Shown: positions 1-64,000, numbered from the stretch's first letter. The stretch: 64,000 nt of DNA from Clostridia bacterium (GCA_017524725.1 JAFXUZ010000039.1:1-64000); one strand, 5' to 3'. Notes: a model not told the origin generated them from the sequence alone. Made by a program: numbers and translations.

Positions 1-19
1 GATAATTCCTCACTTAAAG

Positions 20-59
20 GGCCTCGTTCGCTGCTGTTTTAACAGCAGCGAACGAGGCC
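20..59. repeat. 40-bp palindrome, possible bidirectional hairpin
   Basis: The two halves are perfectly complementary for 19 bp, with only a central TT unpaired. As RNA it would fold into a very stable GC-rich hairpin on either strand. Neither flank has a U-tract, so it is not a textbook intrinsic terminator. It sits just upstream of an AT-rich stretch and the truncated GH28 fragment, so it may be the 3' end of a gene left of the window or a rearrangement junction. Confidence 0.6.
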
Positions 60-130
60 GCACAAAATTGCATATTTGTCAAGTGCTTTTTGCATAATTA
101 TTTGATTTTTTTTCGGATTTTTCTTATCTA

Positions 131-721
131 AATGCCATTGGGACCATCCGCAATGTTATCCTTTCCGACTGCGTGGTCAGGGATTGCTCCCGGGGCGTTG
201 GCATCTGGGTCCGGGACGGCGGGACGGTGGAGCACATCCATGTGCGCCACCTGACCGGAGCCGTGCGGCGGTATGCGGACGCGTATGACCTGCCCGGTGC
301 GCCGGGCTGGTGGGGCAAGGGCGAGCCGGTCTTTATCAGCGCTGCGCCCCGGAAAGGGCAGGAGGACGGCTTTCCCGGCGTGATCCGGGATATTTCGGTC
401 TCCGACCTGGATCTAAAGTGCGAAAGCTGCATTTTCCTGGGCGGGGAAAAGAACAGCCCCATCGAGCGGGTCCGCTTCCGCGGGATCCATATCGTGCTTG
501 AAAAGCAGGGGACCCAGCCGGGCGGCTTGTTTGACGAGCAGCCCTCCGCGCGCCATATCTATTCCCACAGCATCCCGGCGCTTTATGCCCGCCACGTGCA
601 CGGGCTTTGGCTGAAAGACAGCTCCGTGCGCTTTGTCGGAGACCGGGAAGCATGGAACGGGGAGTATACGCAAACGGAATCCTGCGAGAATACGGTCATT
701 TTATGGGACGGAGAAGGATGA
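131..721 (+). pseudogene. 5'-truncated glycoside hydrolase family 28-like beta-helix fragment
   Basis: This is the C-terminal part of a right-handed beta-helix protein of the GH28 (polygalacturonase-like) type. The residues GVGIWVRDGGTVEHI, followed by WWGKGEPVFISA, are characteristic of the last helical turns of these pectin-degrading enzymes. Homology is recognisable from about 131, and the frame is open from 98. There is no plausible start codon with a ribosome binding site before the internal ATG at 173, and the DNA upstream of 131 is AT-rich and non-coding. About 195 residues remain of a family usually over 400, and the catalytic Asp cluster expected further upstream is missing. I read it as a decayed remnant, although a window-external rearrangement cannot be excluded. 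Confidence 0.65.
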
Positions 722-867
722 CTGGAGTTGTCAGCGGAGGGGAAGCCTGTCATCGGACTGCGGTGTAAGAAAGTCCCTTTTCAGATCCCCGGGGAAATGC
801 TGTGATAACACATCTGATCTGTGACAAATTACGATCCGTGAGCAGATCGCAGGGGAAGGGGAGACAA

Positions 868-1779
868 ATGGGATACGCTTTGAAGGAGATGTCAATTGAG
901 GAACTTGACCTGATCGCTCAGGGCGGGACCGGCAGGATCTACAGGATCAATGATGAACAGATCCTGAAGGTCTTTAACGATATCACGCCGGAAGAACTGG
1001 AAAAACAGAAGGCGACGGCTGTCGAACTGTTCAAAGCGATGGTGCCGACGGCCATTTCTTTCGAAACGGTCAGGGTGGGGGACAAATACGGGATCGTTTA
1101 TGAGTTCCTGAACGGCGCTTCCGTAGGTAAAACGCTGGCGCAGCACCCGGAGCGGGTCCGGGAGATCGGCGAGCGTATGGGGACACTGCTCAAAGAACAG
1201 CATGAGGCTTCCATGGAAAACACGACGCTGGAATATATGAACGACCGCGTCAATGGCTGGATCGACAGGATCGAAAACCGGTTCATCAATTCAAAGGACG
1301 CAAAGATGCTGCGGGAGATCGTGAAGGCGATCCCGCGCGGAAAGTGCATGCTCCACTGTGATTTTCACGAGGGAAACGTGATGATCCAAAGCGGGGAGTA
1401 CCTGCTGGTCGACATCGACGAGGCATGCATCGGACACCCGCTGTATGACCTGACCTATCACTATATCAATCATGAAATTCTCGCCAAAACACCGAAGCTG
1501 CTCCTTCGGTCGACGGGCCTGACACCCAAACTGGCCAAACAGTCGGCCCGGATCACCAGGGACACATACTTCAGGGCAATGGACATCAGGCAGGAAGTCC
1601 TGTACAAGGATCTGATGACGGGGTTTGTGCCGTTCCTTCTGGTCATGAACCTGGGCCGGATCGGGGAGAAAGCCGAATATATGAGCAGATCCTCCCTGTT
1701 CCTCCTGACACGCGTTTTTCTTCCTCTGCTGCGCCTGAAGAAAAGAAGGTTCATCCGGCACCTGAACTGCCTGAACTAA
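868..1779 (+). CDS. Aminoglycoside phosphotransferase-like (TIGR02172-type) kinase
   Basis: A 303-residue protein of the APH/choline-kinase fold. A nucleotide-binding segment QGGTGRIYRIN lies near residues 18-28. The Brenner-type catalytic loop LHCDFHEGNVM is near 161-171 and is followed by the Mg-binding segment LVDIDEACIGHP. The likely role is phosphorylation of a small molecule; the substrate is unknown, and drug resistance should not be assumed. I chose ATG 868, after AGGGGAAGGGGAGA, over an in-frame ATG at 802 that lacks a ribosome binding site. The kinase half of the STAS-kinase fusion at 16320 belongs to the same family, so the window holds two paralogues. Confidence 0.75.
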   Translation: MGYALKEMSIEELDLIAQGGTGRIYRINDEQILKVFNDITPEELEKQKATAVELFKAMVPTAISFETVRVGDKYGIVYEFLNGASVGKTLAQHPERVREIGERMGTLLKEQHEASMENTTLEYMNDRVNGWIDRIENRFINSKDAKMLREIVKAIPRGKCMLHCDFHEGNVMIQSGEYLLVDIDEACIGHPLYDLTYHYINHEILAKTPKLLLRSTGLTPKLAKQSARITRDTYFRAMDIRQEVLYKDLMTGFVPFLLVMNLGRIGEKAEYMSRSSLFLLTRVFLPLLRLKKRRFIRHLNCLN

Positions 1780-1889
1780 AAGATCAGGAAATAACAGCTT
1801 TGAAAGCGATATTGCTTTCACCGGCGCCCGGACGAAATGAGACCACGCCTTTTCCCCGGGTTTGACTAAATATCCGCAAGGAGGACATC

Positions 1890-3155
1890 ATGGAATTCCT
1901 GCCTGTTGATGATCTGTGCAGCGATGAGATCATTCTCCGTCTGGAGAAGACCTGCGAAGCGCAGAGCGAAAAACAATGGGTCCCCGCCTATTACTTTTCG
2001 ATCTGCCTGCCGGACGGAACAGGGATCGGGCATTGCGACCTGAGGATCGGCCACAACGACCGGCTGTATATCGGCGGGAATATCGGCTATGGGATCGACG
2101 AAGCCTACAGGGGACATCATTACGCTTTAAAGGCCTGTGAACTGCTTATCCGGCTGGCCCGGAAGCATCATCTGGAGTATGTGATCATCACCTGCGCCCC
2201 GGACAACAAAGCGTCACAGAGGACCTGCGAGCTTGCCGGCGGACGGTACATTGAAACGGCAGCTGTCCCCGAGTGGCACAATATGTATGAAGAAGGTATG
2301 CGGCAGGTGATGGTGTACAGGTTTGACCTGGAAGACGCGCCCAAAGGGAAAGCCGGAATCAGCGACGTCGATACGGTCAGAAAGCAATACGGCACCGCCT
2401 CCCGATTGAACACCCGGATATCGATCCACAGCAAATACTCCACAAACAAACAGGGCTTCGGGAACTGGATCACCTCCCATTACCGGTTGCGGAAAGGCAT
2501 GGCGGTGCTGGAGCTCGGCTGCGGCACCGGGGAGATGTGGCTCGGCAAAGGTGAGATCATCGGCGGATGCTCCCGCTTAATACTGTCCGACTTTTCAGAA
2601 GGGATGCTGAACAAGGCAAAAGAAACCCTGTGCGGACAGGAAGGGATCGAATTCCGCATTGTGGATATCCGGGATATCCCTTTCGCAGATCACGAATTCG
2701 ACGCGGTGATCGCCAACATGATGCTCTATCATGTGACGGACCTGGAAAAGGGGCTGCGGGAAGTCAGGCGCGTAATGAAGGATGACGGGACGTTCTACTG
2801 CGCCACCTATGGTGAAAACGGCATGATGAAATACATCTGCGGCCTGTTTGAGGACCGACATATCCGGGAAACGGTGAACGACGCCTTCACGCTCCAAAAC
2901 GGCGAAAGAAAACTGAAAACCGTTTTTTCGGATGTGGAAAGATTTTTATATGAGGATTCCCTGGAGGTCACCGATGCGGGGGATATGGTGGACTACATTT
3001 ATTCCCTGCAGGGGATGACGGAGCTTCGGAAGCTGCCTGAAAGCGAGATCCGTTCTGTGCTGGAAAAGAATATGCGCGATGGGGTCCTGCGCGTGCCCAA
3101 GGAATACGGGATGTTCATCGCCGGCGGGTTTTCTACAGGGACAGGACTGCCGTGA
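1890..3155 (+). CDS. GNAT acetyltransferase - SAM methyltransferase fusion
   Basis: A 421-residue two-domain protein preceded by an AAGGAGGACATC site. Residues about 1-145 are a GNAT N-acetyltransferase, with the acetyl-CoA binding region YRGHHYALKACELL near 72 and the N-A-S-Q segment of motif B around 110. Residues about 165-421 are a class I SAM-dependent methyltransferase, with motif I LELGCGTGEMW near 207-217, an acidic post-I segment (LSDFSEGML) and FDAVIANMMLYHV. The presumed role is modification of one substrate by acetylation and methylation, but no substrate can be read from the sequence. It faces the minus-strand EamA gene; the 192-base gap between their ends shows no clear terminator. 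Confidence 0.8.
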   Translation: MEFLPVDDLCSDEIILRLEKTCEAQSEKQWVPAYYFSICLPDGTGIGHCDLRIGHNDRLYIGGNIGYGIDEAYRGHHYALKACELLIRLARKHHLEYVIITCAPDNKASQRTCELAGGRYIETAAVPEWHNMYEEGMRQVMVYRFDLEDAPKGKAGISDVDTVRKQYGTASRLNTRISIHSKYSTNKQGFGNWITSHYRLRKGMAVLELGCGTGEMWLGKGEIIGGCSRLILSDFSEGMLNKAKETLCGQEGIEFRIVDIRDIPFADHEFDAVIANMMLYHVTDLEKGLREVRRVMKDDGTFYCATYGENGMMKYICGLFEDRHIRETVNDAFTLQNGERKLKTVFSDVERFLYEDSLEVTDAGDMVDYIYSLQGMTELRKLPESEIRSVLEKNMRDGVLRVPKEYGMFIAGGFSTGTGLP

Positions 3156-3347
3156 CGAAATTCATGCACCCATGCAGCAGCCGGCCGGGAAGGATGGAAC
3201 CGCCGCGGTGTTTTTCATTGAGCCCCCCTGCTTCCCCGAAGGGGTCCGGAAGGACTGTCAATAAACGCGGCCGCGCTTTTTATGGCCGGACCGAAGGGTA
3301 CAAAACGTCATTATAGGCTGCGGCGCCGGGCATATTCGATGAAAGCG

Positions 3348-4214
3348 CTATTCTTTTTGATCCCGGTTCACCAGCCGGACGCCGGAGATCATGATCGTGA
3401 GCGCGATGAAGAACAGCGTACCGGGCATTTCCCGGAAGACGATGAAGGACAGCAGTACGCCGATGAACGGCGCGACGGCGTAAAAGGCGCTGGTTCTTGC
3501 GGCGCCGAGATCCCTTTGCGCATAAACATAAAAATAGATGCTCAGCCCATATGCCACAAATCCCAGCAGCAGAATCTTCAGGATATCTCCCCATGCCGGC
3601 ATGGATTCCCCGACTGCAAGGCCGATGATCACCGATCCGCTGCCGGAGGCGAGGCCTTTGATCACTACGATCTCCAGAGGATCGCCTTTGGACAGGCAGC
3701 GGGTGCAGTTGTTTTCCATGCCCCAGCAGACGCAGGCGGAAAGAACAAAAAGCGAACCGACGGAAAAACGGAAGCTTTCCGCATCCTCCACGGACAGGAG
3801 GACGCTGGAAAAGGTGATCAGGCCGATGGCGATCCAGAGCCGCTTCCCGATCTTCTCCCTGAAGATCATCAGGGCGATGAGGGCTGTGGCGACGATCTCA
3901 AAATTGTTGAGCAGTGAGGTGTTTGCCGATGAGGTACCGCGCAGACCCATCATCAGGAAGATCGGGGCAGCGATATCCAGGACCACCATGCCGAGGGTAT
4001 ACGGAAGATCCTTTTTTGTGAGCCTGTTTTCCTTCCGGCCGTGCTTTGTCCCGGCCCTGACCATGCCCAGAAGCGCCATGCCAAGGCCCGCTCCAATGTA
4101 CAGGAAACCGGCCATCATGGTGGGCGGCACGCTTTTCAGCAGCAATTTGGACATCGGTGCGTTCAGGGCGTACAGCGCAGCGGCCAGGATCGCAAAGACA
4201 GCGGCTTTTTTCAT
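3348..4214 (-). CDS. EamA/DMT-family transporter
   Basis: A 288-residue integral membrane protein with about ten hydrophobic segments arranged as two five-helix EamA repeats, the drug/metabolite transporter layout. It is probably an exporter of a small metabolite or drug in the cytoplasmic membrane. ATG 4214 is preceded by GGGAGGATGGGAAG with good spacing, so the longer reading that starts at 4253 is unlikely. It is divergent from a TetR-family gene, and the shared region contains a perfect 21-bp palindrome, so repression of this exporter by that regulator is the natural reading. Confidence 0.85.
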   Translation of the reverse strand: MKKAAVFAILAAALYALNAPMSKLLLKSVPPTMMAGFLYIGAGLGMALLGMVRAGTKHGRKENRLTKKDLPYTLGMVVLDIAAPIFLMMGLRGTSSANTSLLNNFEIVATALIALMIFREKIGKRLWIAIGLITFSSVLLSVEDAESFRFSVGSLFVLSACVCWGMENNCTRCLSKGDPLEIVVIKGLASGSGSVIIGLAVGESMPAWGDILKILLLGFVAYGLSIYFYVYAQRDLGAARTSAFYAVAPFIGVLLSFIVFREMPGTLFFIALTIMISGVRLVNRDQKE

Positions 4215-4231
4215 CTTCCCATCCTCCCTCA

Positions 4232-4260
4232 TTGACACCTGCCCAGCATGCATATATAAT
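4232..4260 (+). promoter_or_regulatory. Sigma-A promoter for the TetR gene
   Basis: TTGACA (4232-4237), a 17-base spacer and TATAAT (4255-4260): a full consensus promoter reading toward the TetR-family gene at 4384. The -10 lies inside the palindrome at 4246-4266. Confidence 0.75.
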
Positions 4261-4266
4261 GCATGC
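4246..4266. promoter_or_regulatory. Perfect palindromic operator candidate (TetR/EamA)
   Basis: GCATGCAT, five bases (ATATA), then ATGCATGC: a perfect 8-5-8 dyad that covers the -10 of the TetR promoter and the likely divergent EamA promoter. Its size and symmetry suit a TetR dimer. Binding by the neighbouring regulator is inferred from position only. Confidence 0.65.
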
Positions 4267-4383
4267 GATACCGGACAATGTGTTCGGGACGATCATACGC
4301 CCCGCGCATGCTGTCCGCAAGAAGCAGATTTCCGGATCCGTCCGATACGGAACAAAAACGAAAAACTGTTCGGGAGGAAAACC

Positions 4384-4926
4384 ATGGACCGCAGGCAGCG
4401 GAAGACCAGGGAGGCGATCTACCGGGCTTTTACCTCCCTGATGAGGGAAGAGGATTATGCTAAAGTCACCGTCCAGCAGATCATTGACCGCGCGGATATC
4501 GGCAGGACCACCTTCTATTCTCATTTTGAAACGAAAGACGCGCTTCTGAAATCATTCTGTTCGGATATCTTTGACCATGTCTTTTCGGAGGATCCCGGAA
4601 AGGAGAAGACCCACGACTTTTCCCACGTCCACGATACAAAAGCCAGAGCGACCCACATCCTCTATCATCTGCAGGAGCATATCGGCGTCCTGTCCGGGAT
4701 CCTGTCGGGGGAGAGCGACGCGGTGTTCATGGGTTTTTTCAAGGAGAAACTGGCGGAACTGTTTTCATCGTCTGTCCCGATGGAGCCCGGCGTTCCGTAT
4801 GAATACAGGCTGAACAGCATCGTCTGCGGTTTTTGTGAGACCGTCCGCTGGTGGACGAAGCACAGCGGGTATACGCCGGAAGAGATCAGCGGTTTCTTTT
4901 TTGCAGCCATGCCGTATTTCGACTGA
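4384..4926 (+). CDS. TetR/AcrR-family transcriptional regulator
   Basis: A 180-residue regulator. The N-terminal 60 residues form a TetR helix-turn-helix (KVTVQQIIDRADIGRTTFYSHF). The rest is a helical ligand/dimerisation domain with the aromatic C-terminal segment typical of the TetR C-33-like group. ATG 4384 follows GGGAGGAAAACC; the long open frame upstream of it has no coding character. It is divergent from the EamA transporter, suggesting local control of export in response to a small ligand. Confidence 0.85.
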   Translation: MDRRQRKTREAIYRAFTSLMREEDYAKVTVQQIIDRADIGRTTFYSHFETKDALLKSFCSDIFDHVFSEDPGKEKTHDFSHVHDTKARATHILYHLQEHIGVLSGILSGESDAVFMGFFKEKLAELFSSSVPMEPGVPYEYRLNSIVCGFCETVRWWTKHSGYTPEEISGFFFAAMPYFD

Positions 4927-5045
4927 TGATGAGGGGACCGTTTTCGGGAACGCCGGAATACGCGGCTGACTGTTCTGTATTGTGGCACGCCTGGCAACAA
5001 GCGGCGCGGGATATGCGGGGACTGATCCGAACGGAGGGCAGAAGC

Positions 5046-5312
5046 ATGGCATCAAATAAGGGATACCTGGATTTTATCCTGGAACAGCTGTCGGGATTGG
5101 AGGACATTACCTGGAAGGCAATGATGGGGGAGTATATCCTGTACTTCCGCGGAAGGATCTTCGGCGGGATCTATGACGACCGCTTCCTGGTGAAACCGAC
5201 AAAGTCCGCCATGGCGATGATGCCGGGAGCGGAATTCCTGCTTTTACAGGCGATCGGAAACCATGAAAGTCCCGCCTTTTTCAAACTCCGCTCTCTCAAG
5301 GAAAAGTACTAA
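5046..5312 (+). CDS. TfoX N-terminal-domain protein, possibly C-terminally altered
   Basis: An 88-residue protein starting at ATG 5046 after GGAGGGCAGAAGC. Residues 1-58 match the TfoX N-terminal domain well: YLDFILEQLSGL, then MMGEYILYFRGRIFGGIYDDRFLVKPT. Family members usually continue with a PY-G-K-P-M-LLVD segment and a negatively charged helix. Here the last 30 residues do not follow that pattern, which suggests a frameshift or divergence after about 5235. The cellular role of stand-alone TfoX-N proteins in Firmicutes is not established. A clear terminator follows. Confidence 0.65.
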   Translation: MASNKGYLDFILEQLSGLEDITWKAMMGEYILYFRGRIFGGIYDDRFLVKPTKSAMAMMPGAEFLLLQAIGNHESPAFFKLRSLKEKY

Positions 5313-5327
5313 ACCCGCTATAAACTG

Positions 5328-5354
5328 CCGACGGTGAGTCGGTTTCTTTTTTTG
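5328..5354 (+). terminator. Intrinsic terminator after the TfoX-like gene
   Basis: CCGAC-GGTGA-GTCGG followed by TTTCTTTTTTT: a 5-bp GC stem, 5-base loop and U-tract, 15 bases after the stop codon. Confidence 0.7.
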
Positions 5355-5481
5355 GATGAATAGTTCAATCGGGAGAAACAGGGAAAGCATTAAAAAAGAA
5401 GACGCGGTATGTACAAGGGGAAACAGCAAAGCTGTCGGAAGAAACGGAGCCTTGCAGGGGAGGGCGGGTCTGCTTCCGGCG

Positions 5482-5889
5482 TCAGTCGGCATCTGATGGA
5501 AAAAAGAGCTGCGTTCGGTCGGAAGACCCTTCTCCGGGGGTATCACAGTGCGTCCTGCGGTATTCGCTGGGGGTACAGCCCACAGTGCTTTTAAATATAT
5601 GGGAAAAGTGTGAGGATGAAACAAAACCCACGGCTTCTCCGATCTCCGATATGCTTTGTTCCGTATGTGCCAGCATTTCCCCGGCTTTTGCGCAGCGAAG
5701 CTGATGATGGTAATGCAGCGGAGTCATGCCGGTTTGACGCCTGAAAGTCCGAAGGAGGTAGCTTCCGTTGACATACAGCGCGCCGGCCATCTCATTCAGG
5801 GAAAACCTTTCCGTGCTGTGCGCTTCCATATAGGCTTCAGCAGCTTTTACCAGGTCAATGGCACTGTTTTCTTTTGCCCTCAAATCCAA
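5482..5889 (-). CDS. Stand-alone AraC-type DNA-binding regulator
   Basis: A 135-residue protein that consists essentially of the AraC double helix-turn-helix (residues about 13-112; FSLNEMAGALYVNGSYLLRTF, then ISEIGEAVGFVSSSHFSHIFK) without a sensor domain. The start is TTG 5889, seven bases after AGAGGAG; no ATG is available in a better context. It is divergent from the iron-uptake operon. A 12-bp direct repeat in the shared region (5990-6001 and 6022-6033) abuts the weak -35 of that operon, so it probably activates iron uptake. How it would sense a signal without an effector domain is open. Confidence 0.8.
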   Translation of the reverse strand: MDLRAKENSAIDLVKAAEAYMEAHSTERFSLNEMAGALYVNGSYLLRTFRRQTGMTPLHYHHQLRCAKAGEMLAHTEQSISEIGEAVGFVSSSHFSHIFKSTVGCTPSEYRRTHCDTPGEGSSDRTQLFFPSDAD

Positions 5890-5918
5890 TGCTCCTCTCG
5901 CTGTGCCGTGTCTCGTAA

Positions 5919-5933
5919 TTAGTTAAGACTAAC
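5919..5933. promoter_or_regulatory. Candidate iron-box dyad upstream of the AraC gene
   Basis: TTAGTTAAGACTAAC contains GTTA-AGAC-TAAC, resembling DtxR/IdeR-type boxes (GTTAG-n-CTAAC core). It lies 30 bases upstream of the AraC start codon. A related dyad occurs at 6073-6088. The regulator is not in this window. Confidence 0.35.
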
Positions 5934-5989
5934 TTCATATATTGATATTAGCATTCTCTAACCCATTTGCCAAGATATTTTTCCGAAAA

Positions 5990-6064
5990 GGTCAATATCA
6001 GACAATTAGATATGACAAACTGGTCAATATCAGGATAGCGGCAGGCAACAGGATGTGTTATGAT
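5990..6064 (+). promoter_or_regulatory. Iron operon promoter with AraC-type direct repeat
   Basis: GGTCAATATCAG occurs twice, at 5990-6001 and 6022-6033, offset by 32 bases (about three helical turns). An extended -10 TG-T-TATGAT lies at 6056-6064. Around 6036 there is no consensus -35, and the second repeat ends right there, the geometry of an AraC-family activated promoter. This is an inference from spacing. Confidence 0.5.
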
Positions 6065-6072
6065 ACCGCGTG

Positions 6073-6088
6073 GTTAGTTGATTCTAAC
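6073..6088. promoter_or_regulatory. Candidate operator dyad at the iron operon start site
   Basis: GTTAG-TTGATT-CTAAC lies just downstream of the -10 at 6059-6064, where a repressor would block initiation. The half-sites match those of DtxR-like boxes, but the spacing is longer than the classical one. Confidence 0.35.
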
Positions 6089-6143
6089 ATTTTTCCGCAT
6101 GCGCACCGCTCGGGCGGCGGAGGCGAAGAAAGGAAGACACTGT

Positions 6144-8009
6144 ATGAAGATAAAAAGGTTTGCCATCGTGCTTGCGGCAGTCCTGACGGTGCTGATGGCG
6201 GCCGTACCCGGTGAAGCGCCGGCGGCGGGCCGTTACAACTTCGTGGACGACGAGCGCTATGACATGGCCGGCAACCGGTGGGGCTCCGCCGCGGACCGCA
6301 TTGATGAATTCCTGGACCAGGCGTTTGAATACTACCTGGCGGGAGATACCGGGAATGCCTATGACTGTGTCAATAACGCTTATTTCTGTGTTTATGAGAC
6401 CACGGGTTTCGAGCGGCAGACCATGACCTATGTCTCCGGCCCCAGGAAAAACGCAGTGGAACTGCAGTTCACCACCTGTAAGCGGGCTGTGAAAAATTCC
6501 GATCTCAGTGAAGAGACCCAGATGGCCGTGAAGGCGGAACTGAACAAGCTCAAGGCCATGATCAGGGAAGACGCCAACAAACTGGCTGCCAGAATGGACC
6601 CCCCGCAGCCTGAGACAGGGATCTCTTTCTGGCAAGGCGGCGTTCGGGCCGCATCGGACCCTTGGGCTTCCCTGGCCGGAGAAGGTTCCCTCTCGCACTA
6701 CAAGTCATGGACTGAAGCCGCGGAAATGATCTTTGCCCTGATCGATACGGCGGAGGAAGCTTATGGCGGCCGTGACTATGGAACTGCCCTGGACAACATC
6801 AACACCGCGTATTTCTCGGTCTATGAGGAATCAGGCCTCAGCCGGAAGATATATACCGCGCTCGGCACGGATGAAAGGTTGGCTGCGGACGCGGCCTTTT
6901 CAGCCCTGCGGGCAGTCCCGGAGGAAGCGTTGGAGAGTGGAAAATATAAATCGAATCCATGGAAAACCGCGCGCAACTCCCTGAAAAAGGCGGTCCGCAC
7001 GGCGGCTGCCCGCATAGATGAAATGGAAGCGCCGGCGGTGTCCGGATCTGAGGAGAATGACACGGCAGCATCTCCCGCTGCCAATACGGCGGATGCGGCT
7101 CGGTGGGCCAATTTCTGGGGAGCGTTCGGGATCATCGTCCGTGAAGGCCTGGAAGCGATCCTCGTTATCGCGGCCATCATCGCTTACCTGGTCAAAAGCG
7201 GCAGCCGCGGCAGTCTGAAGCATGTTTATGCCGGCACGCTTGTCGGCATCACGGCAAGTTTCGCCGCCGCTGCGGCGCTGTATTTCATCAAACAGGCTGC
7301 GGTGGCCGGAGGCATGGCTCAGGAACTGATCGAGGGCATTACCGCGCTCATAGCGGTTTGCGTGCTGTTCTATGTTTCCAACTGGATGATCTCCAAATCC
7401 GAGGCTGCCGCATGGACGGGGTATATTGACAGGAAAGTTCAGGCGGGCGTGGAGAAGAGGTCGGCGTTCACCCTGGCTTTTACCGCCTTCCTCGCTGTTT
7501 TCCGTGAAGGCGCCGAGGTGGTGCTGTTTTACCAGCCCATGCTGTTCGGCGACGACGCCTCCCATGTCAGCATGGTGATCTGGGGATTCCTTGCCGGATG
7601 CGTCCTGCTGGTCTTTGTCTACCTGGCCATCACAAAGCTGTCGGTCAGGCTGCCCATCAAGGTGTTTTTCACGGCCACATCCATCCTGATGGCTGTTATG
7701 TGCGTGGCGTTTCTGGGCTCCGGTATCAAGGAACTGTCGGAAGGCGGCGCGTTTGAGGTGGTAAGCCGGGTGGAGGGGATCCCTGAGAATGACGCAGTGC
7801 AGATCCTGGGGATCTATCCTTACCTGGAGACGCTGCTGCCTCAGCTGGTCCTTGCGATCATCCTGATCATCACATTCCTGTGCGCGCATTACCGTGGTAA
7901 GCTTAACGCCCAGCGGCAGCGGTACGAGGAAAAACTCGCAGAAGCTGAAGGCGTCCGCGCATCAGGCATAAAAGAAAAAACCTCGCCGAAAGCGGTCCCT
8001 GCGGGATGA
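6144..8009 (+). CDS. FTR1-family iron permease with duplicated N-terminal domain
   Basis: A 621-residue protein with a signal peptide (residues 1-28), an extracytoplasmic region (about 30-315) and an FTR1/EfeU-like membrane domain (about 320-600). The membrane domain carries both iron-transport signature helices: VREGLEAILV near 332 and FREGAEVVLFYQ near 453. The extracytoplasmic region contains two related copies of a helical unit, each with an NAYF-x-VYE or NTAYF-x-VYE segment and a following helix. The role is high-affinity iron import through the cytoplasmic membrane. It is the first gene of the operon that continues with P19, DUF2318 and ABC components. I prefer ATG 6144, which begins a canonical signal peptide, over 6078. 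Confidence 0.85.
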   Translation: MKIKRFAIVLAAVLTVLMAAVPGEAPAAGRYNFVDDERYDMAGNRWGSAADRIDEFLDQAFEYYLAGDTGNAYDCVNNAYFCVYETTGFERQTMTYVSGPRKNAVELQFTTCKRAVKNSDLSEETQMAVKAELNKLKAMIREDANKLAARMDPPQPETGISFWQGGVRAASDPWASLAGEGSLSHYKSWTEAAEMIFALIDTAEEAYGGRDYGTALDNINTAYFSVYEESGLSRKIYTALGTDERLAADAAFSALRAVPEEALESGKYKSNPWKTARNSLKKAVRTAAARIDEMEAPAVSGSEENDTAASPAANTADAARWANFWGAFGIIVREGLEAILVIAAIIAYLVKSGSRGSLKHVYAGTLVGITASFAAAAALYFIKQAAVAGGMAQELIEGITALIAVCVLFYVSNWMISKSEAAAWTGYIDRKVQAGVEKRSAFTLAFTAFLAVFREGAEVVLFYQPMLFGDDASHVSMVIWGFLAGCVLLVFVYLAITKLSVRLPIKVFFTATSILMAVMCVAFLGSGIKELSEGGAFEVVSRVEGIPENDAVQILGIYPYLETLLPQLVLAIILIITFLCAHYRGKLNAQRQRYEEKLAEAEGVRASGIKEKTSPKAVPAG

Positions 8010-8114
8010 CCTGCGTCTTCCGGGAGGTCCGCGACCCCGCTGCGGATCCCGCCCGTAAGCATATACTGAACAAATGGTTTTCGGTACTTTCCAAAGAAGA
8101 AAAGGAGGATATCC

Positions 8115-8672
8115 ATGATGAAAAAACTGTTTGCCCTGCTGATTGCCGCTATGATGCTGTTTGCCGTTTCCGCCCTGGCGGAAGACGAAGCCGGTTTTGA
8201 AGAATTCCCGATCGGTGACGAGCAGGATGTAGGTCCCGATTCGATCATCCATATTGCCGCTGTTTATTTCCAGCCCGTGGTGATGGAGCCTGCCGCCGAG
8301 GCCGGCCTCAGCGTCGAGGAAGCCAACATCCATATCGAAGCTGATATCTCCGCCAACGAGAACAGCCTGGGTTACGGCGTGGGCGACTGGATCCCCTATC
8401 TGACCATCGATTACAAGGTGGTTGACGCGGACGGCAAAGTATACTCCGAAGGCACCTTCATGCCCATGGCGGCTTCTGACGGCCCCCATTACGGCGCCAA
8501 TATCAAGCTGGATGTGGACGGCGTGTACAGCCTGGTGCTCACCATCCACAGCCCGGCGGAAAACGGTTACCTGCTGCATGTCGACCCTGAGACCGGCGTG
8601 GAAGGCCGCTTCTGGTCCGAGCCCATCGAAGTGACCTTTGAGGGATGGGAATACTTCGTGCAGGAATGGTGA
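8115..8672 (+). CDS. P19-like periplasmic-type Fe2+ transport protein
   Basis: A 185-residue exported protein (signal peptide MMKKLFALLIAAMMLFAVSA) of the P19/FtrA iron-binding family. Family landmarks are a Met in VVMEP, NIHIEADISA, WIPYLTIDYKV, then MPMAASDGPHYGANIKL and a late His in LLHVDP. In the characterised homologues of Campylobacter P19 and E. coli FetP, the Met and His residues form the copper/iron site. It probably delivers iron to the FTR1 permease just upstream. A GGAGG site precedes ATG 8115. Confidence 0.85.
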   Translation: MMKKLFALLIAAMMLFAVSALAEDEAGFEEFPIGDEQDVGPDSIIHIAAVYFQPVVMEPAAEAGLSVEEANIHIEADISANENSLGYGVGDWIPYLTIDYKVVDADGKVYSEGTFMPMAASDGPHYGANIKLDVDGVYSLVLTIHSPAENGYLLHVDPETGVEGRFWSEPIEVTFEGWEYFVQEW

Positions 8673-8702
8673 TCCGGCCGGACAGACAAAGGCTCATCCC
8701 GA

Positions 8703-8739
8703 GCCGGCGCGAATCTCCGCGGGGGAGATTCGCGCCGGC
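8703..8739. repeat. Perfect 16-bp-stem hairpin between P19 and DUF2318 genes
   Basis: GCCGGCGCGAATCTCC, a 5-base loop GCGGG, then the exact reverse complement. No U-tract follows, so full termination is doubtful. It could stabilise the FTR1-P19 part of the transcript or partially reduce expression downstream. Confidence 0.6.
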
Positions 8740-8793
8740 CATTGTGTGCTGTAATCCTACTGTTAAATTCCTTGCTCATCGGAGGTCACTGAC

Positions 8794-10299
8794 GTGCTGC
8801 TCCATATGTATAAGGTCCCCGAAACCCTTTTCATTATCGTAACAGTCATCACAGTGCTGTTCGCCCTCGCAAAAACCAATGCGGGCAAAACGGGAAAAAA
8901 ATTGATGCTGGCAGGGATCGGCCTGGGCCTGGCTCTGGCTGTGCTCCGGGCTGTTACGCATGAGTTTCCGGCGTTCTTCTTCCCGGACAAAAAAGCCGTT
9001 CCGGATACGCAGATCAACCTGTATCTGTGGTATGCCGCCATGGGTATCCTTGTACCCCTGCATATCATGGCTTCCGTTTTTTCCCGTGAAAGGGGATCGC
9101 GTACCGGAAAAACGGCCGTATGTGCGCTTTCCGGCCTGCTTGCGGCCGATCTGATCGCTTATAAAGCCTGGGCGGTTATTTGGGCTCCCCGGGATTTTGA
9201 GATGGGGGACAACGGGATCCTTTCAGACGTGTTCCTGCTTCGTCTGGCCGGCTGGCTGACAGGCCTCATCCTGCTGGCGGTCTATGCCTGGTTCCTGTAT
9301 AAATGCTGTATGCGCCTGAGCGAGATCAGCGTGCTGTGGAATGACCGGGACTGCCGGCCCGTCAGCGACGGACGCTGGGTGCTGCGTCTTACCGCGGCGT
9401 TGATGACGTTTGCGCTCTTCTTTGTTTTTTACGGCATGATCCTGCAGCAGTGGACAGTGAAAACACGGCCCGGATGGATCCCGGCGCTGTTCCCGAGACT
9501 GAACGCGGAAACTTTCCTAAAGTTCACTGTGCGCAACAACGCGAGCGCCGGCGGGGCGCTTTTTCCCGGGTGGAAATGGTATATGGCGAGCGATCACACG
9601 AAAGGCGGGTATCTTGAAAACGGGGTCTTTATCCTGCTGTTATATGCGCTGATGGCCATGATCCCGCCCGCTGTGCTCTTCCTGAGAAGCCTGAGGATCC
9701 GCGGAATCTGGCGAAATGCGGCTGAAAAGAGACGCCTGCGCTCAGACAACCGGCACAGCCGCAGATGGGCAGCCGTTGTGCTCTTTTCACTGACTGCCGT
9801 TATGGTCAGCCTGACGGTGGTTTACGAGATCTGCAACCGTCCGCCGCCCGTTCCTGAGGGAGAGACTTACGCAATCGTCTTTATCGGGGAGGACGGAGCG
9901 GAGAGTGAGATCGAAGCCGTCGATGTAAAAAACTACGACACCTCTCGGATCGAGGTCCGCATCCCGCTGGGGCAGGTGGATGATTTCAACCTCCACGCGT
10001 TTGAAATGAACCGCTCCGGTTCGCCGAACAAGGCGCCGCGTGTCCGTTGGATCGTGATCCGGAAGCCAAACTCCGCTGCATATGGGGTCGGGCTGGACGC
10101 GTGCGACGTCTGCGGAAGCGCCGGTTATTTCCAGAGGGGGGACACTGTGGTCTGCAAGCGCTGTGATGTGGTGATGAATACCAACACCATCGGCCTTGCG
10201 GGAGGCTGCAATCCGATCCCCCTGGCTTTCCGGGTGGAGGGCGGAAACATCGTCTTTGCCATGGACGACCTGATCGCGGGCGAAAAAGAATTCAAGTGA
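8794..10299 (+). CDS. DUF2318 membrane protein of the iron-uptake operon
   Basis: A 501-residue polytopic membrane protein with about eight hydrophobic helices and a C-terminal extracytoplasmic DUF2318 domain. That domain carries the conserved cysteines DACDVCG (about 435-441), CKRC (about 452) and GGCNPIPL (about 471). DUF2318 proteins accompany FTR1/P19 systems (Campylobacter Cj1660, E. coli FetM region). The cysteines suggest metal binding or electron transfer, which has not been proven. The start is GTG 8794 with GGAGG eight bases upstream. Confidence 0.8.
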   Translation: MLLHMYKVPETLFIIVTVITVLFALAKTNAGKTGKKLMLAGIGLGLALAVLRAVTHEFPAFFFPDKKAVPDTQINLYLWYAAMGILVPLHIMASVFSRERGSRTGKTAVCALSGLLAADLIAYKAWAVIWAPRDFEMGDNGILSDVFLLRLAGWLTGLILLAVYAWFLYKCCMRLSEISVLWNDRDCRPVSDGRWVLRLTAALMTFALFFVFYGMILQQWTVKTRPGWIPALFPRLNAETFLKFTVRNNASAGGALFPGWKWYMASDHTKGGYLENGVFILLLYALMAMIPPAVLFLRSLRIRGIWRNAAEKRRLRSDNRHSRRWAAVVLFSLTAVMVSLTVVYEICNRPPPVPEGETYAIVFIGEDGAESEIEAVDVKNYDTSRIEVRIPLGQVDDFNLHAFEMNRSGSPNKAPRVRWIVIRKPNSAAYGVGLDACDVCGSAGYFQRGDTVVCKRCDVVMNTNTIGLAGGCNPIPLAFRVEGGNIVFAMDDLIAGEKEFK

Positions 10300-10315
10300 A
10301 GGAGGGGAACGCGGC

Positions 10316-11614
10316 ATGCTGTTTCGGATGATCAAAGGCGCATTGGTGAGGCAGTGGAGCAAAATGCTGCTTATTGCGCTGACGATCGCGCTGGGAGCCT
10401 CTCTGGCCACCTCCATGATCAACGTTATGCTGGACGTCGGAGACAAGGTCAATGAGGAACTGAAGGCCTATGGCGCCAATATTGTCGTAAAGCCCAAGGC
10501 TTCCTCCCTTCTGTCGGAGATCTACGATGTCGAGGATGAAGGAACGGAGCTGCAGCAGGCCTGGCTGAAGGAGGAGGAGCTCGGCAATCTGAAAACCATC
10601 TTCTGGGCCTTTAATATCCGTGATTTCGCTCCTTTCCTCAACGTGAGCGCCAGAATAGGAGAAGAAACAGTCCCTGTTACGGGGACCTGGTTCAACCATC
10701 ACCTGTCCCTGCCCACGGGGGAGGAACTGGACGCCGGTGTCCGGAGCCTGCGCTCCTGGTGGGATGTTCCAAACGAAGACTGGATCGACGAACAGGCTCC
10801 GGGTGCTGAGAGGGAGATCATGGTAGGCACCGCGCTTGCGGAAAGGATGGGGATCAGGGAAGGCGACTCCCTCATTCTGACGGGAACGGCTTCGGAAGCC
10901 AATGTCACGGTACGGGGCATATTCGATTCGGGCGACAGCGCCGACGAGCAGGTCTGGGCGCCTCTGGACCTTGCACAGGAGCTGGCGGGACTGGAGGGCA
11001 AGGTGGCCTCTGTCGAGGTCAGCGCCATTACGACTCCGGACAATGACCTGGCCAGGCGTGCTGCCCAGAACCCAAAGGCGCTTTCCCGCGCCGATTACGA
11101 TACCTGGTACTGTACCGCTTATGTAAGCGCGGTCTGCTATCAGATCACCGAGGTCATTACGGATTCCGCCGCCTCCGCGGTCCGCCAGGTGGCGGAGAGC
11201 GAGGGCGAGATCCTGAACAAGACAGAGCTTTTGATGATCCTTATTACCGCGCTGAGCCTTGTCGGCGCCGCGCTGGGCATTTCGAATCTGGTGACCGCTT
11301 CGGTCATGGAACGGTCCCGGGAGATCGGCCTGCTGAAAGCTGTCGGAGCCCACGACAAAGCCATTACCTGCGTTGTTATGGCTGAGATCCTTTTGACGGC
11401 CATGGTGGGCACGGCAGTCGGTTATTTTGCCGGCCTCGGGATGGCGCGGTTCATCGGCAGGCAGGTGTTCGGCTCGTCCATCGATATTAAGGCAGTGGTC
11501 ATTCCTGTGGTGGCGGTGCTGATCTCCCTGGTGACTATAGCGGGTTCACTGCCGGCCATCCGCATGATCCTGCGGCTGGATCCGGCTGAAGTGCTCCACG
11601 GCAGCAAGGCCTGA
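10316..11614 (+). CDS. FtsX/MacB-like ABC transporter permease (iron operon, 1)
   Basis: A 432-residue permease with one N-terminal membrane helix (about 17-37), a long extracytoplasmic MacB-PCD-like domain (about 40-300) and three C-terminal helices in an FtsX domain (SREIGLLKAVGAHDKAI). Such permeases usually act mechanically rather than as substrate channels. It lies 16 bases after the DUF2318 gene with its own GGAGGGG site. It probably pairs with the permease at 11632 and the ATPase at 13125. Confidence 0.85.
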   Translation: MLFRMIKGALVRQWSKMLLIALTIALGASLATSMINVMLDVGDKVNEELKAYGANIVVKPKASSLLSEIYDVEDEGTELQQAWLKEEELGNLKTIFWAFNIRDFAPFLNVSARIGEETVPVTGTWFNHHLSLPTGEELDAGVRSLRSWWDVPNEDWIDEQAPGAEREIMVGTALAERMGIREGDSLILTGTASEANVTVRGIFDSGDSADEQVWAPLDLAQELAGLEGKVASVEVSAITTPDNDLARRAAQNPKALSRADYDTWYCTAYVSAVCYQITEVITDSAASAVRQVAESEGEILNKTELLMILITALSLVGAALGISNLVTASVMERSREIGLLKAVGAHDKAITCVVMAEILLTAMVGTAVGYFAGLGMARFIGRQVFGSSIDIKAVVIPVVAVLISLVTIAGSLPAIRMILRLDPAEVLHGSKA

Positions 11615-11631
11615 GGAAGGAGGCACGTACA

Positions 11632-13122
11632 ATGAGCAAACGCAGAATGTTTTTTCGGATGATCACCGCCTCCCTCCTGCGCCGCAGATCAAGGATGCTG
11701 ATCGCCCTTCTCTCCATCGGTATCGGCGCGACGATCCTGGCAGGCCTGGTAACGGTTTATGTGGATGTACCCAGGCAGATGGCGGCACAGTTCCGCTCCT
11801 ACGGAGCGAACATGCTGCTGGTGCCTTCCGGATCCGTCCTGACGCAGGAAGAAGCGGACGACGCAATGGCGCTGATCCCTGAGGAAGAACGGGTGGGAGC
11901 CGCGCCTTACAGGTACGAATACCTGAACATGGTGCGCCGACAGCAGTCTTTTGCCGCGGCGGGCACAGACTTTGATCAGGTAAAGCGCACCAGCCCTTAT
12001 TTTAAAGTAAACGGCCGCTATCCCGAAAGCCCAAGGGAGGTGCTGGTCGGAAAAGGCGTGGCAGATACCGTCGGCGCGAGGCTGAACGGGGTGATGGAAC
12101 TTACATGGTTCCCGCCGAGCACACAGGAGGAGGATCAGGGGGACGCTGATTTTGACATCCGTCCGGGAATGACGCTTGCGGGGCACGCCCAGGGGTATGG
12201 CAGCCGGGAAGGGTTTAATGACAATCCGGTGTATGTGACCTTCACCGTTGGCGGGGACGGCACCATCGCTTCTATTAGTGTGGATACTTCCAGTGAGACG
12301 GCAGGCGTCGGCACCCGGTGCAGCGAAGAAGCGTTCACGGACCTGTTTATTGGGAAAAAACCAAAGGATCTGGTTTTGGGCAGGGATGTGGACGCAGTAT
12401 CCGGCGCCACTGTGACATCGGCGGCTGTCGTACAGGCTATCGCTGACGCAAGGCCTGTGACGGATGAAAGTGCGGCTCTTGTTCCCCGCACGATCAACTA
12501 CGCGGTGGTCGGCATCCTTGAGACCGGCGGGGAGGAAGAAGGATACATCTATATGTCCCTGGATGATATGGGTGTGATCACAGGCACATCGGACCAGCTG
12601 GACCTGGTGGAGCTTTCCGTCTCTGCGACCCAGGACAGCCTGGAACGCTATGCGGAAGAGATAACGGCGTCAGGCCATGCCACCGCTCGCTTGGTGAAAC
12701 GCGTGACCAAATCAGAGACCGCGGTTCTGGGCAAGCTGCAGGCGCTGGTCTTCCTGGTGACCATTGTGGTCCTGGTGCTGACCATGGTGAGCGTTTCGAC
12801 TACCATGATGGCGGTGGTCACCGAACGGCGCAGGGAGATCGGCCTGAGAAAGGCTCTTGGCGCGCCTGACAGCGCCATCCGCGGGGAGTTCCTTGGTGAA
12901 GGGCTGTTCCTCGGAGCGCTTGGCGGGCTGCTCGGCGCGGTGCTGGGATTTGTATTTGCGCAGGTCGTCAGCGTGAACGTTTTCGGATCAGACATCCGGT
13001 TCAATTTCTGGCTGCTGCCGATCACGGTGCTTGTGTCCATGGCGGTTGCCGCACTCAGCTGTCTGATGCCCGTCAGGCGTGCGGTGGCCATCGACCCGGC
13101 GCTGGTTCTGAAAGGAGAATGA
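11632..13122 (+). CDS. FtsX/MacB-like permease with inserted FMN-binding domain (iron operon, 2)
   Basis: A 496-residue permease with the same topology as its neighbour. Between about residues 178 and 283 the extracytoplasmic domain contains an insertion that matches the FMN_bind family (RnfG/NqrC C-terminal type). A VYVTFTVGGDGTIASISV strand pair and ETAGVG (cf. ETPGLG) precede DAVSGATVTS at 254-263. In that family the Thr of SGAT (here T260) is the residue to which ApbE attaches FMN. The domain is absent from the 10316 and 14208 permeases. This suggests an extracytoplasmic redox step, such as ferric reduction, built into the transporter. The C-terminal FtsX helices are normal (RREIGLRKALGAPDSAI). 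Confidence 0.85.
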   Translation: MSKRRMFFRMITASLLRRRSRMLIALLSIGIGATILAGLVTVYVDVPRQMAAQFRSYGANMLLVPSGSVLTQEEADDAMALIPEEERVGAAPYRYEYLNMVRRQQSFAAAGTDFDQVKRTSPYFKVNGRYPESPREVLVGKGVADTVGARLNGVMELTWFPPSTQEEDQGDADFDIRPGMTLAGHAQGYGSREGFNDNPVYVTFTVGGDGTIASISVDTSSETAGVGTRCSEEAFTDLFIGKKPKDLVLGRDVDAVSGATVTSAAVVQAIADARPVTDESAALVPRTINYAVVGILETGGEEEGYIYMSLDDMGVITGTSDQLDLVELSVSATQDSLERYAEEITASGHATARLVKRVTKSETAVLGKLQALVFLVTIVVLVLTMVSVSTTMMAVVTERRREIGLRKALGAPDSAIRGEFLGEGLFLGALGGLLGAVLGFVFAQVVSVNVFGSDIRFNFWLLPITVLVSMAVAALSCLMPVRRAVAIDPALVLKGE

Positions 13123-13124
13123 CC

Positions 13125-13799
13125 ATGAGTCTGCTTGATATCCGCAATGTATCCAAAATATACGGCGAGCTGAAAGCCCTGGACAACGTGAGCATCCGGG
13201 TGGATCAGGGGGAATGGGTGGCCATCATGGGGCCCTCGGGCTCCGGAAAATCCACAATGATGAACATCATCGGCTGTATGGACAAGCCCACCAAAGGCCA
13301 GGTATTCCTAGACGGTATTGACATCGCAAAGGAATCCTCCAGACGCCTGACCGACATCCGCCGGGACAAGATCGGTCTCATTTTTCAGCAGTTCCATATG
13401 GTCAACTATCTGACGGCCGTGGAAAATGTAATGGTTTCCCAGTACTATCACTCCATGCCCGATGAGGCTGAAGCACTGGAAGCCCTGGAAAGGGTGGGCG
13501 TTCGGGAGCGGGCAAGGCACCTGCCCAGCCAGCTTTCCGGCGGTGAGCAGCAGCGTGTATGCGTGGCCAGGGCCCTTATCAATCACCCTGAACTGATCCT
13601 TGCGGACGAACCCACCGGAAACCTGGATGAGACCAACGAAAACATCGTTCTGGACCTGTTCCGCCAGCTTCATCGGGAGGGAACGACCCTGATCGTCGTG
13701 ACTCATGACCCGGAGGTGGCTGAGGCCGCCCAGCGCACCATCGTCCTGGAGCACGGACGGCTGGTCCGCGAGGTCGTCAACGAGCATTTTGTGGAGTAA
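13125..13799 (+). CDS. MacB/LolD-type ABC ATPase (iron operon)
   Basis: A 224-residue ATPase with Walker A GPSGSGKST, Q-loop FQQFHMVNYL, signature LSGGEQQRVCVARAL and Walker B LILADEP, followed by the D-loop GNLD and switch His in VVTHD. It should energise the FtsX-like permeases just upstream. I chose ATG 13125, seven bases after GGAG; the ATG at 13119 overlaps the previous stop and sits too close to the binding site. Confidence 0.9.
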   Translation: MSLLDIRNVSKIYGELKALDNVSIRVDQGEWVAIMGPSGSGKSTMMNIIGCMDKPTKGQVFLDGIDIAKESSRRLTDIRRDKIGLIFQQFHMVNYLTAVENVMVSQYYHSMPDEAEALEALERVGVRERARHLPSQLSGGEQQRVCVARALINHPELILADEPTGNLDETNENIVLDLFRQLHREGTTLIVVTHDPEVAEAAQRTIVLEHGRLVREVVNEHFVE

Positions 13800-13806
13800 A
13801 CATATT

Positions 13807-14211
13807 ATGAATAAAAAAGACATCGCATTCGGCTCGGCTGCGGCTTTCCTTGGCATCGTTCTGGCTGTCGGGGCCCAGACCTTTGCGCATCCCTGCGTGC
13901 ATGCGGACGGAAGCGCCGCTGTATGCGCCCCGGTAAAAATATGGCTGACGGTCATGGGCGGCGTTATTACCGCGCTGGCAGGTGTGTCCTTCCTTCGGCC
14001 TCATTGGGTGTCTCCATGCCTGACGGCTGCGGCGGCCATACTGGTGATCCTGATCCCCGGGTGTATCGTGCCTGTCTGCAGGGCGGATACGATGCGCTGC
14101 CGGCTGGTGACCTGTCCTACGGCGCTGGTTTCAGGTGTGCTGATCCTGGCTGTCTCGCTGTGGCGGCTCGCGCTGACCCTGAACGCAAAAAAACGGAGGG
14201 CCGGTTCATGA
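13807..14211 (+). CDS. DUF4418 membrane protein
   Basis: A 134-residue protein with four predicted membrane helices and a set of cysteines (HPCV, AVCAPV, GCIVPVCRADTMRC and VTCP) that match the DUF4418 pattern. The start is ATG 13807, and the stop overlaps the start of the next permease (ATGA). Its function is unknown. The family is often found beside DUF2318/P19 permeases, and conserved cysteines again hint at metal or redox chemistry. Confidence 0.7.
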   Translation: MNKKDIAFGSAAAFLGIVLAVGAQTFAHPCVHADGSAAVCAPVKIWLTVMGGVITALAGVSFLRPHWVSPCLTAAAAILVILIPGCIVPVCRADTMRCRLVTCPTALVSGVLILAVSLWRLALTLNAKKRRAGS

Positions 14212-15410
14212 CTCCGAGAAAACTGCCCATGAGGAATATCCTGCGGCATCCCGGACGCACCGCCTCCCTGACAGTGCTGGTCGCTTTTCTGGCGCTGTCG
14301 CTTTTTTCCGGATCGGTGATCGTCATGAGCCTGATGAGCGGGCTTCGCAGCCTTGAAAACCGTCTCGGTGCGGATCTGATCGTGGTTCCGGCCACAAGCC
14401 GCGGAAAGATCGACCCGGAGAAGATCTATTTGCAGGGTACCACCGGTTATTATTATATGAGCGCTTCAAAGCTGGATGAGGTCCGCGCCATGGAAGGGGT
14501 CGTTCAGGCTTCCGGGCAGGTTTTCCTGGCCAGCCTGCGGGCGGACTGCTGTTCAATGCCCATCCAGGTCATCGGCTTTGACCCGGCGACGGACTTTACC
14601 ATCCGCCCGTGGATCGGAGAACGGATGAAAACGGACCTGGGCAAAATGGAAGTGGCGGCGGGCAGCAGGGTAAATGCGGGGGTCAATGAGACGATACGCA
14701 TTTACGGACAGCCATGCCTGGTGGCGGCCCGCCTGGACGAGAGCGGCACCGGTCTGGATACTGCCGTTTACTGCACAATGGAGACCATGGCTGAGCTTTT
14801 GTCGGCAGCGCGGGAAATGAATCACGAACTGAAGATCGACGGCGACCCGGCCGGGGTCGTTTCAGCCATTTATGTGAAAACACACCCGGGCGAAGCGGAC
14901 CGGCTTGCGGGGGAGATCAGGCAGACGCGCAGCCCGAAAGTCACAGTTATTCAGACCCGGACGGTTACATCGGATGTGGAGCGTTCCCTTGGCGGTGTTT
15001 CACATACCATCGCTGTTTTGATTATTTGCGTTTGGCTGCTGGACCTGGTCCTGCTGACAGCGGCCTTCCTGCTGCTGGGAGGCGAACGCAGGCGGGAGTT
15101 TGCTGTCCTGCGTTCGCTAGGCATGTCCCGCAGGGACCTTGCTTATCTGGCGCTGAAGGAAGCGGCGCTGATATCCTTTTTCGGCGGAATGAACGGGATC
15201 TTCCTGGGACTGCTGATCCTGCTGCCGTTCTCGGGACTGATCGAGCAAGCCCTGGGACTGCCCTACCTGCGGCCCGGCTGGCCGACCATGCTTGCTTTGT
15301 GCGCTGCATCCCTGGCGGCGGTCTGCGCCGCCGGGCCTGGGGCAGCCCTGCTCTCCGCCCGGAAGCTTAGCAGGGCGGACATCGGCACGATCATGAGGGA
15401 GGGAACCTGA
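14208..15410 (+). CDS. FtsX/MacB-like ABC transporter permease (iron operon, 3)
   Basis: A 400-residue permease with an N-terminal helix (about 18-40), an extracytoplasmic domain (about 45-265) and three C-terminal helices around RRREFAVLRSLGMSRRDL. It lacks the flavin-binding insertion. It is translationally coupled by an ATGA overlap with DUF4418 and has GGAGGG upstream. It forms a second transporter pair with the ATPase that follows at 15412. Confidence 0.85.
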   Translation: MTPRKLPMRNILRHPGRTASLTVLVAFLALSLFSGSVIVMSLMSGLRSLENRLGADLIVVPATSRGKIDPEKIYLQGTTGYYYMSASKLDEVRAMEGVVQASGQVFLASLRADCCSMPIQVIGFDPATDFTIRPWIGERMKTDLGKMEVAAGSRVNAGVNETIRIYGQPCLVAARLDESGTGLDTAVYCTMETMAELLSAAREMNHELKIDGDPAGVVSAIYVKTHPGEADRLAGEIRQTRSPKVTVIQTRTVTSDVERSLGGVSHTIAVLIICVWLLDLVLLTAAFLLLGGERRREFAVLRSLGMSRRDLAYLALKEAALISFFGGMNGIFLGLLILLPFSGLIEQALGLPYLRPGWPTMLALCAASLAAVCAAGPGAALLSARKLSRADIGTIMREGT

Positions 15411-15411
15411 T

Positions 15412-16083
15412 ATGGAACTTGCCGCTTGCGGCCTTGCGAAGCGGTTTCGGCGCAATACGGGAGACGCCAATTTTTTAGAAGCCGTACACCCCGTTGACCT
15501 GACCATGCACAGCGGGGAGATGATGGTCCTTACAGGACGTTCGGGCAGCGGGAAAACGACACTTTTGACAATGCTGGCCGGATTGCTTCCTCCGTCAGAT
15601 GGGACCGCGGCGCTGGACGGGAAGGACCTGTACAGCCTGTCCGACGCCGGGCTTTCACGTATGCGGGCCCGGCACTTCGCCGTGATCCCGCAGGGAGCTT
15701 CGGCTGTCACTTCCATGACCGTGATGGAAAACATCCTGTTCCCTGCCTCACTGGCCGGAAAAGACCCTCCTGTCCGGCAGGCTGAGACCCTCATGGAACG
15801 CCTGGGGATCCTTAAGCTGCGCAATGTCTGGCCAGGAGAGCTATCAGGCGGAGAACTACGCCGAATGTCCATCGTACGAGCCCTGGCCGCGGGACCTGAT
15901 TTTGTTTTTGCTGATGAACCCACCGCCGATCTCGACGACGGGAACACAGCCCTGACGCTGGGGATCCTGAAGGAAACGGCATTGGAGGGATCTGCGGTTT
16001 TTGTGGTAACACATGATCGGGAAGCCGCCGCTTATGCCGACGTCCTTTTGCGCATGGACGCGGGGAAACTATATAAAATATGA
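15412..16083 (+). CDS. ABC ATPase, second of the iron operon
   Basis: A 223-residue MacB/LolD-like ATPase: Walker A GRSGSGKTT, signature LSGGELRRMSIVRAL, Walker B FVFADEPTADLDDG and switch VTHD. It begins one base after the permease stop (TGATATG), with GGAGGG upstream. It is distinct in sequence from the 13125 ATPase, so the operon encodes two ATPases and three permeases rather than one duplicated pair. Confidence 0.88.
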   Translation: MELAACGLAKRFRRNTGDANFLEAVHPVDLTMHSGEMMVLTGRSGSGKTTLLTMLAGLLPPSDGTAALDGKDLYSLSDAGLSRMRARHFAVIPQGASAVTSMTVMENILFPASLAGKDPPVRQAETLMERLGILKLRNVWPGELSGGELRRMSIVRALAAGPDFVFADEPTADLDDGNTALTLGILKETALEGSAVFVVTHDREAAAYADVLLRMDAGKLYKI

Positions 16084-16085
16084 AC

Positions 16086-16130
16086 GCGGAGGGCAGGCAA
16101 ATCGTTTGGCCCCCCGCAATTCCTTTTTAT
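16086..16130 (+). terminator. Terminator after the iron operon
   Basis: GCGG-A-GGGC pairs with GCCC-C-CCGC with a single mismatch around a 13-base loop and is followed by a T-rich run ending CTTTTTA. It starts three bases after the ATPase stop codon. Confidence 0.55.
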
Positions 16131-16201
16131 AACGGTATATAAGGATCGGCTGATCGAATATGTTATTGCAGTTGGCTTTTTTGACAGTTATATGACAGGG
16201 G

Positions 16202-16230
16202 TTCACAACAAACGGCATTTGTGATATCAT
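16202..16230 (+). promoter_or_regulatory. Promoter for the STAS-kinase cassette
   Basis: TTCACA (16202-16207), a 17-base spacer and TATCAT (16225-16230) preceded by TG-A (extended -10). The spacer contains a CACAA/TTGTG dyad that could be an operator. The same TTCACA-17-TATCAT pattern recurs at 19840. Confidence 0.6.
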
Positions 16231-16319
16231 GATAAAAAAACCGCTGTGGGACAGGCCGGGTGTATAACGTTAAGAGCTGTCCCGAAGTGACGTGCCGCTG
16301 AAAAGGAGCTGAACCCCGG

Positions 16320-17495
16320 ATGGCGACGAAGAAACTGGATATCAGGCTGTCAGGAAGGCTGGATACGACAAACACCGCCGAGTGGTTTGAAAAGATCTCT
16401 GCCGATATCAGGGAACAGTCGGCGGATGAACTGGCCATCGACTGCAGCGAGCTGGAATATATATCCAGCACCGGGCTGCGCGCTTTGATCATGATCATAA
16501 AGTCCGGCTGTAAAGTATACTGCTTCGGAGTATCACCGACAGTCTACGACATTTTTGAAGTAACGGGCCTGACAGCCCTGATGGACGTCCAGAAGGCTTT
16601 CAGACGGATCCACCTGGACGACAGCGCGCTGATGGCAAAGGGTACGGTCGGCATGATATACCGCCTGGACGAAGACAGGGTCGTCAAGGTATTCAACCAG
16701 AAGGTGACCATCGATATCATCCGGCGGGAGAGGAAATTCGCGCAGAAGGTGCTCCTTTCCGGTATCCCGACCGTGATCTCCTATGACATCGTTCAGGTAG
16801 ACGACTGCTACGGCATCATCTTTGAAATGGCCGGAGCGGAGGAATTCTCCAGGAAACTGGACCAGGCGCCGGAGAAGTTCGACGAACTGGCGGCCCTGTA
16901 CGCCGGCCTTCTGAAGCAGATCAATCAAACACCGGTGGGAAAGGACGTCCTTCCGGAAGCCAAAGATATTTATCACGGGTATGTGGACGGTTCTTCGGCG
17001 TTCCTGAGCGGGACGGAAATGGAGGCGCTTCACGGCCTGATCGACAGCGTGCCGGACCGGGATACGATGCTGCACGGGGATTATCACGCCAATAACCTGA
17101 TGTTCCAGGGGGATGAACTGATGCTGATCGACCTGGGGGACGTTTCCCGGGGGCATCCCATCTTTGACCTTGCGGGCATGTATGTTTCCCATATCCTTGT
17201 GGGTTCCTATCAGCCGGCATTTATCAAGGCGGGCATGGGCATCGATATCGAGGTCTGCCGAAGGCTGTGGGACAGGGTCCTCCGGCTTTATTTTCCCGGT
17301 GAACCGGAAAGCGGACTCAAGCGGAAGGAGGACCTGATCCGCCGCTTTGCCCACCTGAAGCTTGCGGTCATGTACGCGATCGCCCCGGGCCTTGAAAACT
17401 ATCTGACATGGAAACCCCTGGAAGACGCACGGACAATCATTTTTCCCGGTCTGGATGAGCTGAAAGCCGATCTTGAAAAGGACGACCTTTGCTGA
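16320..17495 (+). CDS. STAS domain - APH-like kinase fusion
   Basis: A 391-residue fusion. Residues 1-95 are a STAS domain (anti-anti-sigma type) with the phosphorylatable segment LEYISSTGLRAL (Ser49/Ser50). Residues about 100-391 are a TIGR02172-like APH/choline-kinase domain: AKGTVGMIYRL, catalytic LHGDYHANNLM near 251 and LIDLGDVSRGHP near 272. STAS domains normally bind RsbW-type kinases, and such an ATPase domain is encoded two genes downstream as part of the MATE fusion. I infer a partner-switch that controls the kinase or co-localises it with the transporter. The substrate is unknown. Confidence 0.85.
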   Translation: MATKKLDIRLSGRLDTTNTAEWFEKISADIREQSADELAIDCSELEYISSTGLRALIMIIKSGCKVYCFGVSPTVYDIFEVTGLTALMDVQKAFRRIHLDDSALMAKGTVGMIYRLDEDRVVKVFNQKVTIDIIRRERKFAQKVLLSGIPTVISYDIVQVDDCYGIIFEMAGAEEFSRKLDQAPEKFDELAALYAGLLKQINQTPVGKDVLPEAKDIYHGYVDGSSAFLSGTEMEALHGLIDSVPDRDTMLHGDYHANNLMFQGDELMLIDLGDVSRGHPIFDLAGMYVSHILVGSYQPAFIKAGMGIDIEVCRRLWDRVLRLYFPGEPESGLKRKEDLIRRFAHLKLAVMYAIAPGLENYLTWKPLEDARTIIFPGLDELKADLEKDDLC

Positions 17496-17509
17496 CGGAG
17501 GGATAAAGA

Positions 17510-18010
17510 ATGAGTGAAAAAGAAAAGGTCGTGGTATTTATGGGCTCCTTCAATCCGCCGCACTACGGTCATCTTTTGTCGATCGACAGGATCCTGGCGA
17601 TAAGAAAGGAATTGCACCTGTTTGTCCGCTACAACGAAGGAGTCGACCTGACAAGCCGCGATATGAAAATGAAATGGTTTGAAAAGATCAGCGCCGACCG
17701 GGATCACAGGGTCCACGTCCATATGTTTTCCACGGACGATTTTAAAGGAAAATCCTATACGGGGAACATTTTTGCGTCGTTCATCCGCCTGTTCGAGGAG
17801 ATGCTGGACAGGCCGATCGATGAGGTATGGGTCGGGGAGGATGGCGTGAAGCTGGTGGAGGCGACCCGTGACCAATTCCCCAACATCTCTTTCCGAATCT
17901 GCGAAAGGGTGTGCAATTCCACGGCGATCCGGGAGGATTTCGAAGGACATAAAGACTGGCTACCGGACTTCATCCGTGAGGATCTGGCACGCATCCTGAA
18001 AGAAGAATGA
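17510..18010 (+). CDS. HIGH-motif nucleotidyltransferase (NMNAT/cytidylyltransferase-like)
   Basis: A 166-residue Rossmann-type nucleotidyltransferase. The N-terminal VVVFMGSFNPPHYGHLLS contains the HxGH signature, and CNSTAIRE near 143 corresponds to the C-terminal ISSTxIR motif. This fold adenylylates or cytidylylates a phosphorylated small molecule. Between a small-molecule kinase gene and a transporter gene, it may act on the product of the kinase (kinase, then nucleotidyl transfer, as in choline or pantetheine pathways); that is inference. Its stop overlaps the next start (ATGA). Confidence 0.75.
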   Translation: MSEKEKVVVFMGSFNPPHYGHLLSIDRILAIRKELHLFVRYNEGVDLTSRDMKMKWFEKISADRDHRVHVHMFSTDDFKGKSYTGNIFASFIRLFEEMLDRPIDEVWVGEDGVKLVEATRDQFPNISFRICERVCNSTAIREDFEGHKDWLPDFIREDLARILKEE

Positions 18011-19773
18011 CGGTGTTTCAGACAAAAAAACGCGATACGGTAGAGAAGCTGTTTGTAAGCCTGATCGGCGTACAGATGCTCTCATTTATTTCCCAGATCA
18101 TCGCCAACGTGATCGACGCTATTGTGATCAAGCGATGCCTGGGCTCGGAGGCCATGGCTGCTTTTTCTTTCGCCAACACGGCGACCAGCATCGAGATGGC
18201 AGTGTTCGGGTTCCTGATGACGGGCGTTTCCGTCCTGCTCTCCAGAAACGCGAACGAACAGGACGGGAAAAAACGAGATGGAGCGTATTCGACGGCAGTC
18301 GTTCTGTCACTTGCGCTGGGCGCGGTCCTGATGATTCTATATCTGGCGGCGTCAGGGCATATTGCGAGGCTGTCCGGTGCGCCGGAGCATCTTCAGGGAC
18401 CCGCGGCCGAATATATCCGGGGCAATGCCCTCGGTATCCTTCCGTACCTGCTCTTTGCCGTGCTTTCGGGAACGGCGCTGGTCAGCGGCAGAAGGAAGCA
18501 GTTGATGCTGTCCTTTACCCTGATGGCGGCGGTCGACATCGTATTGGATCTGCTCAACGGTTATGTGGTCCATAGGGGGCTTTGGGGCATGGGAGCCGCA
18601 ACGGCCGCCAGCCAGCTTGTCGGTTTTGCCGCTGTGTTCTTTTTACGCCGCGGGAAAAAACGCATTTTCCGTTTTGTGCCGGGTCTGTTCCGTTTTTCCT
18701 TTGTGAAGGACATCTTCGTTTACGGTTATATCTATGTGGTCAAACAGCTGATGATCACGGCGCTGGGTTATATTTATAACAACTTTATCACGCGCAGGTA
18801 CGGTCCGGATCTTCTGGCGGTATACGCATCGACTCTGTCCGCACTGTCGCTTCTGCAGTGCATGTCTTCCGCTATCGGGAACACGGTATCCACGTTGACC
18901 GGCTTCTATGGAAAGGAGGAGGACGGAACCTCCCTGAAGAGCCTGATGAGGGCGGCCGTGAAATATTCCGTCCTGTTCAACGCCGCGATCATGCTTATCG
19001 CGCTGCTTGCCGCCTCTCCCATCATGACCATGTTCTATAAAGCCGGGGACAGTTCCTTTGGCACGGCTGTCATGGGGCTGCGCCTTTTCTCGCTGTCGAT
19101 CGTTTTCCGCAGTATCAACATGTCGCTCAGGGGATACTACCAGAGCATGAAGATGCAGGTGTGCAATATCATTTTCACTTTTTTGCATATCCTGGGATGC
19201 GAGGTGATTTGCCTCTTTGCCATGAACGGGCTGATCGGCATACCGGGCATATGGCTGTCCTTCCCGTTGGGAGAGTGCCTTGCCCTGCTGAGCATGTTTG
19301 CCTTCCTGAGCATCCGCAGAGGTGAAAAGCGTTTCCCGGATGTGCTGATGCTTTTGCTCCCGGCCTTTCAGGGAGCAACGGCTCCCGGACTGGACGCGTC
19401 GTGTCATTCCGCAGCCGAGGTGATGGATTGTTCCAGGACGGTCGCCTCGTATTGCGAAAGGGAAGGGGCGTCAAAGCGGGCAGCGGGTATCCTTTCCCTT
19501 GCGGTGGAGGAGATTGCAGGCAATATTGTAAAATATGGATTTGATGACGGCAGGCCCCACAGCATAAATATACGGGTAAAAAAGAATACCGACGGCTGGA
19601 TCCTTCGGTTTCATGACGACTGCCGCGGCTTTGACCCGACGAAATACCTGCGGGAACCCGAAGCCCCGGGAGAGCACAACGGCATTCGGATGATCCGCGG
19701 ACTTGCCTCGGAGGTTTCTTACACAAACGCCCTGGGACTCAATCACCTGCTGATCAGCGTTAAACAGTCCTGA
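18007..19773 (+). CDS. MATE transporter fused to RsbW-like HATPase domain
   Basis: A 588-residue fusion. Residues about 10-440 form a MATE/polysaccharide-flippase-type transporter of about twelve helices. Residues about 460-588 are a HATPase_c_2 (anti-sigma/RsbW-type Bergerat) domain: N-box LAVEEIAGNIVKYGF, G1-like FHDDCRGFDP and G2-like GIRMIRGLASEVSY. The join is continuous coding sequence without stop or frameshift. RsbW-type domains phosphorylate STAS proteins on Ser; the STAS domain encoded at 16320 is the obvious partner. I have not seen this fusion described with certainty; its job may be to gate export by phosphorylation. Confidence 0.85.
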   Translation: MTVFQTKKRDTVEKLFVSLIGVQMLSFISQIIANVIDAIVIKRCLGSEAMAAFSFANTATSIEMAVFGFLMTGVSVLLSRNANEQDGKKRDGAYSTAVVLSLALGAVLMILYLAASGHIARLSGAPEHLQGPAAEYIRGNALGILPYLLFAVLSGTALVSGRRKQLMLSFTLMAAVDIVLDLLNGYVVHRGLWGMGAATAASQLVGFAAVFFLRRGKKRIFRFVPGLFRFSFVKDIFVYGYIYVVKQLMITALGYIYNNFITRRYGPDLLAVYASTLSALSLLQCMSSAIGNTVSTLTGFYGKEEDGTSLKSLMRAAVKYSVLFNAAIMLIALLAASPIMTMFYKAGDSSFGTAVMGLRLFSLSIVFRSINMSLRGYYQSMKMQVCNIIFTFLHILGCEVICLFAMNGLIGIPGIWLSFPLGECLALLSMFAFLSIRRGEKRFPDVLMLLLPAFQGATAPGLDASCHSAAEVMDCSRTVASYCEREGASKRAAGILSLAVEEIAGNIVKYGFDDGRPHSINIRVKKNTDGWILRFHDDCRGFDPTKYLREPEAPGEHNGIRMIRGLASEVSYTNALGLNHLLISVKQS

Positions 19774-19839
19774 CGAAAGAAAATTCGACTATCCGGGATC
19801 AACAGTAAAGCGGTGTTTATGGCCGCGGTCCAGCGGGGG

Positions 19840-19868
19840 TTCACATCCTCCGCCGTTTATGGTATCAT
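19840..19868 (+). promoter_or_regulatory. Promoter upstream of the GH35 gene
   Basis: TTCACA (19840-19845), a 17-base spacer and TATCAT (19863-19868), like the one at 16202. A terminator-like hairpin follows at 19900, so the leader may be attenuated. Confidence 0.5.
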
Positions 19869-19899
19869 GGATACAGACCAATGCCCGACACGGTGCAAA

Positions 19900-19923
19900 G
19901 GGGATCATGTCCCCGTTTTTTCT
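19900..19923 (+). terminator. Short terminator/attenuator hairpin before GH35
   Basis: GGGGA-TCATG-TCCCC followed by GTTTTTTC. It could end the MATE-HATPase transcript, or act as an attenuator in the leader of the promoter at 19840-19868. Confidence 0.6.
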
Positions 19924-20021
19924 TGACGGAGAATAACGTAAGGTACGATGCAAAGGCGGGGAACAGGGGCTTTTTCATCGGTGCACCCCGCTGAAGGGCA
20001 GAAAACGGAGTGTGATGATCC

Positions 20022-22229
20022 ATGTACACACTGGATCTATCCTGTGTCCCGGAGAAAAGGATCTTTTCCCTGGGGGAGAAGTTTTCGGGTCGCGCCCCGG
20101 ACGGGCGGAGGATCGGATTCACAAATTACTATATGACGGTGGACGGGAAGCCTTTCTTCGGTATCAGCGGGGAAATGCACTATTCCCGTGTCGCTCCCGA
20201 CCAATGGGAGGACAGCATCGTCAAGATGCGGTGCGGAGGCATCAATATCCTGTCCACTTATGTGTTCTGGAACGTCCATGAGGAAGAGGAAGGCGTTTTC
20301 CGCTTCGATGGATGCCGGGACCTGAGGGGCTTTCTCAGGGTCTGCGAAAAGCACCGCATGATGGTCATCGTGCGCATCGGCCCCTTTGCTCACGGCGAGA
20401 TGCGCAACGGCGGTTTGCCTGACTGGCTGTACGGCAAGCCTTATGACGTGCGGGAAAACGATCCGGGCTTCCTGGAGGCTGTAAGGAAGTTTTTCCGTGC
20501 GCTCGGCGAACAGATGGACGGCTGTTATTTCAGCCAGGGCGGATGCGTAGTGGGCACCCAGATCGAAAACGAATACCAGCATTCCTGCGCTCCGTGGGAG
20601 ATGACCAGCGGTGTTTCCAACGAGTGGATCACCAGCGGGCATTCGGGTATGGATTACATGCTGGCGCTGAAAAAGATCATGCTGGAAGAGGGCATCGTGA
20701 CCCCCTTCTATACCGCCACGGCCTGGGGCGGCGCGGTGACGCCGGCGGAGGAGGCCCTGCCCCTGTGGGGCGGATATTCATATCAGCCCTGGCTGTTTTA
20801 CTCAAAGCCCGGCGTCCATCCTGCCACGCCGGAATATATCTACCGGGACAACCACAACAGTGCAGTCACAAAAGAATACAATTTTGAACCGTCCTACGAT
20901 CCGGAGAGCCGTCCTTATGCGTGCTGCGAAATGATGGGAGGCATGATGTGCAGCTACAAATACCGTTTCCGACTGGATATGCGGGCCGTCGACGCCCTGG
21001 CCAATACCAAACTGGGCAGCGGGTGCAACCTGCTGGGTTACTATATGTACAGGGGCGGTACCACCCCAACGGGCCGTCGGACGCCCTATCTGAACGAAGG
21101 ACAGATACCAAAGCGCAGTTATGATTACCAGGCGGCTGTCGGGGAGTTTGGGCAGGTCAGGGAAAGTTATGGGCGGCTGAAGGCCATCCATATGTTCTGC
21201 GGTATGTTCTCGGGTTTCCTGGAGGAAACAAAGGCCGTCCTGCCGGAATACCTGAAAGGCCTTCAGCCCGTCAACCTGGAACCGCTTCGCTTTTCAGCGC
21301 GGGTGAGGGGGAACAGCGGCTTCCTGTTCGTCAATAATTTTCAGGACCATACCGATATGCATGACCGGTACGGGGATGAGGTGCGCCTGATCCTTCCGGA
21401 CGGGGAGGTCACCTTCCGCTTTGATATCGCAGCGGGTGAAAACGCCATCCTGCCTTTTGGCATTCGGCTTGGAGACGCCAGGCTGGACTGGGCTTCCGCA
21501 CAGCCCCTGGCACATGTCGGAGATACATGGTTTTTCATGGCGCCGGACGGGATGGAGCCGGTCTACTGTTTCGGAGGCAGGGAGATCCGCCCGGAGGCGG
21601 GCAAGGCGTTCCGGGTGGGGAAAGAGACTGTCATGACACTTTCCAGACAGGACGCCGGGCGTCTTTGGGTGTATAGGGATACGGCATGGCTGTGCGAAAA
21701 GCCGCTTCTTTGGGACGGGGAGGAACTGAAGGCCGAAATGGAGGGCGGCACCGCGGATGTTTATACATGGTCGGCAGGAGACGGGAAGTTCATTTTGTGC
21801 TGCCGTGCGGGCAGCGGGCTTCAGCCGGAACCGGTCCCCTGGCAGCGGACCGGCACGGGGCGGTATGTGATGGACCTGCCGGCTGACCGCCTGTCCGGGC
21901 GCAAAAGGGCCCTGCTCCGGGTGCGGTATCGGGGCGACATCGCGGGTGCCTTTGTGGCGGACGAATTGGTTTCCGACAATTTCTGCAACGGCGGAGAATG
22001 GGACATCCGCCTGGACCCCTTTGCGGAGGTCCTGAAGAAGCAGCCTCTGGTATTGTACCTGACGCCCGTCAGGACGGGCGTTACGGTGGACACCTCCGCC
22101 ATGGCGGGCCTTGTGGAAAAGGCAGATGCTAAAGAGGCGGAGCTTCTGTCGGCCGAACTGGTCTTTGTGGATGATTATGTCATCCCGGGAGGAAAACAGC
22201 GAATCATGTCACATAAGGAGGACAGATAA
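20022..22229 (+). CDS. Glycoside hydrolase family 35 beta-galactosidase
   Basis: A 735-residue enzyme without a signal peptide, hence cytoplasmic. The N-terminal TIM barrel shows the family landmarks ISGEMHYSRVAPDQWED, STYVFWNVHE and the acid/base segment GTQIENEYQH (Glu near 184). A candidate nucleophile Glu lies in ACCEMMGGMM near 305. Beta-sandwich domains follow. It probably removes terminal beta-galactose (or a similar sugar) from imported oligosaccharides. Its stop codon is immediately followed by the DUF5107-TPR gene, so the two are co-transcribed. Confidence 0.87.
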   Translation: MYTLDLSCVPEKRIFSLGEKFSGRAPDGRRIGFTNYYMTVDGKPFFGISGEMHYSRVAPDQWEDSIVKMRCGGINILSTYVFWNVHEEEEGVFRFDGCRDLRGFLRVCEKHRMMVIVRIGPFAHGEMRNGGLPDWLYGKPYDVRENDPGFLEAVRKFFRALGEQMDGCYFSQGGCVVGTQIENEYQHSCAPWEMTSGVSNEWITSGHSGMDYMLALKKIMLEEGIVTPFYTATAWGGAVTPAEEALPLWGGYSYQPWLFYSKPGVHPATPEYIYRDNHNSAVTKEYNFEPSYDPESRPYACCEMMGGMMCSYKYRFRLDMRAVDALANTKLGSGCNLLGYYMYRGGTTPTGRRTPYLNEGQIPKRSYDYQAAVGEFGQVRESYGRLKAIHMFCGMFSGFLEETKAVLPEYLKGLQPVNLEPLRFSARVRGNSGFLFVNNFQDHTDMHDRYGDEVRLILPDGEVTFRFDIAAGENAILPFGIRLGDARLDWASAQPLAHVGDTWFFMAPDGMEPVYCFGGREIRPEAGKAFRVGKETVMTLSRQDAGRLWVYRDTAWLCEKPLLWDGEELKAEMEGGTADVYTWSAGDGKFILCCRAGSGLQPEPVPWQRTGTGRYVMDLPADRLSGRKRALLRVRYRGDIAGAFVADELVSDNFCNGGEWDIRLDPFAEVLKKQPLVLYLTPVRTGVTVDTSAMAGLVEKADAKEAELLSAELVFVDDYVIPGGKQRIMSHKEDR

Positions 22230-22230
22230 A

Positions 22231-25200
22231 ATGAACGCCAGTGTCCATGTGGAAACGGTGATGATCCCTACCTATGGTGTGGGCAAAGCCGATAAAAACC
22301 CGATGTTCCTGGAAAAACGGGTGTATCAGGGATCGAGCGGCAAGGTGTACCCGCTGCCGGTGATCGACAAGATCATGGATGAAAAGGAAGACAGGCCCTA
22401 TACTGCCGTGTGGCTGGAAAACGATTATATCAGGGTGATGGTGCTGCCAGAACTGGGCGGACGCATCCAAAGAGCCTATGATAAGACAAACGGCTATGAT
22501 TTTGTATACTACAACGAGGTGATCAAGCCCGCCCTGGTGGGCCTGGCCGGTCCCTGGATCTCCGGCGGCATCGAGTTCAACTGGCCCCAGCACCACCGTC
22601 CCACCACCTTCAGCCCTGTTGATTTCCGTACGGTGGAAAATGCGGACGGCAGCGTATCAGTGGAAATGTCCGAAGTGGACCAGATGTATGGCACCAAGGG
22701 GAAAATGACCTTTACGCTTTACCCCGACAGGGCGTACATCGAGATCAGGGGCCAATTGTACAACCGTACCAATCTGCCCCAGACATTCCTGTGGTGGGCC
22801 AATCCGGCTGTGGCGGTAAACGACATGACCCAGAGCGTGTTTCCCCCGGACGTATGCGCGGTGTACGACCACGGCAAGAGGGACGTGAGCAGGTTCCCCA
22901 TTGCTACGGGGGTGTATTACAAGCATGATTACGGGGCGGGAGTGGATATCAGCCGATACAGGAACATTCCTGTTCCTACTTCGTACATGTGTGCCCACAG
23001 CGATTATAATTTTGTGGGAGGATATGATTACGGCGCCGGCGCCGGAATATTGCATATTGCCGATCATCACGTTTCACCGGGGAAAAAGCAATGGACCTGG
23101 GGCTGCGGCGATTTCGGGCAGGCCTGGGACAGGAACCTGACCGACAGGAACGGACCGTATATCGAACTGATGACCGGTATGTACTGCGATAACCAGCCGG
23201 ACTTTGCCTGGCTGAAACCTTTTGAGGAAAAAACCTTTACCCAGTATTTCATGCCATATAAAGCGGCGGGCTATGTAAAGAATGCCAGCCGGGAATGCGT
23301 CCTGAACCTGGACGTGAAGGACGGCAGGGCAGGTATCGTGGTTTATGCATCCTGTAAATTTGAAAAAGCCCGGGTGATCCTGACGGCCCGGGGCGAGACC
23401 GTTTATGACAGGACATGCGATCTGAGCCCTGTCAGCGTCCTGAAGGATGAAATTGACGTTGCTGTTCCCGAAACAGCGCTGACCCTGACGGTATATACCT
23501 CGGGGGGCAGAAAACTGCTGGATTATACGCCGCGCCCTCACGGCATCGAGAAGATCCCCGATCCCATGCCCCCTGCCAGACTGCCGGAGGAGATCCTGAC
23601 CAATGAGGAACTATACCTTACCGGCCTCCATCTGGAGCAGTACCGGCATGCCACCTATCTGCCCGATCCCTATTACCTGGAGGCGCTGAAGCGTGATCCC
23701 GGGGATATCCGGGCCAACAATGCCTATGGCACGCTGCTTCTGCGCCGGGGCAAATTTGCCGGGGCGGAAGGGTATTTCCGTGCGGCCATCGACCGCATGA
23801 CGGAGCGCAACCCCAATCCGTATGACAGTGAAGCTTACCTTAACCTGGGACTGGCGCTCAGGTACCAGGGAAGGGACGACGAAGCATATGACGCCTTCTA
23901 TAAGGCTGTCTGGACCGCCGCGGAACAGGAGACCGGGTATTATCACCTTGCCTGCATCGATTCACGGCGCGGTGAGTATGACCTGGCCCTCGAGCATATC
24001 GAACGCTCACTGGTGAAAAATGGGCATAATCTGAAAGCCCGGGCTCTGAAGGGGCTGATCCTGGATTCCCTTGGACGGGAAACGGAAGCCGAAGCATGGT
24101 ATGATGAAAACCTGCGCCTGGACGCTTTCGATTATGTATCCAGAATCGAATCCGGCGACATCGAAGGCGCTCTGAAACTGATGAACTCGAGGGCCAGCAG
24201 TTTCATTGAGTGCGCTATTGACTACGCCGAGGCGGGTTATTTTGCGGACGCTATTTTCATTCTGGAATGCTGCCCGAAACCAACGCCCATGGTGTGGTAT
24301 TACCTTGCGCTCTATGCCTTCCTGAACGGTGACACGGAGTATGCATCCCAGGCCCTTCAGAATGCCGCGGAAGCGGATCCGCTTTACTGTTTCCCCAACA
24401 GACTTGAGGATATCGCAGCCCTGGATTACGCTGTCCGGGAGAATGAAAAGGACGCGAAGGCGCCTTATTACCTGGGCTGCCTGTGGTATGACAGGCGGCA
24501 GTATGACGACGCCATTGCATACTGGGAAAGATCCGCCGGCATCGACGGGGAATTTCCTACGGTATGGCGCAACCTGAGCCTGGCATATTACAACAAGCGG
24601 GGAGAGATTGAAAAAGCAAAACGGTGCATGGAACTGGCATACGCGCTGGATGAGACCGATGCGCGCGTCCTGCTGGAACTTTACCAGCTTTACGGTAAAC
24701 TGAATTACAGCGTGGAAGAGCGTTTTGCCCTCCTGGACGCGCACAGGGAGACAGCTTTCCTGCGGGACGATCTGTATACGGAATACTGTGCCCTGCTCAA
24801 CGATCTTGGACGGCATGAGGAAGCCCTGGAAAAGATCATGGCCCGCAAATTCCATCCCTGGGAGGGCGGCGAAGGCAAAGTGACAGCTCAGTATGCTACG
24901 GCACTGACCCAGCTGGGCATTCGGGCATTGAACGCAGACGACCCCGCGAAGTCAAAAGGCCTGCTTGAAAAAGCGCTGGTGTTCCCGCACAATCTTGGTG
25001 AAGGCAAGCTGGAAGGAGCACGGGACAACAATATCCATTATTACCTGGGCCTCGCGGAAAGAGCGCTTGGCAGGGAGACGGAAGCCCTGCGCCATTTGGA
25101 GGCGGCCGCTGCGGGGGATGAAGAGCCCGCTTCCGCCATGTACTACAACGACCAGCCTGCCGACATGATTTTTTACCAGGGGCTGGCCAATCGTGCCCTG

Positions 25201-25497
25201 GGAAGGGAGGACAGGGCCCGCAGCCGTTTTTATAAGCTGGTCTCCTACGGGGAGAAGCATTATTACGACCGGGTGAAGATCGACTACTTTGCCGTTTCGC
25301 TGCCCGATCTGCAGCTGTTTGACGAGGACCTGTCTCTGCGCAGCCGTGCTCACTGTGAATACCTGATCGCCCTGGGCAGCCTGGGCCTTGGGGATATGGA
25401 ACGGGCGAAGAAGGGCTTTGACGCGGCTCTCAGGATCAATTGCGGCCATCAGGGCGTGATCATGCACAGGAGGCTTCTTCCCGCGGCGATGCAATAA
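22231..25497 (+). CDS. DUF5107 domain protein with C-terminal TPR array
   Basis: A 1088-residue protein. Residues about 1-340 match DUF5107, a beta-sandwich galactose-mutarotase-like domain (VLPELGGRIQRAYDKTNG, SGGIEFNWPQHH). Residues about 430-1080 are many tetratricopeptide repeats (for instance ALKRDPGDIRANNAYGTLL). DUF5107 proteins are commonly encoded next to glycosidases; the carbohydrate acted on is not known. ATG 22231 follows GGAGGACAGATAAA. It has no signal peptide, and it lies one base after the GH35 stop. Confidence 0.8.
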   Translation: MNASVHVETVMIPTYGVGKADKNPMFLEKRVYQGSSGKVYPLPVIDKIMDEKEDRPYTAVWLENDYIRVMVLPELGGRIQRAYDKTNGYDFVYYNEVIKPALVGLAGPWISGGIEFNWPQHHRPTTFSPVDFRTVENADGSVSVEMSEVDQMYGTKGKMTFTLYPDRAYIEIRGQLYNRTNLPQTFLWWANPAVAVNDMTQSVFPPDVCAVYDHGKRDVSRFPIATGVYYKHDYGAGVDISRYRNIPVPTSYMCAHSDYNFVGGYDYGAGAGILHIADHHVSPGKKQWTWGCGDFGQAWDRNLTDRNGPYIELMTGMYCDNQPDFAWLKPFEEKTFTQYFMPYKAAGYVKNASRECVLNLDVKDGRAGIVVYASCKFEKARVILTARGETVYDRTCDLSPVSVLKDEIDVAVPETALTLTVYTSGGRKLLDYTPRPHGIEKIPDPMPPARLPEEILTNEELYLTGLHLEQYRHATYLPDPYYLEALKRDPGDIRANNAYGTLLLRRGKFAGAEGYFRAAIDRMTERNPNPYDSEAYLNLGLALRYQGRDDEAYDAFYKAVWTAAEQETGYYHLACIDSRRGEYDLALEHIERSLVKNGHNLKARALKGLILDSLGRETEAEAWYDENLRLDAFDYVSRIESGDIEGALKLMNSRASSFIECAIDYAEAGYFADAIFILECCPKPTPMVWYYLALYAFLNGDTEYASQALQNAAEADPLYCFPNRLEDIAALDYAVRENEKDAKAPYYLGCLWYDRRQYDDAIAYWERSAGIDGEFPTVWRNLSLAYYNKRGEIEKAKRCMELAYALDETDARVLLELYQLYGKLNYSVEERFALLDAHRETAFLRDDLYTEYCALLNDLGRHEEALEKIMARKFHPWEGGEGKVTAQYATALTQLGIRALNADDPAKSKGLLEKALVFPHNLGEGKLEGARDNNIHYYLGLAERALGRETEALRHLEAAAAGDEEPASAMYYNDQPADMIFYQGLANRALGREDRARSRFYKLVSYGEKHYYDRVKIDYFAVSLPDLQLFDEDLSLRSRAHCEYLIALGSLGLGDMERAKKGFDAALRINCGHQGVIMHRRLLPAAMQ

Positions 25498-25537
25498 AAA
25501 TGTGATATCATTTCTGCTGTAAAGCCGGGGTGGTCCG

Positions 25538-25957
25538 ATGAAAAAGAGCGTGTGGACCGTGCTCATCTGTATTTTTGCCGTCAGCGCCGCAGGCTTCATT
25601 TACACTTTTGCGCAGCCGCGGTATCCGGCGACTGTCGTCAGTGTGGGACGGTCCAAACGGGTTACATCCCACGGCAAACACGGGCAGAGGAGCCACACTG
25701 TGATCCCCCTGACTGTTACCTATACGGACAGAAGCGGCAGGAATCAAACGGTCGATGTCACCTATCCCTGGCCCGGTGAACAACCTGTTCCGGGCCGGGA
25801 GATACTGATCGTCCGGAGCTTTAGCGGATTTACCGTGTATCCGTTCAAAGGCCTGCGTATGTTTACAGGTATGGTGGGGGGCATGCTCGGTCTGTTTTTA
25901 CTGTTCATGTGGATGGACAGGGGAAAAACGAACAGGGCGGGAAGCGGCCATCCGTGA
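25538..25957 (+). CDS. Small membrane protein (DUF3592-like)
   Basis: A 139-residue protein with an N-terminal membrane helix (5-25), an extracytoplasmic beta-rich domain (VIPLTVTYTDRSGRNQTVDVTY) and a second helix near 108-126. The arrangement resembles DUF3592-type proteins, but the match is weak. An extended -10-like TGATATCAT at 25502-25510 suggests separate transcription. Its function is unknown. Confidence 0.6.
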   Translation: MKKSVWTVLICIFAVSAAGFIYTFAQPRYPATVVSVGRSKRVTSHGKHGQRSHTVIPLTVTYTDRSGRNQTVDVTYPWPGEQPVPGREILIVRSFSGFTVYPFKGLRMFTGMVGGMLGLFLLFMWMDRGKTNRAGSGHP

Positions 25958-26013
25958 ACCTGTCCGGCGGGGGAGGCGGAGCGGAAAAGAAGGGATGATC
26001 CCTTTGCGGACGC

Positions 26014-26886
26014 TTAATCACGGTTTTCGTTTTCAGGGCCGGGTATACCGGCCCGGCCGCTTCGCCAGGCCCGGGGCGTGCAGCCCGTTTCCCTTTTGAA
26101 AACGGTGAAAAAATAGTTATAATCCGGATAACCGCACTGCCAGGCGACTTCAGCCAGGGAAAGGGCGGGCTGCTTAAGCAAAAGCGTCCGGGCCTTTTCC
26201 ATGCGCAGTTCGCGGATGCGCGCGGCGGTACCCTGCCGGTACAGCCGTTTGGTCAGGGAATAAAGCTGCGTTTTTCCGATGCCCAGTTCCCGGGACAGCC
26301 GGGCGGCATTCAATTGCTCGGTGTAGTGCGCGGAGATATAGGCGTCCAGACGCACTTCCAGCAGGTCCTCCCTGAGGGTGGCCATGTGTTCCATGATCAG
26401 GAAGGACGCGACGGCATGCAGGATATGGGCAGCGGAACGGACGTATTTTTCTTCCATGGGTACGGCCTGAAGGACGGCTTCCTTCAGCTTTTCCCGGTTG
26501 ACAGGCAGTCCGTCGCAGTGCCGAAGGATCTCTTCCATACCCGCCTCACAGGACGCATACGGGAACACGTGCCCGAACAGCAGGTAACCGATCGGCATAT
26601 CACCCACATACAGCGGTGTCACCGCCTCGATGAGCCCGGCGTGACAGCGATAGATGTGGGTCTTTTTTTTCTCTGCTGCCGTGCCGCAGGCCTGACGGTC
26701 GCAGTTCCGGCATGCCCGCAGTCCCTGCGTGCTTTCACGTATGACAGCGCAGTAAGGCGCTACCTGCGGGGGAAAAGCCAGCAGCTCGTTCATGTTTTCA
26801 TCAAAAACAGTGATACGGATGCGGCTGATCTCATAAAAGTCTTTTAGAAGTCCGCGAAGCTTTTCGGCGTCAAATACGGAGATCAC
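26014..26886 (-). CDS. PocR-domain AraC-family regulator
   Basis: A 290-residue regulator with an N-terminal PocR ligand-sensing domain (about 5-165), including the Cys cluster CRNCDRQACG and a Cys-His in YRCHAG. A C-terminal AraC helix-turn-helix follows (about 188-280; LSLAEVAWQCGYPDYNYFFTVFKRETG). PocR domains sense small polyols or sugar-related ligands. It is divergent from the sugar operon at 27074, and a 22-bp dyad (26959-26980) lies between them, so it likely controls that operon. Confidence 0.85.
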   Translation of the reverse strand: MISVFDAEKLRGLLKDFYEISRIRITVFDENMNELLAFPPQVAPYCAVIRESTQGLRACRNCDRQACGTAAEKKKTHIYRCHAGLIEAVTPLYVGDMPIGYLLFGHVFPYASCEAGMEEILRHCDGLPVNREKLKEAVLQAVPMEEKYVRSAAHILHAVASFLIMEHMATLREDLLEVRLDAYISAHYTEQLNAARLSRELGIGKTQLYSLTKRLYRQGTAARIRELRMEKARTLLLKQPALSLAEVAWQCGYPDYNYFFTVFKRETGCTPRAWRSGRAGIPGPENENRD

Positions 26887-26958
26887 GGCAGTTGCCTCCT
26901 GACAGACAGGCGAGATTAATGTAGATAAACGTCTTTGGTCACGGCTGAAGAATATAAT

Positions 26959-26980
26959 GCAGATATTTTATCATATCTGC
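26959..26980. promoter_or_regulatory. 22-bp dyad between PocR regulator and sugar operon
   Basis: GCAGATAT, six bases, ATATCTGC: perfect 8-bp arms. On the minus strand it overlaps a possible promoter (TTGATT-16-TAAAAT) of the regulator. On the plus strand it sits about 80 bases before the putative start set by TACAAT (27037-27042), which lacks a good -35. The layout suits autoregulation plus activation. Confidence 0.5.
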
Positions 26981-27073
26981 GAACAAAATCAAAGTAAAAC
27001 GAACAAAAACACCTATCTTTTTTATTCCGTATCCGGTACAATCAAACCAGAAAAGACAAAGGAGGTGTCCGGA

Positions 27074-28057
27074 TTGCAGGATTTGATCAGAACGGGATAC
27101 ATCGGGAATCCTGCCCAGGTGTGCACCCTTCGGCGCGTGACCGTATCGGAGGGAAAGGCCAAAGGGACGGAGATCATCGAGGTGAAAACGGCAGGAGGAT
27201 TGGATCTGGATATCCTGCCGGATGCCGGACTGGACATCGGGCAATGCCGATTCCGGGGTGCGGGCATGAGCTGGATGAGCAAGAACGGTCCCGACAGCCC
27301 TGCAGTCATCCATCCTTATGAAACGGAGTTCGTGAACACCTTTCCCGGCGGGCTTCTGTACACCTGCGGCCTGCGCAGCGCCGGCCCTGCCAACCGCGAT
27401 GGTGGGGAGTGGCATCCCCTGCATGGGCGGTATCACAGTCTGGCCGCAGAACAGGTATGCGCTGAAATCCTGGGGGATGAGATCGTCATCCGCGGCATGG
27501 TACGTGAAACGGCGCTGTTCGGCCATTGTCTGGAGGTCAGGAGGAAGATCACGATCCCCGTATTCGGCGCTTCAGTGACGGTGGAGGACATTGTCACCAA
27601 CCAGACGCCCCGGGACGAGGAGATCATGCAGATCTATCACTGCAATTTCGGTTACCCGCTGCTTTCGGAAAGAGCGAGACTGGTCTTGCCGCAGGAAAGG
27701 GAAACCATACCCCGGACGGAATTCGCAAAAACCGGCCTGGGCCGGGAATGCGGGTTTGAAAAGCCGGTTCCGGGGGAAGAGGAAAGGGTGTTCTTTCAGA
27801 AGATGCGGCGGGAATACTGGGCAAGGCTGGAAAACCCGGATCTGGATACCAATATGACCGTCTCCTGGTCGGGAGATACCCTGCCCATCCTTTCCCAATG
27901 GCGCAGTATGGCGGCGGGGGATTATGTACTGGGCCTGGAGCCGGCCAACTGTTACATCATGGGCCGCAGCGGTGAGCGTGAAAACGGCACCCTTCCGGTG
28001 CTTAAAGCTTTTGAAAGCATTTCAAATACGGTGAAGATCGAATTTACGAAAGGATGA
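27074..28057 (+). CDS. DUF4432 aldose-1-epimerase-like protein
   Basis: A 327-residue beta-sandwich protein of the galactose-mutarotase superfamily (DUF4432): GLDLDILPDAGLDIGQ, HPLHGRYH and LGLEPANCY are characteristic. It likely interconverts anomers of, or binds, the sugar processed by the downstream genes. The start is TTG 27074 with GGAGG eight bases upstream; the open frame upstream of it is leader. The stop overlaps the next start. Confidence 0.8.
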   Translation: MQDLIRTGYIGNPAQVCTLRRVTVSEGKAKGTEIIEVKTAGGLDLDILPDAGLDIGQCRFRGAGMSWMSKNGPDSPAVIHPYETEFVNTFPGGLLYTCGLRSAGPANRDGGEWHPLHGRYHSLAAEQVCAEILGDEIVIRGMVRETALFGHCLEVRRKITIPVFGASVTVEDIVTNQTPRDEEIMQIYHCNFGYPLLSERARLVLPQERETIPRTEFAKTGLGRECGFEKPVPGEEERVFFQKMRREYWARLENPDLDTNMTVSWSGDTLPILSQWRSMAAGDYVLGLEPANCYIMGRSGERENGTLPVLKAFESISNTVKIEFTKG

Positions 28058-28062
28058 TCGAC

Positions 28063-29469
28063 ATGAGCAGGAAAATGACCTTTGCATTGGCCTTCTGCAA
28101 CCGCGGCTTCATGCCCGGGGAACTGATCTACGGGGCACGGGAGGATATGATCAGGGCCGTGACCGACGCGGGATACGATTATATCGCCATGGACGCGGGC
28201 CTGACCCGTTACGGCGGCATCGAGACCCGGGATGAGGGTATGCTGTATGCGAAGTGGCTGAAACAGCATGACGGAGAATACGACGGCGTGATCTTCTCCA
28301 TGCCAATCTTTGCAGATGAGAACGGCGCTGTCACTGCCCTCAGGGACGCGGGAGTGCCCATCCTGATGCAGGCGTATCCCGACGAGATCGGCAAAATGGA
28401 TTTCCGGCACCGTCGGGATGCTTTCTGCGGCAAGTTTTCGGTCACCGATGTGTTCACACAGTACGGTGTGCCCTTCACGGTATTAAAGCCCCATGTGGTT
28501 CACCCTCTGTCCCCCAAATTCCGTGAAAACCTTCGGGATTTCGCAGCAGTCTGCCGGGTAGTGAACGGTATGAAGCGCTTCAACCTGGGATGCATCGGGG
28601 CGCGCACCACGGCCTTTAAGACCACCCGTTTTGACGAGATTGCCATGCAGAAGCATGGGATCACCGTGGAATCCTTCGACCTGTCAGAATTGTTTTTCAA
28701 GGTACAGAATATGAAGGACGACGATCCCAGTGTTGCGAAAAAGAGGGATTATCTGGAAAAATACACTGATTTCACCCTGGTTCCGGAGACCAACAGGAAC
28801 ACTCTGGCCAAGGTGTCTGTGGCCATTGACGGCTATATCGAGGAATACCATCTGGACGCCCTGGCCCTTCGCTGCTGGAACGAGATGGAACAGGTGCTCC
28901 GCATATGTCCGTGTGTGCTGCTGTCGGAACTCAACGACCGGGGCATTGCCGCCAGCTGCGAGATCGACATGTGCTCCGCCATCACCATGCGCGCCATGGG
29001 CCTGGCAAGCGAACAGCCCACCGCCGTGCTGGACTGGAACAACAATTACGGAGAAGAGGAAAACAAGGTCATCCTGTTCCACTGCGGCCCTGTGGCCCAG
29101 AGCCTGATGACTGGCAGGGGGACCGTGACCAATCACAAGATGTTCGATAAGACCGACCCCGGCTCCGGATGGGGAAGCAATGAAGGACGCATCAAAGCGT
29201 TCCCCGCTACCCTTTCCAACTGCCAGACGAAGGACGGCAGGATCATCGTGTACGCTTCTGAGGCCCGCTTCACCGACGATCCCATTGAAGATGGTTTCTT
29301 TGGATGCGCAGGCGTCTGTGAGATCCCCGATATGGAAAACAAGATGATCCGCCTGGCCCGTGGCGGCTTCAAGCACCACACCAGCGTGGGCGTCGGTCAT
29401 ATGAAAGACATCCTGAAGGAAGCCTTTACGACATACCTGCATTATGACTGGGTGGATATCGATGGGTGA
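28063..29469 (+). CDS. L-fucose/L-arabinose isomerase-like protein
   Basis: About 468 residues of the FucI/AraA-like superfamily (substrate-binding N domain; C-terminal segment SELNDRGIAASCEIDMCSAITMR with metal-ligand candidates Glu and Asp, later a His in HCGP). The probable reaction is aldose-ketose isomerisation as first step of the operon's pathway. ATG 28063 has a better distance from GAAAGG than the overlapping ATG at 28054, and both are possible. The exact sugar cannot be read from sequence. Confidence 0.75.
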   Translation: MSRKMTFALAFCNRGFMPGELIYGAREDMIRAVTDAGYDYIAMDAGLTRYGGIETRDEGMLYAKWLKQHDGEYDGVIFSMPIFADENGAVTALRDAGVPILMQAYPDEIGKMDFRHRRDAFCGKFSVTDVFTQYGVPFTVLKPHVVHPLSPKFRENLRDFAAVCRVVNGMKRFNLGCIGARTTAFKTTRFDEIAMQKHGITVESFDLSELFFKVQNMKDDDPSVAKKRDYLEKYTDFTLVPETNRNTLAKVSVAIDGYIEEYHLDALALRCWNEMEQVLRICPCVLLSELNDRGIAASCEIDMCSAITMRAMGLASEQPTAVLDWNNNYGEEENKVILFHCGPVAQSLMTGRGTVTNHKMFDKTDPGSGWGSNEGRIKAFPATLSNCQTKDGRIIVYASEARFTDDPIEDGFFGCAGVCEIPDMENKMIRLARGGFKHHTSVGVGHMKDILKEAFTTYLHYDWVDIDG

Positions 29470-30427
29470 GTTAAAACATATCTCCGGGCTGAGCGTCAAA
29501 GCGTCGCCGCTTTTTTTCGGAACGGCCATGGGGCCGCTGCTGGCTGGGGAAGACACTTCCTTCGCGCTGCTGGACAGCGTGCTTATGTCCGGTGTCAACG
29601 CTTTTGACTGCGCGCGCAGTTATGGGAAAGCGGAAGAAACTCTGGGCCGCTGGATGCGGGAGAGGGGATGCCGGGACCGGATCGTTCTTCTCACCAAGGG
29701 CGGCGATATCAGGAACGGCGTGGTGGAAGTAAACCGACGGGTCATTTTGGAACAGCTTTCCCGGAGCCTGGAAGCGCTTGGGACGGATCGCATCGATATA
29801 TATCTTCTGCACAGGGATGATCGGAACACTCCTGCGGAGGAAATGATCGACACGCTGAATGAAGCACGGCGAAAAGGCCTGATCCGCCTTTTCGGTGTAT
29901 CCAACTGGACCCGGGAACGGATCGAAAAGGCCAATCTTTACGCGGAAAAGAACGGACTGAGCGGGTTTTCCGTATCCAGCCCCAACTTTGGCCTGGCCCG
30001 TCAGATGAAGGACCTTTGGGGCGGCGGATGTGTCACCCTGTCGGGGCCGGAAAACGAAGGCGACAGGGCATGGTACCGCGAAAACCAAATGCCGGTGATC
30101 GCCTATTCAAGCCTGGGACGGGGGTTTTTCAGCGGCCGGTTCCGCTCCGGGGATTACGAAAATGCCCGGCGCGTATTGGACCCCTATGCTCAAAGGGGAT
30201 ACCTGTACGAGGAAAACATGGCAAGGCTGAAAAGATGCGAAGCTCTGGCAAAGCGGTATGGTGTGACGGTGCCTGAGATCGCCATGCGGTATGTATTCGG
30301 AAGCGGCATGAACCTGTTCGCCGTTGTAAGCACGTCCTCAGCGGAAAGACTGAAAATGAATCTTCGGGCTGCGGACGAACCCCTGAGCGGCGAAGAGATC
30401 AGGTATCTGGAGGGGGAAGAAGAATGA
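29462..30427 (+). CDS. Aldo/keto reductase
   Basis: A 321-residue AKR-fold protein. FDCARSYGKAEETLGRWM contains the catalytic Asp and Tyr, and the Lys/His tetrad members follow in VLLTKGG and IYLLHRDD. It should reduce or oxidise a sugar-like carbonyl with NAD(P)H. ATG 29462 lies inside the end of the isomerase gene (8-base overlap), and its stop overlaps the kinase start, so translation is coupled along the operon. Confidence 0.85.
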   Translation: MGELKHISGLSVKASPLFFGTAMGPLLAGEDTSFALLDSVLMSGVNAFDCARSYGKAEETLGRWMRERGCRDRIVLLTKGGDIRNGVVEVNRRVILEQLSRSLEALGTDRIDIYLLHRDDRNTPAEEMIDTLNEARRKGLIRLFGVSNWTRERIEKANLYAEKNGLSGFSVSSPNFGLARQMKDLWGGGCVTLSGPENEGDRAWYRENQMPVIAYSSLGRGFFSGRFRSGDYENARRVLDPYAQRGYLYEENMARLKRCEALAKRYGVTVPEIAMRYVFGSGMNLFAVVSTSSAERLKMNLRAADEPLSGEEIRYLEGEEE

Positions 30428-31884
30428 AGATCGCGGGACTGGATATCGGCACTACCGGATGCAAACTGACGGTGTTTGACGAAGAAGGGAGCCTGTTGGG
30501 CAGGTCATACCGGGATTACCCTGTCAAAAGGGCAGTCAGTGGCCATGAGATCGACCTGTCCGCCATGATGGACAGCGTATACGCTGTGATCGCAGAGATG
30601 GCGGCCCGTTTCCCGGATATCGCGGCTATCGGAGTGACAAGCTTTGGCGAGACCTTTGTGATGGTGGACGAAGCAGGGGACGCGCTGCACAACGCCATGC
30701 TTTATACCGCCCCCCGGGGTGCGGAGGAGTGCAGGGAGCTGACGGAAAAGCTCGGCGCGTCCCAAATCGCCCGGATCACCGGCCTTGCACCGCATGAGAT
30801 GTATTCTATCAGCAAAATGATGTGGCTGAAACGCTATTGCCCGGATGTTTACGGCGCTGCGAAGCGCATCCACCTGATCGGGGATTACGTCGTATGGCAC
30901 CTGACGGGACGCGCTCAGATCGATTATTCCCTGGCCACACGCACCATGGCCTTCGATATCCGCAGCCTTAACTGGAGTGACGAGATCTTTGAAGCGGCGG
31001 GAATAGATATTTCCATGATGAGCAAGCCGGTTTCCACAGGGACCTGCGCGGGAAATGTCGCCCCGGCGGCCGTCCGGCGGACTGGCCTGCCCGCGGACTG
31101 CGTAATCGTGTCCGTTGCTCACGACCAGGTGGCCGCAGCGGTGGGAGCCGGCGCATTTGACGGTACCGTTGCGGTGGACGGGGCGGGCACGGTGGAGTGC
31201 CTGACGCCCGTTTATGACAGCATGCCGGATATTGACGTGATGCGAAAGGGCTTTTTTTCCGTGGTTCCATATGTGGTGCCCGGGAAATATGTGGCCTATG
31301 CCTTTTCCTACACCGGAGGCGCGCTGATCCGGTGGTGTATGGATACTTTCGGAAAAAATGAGACCTATGCTTCCATGGAACAGGCATACGGACATGAAGG
31401 ACCCACGGGCCTTCTGGTCCTGCCGCATTTTGCAGGAGCGGCGACGCCTTATATGGACACGGGATCCAGGGGAGCTATCCTTGGCCTGACCACGGCTTCC
31501 ACAGCCGCGGATATCTACCGGGCCTGCATGGAAGGAGTAGCCTATGAGATGCTGCTGAACTATGAAGCGCTGTCGGACTCCGGTATTCATTTCACTCGGC
31601 TCAACGCCACCGGCGGCGGGGCGGGTTCCGGGGTGTGGATGCAGATGAAAGCGGATATCCTGAATCTGCCCATCACGGCGCTGAAAACAGCGGACGCGGG
31701 AACGGTGGGTTCCGCCATGCTGACAGGGATCGCTGTGGGCCTGTTCTCGGGCCTGAAGGACGCGGCTGCCCATATGGTGCGGGAAGCGGAAACATTTTGG
31801 CCAAGGGCGGATATGCACGAAAAGTATATGGAGATCTATGCCCGGTATAAAAAAGTGTATGAAGCTGTGAGGCCGCTGATGTAA
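30424..31884 (+). CDS. FGGY-family carbohydrate kinase
   Basis: A 486-residue sugar kinase: N-terminal GLDIGTTGCKLTVFD (phosphate loop), VTSFGETFVMVD, a catalytic Asp in VSVAHDQVAAAVGAGAF, and the C-terminal NATGGGAGSGVWMQMKAD adenosine region. It resembles xylulokinase or fuculokinase types and should phosphorylate the ketose made by the isomerase. It starts with an ATGA overlap. Confidence 0.87.
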   Translation: MKIAGLDIGTTGCKLTVFDEEGSLLGRSYRDYPVKRAVSGHEIDLSAMMDSVYAVIAEMAARFPDIAAIGVTSFGETFVMVDEAGDALHNAMLYTAPRGAEECRELTEKLGASQIARITGLAPHEMYSISKMMWLKRYCPDVYGAAKRIHLIGDYVVWHLTGRAQIDYSLATRTMAFDIRSLNWSDEIFEAAGIDISMMSKPVSTGTCAGNVAPAAVRRTGLPADCVIVSVAHDQVAAAVGAGAFDGTVAVDGAGTVECLTPVYDSMPDIDVMRKGFFSVVPYVVPGKYVAYAFSYTGGALIRWCMDTFGKNETYASMEQAYGHEGPTGLLVLPHFAGAATPYMDTGSRGAILGLTTASTAADIYRACMEGVAYEMLLNYEALSDSGIHFTRLNATGGGAGSGVWMQMKADILNLPITALKTADAGTVGSAMLTGIAVGLFSGLKDAAAHMVREAETFWPRADMHEKYMEIYARYKKVYEAVRPLM

Positions 31885-31899
31885 AAGGAGGGAACAAAC

Positions 31900-32736
31900 A
31901 TGCTTGTCAACCTGGTCGAAATCCTGAAAACGGCGGAAGAAAACGAATGCGCTGTCGGCGCGTTCAATACGCCCAACCTGGAATGTATCCATGCGGTCCT
32001 GCACGCGGCGGAGAAACTGAACGTGCCGGTGATCATATCCCATGCCGAGCTCCATGAGCCCGTAGCCCCTCTTTCTGAGATCGGACCCGTGATGGTGGAG
32101 GCGGCGAAGGCTGCGCGGGTACCTGTCTGCGTGCACCTGGATCACTGCGAGACCCTCAGCTATATGCGTCGGGCGCTGGAAATCGGATTCACCGGAGTCA
32201 TGTATGACGGAAGCCTCCTGCCTTACGGGGAGAACCTTGCCAATACAAAGAAAGCCGTCGCTATGGCGAAAGACTTCAACTGTGGCGTGGAAGCGGAACT
32301 GGGCGCTCTGGCATCCCGTGAGGGAGGAGAAAACGCCGGCAGCGGTCCGGTGTATACCGATCCCGACCAGGCTGTGGCATTCTGCCGGGAAAGCGGTATT
32401 GACGCCCTGGCCCCTTCCTTCGGTACCGCCCACGGTATATACAAGTCCAGGCCGGTGCTGGATCTGGAGCGGGTCAGGGTCATCGCGGAAAAGACCGGAC
32501 TGCCCCTGGTGATGCACGGCGGCAGCGGCGTATCTCCAGATGATTACCGGACCGGCATACGGAACGGGCTAAGGAAGATCAACTATTACAGCTATATGTC
32601 CAGGGCAGGCGTCGCCGCTGTCAGGGATCTTCTGGAAAAGGAAGAAGTGACCTTCTTCCACGACCTGGCGCTTGCGGCGGAAAAAGCGATGGAAGCGGAC
32701 GCTGAAAAAGCCATGCGCGTTTTTGCCGGAAGGTGA
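31900..32736 (+). CDS. Class II (zinc) fructose-bisphosphate-type aldolase
   Basis: A 278-residue FbaA/KbaY/GatY-like aldolase. VHLDHCETL carries the catalytic Asp and a Zn-binding His, and GTAHG and MHGGSGV carry the other two Zn ligands. KINYYS forms part of the phosphate site. It should cleave the kinase product into dihydroxyacetone phosphate and an aldehyde. It ends the sugar operon, GGAGG precedes it, and the HAD gene follows closely. Confidence 0.87.
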   Translation: MLVNLVEILKTAEENECAVGAFNTPNLECIHAVLHAAEKLNVPVIISHAELHEPVAPLSEIGPVMVEAAKAARVPVCVHLDHCETLSYMRRALEIGFTGVMYDGSLLPYGENLANTKKAVAMAKDFNCGVEAELGALASREGGENAGSGPVYTDPDQAVAFCRESGIDALAPSFGTAHGIYKSRPVLDLERVRVIAEKTGLPLVMHGGSGVSPDDYRTGIRNGLRKINYYSYMSRAGVAAVRDLLEKEEVTFFHDLALAAEKAMEADAEKAMRVFAGR

Positions 32737-32756
32737 CCGTTCAGAGGGATCGTTCC

Positions 32757-33395
32757 ATGACAAAAATGATACTGACGGACCTGGATCACACCCTTTTGAG
32801 ACAGGATGGCAGCGTTTCGGATGAAACGCTCCGCATCATCCGGCGATGCAGGGCGAAAGGGATCCTGTTCGCCATTGCCACCGCCAGGTATTATATCGGC
32901 GCGGAAAAGTATATTCGGATGCTGGACCCGGATTATGAGATCACCGCCGACGGCGCGTTGGTTTATTCGCGTGGCTGCTGCATATATTCCCGCTGCTTTT
33001 CCGAAGAGAAGACTAACGCAGTCGTCAGGAGCATCCTGAAAAAGTTCCCGGAGGCTGAGGTCACTGTCGCATGCGGGAAAGATGTCCTTTGGAACAGCAT
33101 GAATATCTCCGGATCGGAAAGGCTGCACAAGGCGGTCTACTGCGACTATTCGTCTCAGCTCAGGATCATGGCAAACAAGATTGCGGCTGTTCTTCCGGAT
33201 GAGATCGTCGCCCGGGAGGTCGCTGCGGAAACGGACACCCGGCTGATCTGCTATCGGGGAGAAAAACTGTATGCGTTCCTTCCGATAGATTCCGGAAAGG
33301 TGGACGCGATCCGCGCTCTTGCGAGGATAAGCGGGATCGCCCTGAAGGAGATCGCTGCGTTTGGGGACGATTCCAATGACATTGATATGCTTTAA
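32757..33395 (+). CDS. HAD-IIB (Cof-type) hydrolase, cut by in-frame TAA
   Basis: A 212-residue Cof-like HAD phosphatase: motif I LTDLDHTLL, motif II region IATAR, motif III Lys in DSGKVDAI, motif IV GDDSNDIDML. The family always continues with a K/R-x-C/A-G-x-GVAV-NA segment. Here a TAA (33393-33395) stands exactly in the place of one residue, and the next codons (MCGTGVAVANAVPDVLEIADDV) resume the family consensus in the same frame. The HAD domain therefore lacks its last 35 residues unless the stop is read through or translation restarts. Confidence 0.8.
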   Translation: MTKMILTDLDHTLLRQDGSVSDETLRIIRRCRAKGILFAIATARYYIGAEKYIRMLDPDYEITADGALVYSRGCCIYSRCFSEEKTNAVVRSILKKFPEAEVTVACGKDVLWNSMNISGSERLHKAVYCDYSSQLRIMANKIAAVLPDEIVAREVAAETDTRLICYRGEKLYAFLPIDSGKVDAIRALARISGIALKEIAAFGDDSNDIDML

Positions 33396-34199
33396 ATGTG
33401 CGGCACCGGAGTAGCTGTGGCCAATGCAGTTCCGGACGTCCTTGAGATCGCGGACGATGTGACGCTGTCTAACGATCGGGACGGTGTCGCATTGTGGCTG
33501 AACTGCCGCTGCCTGTTTCCAAGCCTGCTTTCCTCCACATCCAACACACGGGATCTTGGCGGTATCCCGATATCTGACGCCGGGATGACCCGTAAAAACA
33601 GGATCTGGCGAAGCGACGCCCCGACAGTCCGCAGTTTACGGGACGTGGAACGGATGAGGTCTTTGGACATCACCACAGTGATCGATCTGCGCACGGTGCG
33701 GGAAGCGGAAAATAAGCCATGCGTCTGTGCAGGGTCAGACGGTTTTGATTATCACCATATTCCCATCACCGTCGGAAGCGTTCCTCCGGATACGCTTGAA
33801 GAGGTTCCCATTTCATATCTTGCCATCGCGGAACAGAAGGAGACGGCAGAAGCGCTCAGACTGATTGCCTGCGCAGAGTCCGGGGTCATGGTGTGCTGCA
33901 CCGCAGGAAAAGACAGGACCGGTGTGGTCAGCGCTTTGCTTCTTCTTGCCTGCGGCGCGGAGCGGGAGGCCATTGTGTCCGATTATGCTCTCAGCAGGGA
34001 ATATAACCGGATCCGGCTTGAAAAGTATCTGTACGATCATCCTGAGGTGGGCAGGAGGATCGTCCTTGCGAACGAGGCCAGCATGGAACGGTTCATCGCT
34101 CTGTTCCTTGAAAGGTACACAAGCGTCGGGGAGTTTTTCAGTCAGTCAGGCCTTTCATCGGCGCACCTGGCAGGGATTCGAAGAAAACTCCTCGGTTAA
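33396..34199 (+). CDS. Tyrosine phosphatase (Y_phosphatase3) with HAD C-terminal stub
   Basis: A 267-residue reading frame directly following the TAA. Residues 1-38 are the missing C-terminus of the upstream HAD domain. Residues about 48-267 are a PtpB-like tyrosine/lipid phosphatase: SNTRDLGGIPI, RSDAPT, VIDLRT and active site CCTAGKDRTG (Cys167 region). ATG 33396 lacks a ribosome binding site, so in the ancestral gene the two enzymes were probably one bifunctional polypeptide. Expression today would require reinitiation or readthrough. Confidence 0.75.
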   Translation: MCGTGVAVANAVPDVLEIADDVTLSNDRDGVALWLNCRCLFPSLLSSTSNTRDLGGIPISDAGMTRKNRIWRSDAPTVRSLRDVERMRSLDITTVIDLRTVREAENKPCVCAGSDGFDYHHIPITVGSVPPDTLEEVPISYLAIAEQKETAEALRLIACAESGVMVCCTAGKDRTGVVSALLLLACGAEREAIVSDYALSREYNRIRLEKYLYDHPEVGRRIVLANEASMERFIALFLERYTSVGEFFSQSGLSSAHLAGIRRKLLG

Positions 34200-34235
34200 A
34201 AGCGGCCGACGCATGAAGCGCCGGCCTTCACAAGA

Positions 34236-34281
34236 AAAAACAAAAAAACGATCCCCCGCGCCGGCAGATCCGGAGCGGGGG
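34236..34281 (-). terminator. Terminator of the radical SAM gene
   Basis: On the minus strand: CCCCCGC stem with inner CCGG/CCGG pairing, GCGGGGG, then ATCG and two U-runs. It lies 15 bases past the stop of the minus-strand gene. Confidence 0.75.
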
Positions 34282-34295
34282 ACAGGCTTTGGGGG

Positions 34296-35174
34296 TCAGA
34301 TGTCCCAGAAGGTCGTCTGCCGCTGTTTTTCGGGAAGGCGCCCCATATACGCAAAGCATTCTTCCGGCCTGTACATGATCCCATACTTTCGGCAGAAGGA
34401 AGTGAACAGGTCCATGAGGGCGGCCCTGTTTGGGCTCGGGACCTCGTACGCGTTCCCGAACATACGGATATACCGGGCTTTCAGGCCCGGAAAATGCCTG
34501 TCCAAAGCCGCGTAGTAATATTCCCGGTCGCCCTCCCGCAGAGTAAGCCCCATATCGAAGCATATGATCCCCTTTACCTTCGCCTCGGCACATGCCTCCA
34601 GGATGGGCAGGATGTTTTCCGGAGTATCATTGATAAAGGGCAGGATGGGCGTCAGCCACACGACGGTGGGAATGGCGTGCCTCAGCATCTCCCGCAGGAC
34701 CTCGACGCGCCTTTTCGTATTGCAGACGTTGGGCTCCAGGACCGAACACAGCTTATCGTCCCAGGTGGTCAGGGTCATCTGCACGACGCACAGGGCTTTT
34801 GAGTTGATCTCCTCCATGAGGCCGATATCACGCAGGATGCGGTCGGATTTTGTCTGTATCGCTGCCCCGAAGCCATATTTGAGGATGATCTCAAGGCATT
34901 TGCGCGTAAGCTTCAGTTCTTCCTCGCAGTGCATGTACGGGTCGGACATAGATCCGGTGCCGATCATTCCTCTTTCGCGTTTGGAACGCAGGGCGTCCTC
35001 CAGCAATTGAGGCGCGTTGCGCTTGACTTCGATATCCTCAAACGCGTGGGTGAACTGATAGCATCTGCTTCGGCTGTCACAGTAAACGCATCCATGGGTG
35101 CAGCCCCGGTATATGTTTATCCCGAAATGCCCCTTTGCGCCGGTCAAAAGCCCTTTTGCGTCCACAAAATGCAT
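34296..35174 (-). CDS. Radical SAM protein, SplB/Rv2578c-like
   Basis: A 292-residue radical SAM enzyme with the 4Fe-4S cluster motif in NIYRGCTHGCVYCDSR (C-x3-C-x2-C, near 24-31). GTGSMSDPYMHCEEEL and the barrel segments resemble the spore-photolyase-like family used in the annotation of Rv2578c proteins. The substrate is unknown. No partner gene is evident. It ends at a strong terminator. Confidence 0.8.
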   Translation of the reverse strand: MHFVDAKGLLTGAKGHFGINIYRGCTHGCVYCDSRSRCYQFTHAFEDIEVKRNAPQLLEDALRSKRERGMIGTGSMSDPYMHCEEELKLTRKCLEIILKYGFGAAIQTKSDRILRDIGLMEEINSKALCVVQMTLTTWDDKLCSVLEPNVCNTKRRVEVLREMLRHAIPTVVWLTPILPFINDTPENILPILEACAEAKVKGIICFDMGLTLREGDREYYYAALDRHFPGLKARYIRMFGNAYEVPSPNRAALMDLFTSFCRKYGIMYRPEECFAYMGRLPEKQRQTTFWDI

Positions 35175-35209
35175 CTGAGGGTCTCCTTTGCTTGACTTTA
35201 TTTCGCCTG

Positions 35210-36040
35210 TCAGGCTTTTTTCAGCGGCACCCAGATATACACGCTCATTTCCCCGGAGCCCGCCTCCGGGGGAAGATACACCTCGATGTCATAATCTCCG
35301 GCCAATGTGTACCCTTTCAGCGACGGCAGCCATTCTGACCAGATCCGGGTGTTGGTATCCTGCAGCGTGTCGATTTTGCAGGGGAACTGGGCCCACAGGC
35401 TGCCGGGGATCACCCGAGTCCCACAGCCCTTCGGGACGTCCTCCCAGGGGAAATAAAGGTCCGCGATCCAGTAGTCGAAATCCTTCCCCTTCATATCGGT
35501 GCATACGCCGAAGGTGCCCTTGACCGGACGGCTGCTGCCCTGGGCCAGCCATTCTTCCCAGAACTTCGGGATCTCTTCATAACTGGTGTCAGAATTAAAC
35601 TGTCTCTTGATTCCGACGATGGTAAACGGTGCTTTTTCAACGATACGGTAATCCAGCATACTTCCGCCCTCCAGTGAAAACTTGATATGCAGCGGAGCAA
35701 TGGAACGCAGGCGAGCTCCGTTTTCCCGGGCTTTGGAAGGGGAGATCCCATGAAAGCGCAGAAAGGCTTTGGTGAAGCTGTCCGGCGAATCATAACCGTA
35801 CTTAAGCGCGATATCGATCACCCGTGCATCGGTCGCCGCCAGTTCCTGGGCTGAGAGCGTCATCCTGCGCGCACGGATGTAGTCGCCGACAGTCATTCCG
35901 CACAGGGCGCCGAAGATACGCTGGTAATAGAAGGGGGACAATGCCGCCTTTGCGGCGATCTTCCCGATATCCAGCTTCTCCGTCAGGTTCCGTTCCATGA
36001 AATCAATCGACTCCTGAAAGCCTGCGATCCAGTCCTGCAT
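35210..36040 (-). CDS. AraC regulator with GyrI-like effector domain
   Basis: A 276-residue regulator: an N-terminal AraC helix-turn-helix (about 15-105) and a C-terminal GyrI/Rob-like small-molecule binding domain (about 125-275). ATG 36040 follows GGGAG by nine bases, whereas the ATG at 36064 has none. A 7-bp dyad lies at 36058-36081 in its own control region, suggesting autoregulation. Confidence 0.85.
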   Translation of the reverse strand: MQDWIAGFQESIDFMERNLTEKLDIGKIAAKAALSPFYYQRIFGALCGMTVGDYIRARRMTLSAQELAATDARVIDIALKYGYDSPDSFTKAFLRFHGISPSKARENGARLRSIAPLHIKFSLEGGSMLDYRIVEKAPFTIVGIKRQFNSDTSYEEIPKFWEEWLAQGSSRPVKGTFGVCTDMKGKDFDYWIADLYFPWEDVPKGCGTRVIPGSLWAQFPCKIDTLQDTNTRIWSEWLPSLKGYTLAGDYDIEVYLPPEAGSGEMSVYIWVPLKKA

Positions 36041-36057
36041 TCCTTTTTGCTCCCTTC

Positions 36058-36081
36058 GCTGCATGAACAGTATAATGCAGC
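36058..36081. promoter_or_regulatory. Dyad upstream of the AraC-GyrI gene
   Basis: GCTGCAT, ten bases, ATGCAGC. It overlaps a minus-strand TATACT that could serve as -10. Candidate autoregulatory operator. Confidence 0.4.
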
Positions 36082-36149
36082 AATTGAAGTCGTGCCCGTT
36101 TTTTTATGCTCTCTTTTTCCGGCTTGCGTGAAAAAGCCGTGAGGCCGGT

Positions 36150-36992
36150 TTATGCAAGGTTACCTTCAGGAAAATTTGCATGCAGCCATTCTACCGTCTT
36201 CTTAAGCGCATGGGAGGTTTTTGTTTCCAGTACGCAGCGGCAGTGATGCGATAGGGCGACGCCCAGGCGGGCGGACAGGTCGATTTCACCGTCTCCCGCC
36301 GCCAGGTGATCCCGGGGCGGGCGGTAAGTGCCGTCATGGATGTGGAAATGGACCAGGCGATCCTCATGCGCCATGATAAACGGCAGATCTTTTTCACCCG
36401 TAGCGGCAGAGTGTCCGATATCCCATGTGAGGCCGAAGCACGGGTATTCAAGGAACATTTCCACGGCATCCTTTTCATATGTGCGGAAACCGTCCGTATT
36501 TTCCACGGCGATCAAAAGGGGCGCGCCGCCGATCCATTCCCTGCACAGATCCCGGAAGCGGCGGCAGTCCGCCATATAGCGCGAATGGTCACGTTCATAC
36601 AGCTGCACCTTCCTGTCCGGCAGGGTGATGTGGACTCCGTGATGCAAATGCATGTTCAGGATCATGGGACCATTACCGTATCGATCGATGAGGGGAAGAA
36701 GTTTTTTTGCCGCCGTGACGGTCCTGCGGACTGTTTCGAGGTATGCCTGGGCGACGAGCGGATTGAAGTCGGCGGGGTTCAGATTCTCGTCCAGATGGAT
36801 CGTATAATAAATACCGGCTTCTTCCGCAGCGCGCGTAAGCTTCACTCCGTCTTCCAGCTGCTCCAGCTGATATTCGGGAAAATTCATGTTCAGTTCGATA
36901 AACTTCAGACCAAGGCGGCGGCACAGGCGGATGTTTAAGTCCAGGGTTTCGTTTTCCACCAGTGTAGGCATGCCGAATGAGATCGGTTCCAA
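36150..36992 (-). CDS. Sugar phosphate isomerase/epimerase-like TIM barrel
   Basis: A 280-residue protein of the xylose-isomerase-like/AP-endonuclease-2 superfamily. Metal-ligand candidates lie at the strand ends: ELNMNF, NMHLHHG, VENTDG, WDIGHS and HFHIHDG. The reaction is probably isomerisation or epimerisation of a sugar or inositol-like compound. It is followed at about 50 bases by the lipase gene on the same strand. The substrate cannot be assigned. Confidence 0.8.
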   Translation of the reverse strand: MEPISFGMPTLVENETLDLNIRLCRRLGLKFIELNMNFPEYQLEQLEDGVKLTRAAEEAGIYYTIHLDENLNPADFNPLVAQAYLETVRRTVTAAKKLLPLIDRYGNGPMILNMHLHHGVHITLPDRKVQLYERDHSRYMADCRRFRDLCREWIGGAPLLIAVENTDGFRTYEKDAVEMFLEYPCFGLTWDIGHSAATGEKDLPFIMAHEDRLVHFHIHDGTYRPPRDHLAAGDGEIDLSARLGVALSHHCRCVLETKTSHALKKTVEWLHANFPEGNLA

Positions 36993-37043
36993 AGTGCGGC
37001 TCCTTTCCTAATGTGTGACTTGGGTTCGGTCTTTACTGTATTA

Positions 37044-38135
37044 TTATTCCAGCCGGGTGATCATTTCCAGGAGCGCGAGATAGAAATTGCGGATATCGTG
37101 CCGGTGAAAGAGGCCGCCCTGAAGGGACATGTGGTCGCCATGATATGAGGGAAACACATTCCACCTGCCGGGAAGGATAAGATTTTTATTCAGAGGCGTT
37201 GACGGAGAGCCGATCGGGCAGGCGGCGGAAACAGAGTTTACAAGCCCGTCGTTTTCCCGCCACTCTTCTCCAACGTCAAAGCCGTTTGCTGTTTTTCCGG
37301 TATATGCCCCGATCTGACAGGACCTGAGGACGAACAGGGGTTCCATGCCCCGTCTTGGTACGTGGGCGCCGTCCGCCTGCCGTATTGTATAACTGCAGGG
37401 AACGGAAAAATAGTACACATGTTCGAATGTCGTGATCCGGCGGTTCAGCTCCATGGCCTGATCCAGGTGCATATCGTGACCGGCGCTGTCCGTCCTGTCC
37501 CGGCTTTCGTCCCATTTTTTTGTCTTCATGGACATGAGGCAGGAGAACGGTCCGCTCCAACGAGGCGCATTCACTTTTCCGGGGTCAAAGGACGGGTCTG
37601 AGAACATATCATATGCGGTAGTCCCGTTCATTGGGGAGGCCAGGGTGACCAGAGTGTGGATTCGGCCTCCCATTCCGCCGGCGAACAGCGGAGAAAGGTC
37701 CGCGCTCTTTGAGGCCCGTTCCTCCGGATCCCCGTTTGCAAGCAGTTCTGAAAAAAGGCGCACCGTCGTCCCGCCGAAGGAATGTCCAAGCAGTGCCAGC
37801 CTCGTCCCCGGGCTCCATTCGGGGATGAGCGGGCAGGATGAAAAGTCCTGTCCGAAACGGGCATGCCGCTTTTTTTCGCTGTGCGCCTTACCGTAATCCA
37901 CTCGTGTCCCGGCGATCTGCGCGTACAGTTCGCATGTGCGGTCCCATGCGCTTCCCGTGGGGGAGACAGAAGCGGCGAAACAGTCGAAACCCTGCGTGCG
38001 AAGGAAAGAGATCAGGTCACCTCCGCGCATTCCCCAATAAGGCATCCTTTCATATGCTTTGTCATAGCTGCCCCAGCCGGACAGGCCGTGTACAAAAACA
38101 AATGTCAGTTTGTTTTGAAGGGCTATGGATCTCAT
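37044..38135 (-). CDS. Lipase, family I.5-like (Bacillus/Staphylococcus thermophilic type)
   Basis: A 363-residue alpha/beta hydrolase. VFVHGLSGWG is the oxyanion segment, SPTGSAWDRTCELYAQI and VDYGKAHS are typical of family I.5 lipases, and GHSFGGTTVRL carries the nucleophile Ser. The catalytic His is probably the late HGDHMSL. Unlike secreted relatives it has no signal peptide, so it is either cytoplasmic or exported by another route. The ATG at 38135 lies in a poor ribosome-binding context, so the exact start is less certain. Confidence 0.8.
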   Translation of the reverse strand: MRSIALQNKLTFVFVHGLSGWGSYDKAYERMPYWGMRGGDLISFLRTQGFDCFAASVSPTGSAWDRTCELYAQIAGTRVDYGKAHSEKKRHARFGQDFSSCPLIPEWSPGTRLALLGHSFGGTTVRLFSELLANGDPEERASKSADLSPLFAGGMGGRIHTLVTLASPMNGTTAYDMFSDPSFDPGKVNAPRWSGPFSCLMSMKTKKWDESRDRTDSAGHDMHLDQAMELNRRITTFEHVYYFSVPCSYTIRQADGAHVPRRGMEPLFVLRSCQIGAYTGKTANGFDVGEEWRENDGLVNSVSAACPIGSPSTPLNKNLILPGRWNVFPSYHGDHMSLQGGLFHRHDIRNFYLALLEMITRLE

Positions 38136-38209
38136 ATACTCTTCCCTTCCTTTTTATCCGGTCAGGATGGAAAGACCGAGGGACCGGTGCGGCATAACAT
38201 GGAATTATA

Positions 38210-38240
38210 AAAACGAAAAGCCTTCCGCTTCCGGAAGGCT
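38210..38240 (-). terminator. Terminator of tRNA-Thr
   Basis: On the minus strand AGCCTTCCG-GAAG-CGGAAGGCT followed by TTTCGTTTTT, directly after the encoded CCA end of the tRNA. Confidence 0.8.
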
Positions 38241-38242
38241 CG

Positions 38243-38318
<76 letters not shown>

Positions 38319-38327
38319 AACAGGACT

Positions 38328-38356
38328 ATAATAGCATAAAGACGGGAGAATGTCAA
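38328..38356 (-). promoter_or_regulatory. Promoter of tRNA-Thr
   Basis: Minus strand TTGACA (38351-38356), 17 bases, TATTAT (38328-38333) preceded by TG-C. The expected start lies a few bases before the mature 5' end. Confidence 0.8.
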
Positions 38357-38530
38357 CTGGGTCTTCCGGAATTTTTTATTTATTTTTTCGATATTTTTTT
38401 GATTTTTTCGGGTTTTTTCATTGAATGCAGTGTGCCGTAAAAATATCATGCATCCGAGGGGCCGGATCCGGGCGGTAAAAACGACGGTAAAGGTACAGCC
38501 GGGATTTGCATTGCCAGGACGGAGGAAACC

Positions 38531-38574
38531 GAAAAAAACTTCCGCCCCGATCCGTATGCCGGAAGGGGGCGGAA
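38531..38574 (-). terminator. Terminator of the asd-dapA-dapB-greA operon
   Basis: On the minus strand TTCCGCCCC and GGGGCGGAA around a 17-base loop, followed by GTTTTTTTC. It begins 14 bases after the greA stop. Confidence 0.8.
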
Positions 38575-38587
38575 AAGGTGCCGGCGG

Positions 38588-39079
38588 TCAGTCGTCCCTG
38601 CTGATATCGAGCACCGTTACATGATAGATCTCGCCGGAAGGCGGTTCCACAGCGGCGGTATCGCCCTTCGCCTTTCCAAGGAGCGCGGCGCCAAGGGGGC
38701 TTTCATTGGATATACGGTTATGAAGGGGATCGCTTTCCAGGGCACCGACGATCACATAGGTATCGTCCTCGTTGTCCTCTTCAAAATGGATCTGTACGCG
38801 GCTGCCGAGGGAAACGGCGTCGTTGGAGGTGACGATGTTGTCAACGACTTCAACATTCCTGATGGTCGCTTCCAGTTCCATGATCTCGGCTTCAAGAAGT
38901 GCCTGTTCGTTTTTGGCGGCGTCATATTCCGCGTTTTCACTCAGATCACCGTAGCCGCGGGCAATATTCAGCTTTTCCGCGACTTCCGCGCGGCGGGGGC
39001 CGGTCAGGTACGCAAGTTTCTCCTCCAGCTTTTTCATTCCTTCACTGCTGACCTGTTTACGGTTGGCTGCTTCACTCAT
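38588..39079 (-). CDS. greA: Transcription elongation factor GreA
   Basis: A 163-residue GreA: an N-terminal coiled-coil with GDLSENAEYDAAKNEQ at its tip and a C-terminal FKBP-like domain (NRISNESPLGAALLGKAKGD). It rescues backtracked RNA polymerase by stimulating transcript cleavage. ATG 39079 lies nine bases after AAAGGAG; the ATG at 39088 would abut the binding site. It is the last gene of the lysine-pathway operon. Confidence 0.95.
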   Translation of the reverse strand: MSEAANRKQVSSEGMKKLEEKLAYLTGPRRAEVAEKLNIARGYGDLSENAEYDAAKNEQALLEAEIMELEATIRNVEVVDNIVTSNDAVSLGSRVQIHFEEDNEDDTYVIVGALESDPLHNRISNESPLGAALLGKAKGDTAAVEPPSGEIYHVTVLDISRDD

Positions 39080-39096
39080 GTTGGACATCTCCTTTA

Positions 39097-39843
39097 TTAC
39101 AGTTGAATCATATCATCCATGGAATAGAGCCCCGGACAGTCCCTGACTCCGTCAAGGAAAAGGGCGGCCCTGAGAGCGCCCACGGCAAAGATGGAGCGAT
39201 CCTGAGCTGAATGAGAGATCAGGATCTTTTCCCCCCGGCCGTAATATCCCACCTCGTGCTCCCCGGGGACCGTTCCTCCGCGAACGGAGGAAATGCCGAT
39301 CTCTCGCTCGTCCCGCTTCCGGTGGAAAGGCGTCCGGTCGGTTATAAGAACGGAATCGGCTTTCTTTACGGAATCGTAAAGCATCAGGGCTGTTCCGGAG
39401 GGGGCGTCCAGCTTCTGGTTGTGGTGCTTTTCCACGATCTCGATGTCAAACCCGTCAAGAAGACCGGCGGCATGTTTGGCGAGGAGCTTCAAAACGTGGA
39501 TGCCCAGGGACATATTGGCTGAACGGAAGACAGCGATGTGGGAGGAAGCCTTGCGGATCTTTTCCTCGTCCGCAGGCGAGTATCCGGTGGTGGCGATCAC
39601 CAGGGGTGTGCCGGAAGGGATGCAGAAATCCAGCAGGCCTTCAAGGCAGGAGGGGAGGGAAAAATCCACCACTACGTCGCCTTGCTCCGCTTTCTGAGAG
39701 GAAAAGCTGGTATAAACAGGGAAGGCTGCATAGGGCTCGGCCTTCAGATCGACGCCGAAGCGGACTGTGAGGCCCAGTGCGGAGCAGGCTTCGTACACCT
39801 GACGCCCCATCCGACCGCAGCAGCCGGAGAGAATGATGTTCAC
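39097..39843 (-). CDS. dapB: 4-hydroxy-tetrahydrodipicolinate reductase
   Basis: A 248-residue DapB: the N-terminal dinucleotide-binding segment NIILSGCCGRMG and catalytic EKHHNQKLDAPSGTA (substrate-binding His/Lys). It reduces dihydrodipicolinate with NAD(P)H in lysine/diaminopimelate synthesis. The start is GTG 39843, overlapping the dapA stop (GTGA). Confidence 0.95.
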   Translation of the reverse strand: MNIILSGCCGRMGRQVYEACSALGLTVRFGVDLKAEPYAAFPVYTSFSSQKAEQGDVVVDFSLPSCLEGLLDFCIPSGTPLVIATTGYSPADEEKIRKASSHIAVFRSANMSLGIHVLKLLAKHAAGLLDGFDIEIVEKHHNQKLDAPSGTALMLYDSVKKADSVLITDRTPFHRKRDEREIGISSVRGGTVPGEHEVGYYGRGEKILISHSAQDRSIFAVGALRAALFLDGVRDCPGLYSMDDMIQL

Positions 39844-40718
39844 AGGATACCAAGCCTCCTTAATTCTTTTTCAAGCAGGGCCGTGTTTTCATCGGACATG
39901 GGGACCAGAGGGAGGCGCAGGATGTTTTTACACAGGCCGGTCATGCTCATGGCTGCTTTGATCGGGATCGGGCTGACTTCGCGGAAAAGCAGCCGGATCA
40001 GAGGCATCAGGCGCAATTGGATCCCAGCCGCTTCCTTCAGGTCGAGGTGTGTCATCCTGACCATTTCGGCGGGCAGCAGGTTGGAAAGGACTGAGATGGT
40101 CCCCAGCGACCCAATGGAGCGCAGCTGCACGGTAAGTTCGTCACTGCCGGAATACAAGGGCAGGCCGTCCCCGCAGAGAGCAGCGATATCTGCGGCCCTG
40201 GCGGCATCGCCTGCTGCCTCTTTCAGGCCGATGATCTTTTCATCTCCCATCAGATCAAACAGTGTCCCGGGCTGGATATTCAGGCCCGTTCGGGAAGGGA
40301 CGTTGTAAATGATGATCGGCAGGTCTACGGAAGCGGCGATGGCGCGGTAATGCGCTATAAGGCCGGCCTGGGTGGTTTTGTTGTAAAACGGAGTTACGAC
40401 CAGCTGTGCGTCCGCGCCGAGCTCCCGGGCTGAGGATGCCTTCCGGATGACCTGCGCCGTGCTGTTGCTGCCGGTCCCGGCAATGACGGGGACACGGCCG
40501 TTCACCCGCCTGACGGTGCGGCGGACGATCTCGGACCATTCGTCGTCCGTCATGACCGCGGGTTCGCCCGTGGTGCCGCATGCGACCAGGGCGTCGATCC
40601 CGTTTTCCAATTGCATATCGATCAAGCGGTCCAGGGCGGGGAGATCCAAATGGCCACCCTCGTCAAAGGGCGTGATCATGGCTGTCGCGCATCCGGTGAA
40701 CAAAGGCTGTCTGGACAT
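39840..40718 (-). CDS. dapA: 4-hydroxy-tetrahydrodipicolinate synthase
   Basis: A 292-residue class I aldolase of the DapA family: VACGTTGEPAVM, the catalytic Tyr in IIYNVPSRTGLN, and the Schiff-base Lys in IIGLKEAAGDAA. It condenses pyruvate with aspartate semialdehyde. It lies between asd and dapB in one minus-strand operon. Confidence 0.95.
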   Translation of the reverse strand: MSRQPLFTGCATAMITPFDEGGHLDLPALDRLIDMQLENGIDALVACGTTGEPAVMTDDEWSEIVRRTVRRVNGRVPVIAGTGSNSTAQVIRKASSARELGADAQLVVTPFYNKTTQAGLIAHYRAIAASVDLPIIIYNVPSRTGLNIQPGTLFDLMGDEKIIGLKEAAGDAARAADIAALCGDGLPLYSGSDELTVQLRSIGSLGTISVLSNLLPAEMVRMTHLDLKEAAGIQLRLMPLIRLLFREVSPIPIKAAMSMTGLCKNILRLPLVPMSDENTALLEKELRRLGIL

Positions 40719-40754
40719 ATAAACTGCCTGCCTTTCTGTGCGGTAGGGAATGCG

Positions 40755-41843
40755 TTATTTGTTCTGGATATATCCCAGAGCGCAGAGCATTTCCGCGGAA
40801 AGAACGCCGCCGCCCGCCGCGCCTCTGAGGGTATTGTGGGACAGGGTCACGAACTTGTAATCAAACAGGTTATCCCGGCGCAGACGTCCGATGGCGACGC
40901 CCATGCCGTTTTCGATGGAACGGTCAAGGCGGGTCTGGGGACGGTCGGGTTCTTCAAAGTAGTTCAGGAACTGCTTGGGCGCGCTGGGCAGACCCAGACG
41001 GGCTGCCGGGGAGTCGAAACGACGCCACGCGTCGATAATGGCCGCTTCCTCGGGAACAGTATCGAAGGAGACGCTGACGGCGGACATATGGCCGTCGGTC
41101 ACAGGCACGCGCAGGCACTGGGCTGAGATAACGGGCTCTGCGGCGTTGACGATGGCAGACAGGTCGCTGTTCAGGACGCCCCAGATCTTCAGGGGCTCTT
41201 TTTCACTTTTTTCTTCCTCGCCGCCGATGAAGGGGATCACGTTGTCGATCATTTCCGGCCAGCGTTTAAAGGTCTTGCCGGCGCCGGAAATGGCCTGATA
41301 GGTGCAGACGCTGATCTTCCGGATACCATAGTTCCTGAGTGGCGACAGGGCAGGAACATAATTCTGGATCGAGCAGTTGGGCTTGACCGTAATGAAGCCG
41401 CGTTCGGTGCCGAGACGTTTGCGCTGGGCCGGGATCACCCTGGTGTGGTCGCTGTTGATCTCCGGGATCACCATAGGAACGTCCGGGAGCATCCGGCAGG
41501 CCGAATTGTTGGATACGACGGGGGTTTCTGTCCGGGCATAGGCTTCTTCGAGTTCGCGGGTTTTATCCTTGGGAAGGGCGACTGCGCAGAAAACAAAGTC
41601 AACCATGGAAGCGACTTTTTCACATTCGGATGCGTCCATGACCACCATGTCCCTGACGTAGGCGGGAATATCCCAGTCGAAAGCCCACCGACCGCCGACG
41701 GCTTCCAGGTAAGTCTTGCCGGCGCTGGACGCACTCGCCGCAAGGGCGGTGACCTTGAACCAGGGGTGATTTTCCAGCAACGTGACAAAACGCTGGCCGA
41801 CCATACCGGTCGCGCCGATGATACCGACCCTGTACTGCTTCAT
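40755..41843 (-). CDS. asd: Aspartate-semialdehyde dehydrogenase
   Basis: A 362-residue ASADH: RVGIIGATGMVGQRFVTLL (NADP site), active-site Cys in VKPNCSIQNYVPAL, and catalytic His in VTDGHMSAVSV. The sequence type resembles the archaeal/fungal branch. It makes aspartate semialdehyde for lysine, threonine and methionine. ATG 41843 with AAAGGA seven bases upstream is preferred over an extension to 41951, which would run through the promoter. Confidence 0.93.
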   Translation of the reverse strand: MKQYRVGIIGATGMVGQRFVTLLENHPWFKVTALAASASSAGKTYLEAVGGRWAFDWDIPAYVRDMVVMDASECEKVASMVDFVFCAVALPKDKTRELEEAYARTETPVVSNNSACRMLPDVPMVIPEINSDHTRVIPAQRKRLGTERGFITVKPNCSIQNYVPALSPLRNYGIRKISVCTYQAISGAGKTFKRWPEMIDNVIPFIGGEEEKSEKEPLKIWGVLNSDLSAIVNAAEPVISAQCLRVPVTDGHMSAVSVSFDTVPEEAAIIDAWRRFDSPAARLGLPSAPKQFLNYFEEPDRPQTRLDRSIENGMGVAIGRLRRDNLFDYKFVTLSHNTLRGAAGGGVLSAEMLCALGYIQNK

Positions 41844-41876
41844 AAAGTGGTCCTTTCTGATGATCATCAAAGGATT

Positions 41877-41909
41877 TGTGACACACTGATTATCAGTGCA
41901 TCCGTCACA
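41877..41909 (-). promoter_or_regulatory. Hairpin in the asd leader
   Basis: Outer arms TGTGAC/GTCACA enclose a perfect 7-1-7 dyad (CACTGAT-T-ATCAGTG, 41884-41898). It lies about 10 bases after the expected start of transcription. It could be an operator dyad or an RNA element; it is too short for a lysine riboswitch. Confidence 0.45.
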
Positions 41910-41922
41910 GGATAACGCCGCA

Positions 41923-41951
41923 ATTATATCATGTTTCGACGCCCTTATCAA
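41923..41951 (-). promoter_or_regulatory. Promoter of the asd operon
   Basis: Minus strand TTGATA (41946-41951), 17 bases, TATAAT (41923-41928) with TG-A before it: a near-consensus extended -10 promoter. Confidence 0.85.
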
Positions 41952-41973
41952 GCACGCATTGATAAAAGCGGCA

Positions 41974-42002
41974 TTGACAAGCGACTTCGGGGTTGCTAAA
42001 CT
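41974..42002 (+). promoter_or_regulatory. Promoter of pgsA
   Basis: TTGACA (41974-41979), 17 bases, TAAACT (41997-42002) preceded by TG-C. It is divergent from the asd promoter, with 22 bases between their -35 boxes. Confidence 0.75.
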
Positions 42003-42052
42003 TGGATGGCGCGGATCAAGAAAGAAAACTATCCGAAAAAGGGGGATGCCCG

Positions 42053-42670
42053 ATGCCTGTCGCCAGCAATGAGATCAAGGATGCATACGATCCCAAGATC
42101 ATATGGAATGTGCCGAATGCGCTCACGATGCTGAGGATCCTGCTGGTCCCCGTTTTTGCTGTCCTCTATATGAAGGGGCTCAGGATGGCAGCCCTGGCTG
42201 TGTACTGCGTCGCGGCCCTGACTGACCTGGCGGACGGCTTTATCGCCAGAAAATATGGCATGATCACGGATTTCGGCAAACTGATGGACCCCCTGGCCGA
42301 CAAGCTGATGACCATAACCATGGGGATCTGCATGGTGCTGAAGGGAGATGTGCCGGCAGCCATCGTGATCATCCTGGCGGCCAAGGAAGTGCTGATGGTC
42401 ATAGGCGGTCTGTTCCTTTTGAAGAAGGGGAGCGTGGCTTATTCCAGGTGGATCGGCAAACTGGCGCAGGCGACAGTGGTGTCCGGATTTCTTCTGGCTT
42501 TTTTCAGTGACCGGCTTCGTTCGATTGGAGCTGCGGACCTGCATATCATCATTTTATGGATCGGCGTCGGCCTGACGCTGTGTGCCCTGGGCTATTATGC
42601 GGTGGGCATGGTGCAGGCACTCCGAAAAAAGGATGAAAGCGAAGCCGTGGAGGAACGGTGGGGACAGTGA
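42053..42670 (+). CDS. pgsA: CDP-diacylglycerol-glycerol-3-phosphate 3-phosphatidyltransferase
   Basis: A 205-residue membrane enzyme with the CDP-alcohol phosphatidyltransferase signature in DLADGFIARKYGMITDFG and the following KLMDPLADK (D-x2-DG-x2-AR-x8-G-x3-D-x3-D). It makes phosphatidylglycerophosphate, the precursor of phosphatidylglycerol. ATG 42053 follows GGGGG by seven bases. Confidence 0.92.
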   Translation: MPVASNEIKDAYDPKIIWNVPNALTMLRILLVPVFAVLYMKGLRMAALAVYCVAALTDLADGFIARKYGMITDFGKLMDPLADKLMTITMGICMVLKGDVPAAIVIILAAKEVLMVIGGLFLLKKGSVAYSRWIGKLAQATVVSGFLLAFFSDRLRSIGAADLHIIILWIGVGLTLCALGYYAVGMVQALRKKDESEAVEERWGQ

Positions 42671-42681
42671 AAAACAATAAA

Positions 42682-42710
42682 TTGACGCGGATGCGCTCCT
42701 GTGATATAAT
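42682..42710 (+). promoter_or_regulatory. Promoter of yebC
   Basis: TTGACG (42682-42687), 17 bases, TATAAT (42705-42710) preceded by TG-A. Confidence 0.85.
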
Positions 42711-42754
42711 TCTATGGTTGAATTTGATTCTTTTTTCCTTGGGAGGGAAACAAT

Positions 42755-43501
42755 ATGTCAGGACATTCCAAATGGCATAATATTCAGGCTAAAAAAGGCA
42801 AGACTGACGCGGCCAGGGGCAAGATCTTTACCAAGCTCGGCAGGGAGATCGCCATGGCGGTCCATGACGGAGGCCCCAACCCCGAAGTCAACGGCAAGCT
42901 TCGCGACGTGATCGCCAAATGCAAGGCCAACAATATGCCCAACGACAACATTCAGCGGTCCATCAAGAAAGCCAGCGGTGAGGCCGGCGGTGTCGAATAC
43001 GAAGAATTCAGCTATGAAGGCTATGCGCCCGGCGGTGTGGCCGTTATGGTCGATATCGTAACTGACAACCGCAACCGCACTGCCAGCGAGGTCCGTCATA
43101 TTTTTGATAAATGCGGCGGTACCATGGGCACCAGCGGTTCGGTTTCATATATGTTCGACCACAAAGGCCTGATCGTGATCGAAAAACAGCCCGGGATGGA
43201 CGAGGATGAGATGATGATGACCGCCCTTGACGCCGGGGCCGAGGACATGAAGACCCTGGAGGACGCTTTTGAGATCACGACCTCGCCATCTGATTTTTCT
43301 CAGGTGCGTGAAAACCTCGAAAAAGCGGGATATGCTTTCCTGTCGGCCGAGCTGACGATGATCCCGCAGAATACCGTAGCCCTTCCGGACCAGGAGACCA
43401 TCGACAAGGTGCAGAAGCTGCTTGATATGCTTGACGATGATGACGACGTTTCTGAAGTCTATCATAATGCGGAACTCCCCGAAGAGGAAGAAGAAGAGTA
43501 A
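42755..43501 (+). CDS. yebC: YebC/PmpR-family translation/transcription factor
   Basis: A 248-residue YebC-family protein: N-terminal [16 protein letters not shown], then [16 protein letters not shown] and an acidic C-terminus. Members regulate transcription or relieve ribosome stalling, depending on the species. It is monocistronic: its own promoter precedes it and two terminators follow. Confidence 0.93.
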
Positions 43502-43502
43502 G

Positions 43503-43560
43503 CGCCGGGAATCCGGCGTTTTACAGGGCCTGGGCCGGTCCCGGGCCCTTCCCGTTTTTT
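43503..43560 (+). terminator. Tandem terminators after yebC
   Basis: First hairpin CGCCGG-GAAT-CCGGCG with TTTT (43503-43522). Second hairpin GGGCC-loop-GGCCC with TTCCCGTTTTTT (43532-43560). Confidence 0.8.
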
Positions 43561-43573
43561 ATAGGAGGCCAAA

Positions 43574-44437
43574 ATGCGCCGCTGTGCCGTTTTCCCGCTG
43601 TCCGTCCTGATCCTTTTCGCAATGATCTTTTCTCCCGGTCCCGGCTGCGTTGCGGATGATGAACTGACTCTGACCGAAAACATCTTCGGCGCCCGGGAGA
43701 CGCTGTCCTGCTGGGTGGACGTACCGGGCAGGGGCGAGGTCCGGTATTACGCGCAGAATGACGGACTGTGGATCGACCTGATCTATGAAACTCCTTCATC
43801 CACCAAAAAACGGCCTTTCGGGGACGGGGGCTGCAATCCGACGGCGCTTGCCATGGCCGTGAGGATGCTGGTGGACGAAAAGGATCTCCCGGCCATCGCG
43901 TCCGACGCGGCCAGGCCTTACAGCCTGTGCAACTGTTCGCTGAATAAGAATGCCTGCGGATACGGGCACGCCAGGTATTACCTGACGTCACCCAGGGATT
44001 ACGACCGTTTCCTCCCGCTTGTGTTCGCGGATTACGCCTGCGGGAACAACATCAGGGGCGTCAGGTCGAGGTCGGAGGCCAAAGGTACGGTCGGCGGCTA
44101 TATGAAATATGTCTGCGATGCCTATGGACTGGATCTGGCCACGGTATCGGACCAGAAAACCGGACTGAACGCGGTGACTTCGGGGGATAAAGCGGTCATC
44201 GCCTATTGCGCCAGCGGAGGCGCTTTCACGACGGTGGGGCATTACGTCCTGATTGCGTGGGCGGATGATACCAATGTGTATTTTCTTGATCCCCTGTGCC
44301 GTGAAAAGTACAGGACCAACAATTCCTCACATGTCCATATCATCCAGCCAGGGCTTGTGTATATGAGCCGAAGCGAACTAAAATACGCCGGTATATCAGG
44401 CTATATCATTATTGAAAAAAACAACGCGGCGCCGTGA
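43574..44437 (+). CDS. Secreted C39-like cysteine peptidase family protein
   Basis: A 287-residue exported protein (signal peptide about 1-25). A peptidase_C39_2-like papain fold is suggested by GDGGCNPTALAMAV (catalytic Cys near 86), GHYVLIAWADD (catalytic His near 229) and VYFLDP (Asp near 241). Several extra cysteines (LCNCSLNKNAC) may form disulfides or bind metal. It probably acts on an extracellular peptide or wall substrate; no substrate or export partner is adjacent. Confidence 0.75.
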   Translation: MRRCAVFPLSVLILFAMIFSPGPGCVADDELTLTENIFGARETLSCWVDVPGRGEVRYYAQNDGLWIDLIYETPSSTKKRPFGDGGCNPTALAMAVRMLVDEKDLPAIASDAARPYSLCNCSLNKNACGYGHARYYLTSPRDYDRFLPLVFADYACGNNIRGVRSRSEAKGTVGGYMKYVCDAYGLDLATVSDQKTGLNAVTSGDKAVIAYCASGGAFTTVGHYVLIAWADDTNVYFLDPLCREKYRTNNSSHVHIIQPGLVYMSRSELKYAGISGYIIIEKNNAAP

Positions 44438-44451
44438 TCCTGCGGCGCCGC
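44414..44451 (-). terminator. Strong minus-strand terminator
   Basis: GCGGCGCCG-8-CGGCGCCGC, followed on the minus strand by GTTGTTTTTTTC. It lies between convergent genes and likely ends the 44483-47424 operon. Confidence 0.85.
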
Positions 44452-44482
44452 ACTGCTTTAAATGCCCTGAAGTTGAACGGTG

Positions 44483-45937
44483 TTATCCGGGGATAAAAGT
44501 CTCACCGGCAGTCTGGACGGCGAGGGAGATGAACGCGCAGATCTCGTCAATACGGACGGAATCGGCATCGGAAGGAAAGTCCTTTCTTTCTCCGCTTTGA
44601 AATGAACTGCCGGCCGGAGGGGCGGGAACGCTGTTTTTGTCGCTGAAAGCGCCAGCTGCGGAGTCGAAGTCCCTTAACGTATTATCTTCAAGGGTATTCA
44701 GGACCGACTGGCTGGGAACGGTTTCCCCGCGCAGGGATAAAATGTGTTCCGAGGCTGCCCGAACGCTCGAAAGCCCATTTGCCGCCTTTTCCAGTGCATG
44801 GAGACAAATGCTGTTTTCATTGCCGGGGATCGTTTCCGTGGCATCTTCCAGCGCCTGAAATATCTCTTTTTCGAGGAAGAGCGCTTTGGAGAGCGTTTCA
44901 ACAGGAACACCCGCTTCCGGATCGTTCGGTTTCAGCAGGGATTCCATCGACAGGACAAACAATTCCCGCTCCGCGCTGAAAAGACGGCAGATGTTGGTTT
45001 TCAGTATCCCCAGGGAATAGCGTGGGAGCTCTGTGAAGAGAGGATGCCAGAAACGATGCGCTTCCGTTCCGAAATACGTTTTCCCGCAAAAAGGAATAAG
45101 GACCAGGGACGCGGCAAGGGGAAGAAGGCAAAGCCCCAGGAGAACCGCGAAGCGATACTGCGAAAACTTTTCCGGAACGGTGAACGCGCATGCGAGACAG
45201 AAAAAAGCAGTGAGGACCCGGTGCAGGCATACCATACCCATTTGCCTGTCCGCAGAGCGGCGCCATTCCCAGGCGAGGACGAGAACGCGAAGGAAAGAGC
45301 CTATAAATACCCCTGCGGCGAAAAACAGGCAGGATGTGACAGAAAGAAGCCCGGCACGAAGCCCGATCCCGGGGACGAGCAGCGCAAACCCTTCGCTTTC
45401 CAGCAGGTAACACAGGCATATACCCAGCAGGAAAGCCGGAACATACCGTAGATAGCCGAACGGGGACGGAAAGATGGGGGAAACGGCCGCGGCCGAAGCG
45501 GCTTTCCCGGCAAACTGATCGAAGAGTGCGACGCAGCACAGGGACAGGAGAAGGAAACCCACACCGCGGGCAGGCAGCCTGCTTTTTTTGAATGGGATCA
45601 GGGTGAACAGCAGCCCCGCAGCGCCGAACAGGGCTGAAAACGGAAGGGAAAGAAAGGATGCCGCAGGCATAAGGAAGCCCGCTCCGGCGCCGATACCGAA
45701 AAGAAGCGCACCCTTAAGCCCCAGGATGCTCATTCCGACGGATACGGCGGCGGACGGTATGCCCGTCTGGCAGACGAATGCGGACAGAAGCCCCATTGCC
45801 CAGGGACGGCGGGCACCCGGCATTCCCGGGAAGCTCCGGAGCGGGAGCAGGGACGCTCCCCTGCGCCATAAGATGGCGGCGACGTACAGAAGGATCGCCG
45901 CGCATCCGCCGTGTAAGATGATGTGATACAGATCCAT
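44483..45937 (-). CDS. Na/Pi-cotransporter-like membrane protein, degenerate motifs
   Basis: A 484-residue protein with roughly nine to ten membrane helices in the first 290 residues and a soluble helical C-terminal part (about 320-484). The layout is that of NptA/YjbB-type Na/Pi cotransporters with a PhoU-like tail. The first inverted repeat has LSAFVCQTGIPSAAVSVGM, where canonical transporters show a Q-S-S-S-A type motif, so the substrate site is altered and transport of phosphate is uncertain. It starts one base inside the stop codon of the lipase-like gene upstream. Confidence 0.6.
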   Translation of the reverse strand: MDLYHIILHGGCAAILLYVAAILWRRGASLLPLRSFPGMPGARRPWAMGLLSAFVCQTGIPSAAVSVGMSILGLKGALLFGIGAGAGFLMPAASFLSLPFSALFGAAGLLFTLIPFKKSRLPARGVGFLLLSLCCVALFDQFAGKAASAAAVSPIFPSPFGYLRYVPAFLLGICLCYLLESEGFALLVPGIGLRAGLLSVTSCLFFAAGVFIGSFLRVLVLAWEWRRSADRQMGMVCLHRVLTAFFCLACAFTVPEKFSQYRFAVLLGLCLLPLAASLVLIPFCGKTYFGTEAHRFWHPLFTELPRYSLGILKTNICRLFSAERELFVLSMESLLKPNDPEAGVPVETLSKALFLEKEIFQALEDATETIPGNENSICLHALEKAANGLSSVRAASEHILSLRGETVPSQSVLNTLEDNTLRDFDSAAGAFSDKNSVPAPPAGSSFQSGERKDFPSDADSVRIDEICAFISLAVQTAGETFIPG

Positions 45938-47424
45938 TATTTATGCCTCCCGAATGTTCTGGAGCGATTGAACAGGAAACGCCGCTGCTTCAGGTGTGCC
46001 TGCCTGGCGGCAGTGTTCCTGAGTGTCGGTACAGAGCCGGTGTACCTTCGGGCCGGACGGACCTCAAGATCCAGATCACTGACCTGACGGAGGGGAAAAT
46101 CGTCCGTCCTGCAGATCAGGTAGTAAGGAGACAAACGGTGGGAAGATTCGTTGTTCCTGAGTCTGTGGGGATATAAAAGGACGTTTTTCAGGCAGCGGGT
46201 GAATTCGCTGTCGCCGTAGGTGCGCATCATATCCCTGATCAGGGCTTTGACCCGCTCTGCGGTTTCCATATCCAGGTCCTCCCTGCCGGTAAACGCGCAA
46301 TAATACCGGAGCGCACGCAGACGGACACGGTCGGTCAGATGGTCCAGCCGTTCCTCCAGCTTCTGCAGGGGATCCGCTTTCAGGTAGGACAGCAGGCTGC
46401 TGAGGACCTGCGGCGTTTTGATCAGGTCTTTGTCCCGCAGGATCTCCAGAAGGCAGCAGGTGACCAGCAGGGCGTCTTCGGAGGTCCTGATCTGGTGGGC
46501 AAGGTCAAGGAGGGTCTGCATGCAGGGGTCGTCAGCGTCGTTTAAATAACAGAGCCGCCGTGTAATATCGTTCATGTCTGCCATCCAGATCAGGCCGTAA
46601 TGACAGCGCGCTCCGAATCTGGGAATCAGGTCGTCGGAATCCATGACCAGATGCAGATGCTTCAAGATGGGCTCGGGCTGCCAGAGAACTGAGGGAGAGG
46701 CAAAGGCGCAGCCGACGATATTTCCGGGCTGCACCCCCTTGCGGCAAAGGTAACGGGCGAAAACCTGCATGACGGCTCCTCCCTGGCTGTGCCCGCACAT
46801 CCAGATCAGGAACCTGCTGGCTTCGCTGTGACATTCGTGGATGATGTCGGCAAGCGTCAGGCTGTCCAGGCCAAGCTTTGCGGCGCATGCGGGAAAAGTG
46901 ATGCGCGCTGCATCGTTCCATATCTCCCTGCTGAGGCGCAGGAATCCGGCGTGCAGGCCGTCTTTTTCATCCATCAGCAGGTTTGGCACCCAGTCGTCAA
47001 ATCGTCTGCAGGTGCCGGTAAAACCGACCCCCACAATGTAAACGCCCCCGCAGGGGATCATCATGAACACCGCTTTGGCGTGATCGCTGCCGTCACCGAT
47101 CCCCCGGTACTGGGCCAGGGGGGAAGCGAAGCGGATCTTCTGTCTTGCGAGGATCTGGTAATATTCGCTTTTGATCGAATCCTGGATGCCGCTATTATCT
47201 TTGTTGATGTCCGTGCCCGTAAACAATTGTCCGTTGATCCGGAAGCTGAAATCCTGCCAGCCGGCGGCAAACCACCGCTGGATGTCAAAGTCGTACGCGG
47301 TGACGGACATCTCATAGGACAGACGCAAAAGAGCGTCCGACGGCCGGCCGGAGGTGTGGACGGCCGCGATCAGCGGCGAGGGATCGGACAGGTCGCAGGG
47401 CATCCAGTTGCCTTGAACCTTCAT
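45937..47424 (-). CDS. Lipase class 3-like alpha/beta hydrolase
   Basis: A 495-residue protein with a lipase_3-type core: VYIVGVGFTGT (oxyanion strand), WMCGHSQGGAVMQVFARYL (nucleophile Ser in GHSQGG near 227), then SPSVLW and DSDDLIPRFG (Asp). It has no signal peptide. The C-terminal 200 residues are helical and unassigned. It is coupled to the membrane protein gene that follows (TAATG overlap). The substrate is unknown. Confidence 0.75.
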   Translation of the reverse strand: MKVQGNWMPCDLSDPSPLIAAVHTSGRPSDALLRLSYEMSVTAYDFDIQRWFAAGWQDFSFRINGQLFTGTDINKDNSGIQDSIKSEYYQILARQKIRFASPLAQYRGIGDGSDHAKAVFMMIPCGGVYIVGVGFTGTCRRFDDWVPNLLMDEKDGLHAGFLRLSREIWNDAARITFPACAAKLGLDSLTLADIIHECHSEASRFLIWMCGHSQGGAVMQVFARYLCRKGVQPGNIVGCAFASPSVLWQPEPILKHLHLVMDSDDLIPRFGARCHYGLIWMADMNDITRRLCYLNDADDPCMQTLLDLAHQIRTSEDALLVTCCLLEILRDKDLIKTPQVLSSLLSYLKADPLQKLEERLDHLTDRVRLRALRYYCAFTGREDLDMETAERVKALIRDMMRTYGDSEFTRCLKNVLLYPHRLRNNESSHRLSPYYLICRTDDFPLRQVSDLDLEVRPARRYTGSVPTLRNTAARQAHLKQRRFLFNRSRTFGRHK

Positions 47425-47587
47425 GATGGAAACTCCTGGATTTGAGGGACTTATAACAAAATACCCTCATGATGCGGATTTGACGGTGGTCCGGGAATCC
47501 TTTGCACCGGGCCGGGTTTTTAAACCGGCTGCAACAATAATATCATGTACGAATTGGGACCGCAAGTGTAACAAAGCGGATAAAACG

Positions 47588-47617
47588 TTTACAATGTCCT
47601 AAAAAATGTGGTATATT
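47588..47617 (+). promoter_or_regulatory. Promoter of the peptidoglycan-binding protein gene
   Basis: TTTACA (47588-47593), 18 bases, TATATT (47612-47617), 45 bases before the start codon. Confidence 0.6.
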
Positions 47618-47661
47618 AAGACGATCCAATGCTATCATTTGTCCGGGCTGGAGGAATGAAG

Positions 47662-50055
47662 ATGCTGAAACGCTGGCTGTGTCTGACCGCGGCGATAATT
47701 ATTGCGCTTGGTACTGTTGCCATGCCCCTTAGGGCCCATGCCTATCAGAAGCTGCAGCGGGGAGATTCCTCCGCTGAAGTGCTCCAGATGCAGAACGCGC
47801 TGAAGTCCCTGGGTTACAACCTGACTGCGGACGGAAAATACGGCGCGTCTACTGAGGCGGTCATCCGGGTGTTTCAAAGGACTTACGGCCTGACCGTGGA
47901 CGGGGTCGCAGGACATGCGACCCTGGAAAAGCTTTATTCTCTTGCAGGCTACGACGCGCCGGAAGCGGCATCGGCACCTGCAGAGACGGCGCCGCCTGCC
48001 TCCGCCTATTCCAAACTGCAGTATGGTTCGAAGGGAAATGACGTGAAAAGCCTCCAGCAGGCCCTGAACCTTCTGGGATACCAGGTCAGGGCGGATGGGA
48101 TCTACGGTGAGGGGACCCGCAGCGCGGTCCGGGCTTTTCAGCGCTCCCAGGGGTTGAGCGTCGACGGCATTGCCGGGGCGGCCACCCAGAGAAAACTGTA
48201 CGAACTCGCCGGCAGCTCTGCGTCTTCGCCGACTTTTTCACCGGCTCCGACCACGGCGCCGGCGCCGACGGCGACAGGCATCGGAACGGCATTTATGTCC
48301 GCGAGGGTCAAAACCTCCGGCGGCGGGCTGAATATGCGCGCATACGGCTCTTCCTCCGCCCAGGTGCTGGCGGTGATCCCAAACAATACCCTGATCACCG
48401 TGGTTTCCTTCGGGGGAACGTGGACGCAGGTGTATTACGGCGGGAATTACGGTTACGTCATGTCGTCCTTTCTGACCATGACGGGCGTCATTACATCGGC
48501 GCCGACAGCGCTGCCGACCCCCGCGGCTGCAACGGCAACTCCTTACAGCGGCGCTGTGTCCACTGCCCGGGTGACAACGGGCGGCGGAGGCCTGAACCTG
48601 CGTGAATACGGCAGCAGTTCTTCCAGGGTCCTGGCGCTGATCCCGAACAATACGGTGCTCTCGCTCCTTTCCTACGGGACTCCCTGGTCGATGGTCGCCT
48701 ATGGGAACAATACGGGATATGTGATGACTTCATTCCTGACGGTGATCTCTTCCTCCATCCCGACACCTGTCCCGACGGCTCTTCCCACACCGGAGCCCGT
48801 CTTCGTTCCGTCAGGGGAAACCGTAGCGAGGGTCACCACTTCCGGGGGGGGCCTGAACCTTCGCAGCGGTGCTTCACAGAGCAGCAGCGCGGTCGTTACC
48901 ATTCCCAACGGCGAATACCTTCAGATCAATTCCTACGGGCAGACCTGGTGCGAGGTATTTTACAACGGTTACTCCGGGTATGTGATGACCAGGTACCTGA
49001 CGATCGTATCTTCCCTGTCGACGCCCACCCCGGCCCCGGCGGTCACTCCGACTCCCGCTGCGACAGCCGGATACGACACAGGCGTATTTACCAGAACTCT
49101 TCGTTCGGGATATACGGGGACGGACGTCCTGCTGCTTCAGCAAAGGCTTTCAAACCTGAACTACCTTGCCGCAAAGGACATTTCCGGCACCTATGACAGC
49201 GCCACCATGGATGCAGTCATGCAGTTCCAGAAGGTGCACGGCCTGGCCGTGGACGGGCTGGCCGGTTCCAATACCTTTACTTTCCTGTTTTCCGCTTCAG
49301 CGATCGCTTATTCATCGGATTATTCCGGTTATTCCACGCTTCATATCTATTACCAGACGGTGGATGCCAGCCAGACATCCGCTGTGCAGAAAATGCAGAA
49401 CCGTTTGAGGGAATTGGGATATACCTGCAGCGTTTCGGGTATTTTCGACGAGGCGACGTATATGGCAGTCATCGCGTTCCAGCTGCGCAACGGCGTCAAC
49501 GTGACCGGCGCGGCGGACGCCGCGACCCAGTCCAGGCTGTATGCCTCTTCCGCCAAAGGGCCGGGAGCGGCTGCCAGCCTGGAACTGGAGGAGGGCGCAG
49601 GGTATATGACGGCCCCTTCCGCGGATCAGGTCCAGCTGCTCCACTGGTATGATTCGGTGAAGCCCTCCCTTTCGGGCGGGGCGCATCTGCTGATCTACGA
49701 TCCTACGACGCATGCCAGCTGGACACTCAGGCTGATGAGCTCCGGCAGGCATGCGGACTGCGAGCCGCTGACCCTCAGGGATTCCCTGATCATGTTCCGG
49801 TCTTTCGGGAAACCGTCCTGGACGATCCATGTGATTTACGTAAAACTTCCGGACGGGCGCTGGACGATGGCGACCATGCACAACCGGCCCCATCTGACCG
49901 GATCGATCTCCGGAAACGGCTTCGACGGACATCTGTGCGTGCATTTCCTGCGGGATATGGCGGAAGCGCAGCAGAACGATCCAAACTATGGCGTCAACAA
50001 CCAGAATACCCTGAGAGACGCATGGAAGGCGCTGACGGGTCAGACGGTAAACTGA
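47662..50055 (+). CDS. Secreted peptidoglycan-binding/SH3 multidomain protein
   Basis: A 797-residue wall-associated protein. Signal peptide about 1-27; two PG_binding_1 domains (about 28-97 and 115-185); three bacterial SH3 repeats separated by Thr/Pro-rich linkers; two more PG_binding-like units (about 475-540 and 565-630). A C-terminal module follows (about 650-797) with HWYDSVKPSL, LMSSGRHADCEPLT and NGFDGHLCVHFLRD. That module, with conserved His and Cys, recurs in clostridial wall proteins and looks catalytic, but I cannot assign a reaction. ATG 47662 with GGAGG seven bases upstream is preferred to 47629 or 47656. Confidence 0.8.
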   Translation: MLKRWLCLTAAIIIALGTVAMPLRAHAYQKLQRGDSSAEVLQMQNALKSLGYNLTADGKYGASTEAVIRVFQRTYGLTVDGVAGHATLEKLYSLAGYDAPEAASAPAETAPPASAYSKLQYGSKGNDVKSLQQALNLLGYQVRADGIYGEGTRSAVRAFQRSQGLSVDGIAGAATQRKLYELAGSSASSPTFSPAPTTAPAPTATGIGTAFMSARVKTSGGGLNMRAYGSSSAQVLAVIPNNTLITVVSFGGTWTQVYYGGNYGYVMSSFLTMTGVITSAPTALPTPAAATATPYSGAVSTARVTTGGGGLNLREYGSSSSRVLALIPNNTVLSLLSYGTPWSMVAYGNNTGYVMTSFLTVISSSIPTPVPTALPTPEPVFVPSGETVARVTTSGGGLNLRSGASQSSSAVVTIPNGEYLQINSYGQTWCEVFYNGYSGYVMTRYLTIVSSLSTPTPAPAVTPTPAATAGYDTGVFTRTLRSGYTGTDVLLLQQRLSNLNYLAAKDISGTYDSATMDAVMQFQKVHGLAVDGLAGSNTFTFLFSASAIAYSSDYSGYSTLHIYYQTVDASQTSAVQKMQNRLRELGYTCSVSGIFDEATYMAVIAFQLRNGVNVTGAADAATQSRLYASSAKGPGAAASLELEEGAGYMTAPSADQVQLLHWYDSVKPSLSGGAHLLIYDPTTHASWTLRLMSSGRHADCEPLTLRDSLIMFRSFGKPSWTIHVIYVKLPDGRWTMATMHNRPHLTGSISGNGFDGHLCVHFLRDMAEAQQNDPNYGVNNQNTLRDAWKALTGQTVN

Positions 50056-50066
50056 CCTGCCGGCGG

Positions 50067-50099
50067 AAAAAACAGGGGCCGAGCTTAGACATCGGCCCC
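50067..50099 (-). terminator. Terminator of the MATE exporter gene (bidirectional)
   Basis: GGGGCCGA-9-TCGGCCCC. On the minus strand it is followed by TGTTTTTTCC. The stop codon of the minus-strand gene lies in the loop; on the plus strand it may also end the 47662 transcript. Confidence 0.75.
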
Positions 50100-51431
50100 T
50101 TGATTTGTTGAAGGAAAAGCTTTTCTGTAAAACAGGAGGGACAGGCCTGTTGCGACGGTCCAGCCAATGGGCCAGGCACACCATATCCCGGTGGATCCCA
50201 ACGCTGTCCCGGCAAGCAGGGCTGCCAGCGAAACCCGCAGTATCAGATCGGTAAAAGTGGCGATCATAAACGGACGCATCAATCCCGCTCCCCGCAGCAC
50301 GCCGTCCGCTGCCAGCTTGGCAGCGACAACAAAATAGAAAGGTGAAAGGATACGCAGGAAGACAACACCGGCGTTCAGGGCCATGTCGGTAGGATCGTCC
50401 ATAAAGAAGCGGATAAACGTTTCGCCCATAAAGAAGTACAGCGCAAAAAAGGGAACGCACAGCATCCACACCATTTTCAGACCGGCTTTCAATCCTTCCC
50501 GTACGCGTTCCTGCCTGCCTGCGCCGATATTCTGGGCCGTGTAGTTGGATATGCCGTTGGCAAGGGTGGTGAAGGATGTGATCACCAGGTTATTCATTTT
50601 CACTGCTGCCGAATATCCGGCCATAACGCCGGAACCGAAACTGTTGATCACTCCCTGTATGATCAGGTTGCCCACGGAAACAAAGCTTTGCTGCAGGGTG
50701 CTGGGGACGGCGATTACAACGATCTGGCGGAGCAGCGGCCCGGAAAACAGCGGTGCTTTCTTTCCGTTTGCCGGCAGGGAGCGCATGCGTCGGAACACTG
50801 TGATAACAGCCAGAACGCAGCTGACACCCTGGCAGAGGAAAGTGGCCCACGCAACACCTGCCACGCCCATGCTGAAAAACCTTACGAACAGGATGTCGAT
50901 CAGGATATTGGATAATGAAGACAGGGCCAGGAACAAAAATGGCGTCCTGGAATCGCCCAGGGCGGAAAAGATCCCCGTGGCTACATTATAAAAAAACAGG
51001 AACGGCAGTCCCAGCACATAGATGTTCAGGTAAAGAGCGGAATCCGCCATCAATTCCGGCGGCGTGCGAAGCATACCAAGAAGACTTCCGCCCATTAAAA
51101 GCCCGAAGGCCATCAGCGCCAGGCAGACACCGCCTGTCATCAGCAAAGCGGTGGAGACCGCCGTTTTAACCTGGCAGTAATCTTTTGCCCCGAACAGACG
51201 GGAAACCACCACCGAACAGCCCATGTTGCATCCAAAGGCGAAAGCGATGAATATGAGGGTGACTTCATAGCTGTTGCCCACGGCGGCCAGGGCGTTTTCC
51301 CCGATAAACTTGCCCGCTACCAGACTGTCGGCGATGTTGTAAAGCTGCTGGAAGATCACGCTGCCAAACAGCGGCAGGCAAAAACGCCATAAAACGGAGG
51401 CCGGCTTCCCGACGGTCAGATCCCTGTTCAA
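50085..51431 (-). CDS. MATE-family efflux transporter
   Basis: A 448-residue twelve-helix exporter of the NorM/DinF type (LPLFGSVIFQQLYNIADSLVAGKFIG; second half PSTLQQSFVSVGNLIIQGVINSFG). It probably exports cationic drugs or metabolites by Na+ or H+ antiport. It differs from the MATE domain at 18007 and has no extra domain. Confidence 0.9.
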   Translation of the reverse strand: MNRDLTVGKPASVLWRFCLPLFGSVIFQQLYNIADSLVAGKFIGENALAAVGNSYEVTLIFIAFAFGCNMGCSVVVSRLFGAKDYCQVKTAVSTALLMTGGVCLALMAFGLLMGGSLLGMLRTPPELMADSALYLNIYVLGLPFLFFYNVATGIFSALGDSRTPFLFLALSSLSNILIDILFVRFFSMGVAGVAWATFLCQGVSCVLAVITVFRRMRSLPANGKKAPLFSGPLLRQIVVIAVPSTLQQSFVSVGNLIIQGVINSFGSGVMAGYSAAVKMNNLVITSFTTLANGISNYTAQNIGAGRQERVREGLKAGLKMVWMLCVPFFALYFFMGETFIRFFMDDPTDMALNAGVVFLRILSPFYFVVAAKLAADGVLRGAGLMRPFMIATFTDLILRVSLAALLAGTALGSTGIWCAWPIGWTVATGLSLLFYRKAFPSTNQGADV

Positions 51432-51501
51432 ATATTTTCGCTTCTTTCCCTGCGCAAACAGATGTGTTTTTGTGTAAATAACCGGGTCCTATAAAACCGT
51501 A

Positions 51502-52428
51502 TCAGAACCAGGTCTGGCAGATCGCGTAGATGAACCATTGCTTTTGGTGTATGCCATACTGGAAAGTATCCGGATCGGTCTGGTACTCTTCATCCGGCGC
51601 CCTGTAATTATGCTCGGTGGTATCATTGGAGTCGTACAGGTAGCAGTAGCGCTTGATCCTGCTGGACAGGTTTCCTTCAACGGTTTTTACAAGGTAAAGC
51701 CCGTCGCCGAGATCGTCCGCATCGGTGATCATGCCGACGTGTACATAGTTGTAATAATCGCGCTTTCCATAGATCACAAGATAGCCGGGACGGGGAATGT
51801 TTGTGACACGGTCCATGTTGGTAAAGCCCTTCAGGATCTTGCCGACACCCGCGGCGTGGACGGCGTAAGGTTCGCCGCTGCCATGGGGGACCGAATCGGG
51901 CGGGTCGTCCATCGGCACGCCGACGGTGTCCAGACAATAGCTGACAAACCCTCCGCACCAGCCGAAATAACATTTCGGCCCGGTGCCGCAGTACCACGCG
52001 GTGTATTTGTTGCGCTGTGTAAAAGTCTTCCCGAGATTGTCCTCCCATTCCTTCAGTGCCAGGCTGACAGCGCTTCGGATCAGGGTAGGAACGGCGTTTT
52101 CGGAAACCTCTACGTCATAGTATGTTTCACTGCCGTCCGCATGAACAGCCGTGAGCATGGCAAAGCCCTCATTGACGGCGTGGATTTCATTGCCCATGCC
52201 GACAGCAGTTTCGGGTGCGTCACTCATCCAGGATATGATACCGTCCAGCCCGGGGGAGTAAACGGAACCGGGACGAAGCTCCAGATAGATATCAGGATAA
52301 ATGTATTCCTCAGGCACTTCTTCCTCCGCGCTTTCCCCGAGGGACGGTATGGGAAGGAGAAGAGCGCAGAAGGCAAGAACAAAAACGTACAGGTACGCTG
52401 TGCGGCGTGAACTAATCGGATGAAGCAT
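51502..52428 (-). CDS. Secreted CHAP-like amidase/peptidase
   Basis: A 308-residue exported protein (signal peptide about 10-32). After an Ig-like region (about 45-115) comes a CHAP/NlpC-P60-like domain: CYFGWCGGFVSYCLDTVGV with the catalytic Cys near 158, and YNYVHVGMITDADD with the His near 233. It likely cuts peptidoglycan or a cell-surface peptide. The start overlaps the end of the flippase gene upstream by 17 bases, so the two form one operon. Confidence 0.75.
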   Translation of the reverse strand: MLHPISSRRTAYLYVFVLAFCALLLPIPSLGESAEEEVPEEYIYPDIYLELRPGSVYSPGLDGIISWMSDAPETAVGMGNEIHAVNEGFAMLTAVHADGSETYYDVEVSENAVPTLIRSAVSLALKEWEDNLGKTFTQRNKYTAWYCGTGPKCYFGWCGGFVSYCLDTVGVPMDDPPDSVPHGSGEPYAVHAAGVGKILKGFTNMDRVTNIPRPGYLVIYGKRDYYNYVHVGMITDADDLGDGLYLVKTVEGNLSSRIKRYCYLYDSNDTTEHNYRAPDEEYQTDPDTFQYGIHQKQWFIYAICQTWF

Positions 52429-53539
52429 CGACCGCAGCCTCCGTTTCCTCCCCGGGAGACCTGACGTCAGGCTGCGGGGCTTTTCCGCTGGCGATGGGGC
52501 GGATCTTTCCCCGCATGGTCCTGGTGGAATCGAGGATCACACCGAAGACCAGGGTCAGGATGATGGGGAGATAATAATTTAGAAAGCGCCATAGCAGCAG
52601 GCCGCCCAGGAGCTTGTCAGCGGGGAAGATATTCTGGTAAAACAGATAAAAACCGCCTTCCTGGGCCCCGGAGCCGCCGGGGAGCGGCGCGAAGGAGGCG
52701 CCGATAAACAAAAGGTAGGCCAGCGTCACCAGCTGCCCATAGCTGAAGCCGTCGATCCCGATCGCCCGGGCGACGAAATACAGGATAGCCACAAGGGCGT
52801 GCATCTGACCGGCGGAGAGAATGACCAGGAACAGCAGCTTGAAGGGGTGATGGACCATCATGTCCACGCTGGCATTGAAATCGTTCAGCGCCGCGTCCAG
52901 ATGGGAAACCGTGCGGGCTTCGTCCTTGACGATGTGCAGACGGGCCAGGAGCTTGACCGTAAGCGTCAGGATGCCGCGGACCAGGTTTTTGCTGATGGAA
53001 AGCAGAACGACGGCTACGACACCCAGCCCGTTGACGATAAACCCCAGATAAACGAACCATCGGGAATCCGTCATATGCTCCGCGACAAAAGAGCGGTTGC
53101 AGAACCACATGACGGCAGCAGGGATCAATAGTCCCAACTGATAGCAAAAGAATTTTACGGCCATACCTGACGAGGTAAGGCCCGGGGAGATGCCGCGCTT
53201 TTTATAAGCGTACACCTGCATCGGCTGTCCGCCGGAGGCGCCGGGAGTCACGTTGCAATAAAAGATCCCCAGCAGCGTAACGAGCAGGGACGTCCCGAAC
53301 CGGACCGGGACTTTCTGCATTGCGAGGAACGAGTGGAGCACCAGTGTTTCAAAAAGCACACAGGCACACCAGGAAAGGAAAGCGCCGGCGACCCATACGG
53401 GTTTGGCGGTCAGCATGGCATTCCACGCGTCTGAGATGTTTCCGTTGGCGGCACCGATATACAGTACGGCGACGATCGTTCCCACAATCAGCAGAGCGTT
53501 GAAGATCTGACCGCGTTTCTGCTTGGTCAACTTACTCAA
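52412..53539 (-). CDS. LPG-synthase-TM / UPF0104-type flippase
   Basis: A 375-residue membrane protein with about eight helices of the lysylphosphatidylglycerol synthase TM (MprF flippase-like) family: YCNVTPGASGGQPMQVYAYK and PLPGGSGAQEGGF are the signature segments. It lacks the aminoacyl-transferase domain of MprF. The start is TTG 53539 with GAGG seven bases upstream, downstream of a good promoter; extending to 53719 would include the promoter. Confidence 0.85.
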   Translation of the reverse strand: MSKLTKQKRGQIFNALLIVGTIVAVLYIGAANGNISDAWNAMLTAKPVWVAGAFLSWCACVLFETLVLHSFLAMQKVPVRFGTSLLVTLLGIFYCNVTPGASGGQPMQVYAYKKRGISPGLTSSGMAVKFFCYQLGLLIPAAVMWFCNRSFVAEHMTDSRWFVYLGFIVNGLGVVAVVLLSISKNLVRGILTLTVKLLARLHIVKDEARTVSHLDAALNDFNASVDMMVHHPFKLLFLVILSAGQMHALVAILYFVARAIGIDGFSYGQLVTLAYLLFIGASFAPLPGGSGAQEGGFYLFYQNIFPADKLLGGLLLWRFLNYYLPIILTLVFGVILDSTRTMRGKIRPIASGKAPQPDVRSPGEETEAAVDASSD

Positions 53540-53590
53540 GGATACCTCATCAAGCGCCCGAAAGCGCGAAAAAATTTCATGGGACAAACT

Positions 53591-53620
53591 ATTATACCAT
53601 ATCCATGCTTTATTTGCCAA
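53591..53620 (-). promoter_or_regulatory. Promoter of the flippase/CHAP operon
   Basis: Minus strand TTGGCA (53615-53620), 18 bases, TATAAT (53591-53596). Confidence 0.7.
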
Positions 53621-53690
53621 CAATGATTCTTCTTGGCAGGCGGAACGGACGCCGTGGCGCGGCAGAAGCGGCGGAAACACATTTTGCGGC

Positions 53691-53719
53691 TTGCCAAAGA
53701 GGCCGCTTTTTTGTATCAT
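53691..53719 (+). promoter_or_regulatory. Promoter of the DUF1015 gene
   Basis: TTGCCA (53691-53696), 17 bases, TATCAT (53714-53719). A GCGGC/GCCGC hairpin with T-run overlaps it (53686-53712). Confidence 0.55.
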
Positions 53720-53757
53720 ATTAAGCGAATTTCAGCGAACACGGGAGGGAAAAGCGA

Positions 53758-54972
53758 ATGGAAAGGATCTTTGCGGGCGCGGACCTTTATCTTCCTGCGG
53801 ATGAATACAAAACGGACAAGTGGCCGGTCATTGCCTGCGACCAGTATACTTCACAGCCGGAAAAGTGGCAGGAGATGGAGCGCTATATCGGGGACAGCCC
53901 TTCGGCCCTGCGATTGATCCTGCCTGAGGTGTATCTCGGTGAAGCGGCCAGGCGGGTGCCAAAGATCCATGCGGCGATGGAAACATACCTTCGGGACGGC
54001 GTCCTTGTATCAGGGGTACGCGGAGGGCTGGTCCTGACTGAAAGGCAGTGCACCGCCGGCTGCCGACTGGGCCTTGTGATGACTGTAGACCTGGAGGCTT
54101 ACGATTATTCGCCCGGGTCCAGGTCGCCGATCCGCCCGACGGAGGGCACCGTGGTGGAGCGGCTTCCTCCCCGCCTGGCTGTCCGCCGCGGCGCAGTGCT
54201 TGAAGCAAGCCATATCCTGCTGCTGTGCGACGATCCGGAGCGTTCCGTGATCGAGCCTGTGTATGCGGGCAGGACCGCTCTGCGGCCGCTGTATGACCTG
54301 GATCTGATGCTGGGAGGCGGACGCCTGAGGGGCTGGGCTGTGGAAGGGGACGCATGTGAGGCGGTATTCCGTTCCCTTGACGCCCTTGTGGAGAGGACGG
54401 AGAAGGACGGGATCGTTTTTGCGGCCGGAGACGGTAATCATTCCCTGGCGACGGCCAAGGCGTCCTGGGAAGAGATCAAACAGGGATTGAACGAAGCGGA
54501 AAGGCGCACGCATCCAGCAAGATTCGCTTCTGTGGAACTGATCAATATTTATGATGAGGCCCTGGTATTTGAGCCGATCCATCGGGTCGTTTTCGGGAAA
54601 AGCGCGGACGAGGTGCTGGATATCCTGTCTCCTGCCCGTCCGGAAGAGACCTGTGGGATGCCGGACTGCGTCCTGATGTCCGCAGGGAAGGAACTGAAAC
54701 TGAAATTCCAGGCCCCCCTGCACGCGCTGCCTGTAGGCACGGTGCAGAAATGCCTGGACAACCGCGGTGTCAGGGATATCGACTACGTTCACGGCGAGGA
54801 CGCGGTGCGTGTTCTTGCAGGAAAGGGGAACACCGGCATCCTGCTGCCTGCCATGGACAAGGCGCTTCTGTTCCCGGCGGTGGAAAAAAACGGCGCCCTC
54901 CCCAGAAAGACGTTCAGCATGGGGGAAGCCTTTGAAAAACGGTATTACATGGAAGTGCGCAGGATCCTGTAA
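53758..54972 (+). CDS. DUF1015 family protein
   Basis: A 404-residue protein of the DUF1015 family: ACDQYTSQPEKWQEME, DGNHSLATAK and the closing YYMEVRRI. The GDGNHS segment is the most conserved site and suggests catalysis or metal binding; the function is unknown across bacteria. It lies upstream of rlmD on the same strand. Confidence 0.85.
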   Translation: MERIFAGADLYLPADEYKTDKWPVIACDQYTSQPEKWQEMERYIGDSPSALRLILPEVYLGEAARRVPKIHAAMETYLRDGVLVSGVRGGLVLTERQCTAGCRLGLVMTVDLEAYDYSPGSRSPIRPTEGTVVERLPPRLAVRRGAVLEASHILLLCDDPERSVIEPVYAGRTALRPLYDLDLMLGGGRLRGWAVEGDACEAVFRSLDALVERTEKDGIVFAAGDGNHSLATAKASWEEIKQGLNEAERRTHPARFASVELINIYDEALVFEPIHRVVFGKSADEVLDILSPARPEETCGMPDCVLMSAGKELKLKFQAPLHALPVGTVQKCLDNRGVRDIDYVHGEDAVRVLAGKGNTGILLPAMDKALLFPAVEKNGALPRKTFSMGEAFEKRYYMEVRRIL

Positions 54973-55052
54973 CGGGTCTAAGGTATTTTGCCTACCGTTG
55001 CTCCTGGGGAGAAGTCTGTATTGCAGGCCCTGTGCCTGGACAGGATGAAAAA

Positions 55053-56402
55053 ATGATTCGTAAAAATGAGATACTTGAAGCGGACATCGAAAAACTGGCG
55101 GGGGAGCACGGCCTGACCCATGTGGAGGGGATGGCGGTGTTTGTCCGCGGCGCCCTGCCCGGGGAACGGGTCCGTTTCAGGGTTGAAAAAGCGGAGCGAA
55201 GCTTTGCCTTCGCGAAAACCCTGGAGGTGCTGAAAGCATCCGGGGAGCGGAGGGAACCTGTGTGCCCGGCATATGAAAAATGCGGCGGCTGCCAGCTGCA
55301 GCACATGTCCTATTCGCTGGGACTTGAAATGAAAAGGGAACACGTGCGCGACGTGCAAAAGCGTCTTGGCGGGATGGACCTTCCGGTCCCGGAGGTCATC
55401 GGTATGGCCGATCCATGGCACTGCAGAAACAAGATCGCCCTTCCGGTGGGAGGGACGCCGCAGGACCCGCTGATCGGCTATTACCGTCCAAGAAGTCATC
55501 AGATCATTCCCGTTGATACCTGTCCCATGGTGATGAAGCCGGGTGAAAAAGTGATCCCCGCGATCAAAAAATGGATCCGTGAGGAAGGCATCCGGCCATA
55601 TAACGAAGCAGACGGCAGCGGCCTTCTTCGCCATATCATGATCCGGGTCAGCCGAAAAGGAGATGTGATGGCTGTTCCCGTGGTTACCGGCGGTATCGGG
55701 AATCCGGACAGGCTGATCCGAATTCTGCGGGAAGAGGTCCCCGGCCTCAGGACTGTCTGCCTGAATGTCAACCGCAGGCAGGATAACGTGATCCTGGGAC
55801 CGGAGACCCATGTCCTTTTTGGGGATGGCATGCTGGACGACGAACTGTGCGGCCTGCGATTCCGCGTGTCGCCGGTCTCCTTTTTCCAGGTGAACCCGGT
55901 GCAGACGGAAAAACTGTATTCCACCGCACTGGAATTTGCGGACCTGAATGGCAGTGAGTCTGTATGCGATCTTTACTGCGGAGCAGGGACCATATCCCTG
56001 ATGCTTGCCCGGAAAGCGAAAAATGTGGTCGGCATCGAGGAAGTCGCCCCGGCTGTGGAAGACGCGAAACGCAACGCGGAAAACAACGGCATTGACAACG
56101 CGTCCTTTATTGCCGGGAAAGCGGAAGAGGTCCTGCCCCGGATGGCCTCGGAGGGCTTCAAAGCGGACTGTGTCGTCCTTGATCCTCCCAGGAAAGGCTG
56201 CGAGAGGAGCGTGCTTGAGGCTGTAGCGAAAACGGGTACCCGTAGGGTCGTCTACGTTGCCTGTGACCCCGCAACCCAGGCAAGGGACATCCGCATCCTT
56301 ACAGAGCTGGGATATCGCGGGGAAAAAACACAGAGTGTGGACATGTTCTGTTTTACAGCTCATATAGAATCAGTTGTGAAACTCACCCGAGCCGGGTCGT
56401 GA
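55053..56402 (+). CDS. rlmD: 23S rRNA (uracil-5-)-methyltransferase RlmD/RumA family
   Basis: A 449-residue enzyme: N-terminal TRAM domain, Fe-S cysteines CPAYEKCGGCQLQH plus a later Cys, SAM motif CDLYCGAGTISLMLA, and catalytic Cys segment in VYVACDPATQARD. LDPPRKGC is the adjacent motif. It methylates uracil in 23S rRNA. Its 3' end encodes HIESVVKLTRAGS; the same DNA is duplicated at 57456, as expected of an attachment site. Confidence 0.9.
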   Translation: MIRKNEILEADIEKLAGEHGLTHVEGMAVFVRGALPGERVRFRVEKAERSFAFAKTLEVLKASGERREPVCPAYEKCGGCQLQHMSYSLGLEMKREHVRDVQKRLGGMDLPVPEVIGMADPWHCRNKIALPVGGTPQDPLIGYYRPRSHQIIPVDTCPMVMKPGEKVIPAIKKWIREEGIRPYNEADGSGLLRHIMIRVSRKGDVMAVPVVTGGIGNPDRLIRILREEVPGLRTVCLNVNRRQDNVILGPETHVLFGDGMLDDELCGLRFRVSPVSFFQVNPVQTEKLYSTALEFADLNGSESVCDLYCGAGTISLMLARKAKNVVGIEEVAPAVEDAKRNAENNGIDNASFIAGKAEEVLPRMASEGFKADCVVLDPPRKGCERSVLEAVAKTGTRRVVYVACDPATQARDIRILTELGYRGEKTQSVDMFCFTAHIESVVKLTRAGS

Positions 56403-56417
56403 CGATAGAAATACTGT
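56361..56417 (+). repeat. Direct repeat copy A: rlmD 3' end (candidate attL)
   Basis: The last 42 bases of rlmD and 15 bases after it. It matches 57456-57512 at 53 of 57 positions, with the first 27 bases identical. It begins with the codons for HIESVVKLT, the site used by some integrative elements in streptococcal rum genes. Confidence 0.8.
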
Positions 56418-56454
56418 CATCAAACTGACAATCGGGTTTTGCAGAAAGGGAAAA

Positions 56455-57027
56455 ATGATCATTCGAGACTTTGAGGCGAAACATACAGAGGAAGCAGCGG
56501 AAATTGCCCTTGGCGCATATCATTATGAGAGAGCATTTACACACGAGCTTCCGGAAATATCAGGCATTCCAATACTGAAACAATTATCCGGAAACGGATT
56601 CGGCGTTGCAGCATTTGAAGGCGGAAAAATGGTCGGATTTCTTTGCAGTGTGGAACCATTTGAGAATGCTTTTCGTTCCACGGATGCGAGAGGCGTTTTT
56701 TCGCCCATGGGTGCGAATGGTGCAGTCATGGAAAATCACGGCAGGATTTATGCAGCATTGTATCAGGCGGCTGCAAAAAAGTGGGTAAAAGCCGGAGCGG
56801 TGTCACATGCCATCTGTTTATATGAACATGATGAAGAAGTAAAACAGCAGCTTTTCCGGTATGGATTTGGCATGAGGTGCTTAGATGCCATTCGTCCGAT
56901 GGAAACACTCGATTGCGCTGTATGCAGCGGATATGAGTTTTTGGAATTGCCCAGGGAAGATTATGCATCTGTTTATCCGTTGCATTTGGCACTGAATGAG
57001 CATTACTGCTCCAGCCCTTTTTTATGA
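56455..57027 (+). CDS. GNAT-like protein, N-terminal part of a split gene
   Basis: A 190-residue first half of a roughly 320-residue two-part GNAT protein (MIIRDFEAKHTEEAAEIALGAYHYERAF; GKMVGFLCSVEPF). It ends at TGA 57027 with HYCSSPFL. The second half starts in another frame at 57024 and continues the family pattern. The junction is a run of six T (57019-57024), consistent with a one-base loss. The region is markedly AT-richer than the flanks. Confidence 0.7.
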   Translation: MIIRDFEAKHTEEAAEIALGAYHYERAFTHELPEISGIPILKQLSGNGFGVAAFEGGKMVGFLCSVEPFENAFRSTDARGVFSPMGANGAVMENHGRIYAALYQAAAKKWVKAGAVSHAICLYEHDEEVKQQLFRYGFGMRCLDAIRPMETLDCAVCSGYEFLELPREDYASVYPLHLALNEHYCSSPFL

Positions 57028-57413
57028 ACCGAAAACCAGATACACTGGAAGAGTTTTTGGATTTTTCGGAAAGGAACAAGGAACGTTACTTTGCAGCGAA
57101 GACAGGCGGAGAATTATGCGCTTATATGGAAGTGTCGGATCAGGGCGAAACCTTCGCTGCATCAGGGAATCTTTATCGTCATATCACGGGGGCATATTGT
57201 ATGCCGGAACACAGGGACAGGGGTGTATACAAGAACCTGCTGAATTATGTTATCAATGCCTTGAAATCTGAAGGATATGCCAGACTTGGCGTGGATTTTG
57301 AAAGCATCAACCCGTCAGGCAGCGGGTTTTGGCTTAAGTTTTTTCATGCCTATACCAACAGTGTTGTGCGCAGGATAGATGAACGGATTATGCAGAGAGC
57401 TTCTCTGATATAA
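57024..57413 (+). CDS. GNAT acetyltransferase, C-terminal part of a split gene
   Basis: A 129-residue frame beginning with ATGA overlap at the end of the previous gene. It contains the GNAT core: ITGAYCMPEHRDRGVYKNLLNYVINAL (acetyl-CoA loop) and GVDFESINPSGSGFWLKFF. On its own it is a short GNAT domain. Either translational coupling or a frameshift at the T-run produces it. Confidence 0.7.
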   Translation: MNRKPDTLEEFLDFSERNKERYFAAKTGGELCAYMEVSDQGETFAASGNLYRHITGAYCMPEHRDRGVYKNLLNYVINALKSEGYARLGVDFESINPSGSGFWLKFFHAYTNSVVRRIDERIMQRASLI

Positions 57414-57455
57414 TCTCATAGGATTGTTATTTCCGGACAATTCCAGTTTGCAACC

Positions 57456-57512
57456 CATATAGAATCAGTTGTGAAACTCACCAGAGCCGGGTTGTGATTA
57501 TAGAAATACTGT
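57456..57512 (+). repeat. Direct repeat copy B: partial rlmD 3' end (candidate att)
   Basis: It encodes THIESVVKLTRAGL and a stop, matching the end of RlmD. It is framed by inverted 11-mers ATATAGAATCA (57457-57467) and TGATTCTATAT (57513-57523). The 21 bases around the following ATG 57538 also resemble the start of the GNAT gene (GCAG to ATG is 14 bases in both). Confidence 0.8.
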
Positions 57513-57569
57513 TGATTCTATATGCAGATAAGGAAAGATGATATTTGAGAAGACAAAGAGGATCGTATT

Positions 57570-58445
57570 ATGAATGACAGTGAAAAGGATTTTCAGCGCA
57601 AGGTAATCAAGACGTGGAACTGGAAGGTAAATAAAACTGATTATCATGTGCCTGACGGCATAGACCCTCGATTTTTCTATTGCCGTAATCATAAACGCGA
57701 AAATGAGGATCTGCTGCCTTATTGTTTTAAGGGGCAGAAACTGTATGTGTGTCGGTTCTGCGGAACAGTCTATGAAGTCGTTTCGGGACCTGTAAAAAAA
57801 CGGGTGGACCTCTTGATAACATGGCCTGTTCTGTTTCAGCAGCCGTATGACTGGCATTATATAAGAAATCCGGCACGCCTGATGTATTCTTTTGTTCATG
57901 AATGCGGTATCATCACAGAGGATCCGATTTTGGATGCACATTGCAGAGGTAACCGCGCTGACAGCCTTGAACTGATCGCAAGGTTCTTCTCCTCTAAAGC
58001 GCTGGGAGACGGCGAAAATATCCGGTTCTTTCATGAAGACATCAAAACCATCAAGGTTTCGCAGGATGACGATACGCTGATCCTCTCATCAGGAAAATTT
58101 CCGGGAAAGTTTCCGAAGGATGAGTTTTGTGTTTATCGTGAACAGCCCAACAGTTTATCATTGGAATTCTCGCATTCCTGGGATGATAATATCTTTGGGT
58201 TCACTGCTGATGTGAATTCGGATGACTATGAACATTATGAAGGTTATCTTCTGATAAAATTTACATTTCTTGGTGATGACAACAGTGATCTGCCCGACCG
58301 GATACGCGAATTGGATAAACATCCTGCAGGGAAAGAACAGATACTGGATGATGACAAGGGACTGACGATAAAACGGCAGATCGTCAGGGATCCATTTGAA
58401 CTCAACGGATTCTTTTTGTATGAAATTAAGGATTTAACGAGATAA
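57570..58445 (+). CDS. Uncharacterised protein of the AT-rich island
   Basis: A 291-residue soluble protein that I do not recognise. Two CxxC/CxxH-like pairs (FYCRNH near 32, YVCRFCG near 60) could form a zinc ribbon, and the rest is mixed alpha/beta with acidic loops. No signal peptide or membrane helix is visible. It lies between two partial rlmD 3' ends in AT-richer DNA, which suggests recent acquisition. Confidence 0.6.
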   Translation: MNDSEKDFQRKVIKTWNWKVNKTDYHVPDGIDPRFFYCRNHKRENEDLLPYCFKGQKLYVCRFCGTVYEVVSGPVKKRVDLLITWPVLFQQPYDWHYIRNPARLMYSFVHECGIITEDPILDAHCRGNRADSLELIARFFSSKALGDGENIRFFHEDIKTIKVSQDDDTLILSSGKFPGKFPKDEFCVYREQPNSLSLEFSHSWDDNIFGFTADVNSDDYEHYEGYLLIKFTFLGDDNSDLPDRIRELDKHPAGKEQILDDDKGLTIKRQIVRDPFELNGFFLYEIKDLTR

Positions 58446-58737
58446 CAGACATCGTAAGGGACGCCTTTGGTGACACTGGCGCGGGTATGATTGAGTAGTT
58501 TCGTTGACTCGCGCCACGTCGAGACGGTGGTATTGCTGTCGCGAATCAACGGTTGACCGGAGAAAAAAGCGCTGTTTTCGGTACTTGCAGGGAGTTTGAA
58601 AATCAGCGGCGGAGAGCGGAAATGGACGCACAAATTGCTTTTTCAGGCAACAGAATCGAACCGAGCATAAAACATCTGTCAGTACACGCAGGATTCTCCC
58701 GCAATGCCCTCAACGGCAGCGGACATAGGAGGACTTT
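58446..58737. other. Non-coding stretch with a third rlmD-like 3' end
   Basis: No convincing gene. At 58515-58556 the plus strand encodes HVETVVLLSRING and a stop, which is the C-terminal signature of clostridial RumA/RlmD proteins but not of the local gene. The frame upstream has a stop at 58494, so only the tail is left. I see no integrase remnant. Confidence 0.6.
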
Positions 58738-59316
58738 ATGTACTACCACGCATCACCCATAAAAGGCATTACGCGATTGGAACCGCGGGTTTCCAATCAT
58801 GGGATCCCTTTGATCTACTTTTCAAAGAAACGGGAAAACGTGCTTGTCTATCTGAGTAACGCCGTCGAAAAGTATTGCAGGGATACCGGCTTTATCTATG
58901 ATGGAAAATGGGAGAAATGGGGACCTTACGGATTTGGCAGGGATGGCCGTCAGCGGCTGGAAGAATACTATCCGAATGCGCTTATAAATACATATAAAGG
59001 TGTTTCCGGTTATATTTATTCTGTGGAAACCATAGAGAAGTCAGGATTTGACCTTCAGATACCGGATGCGGCGGCCAGCAGCACTCCGGCGGATGTAGTG
59101 AGCGTTGAATTCATTCCGGATGCGTATGAAGCCATTCTCCAGGCAGAGCGTGCTGGCCTGATAACGATCCTTCGTTATGAACAGATGCCGGCTAAGATGA
59201 GGGAATGGAACGCAAGGACTATAAAGGAAGAATACGAAAAAGCGGTTGAGCACCCGGAGTACAGGCATTTTCTCAAAGGCAATTTTCCGTTTATCAACCC
59301 CGGGGGGACCGCTTGA
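58738..59316 (+). CDS. Uncharacterised protein
   Basis: A 192-residue protein with AGGAGG nine bases before ATG 58738. It begins MYYHASPIKGITRLEPR and contains VYFSKKRENVLVYLSN-like and YPNALINTYKGVSGYIYSV segments. The N-terminal YHASP and the fold pattern vaguely recall ADP-ribosyltransferase-like proteins, but catalytic residues cannot be matched, so I give no function. It lies next to, and probably outside, the island. Confidence 0.6.
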   Translation: MYYHASPIKGITRLEPRVSNHGIPLIYFSKKRENVLVYLSNAVEKYCRDTGFIYDGKWEKWGPYGFGRDGRQRLEEYYPNALINTYKGVSGYIYSVETIEKSGFDLQIPDAAASSTPADVVSVEFIPDAYEAILQAERAGLITILRYEQMPAKMREWNARTIKEEYEKAVEHPEYRHFLKGNFPFINPGGTA

Positions 59317-59460
59317 CGGGAGCCGAAGCTGAAGGTATGATCGTCTTGCGGAAAAAAGCGGACCGATATCCATTCGGTAAAGCGGCGGGGAAAGAGGCCG
59401 CTTATCGAAACAAAAGCGATGACTGTCGGCAAAAGGCCGGTACGGCGGAGGAGGTACGGT

Positions 59461-61059
59461 ATGGGAATGAAGCGGATGCCGGAAGTCAGCTTTCTGGCTG
59501 AAGGAGTAAAAACCTGGGCGTATGAGTTTGAACGTTTCCGTGTAAAAACACTGGTGCCTGAACCTGATCCCCTGGAGGGATGCGTCAATTTCGGCTTCAA
59601 GGCGCCGTACCTGATCGTTCTGGAAGAAACCGAATTGTCCCCGGAGGAAGCGCTTCGGTATGCCCGGGCCCGGGGACTGCTTGCCCTCGCAAAGCGTTTT
59701 TCCACAAGCGTGGTGTGCGTGTATCCCACAGACGAGGGCGGATGGGAACGGGCGGACGAACAGCTTTTCATCGACCTTGTGGCGGAATCCCGCATCCAGC
59801 AGTATTACCGGGACGGCGTTGTTATGAGCCGGGATCGTTTCAGCGGCGCATGGGGCGACTGTTATATCCGGGGAGCGATCTTTCGCACCTGCCTGTACGG
59901 CAGCGGCAGGTCCGCGGATTATATCGCGAGATGCCTCCTGAAAACAATCCATGGCCTGTACCTGTGGGGACCGGGAGAGATCACTCCCCTGGGGGTGACG
60001 CTTGAGAGTCTGTCCGCAGTCCCTGTGCCCGAACGCCGGGACATTCCCATTTTATCGCTGAACAATACGAAAGAGATCAACGCCGCGCTTTCCGTACGCT
60101 GCGATCATTTCCGTATCAGCAGTCCGGAGGGCTTTGAGAAAGACTATCTGAATTTCCTCGGCCGGTACAAACGCTGGTGCGGCAGGCTGGAGGAAGAGCC
60201 GGTTATGGCCGAATACGGTATGACGGAAGAACCGGATTTCGCCATGGTTCGTACCTCGCCGGATAACAAGGGCGACGACACGGGGAAGGAGACCCACCGG
60301 ATCGGTTATATCGCATGGTATAAAAAAGACCTCATGGAAAATGGGCCCGTGCCATTGGTCCTGGCTTTCCACGGAGGAGGGGATTCAGCTTATCACATTG
60401 CGCACGTTTCCGGATGGTGGCGGATCGCAATGCGGCACGGCTTCCTGCTGGTCGCGGTGGAAAACCACCTGAACAGCACCGCGACGGAAACAATGGAACT
60501 GATCGAAGTGCTGAAAAAACGTTATCCCATTGACAGTGCCAGGATCTACGCCACAGGGTTTTCCATGGGCGGGTGCAAATCCTGGGACCTGTACCAGGAA
60601 TACCCGGAGGTGTTCGCCGGCCTTGCTCCGATGGACGCGACTTTTGAGGTGGGCCTGAACGTGTACGGGAAACCCGCGCCGGGAGACATCAACCGCACGG
60701 TGCCTGTACCGCTGTTTTATGCCGGGGGAGAGGAAACGCCGCTGCCGGAACTGCCATTCCAGGCGGAAAAATGCCTGGAAAGGATGAAGTATGTGTTTGA
60801 AGTCAATCAGGTGACAAAACCGTATGATGTCCGGTTTGAGGACAGGGATCGGTGGGAGAATCCCATATGGGGCATCGACGGCGACAGGACGGACCGCATG
60901 TTTGATCCGTCACGGAACAGCACCCTCACCGTACAGTTTTTTAAAAGCCGCGACCGCGTTGTCCGCACCGCTTTTGCAAGTGTCAGCGGGCAGGGACATG
61001 AATGCCGCGAACATACCTGCGAGGAGGCCTGGCGTTTTTTGAGCGGTTTTACCCGCTGA
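59461..61059 (+). CDS. Alpha/beta hydrolase (PHB-depolymerase/esterase-like)
   Basis: A 532-residue protein. The C-terminal half (about 290-532) is a catalytic alpha/beta hydrolase: VLAFHGGGDSAYHI (oxyanion region) and YATGFSMGGCKSWDLY (nucleophile Ser in GFSMGG near 380); the His is probably in GQGHECREH. The N-terminal half (1-280) has no recognised domain. No signal peptide. ATG 59461 follows GGAGGAGG. It probably cleaves a carbohydrate- or peptide-linked ester. Confidence 0.75.
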   Translation: MGMKRMPEVSFLAEGVKTWAYEFERFRVKTLVPEPDPLEGCVNFGFKAPYLIVLEETELSPEEALRYARARGLLALAKRFSTSVVCVYPTDEGGWERADEQLFIDLVAESRIQQYYRDGVVMSRDRFSGAWGDCYIRGAIFRTCLYGSGRSADYIARCLLKTIHGLYLWGPGEITPLGVTLESLSAVPVPERRDIPILSLNNTKEINAALSVRCDHFRISSPEGFEKDYLNFLGRYKRWCGRLEEEPVMAEYGMTEEPDFAMVRTSPDNKGDDTGKETHRIGYIAWYKKDLMENGPVPLVLAFHGGGDSAYHIAHVSGWWRIAMRHGFLLVAVENHLNSTATETMELIEVLKKRYPIDSARIYATGFSMGGCKSWDLYQEYPEVFAGLAPMDATFEVGLNVYGKPAPGDINRTVPVPLFYAGGEETPLPELPFQAEKCLERMKYVFEVNQVTKPYDVRFEDRDRWENPIWGIDGDRTDRMFDPSRNSTLTVQFFKSRDRVVRTAFASVSGQGHECREHTCEEAWRFLSGFTR

Positions 61060-61391
61060 ATAACAGGAGAAAATAAAAGCTGAAAAAGAATAAATATACG
61101 ATTCATTCTTCTTTTTTACGGTTCAATCACTAAATCTGTGTGATGCCCAGAGGTATCCGCGTTTTTACAGCAACAGGCTCCTTCTTCCGTTACTGCCTTT
61201 TTACCGCACGTCCCACGCGGTAAGGAACGGACGACTCTGGGCGGAGGTTAAAGCGGTGAAGAAAGCAAAGACGATTGATGGATCACCGACTGACTGAACG
61301 CAAAAAGTGCAGTGCTTCATGGGTTGACTGTCAGTCAAAAACGGTTATAATCATACGGTAGATGATCAAAGTTTCAGGGGGTTGAGTTCTT
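61060..61391. other. Intergenic leader region before trpS
   Basis: It holds AT-rich sequence after the hydrolase, a hairpin TACCGC/GCGGTA (61200-61221) without U-tract, and the trpS promoter. I searched it for a T-box (conserved AGGGTGGNACCGCG) and found none. Confidence 0.6.
61324..61351 (+). promoter_or_regulatory. Promoter of trpS
   Basis: TTGACT (61324-61329), 16 bases, TATAAT (61346-61351), 40 bases before the start codon. Confidence 0.8.
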
Positions 61392-62495
61392 ATGGGCAAA
61401 AACATCATTCTTACCGGAGACCGGCCCACCGGGCGGCTGCACCTGGGGCATTATGTCGGCTCGCTCAAGCGTCGGGTAGAACTGCAGAACTCGGGCAAGT
61501 TCGATGAGATCAATATCCTGATCGCCGACGACCAGGCGCTGACGGACAATGCCGACAATCCGGGAAAGATCAGGGACAACATCGTAAACGTGGTGCTCGA
61601 TTACCTTTCCGTTGGGATCGATCCGTCGAAGACCACCATATGCGTGCAGTCGGCCCTTCCGGCGCTGCATGCCCTGACCTTCTATTATCTGAATATGGTG
61701 ACGACAGCCCGCCTGTCCCGGAATCCCACCGTTAAAGCGGAGATCCAGATGCGCGGTTTCGCCGACGAGGGCCTGCCTGCCGGGTTCTTTATCTATCCCG
61801 TTTCCCAGGCGGCGGACATCACGGCTTTTGACGCCAACGTGGTTCCCGTTGGGGAGGATCAGCTTCCCATGATCGAACAGGCCAGGGAGATCGTTGAAAA
61901 GTTCAATAAGATCTACGGTGAAACTTTGGTGCTCCCCAATGCCATGATCCCGGAGAACGAGACGCAGCGCCGCCTGCCCGGAGTGGACGGCAAGGCCAAG
62001 ATGAGCAAATCCCTGGGCAACTGCATTTACCTATCCGACAGCCCGAAAACCGTTAAGAAACAGGTAAACGGCCGGATGTTCACCGATCCGCAGCACCTGC
62101 AGATCAGCGACCCCGGCCATACTGAAGGGAACGTGGTATTTACATATCTTGACGCCCTGTGCACCGACGCGCATTTTGCCGAATTCCTGCCGGAGTATCA
62201 GAATCTGGAGGAAATGAAAGCCCATTACCGTCGGGGCGGCCTGGGAGACGGGACCTGCAAAAAATTCCTGATCAACGTGCTGGAAGAGACCCTGTCTCCC
62301 ATCCGTGCGGAACGCGCCAAATGGGAAGCGGATATCGACGCGGTGTACGATATCATTCGTGAAGGAACGGCGAAGGCTGTGGAGACCACCAACGCGACCC
62401 TGGCCCGTGTCAGGAAAGCCATGAGGATCGACTATTTTGTGGACCGTGCCATCGTAGGAGAGTGGAATGAGCTCCTGAAGAAAGCGGACCAGTAA
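61392..62495 (+). CDS. trpS: Tryptophan-tRNA ligase
   Basis: A 367-residue class I synthetase: TGDRPTGRLHLGHYVGSL (HIGH), AKMSKSLGN (KMSKS), and VPVGEDQLPMIEQ in the active-site region. It charges tRNA-Trp. It is transcribed from its own promoter; no T-box leader is present. Confidence 0.95.
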   Translation: MGKNIILTGDRPTGRLHLGHYVGSLKRRVELQNSGKFDEINILIADDQALTDNADNPGKIRDNIVNVVLDYLSVGIDPSKTTICVQSALPALHALTFYYLNMVTTARLSRNPTVKAEIQMRGFADEGLPAGFFIYPVSQAADITAFDANVVPVGEDQLPMIEQAREIVEKFNKIYGETLVLPNAMIPENETQRRLPGVDGKAKMSKSLGNCIYLSDSPKTVKKQVNGRMFTDPQHLQISDPGHTEGNVVFTYLDALCTDAHFAEFLPEYQNLEEMKAHYRRGGLGDGTCKKFLINVLEETLSPIRAERAKWEADIDAVYDIIREGTAKAVETTNATLARVRKAMRIDYFVDRAIVGEWNELLKKADQ

Positions 62496-62533
62496 TCATT
62501 CCCGCGCCTTTATGCCCCGTTTTTTCACCCGTG

Positions 62534-63250
62534 TCACCAGGGATACGATTCCCCGGTCCAGGTGATAAAGACGGGGCCGTTTTTGTCGTGCCGCTTTTTT
62601 TCAAAAAGGATCCGGAGCGTTTCGGCGTGTTCATAGGGGATCAGGGGGGCCTCATTGTTGCCGGGATTGGTCCTGATCCAGCCGGGATGCAGGCAGATGA
62701 TGTTCAGGTTCGGGTCATCCCGGAAATAGTTGTGCATGGTCATGGTTAGCATATTCAGGGCGGCCTTTTCCGTGCCGTAATCCAGGTAGAAGGTGCGGTA
62801 GCATTTGCCGATGCTGCCGGCCTCGGAGGAGATATTGACTACCAGGGCGCCAATGGCGCTCTTTTTCAGCAGGGGCAGGAACGCCTTGAGTACACGGATA
62901 GGGCCGACCGCGCCTACGTTGACGGCAGGGGCCACCAGGTCCAGGTCAAAATCCGGAAGTTCTTTCATCGTATCAGCGGAGGCGGTGGTGGCGTTATTGA
63001 TGATCAGGTCAAGGCTGTCGGTCAACTTTGAGCACTCCGCGGCCGCGGCGCTCACCGATGCGGTGGAGGCGATGTCCATATTCAGGATATGGAGCACGCC
63101 GGGATACTCTTTTTTTAGACCCTCAAGCGCTTCGGAAGGCCGGCGGACGCTGGCAAATACCCGGTCGCCGTTTTCAAGATAACGTTTTACCAGGTTAAAG
63201 CCCAGAGCATAGGGCCTTCCTGTGCCGGTGATCAGAACGGTCTGAGTCAT
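62534..63250 (-). CDS. Short-chain dehydrogenase/reductase
   Basis: A 238-residue SDR: N-terminal VLITGTGRPYALGFNL (a variant of TGxxxGxG), INNATT (NNAG motif), the catalytic Ser in VNISSEAG, and YGTEKAA (Y-x3-K). It probably reduces or oxidises a small alcohol or sugar. It follows the aldo/keto reductase gene on the minus strand with 18 bases between them. Confidence 0.85.
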   Translation of the reverse strand: MTQTVLITGTGRPYALGFNLVKRYLENGDRVFASVRRPSEALEGLKKEYPGVLHILNMDIASTASVSAAAAECSKLTDSLDLIINNATTASADTMKELPDFDLDLVAPAVNVGAVGPIRVLKAFLPLLKKSAIGALVVNISSEAGSIGKCYRTFYLDYGTEKAALNMLTMTMHNYFRDDPNLNIICLHPGWIRTNPGNNEAPLIPYEHAETLRILFEKKRHDKNGPVFITWTGESYPW

Positions 63251-63268
63251 GGGATCATTCTCCTTCCT

Positions 63269-64000
63269 TTACTGTGCGTTCAATTCCTTCCAGGCGTCCT
63301 GCATCAGATCGATGATGGAAAGGTGCTGGGGGCAGGCAGCTTCACACGCGCCGCATCCGACGCAGCGGTCGGCACCGCTGTCTTTTTCCCTGATCTGTTT
63401 CAGGTTCCAGTCCCATCTGGGATCGGTATCGTAAAGGGACACGTTGTTCCATGCCGAAAAGATCCCGGGGATATTCACCCCGTTGGGGCAGGGCATGCAG
63501 TACCTGCAGCCGGTGCAGCCCGCTTTGGTGCGGCTGAGGTAAGCTTCACGAACACTGTCCATCAGGCGGAGCTCTTCTTCTGACATGATCCCCGGCCCCA
63601 CCGTGTCAAAGATGCGCAGGTTGTCGTCCACCTGCTCCGGCTCGTTGCAACCGGACAGAACCACCGCGATCTCGGGATGGTTGCATAGCCAGCGGAAAGC
63701 CCATTCCACGGGAGAGCGCTTGACAGGGAAAGCATCGTAAAGGGCTTGCACGTTGGACGGCGCTTTCGAAAGCCTGCCTCCCAAAAGCCCTTCCATGATC
63801 ACCACCGGAATCCCAAGCCTGCCTGCCAGTTCCAGCCCGCGGGTGCCCGCCTGGTTATCGACGTCCATAAAGTTGTACTGGATCTGGACCATATCCCAGT
63901 CGTAATCCTGAATGATCGCTTCAAAATCCTTATAAGGCCCGTGGAAGGAGAAGCACTTGTAGCGTATCTTTCCCGCTTTTTTCATGTCGTCAAAAAATGC
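63269..64000 (-). CDS. Aldo/keto reductase with 4Fe-4S ferredoxin-like tail, partial
   Basis: The frame runs to the window edge; its N-terminus lies outside (64000 side). Visible are the AKR barrel C-terminal part (IRYKCFSFHGP, IPVVIMEGLLGG, VVLSGCNEPEQV) and two Cys clusters at the end: CTGCRYCMPCPNG and DRCVGCGACEAACPQ, binding iron-sulfur clusters. This is the AKR/4Fe-4S family of anaerobes. The start codon and catalytic Tyr are not in view. Confidence 0.85.
   Translation of the reverse strand, partial: AFFDDMKKAGKIRYKCFSFHGPYKDFEAIIQDYDWDMVQIQYNFMDVDNQAGTRGLELAGRLGIPVVIMEGLLGGRLSKAPSNVQALYDAFPVKRSPVEWAFRWLCNHPEIAVVLSGCNEPEQVDDNLRIFDTVGPGIMSEEELRLMDSVREAYLSRTKAGCTGCRYCMPCPNGVNIPGIFSAWNNVSLYDTDPRWDWNLKQIREKDSGADRCVGCGACEAACPQHLSIIDLMQDAWKELNAQ

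Follow-up and report, generated by a model that had tools for sequence, protein, structure and literature searches.

A three-gene cassette of rumen Clostridia with STAS-kinase and MATE-HATPase fusions, a candidate partner switch without a sigma factor

Genes and proteins of the cassette

The window considered here is a stretch of 64,000 nucleotides from a Clostridia bacterium (GCA_017524725.1, JAFXUZ010000039.1:1-64000). Three genes lie in tandem on its + strand between positions 16320 and 19773. The first (16320-17495; 391 aa) encodes a STAS domain fused to an APH/choline-kinase-fold kinase (“STAS-APH”), the second (17510-18010; 166 aa) a nucleotidyltransferase of the HxGH type, and the third (18007-19773; 588 aa) a MATE transporter fused to an HATPase_c_2 domain (“MATE-HATPase”). 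The first two genes are separated by 14 bp, and the second and third overlap by 4 bp (ATGA). A first-pass annotation of this DNA had described three tightly spaced genes with these domains, and ORF, Pfam and NCBIfam analyses agree with it to the base; the peptides that it quoted (LEYISSTGLRAL, LAVEEIAGNIVKYGF and DDCRGFDP) are present in the proteins.

Orthologous cassettes, collinear and with the same gene order and lengths, occur in two further MAGs (RUG13460 and RGIG6132), with amino acid identities of 83-91%. Across the three species, all from one rumen Clostridia genus, dN/dS is 0.11-0.16 for each of the three genes, i.e., the genes are under purifying selection, and because of the tight spacing and the overlap, we consider them to be one operon in all three species. 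No cassette was found in the remaining three genomes of the genus, of which two are incomplete; one of the three, G005, has the flanking GH35 and TPR genes but lacks the cassette itself. Since order and lengths are kept in the two MAGs, dN/dS is low, and other genomes of the genus lack it, we conclude that the operon is real, is being maintained, and is accessory in rumen Clostridia. An assembly artefact is ruled out by the orthologues in the two MAGs, together with the occurrence of the STAS-APH/MATE-HATPase pair in a single-contig genome (see below). A location on a plasmid or virus was also rejected: neither STAS-APH (P0001) nor MATE-HATPase (P0003) matched a plasmid, and no relative of STAS-APH was found in viral contigs.

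Consensus scans placed a promoter-like site upstream of the cassette (16202-16230, + strand; TTCACA-17-TATCAT, with TG before the second hexamer) and a terminator-like hairpin followed by a T-run downstream, before the GH35 gene (19900-19914, + strand), the number of sites in both scans being no higher than in shuffled sequence. Domain searches detected no sigma factor gene among the three genes or the adjoining genes examined. A PP2C phosphatase is likewise absent from the cassette, and the same genome has 11 PF07228 matches elsewhere; for this reason, the cassette is not self-contained, contrary to the first-pass annotation. Just upstream (6144-16083) lies an iron uptake cluster of the FTR1/Fe2+ transport protein/FtrD kind, which also holds three FtsX-like permeases, one with an inserted FMN-binding domain, and two ABC ATPases. 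Elsewhere in the window, at 868-1779 and 33417-34199, are a second APH-family kinase (a weak choline-kinase match) and a Y_phosphatase3 protein, enzyme types that are paired in STAS-APH loci outside the window.

In STAS-APH, the STAS domain spans residues ~5-95 (PF01740, residues 8-91, E 9.4e-13) and the kinase residues ~97-390 (PF01636, residues 119-301, E 3e-13). The STAS domain is of the RsbV/SpoIIAA type, having the STAS fold and a phosphorylatable serine before [S/T/A]G-L. Ser49 and Ser50 had both been put forward as phosphorylation sites. Ser50 aligns with the phosphoserine of SpoIIAA and RsbV, which we take to be Ser58 and Ser56, respectively, and is invariant in 60 of 60 STAS-APH proteins, whereas Ser49 falls on an Asp position; Ser50 is therefore the likely candidate phosphosite, judging from the alignment. 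The kinase has the hallmarks of the APH/choline kinase superfamily, i.e., the HxDxxxxN loop, distal Asp, beta3 Lys and helix C Glu: K123, H252, D254, N259 and D271 are conserved in 60/60 proteins, and E137 in 59/60. In an AlphaFold model (pLDDT 91.6, pTM 0.82), the kinase part matches choline/ethanolamine kinase 3dxq (Z 17.8), APH(3')-Ia (17.2) and LicA (16.9) equally well, with tied choline/ethanolamine kinase and APH structures spanning Z scores of about 15-18. The model says that the APH part is probably a small-molecule kinase, and the ties point to no single substrate. The best NCBIfam match of the APH domain is TIGR02172 (E 6.9e-30); however, with 104.5 bits against a cut-off of 228.2, and with the kinase part alone matching, the domain falls outside that family as defined.

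The middle protein matches CTP_transf_like (PF01467, E 1.5e-5) and TIGR00125, and TIGR01526 over its whole length. The earlier description of it as “HIGH-type” was loosely right, the actual motif being HYGH, with HKGH and HNGH in the orthologues. Both the HxGH and the STxIR motif (here NSTAIR) of NadR are kept, and the protein is collinear with the NMN-adenylyltransferase (NMNAT) domain of NadR proteins from related genomes, although identity is only 21-29%. The ORF ends where the P-loop ribosylnicotinamide kinase of NadR starts; it thus corresponds to the NMNAT domain and not to bifunctional NadR, and the cassette instead encodes an APH-fold kinase next door. The best structural match of its model (pLDDT 90.2) is NadR 1lw7 (Z 16.4), with PPAT/CoaD and NMNAT structures tied within Z 1. 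Motifs and model together make an adenylyltransferase more likely than a cytidylyltransferase. A cytidylyltransferase in a CDP-choline pathway (LicA-LicC-like) is not favoured, the nearest relatives being NadR and PPAT/NMNAT, though the APH fold ties with LicA. Close orthologues occur only in the three cassette genomes.

The third protein has a MATE domain (residues ~10-435) and an RsbW-like HATPase_c_2 kinase domain (~456-588). Two MatE repeats (PF01554 in two stretches, E 1.4e-22) and a whole-length match to solved MATE structures (4lz6, residues 10-431, E 3e-14) identify the transporter by sequence, and Asp37 of TM1 is kept in 45 of 52 MATE-HATPases. The HATPase domain (PF13581, residues 474-577, E 6.2e-10) has the N-box Glu and Asn and the G1 and G2 boxes of RsbW/SpoIIAB-type serine kinases: E501/E502 are conserved in 52/52 family members, N506 in 46/52, D537 in 49/52 and G559 in 51/52. 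The G1 box is degenerate (DDCRG vs DxGxG), and Cys is found there in 43/52 members. The single PDB match of the HATPase profile is RsbW (6m36, E 3e-4). The same genome encodes a second MATE-HATPase beside an ABC transporter pair (L090:3487-9663 on G000:C77; also L089 and L097); other genomes of the genus keep this arrangement, which in L090 and L089 includes a PP2C gene, and it gives the same switch another context without a sigma factor.

Recurrence of the two fusions

The first-pass annotation knew of no other system with this architecture. With strict thresholds, 125 of 308 genomes of the family have MATE-HATPase and 81 have STAS-APH, the latter list including some APH-only matches; both are found in 62 (a raw count that ignores kinship). 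Of 391 genomes sampled across the class, 21 (not counting the genome of the window) have matches that cover both STAS and APH, and 19 have MATE-HATPase; both fusions also reach into other families of the class. Thus, the fusions are not confined to this genome, and the finding that would have refuted the first-pass annotation, their restriction to one genome, is excluded. They belong to a single undescribed family of switches with a wide distribution.

We examined the neighbourhoods of about 95 loci, mapping domains with a simple codon-usage ORF caller and HMMs built from the window's proteins; loci were picked from the matches, so the fractions that follow are descriptive. Of 60 STAS-APH loci, 32 have a fused HATPase or, no more than five genes away on the same strand, a gene for a HATPase, PP2C or standalone STAS; PP2C is present in 20. 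A directly adjacent enzyme is also found in 32: HD_4 in 12, Y_phosphatase3 in nine, PHP in eight and the nucleotidyltransferase in three, all of one genus. Nucleotidylation as a general part of the pathway is therefore not supported. The HD_4 proteins (e.g., L118:8011-8634 and L136:8897-9493) resemble RelA/SpoT-type hydrolase domains, a possible link to nucleotide second messengers. Tandem alternation of STAS-APH and Y_phosphatase3 genes, with three and two STAS-APH copies (L123:5331-10680 and L217:5167-9415, respectively), suggests a repeated kinase/phosphatase pair.

MATE-HATPase lies near STAS-APH in 11 of the 60 loci, or nine if the three cassette orthologues are counted once. The arrangements vary. 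L205, in a single-contig genome from a different family, has MATE-HATPase directly followed by STAS-APH; HD_4 precedes STAS-APH and MATE-HATPase in L136; MATE, HATPase and STAS-APH are three separate genes in L125; and one cluster holds STAS-APH, MATE-HATPase and a PP2C-HATPase in L118 and L131. In eight loci, STAS-APH and HATPase form a single ORF, and L206 has the order PP2C, MATE-HATPase, STAS-APH-HATPase, PHP. A search for co-occurrence, proposed earlier, finds the two fusions as neighbours again in several lineages, frequently together with a SpoIIE/PP2C phosphatase, but the nucleotidyltransferase is confined to the genus. Two further kinds of protein were seen in such neighbourhoods. A family of ~200 aa (L092:536-1138, L236:6791-7378 and further loci) lies beside STAS and MATE-HATPase genes; the member scanned had no Pfam match, and in the N-terminal part the stretch LLAEEM is weakly reminiscent of the HATPase N-box. 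L119 (7501-10914) and L132 (7726-11091) encode, downstream of STAS-APH, proteins of ~1130 aa that carry a HATPase at the C-terminus.

On a tree of 51 MATE-HATPases, a STAS-APH neighbourhood requires at least 8 changes; the association has therefore been gained or lost repeatedly. Within the family but outside the genus, chance predicts about 0.5 pairs on the same strand and within 10 kb, against three in the thresholded lists (G322, G283 and, at 9 kb, G079; Poisson P about 0.015); further pairs occur in G323, G155 and four genomes of the class sample. These co-location statistics are support, not proof, for the pairing, because members of either family are mostly found on their own. Indeed, STAS-APH is absent from the surroundings of the largest MATE-HATPase clade (27 rows), and 49 of the 60 STAS-APH loci lack a MATE-HATPase in the vicinity, so the two families do not depend on each other.

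A proposed switch and its alternatives

Starting from the gene order, domains, conserved catalytic and switch residues, repeated co-location and natural STAS-APH-HATPase fusions, all observed directly, we propose that the cassette belongs to a sigma-factor-free partner-switching family of Clostridia in which the STAS-APH kinase is switched by a transporter-borne HATPase; we give this an even chance of being correct. By analogy with RsbV/RsbW and SpoIIAA/SpoIIAB, the RsbW-like HATPase that the MATE protein carries at its cytoplasmic end would bind the unphosphorylated STAS domain of STAS-APH and phosphorylate it on Ser50, releasing STAS-APH. A SpoIIE-type PP2C phosphatase, encoded elsewhere in the genome, would reset Ser50. 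STAS-APH would thereby cycle between a transporter-docked and a free form, with its kinase activity, or its access to a transported substrate, following the state of the transporter. In the cassette genus, the NadR-type adenylyltransferase may then act on the phosphorylated product. We take APH kinase activity or access to be the regulated output, with an even chance of being right; this choice of output follows from the kinase always being joined to the switch, while the MATE protein is optional.

That optional status bears on a reading in which control runs the other way: (de)phosphorylation of STAS-APH would gate the MATE protein, docked STAS-APH closing or opening transport and the APH reaction serving as a metabolic signal, much as MlaB acts on MlaFE. 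In its favour, the HATPase is covalently joined to the transporter, TM1 Asp37 is largely conserved, and the MATE domain matches solved MATEs over its whole length. However, in 49 of 60 loci there is no MATE-HATPase near STAS-APH, and in eight the HATPase is fused to STAS-APH itself, so the switch is invariably attached to the kinase. We regard reversed control as unlikely. Somewhat less probable, in our view, is that the wiring is incidental, with the HATPase of the MATE protein and the STAS domain of the APH protein each serving other partner-switch components of the genome, which has 11 PP2C matches and several HATPase and STAS genes. Further PP2C-HATPase-STAS clusters on contigs C65 and C56 of the same genome, and the lack of a PP2C in the cassette, fit this idea; arguing against it are the recurrence of the pair in several lineages (8 or more label changes on the tree), its adjacency in L205, and the tight, overlapping operon of three species.

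MATE proteins are mostly exporters. This weighs against a third alternative, salvage of an NAD-like cofactor, in which the MATE protein would move a nucleoside, the APH kinase would replace the P-loop kinase of NadR, and the NadR-type domain would adenylylate the product, while STAS and HATPase would only hold the enzymes at the membrane. The collinearity of the 166-aa protein with the NMNAT domain of NadR, up to the start of the P-loop kinase, is suggestive, as are its top structural match to NadR and a NadR gene that adjoins a PnuC-like gene in L108. However, PPAT/CoaD structures tie with NadR within Z 1, 57 of 60 STAS-APH loci lack such an enzyme, and the invariant Ser50 and HATPase Glu suggest real phospho-switching. 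We consider salvage improbable, slightly more so than incidental wiring.

Known partner switches and the place of the cassette

Like RsbV/RsbW/RsbU and SpoIIAA/SpoIIAB/SpoIIE of Bacillus, the switch proposed here would pair a phosphoserine STAS domain with an HATPase_c_2 kinase that has the N-box Glu and Asn, and SpoIIE-type PP2C genes occur in related loci. In contrast to those systems, no sigma factor was found, STAS is carried by an APH kinase and HATPase by a MATE transporter, and the cassette has no PP2C. With cognate sigma factor and PP2C both missing from it, the cassette is not a canonical sigma-factor partner switch, consistent with the earlier view of a switching pair placed on enzymes; the domains are as described, and the pairing recurs in other loci.

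Sigma-free switching is not new in principle, HsbA-HsbD and SypE-SypA being known already. In Pseudomonas aeruginosa HsbR-HsbA-HsbD, the phosphorylation state of a STAS protein controls a diguanylate cyclase, not only a sigma factor (PMC5085249, PMC6482189). An enzyme is the STAS target, as proposed for the cassette; however, a standalone STAS protein binds that enzyme, HsbR is a response regulator, and there is no transporter (PMC5085249, PMC6482189). In Vibrio fischeri, SypE acts as kinase/phosphatase on a serine of the STAS protein SypA, with no known sigma factor target (PMC4517449), but the STAS protein is single-domain and there is no kinase or transporter fusion. In MlaFEDB, the STAS protein MlaB controls a membrane transporter through binding (PMC7367683); that transporter is ABC rather than MATE, and the STAS protein lacks a fused enzyme. 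Among open-licence papers, we found none on the fusions, on TIGR02172, or on a MATE protein with RsbW. That literature thus describes neither a STAS domain joined to an APH kinase nor a MATE transporter joined to an RsbW-like kinase, nor their repeated pairing.

Partner switching is best known for sigma factors, along with a few enzyme targets such as HsbD. More tentatively, and with some doubt, partner switching may act across Clostridia directly and post-translationally on a small-molecule kinase, with the HATPase as part of a transporter, so that transport state determines phosphorylation of a metabolite or nucleotide signal, which neighbouring HD_4, PHP or Y_phosphatase3 hydrolases or the adenylyltransferase would then process; this would be a signalling family of a new, sigma-free kind whose output is a small molecule of its own. 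If true, it would provide a direct route from membrane transport to small-molecule phosphorylation, testable with soluble domains, and a regulatory role is suggested for APH-like and MATE-like genes liable to be annotated as antibiotic resistance or drug efflux.
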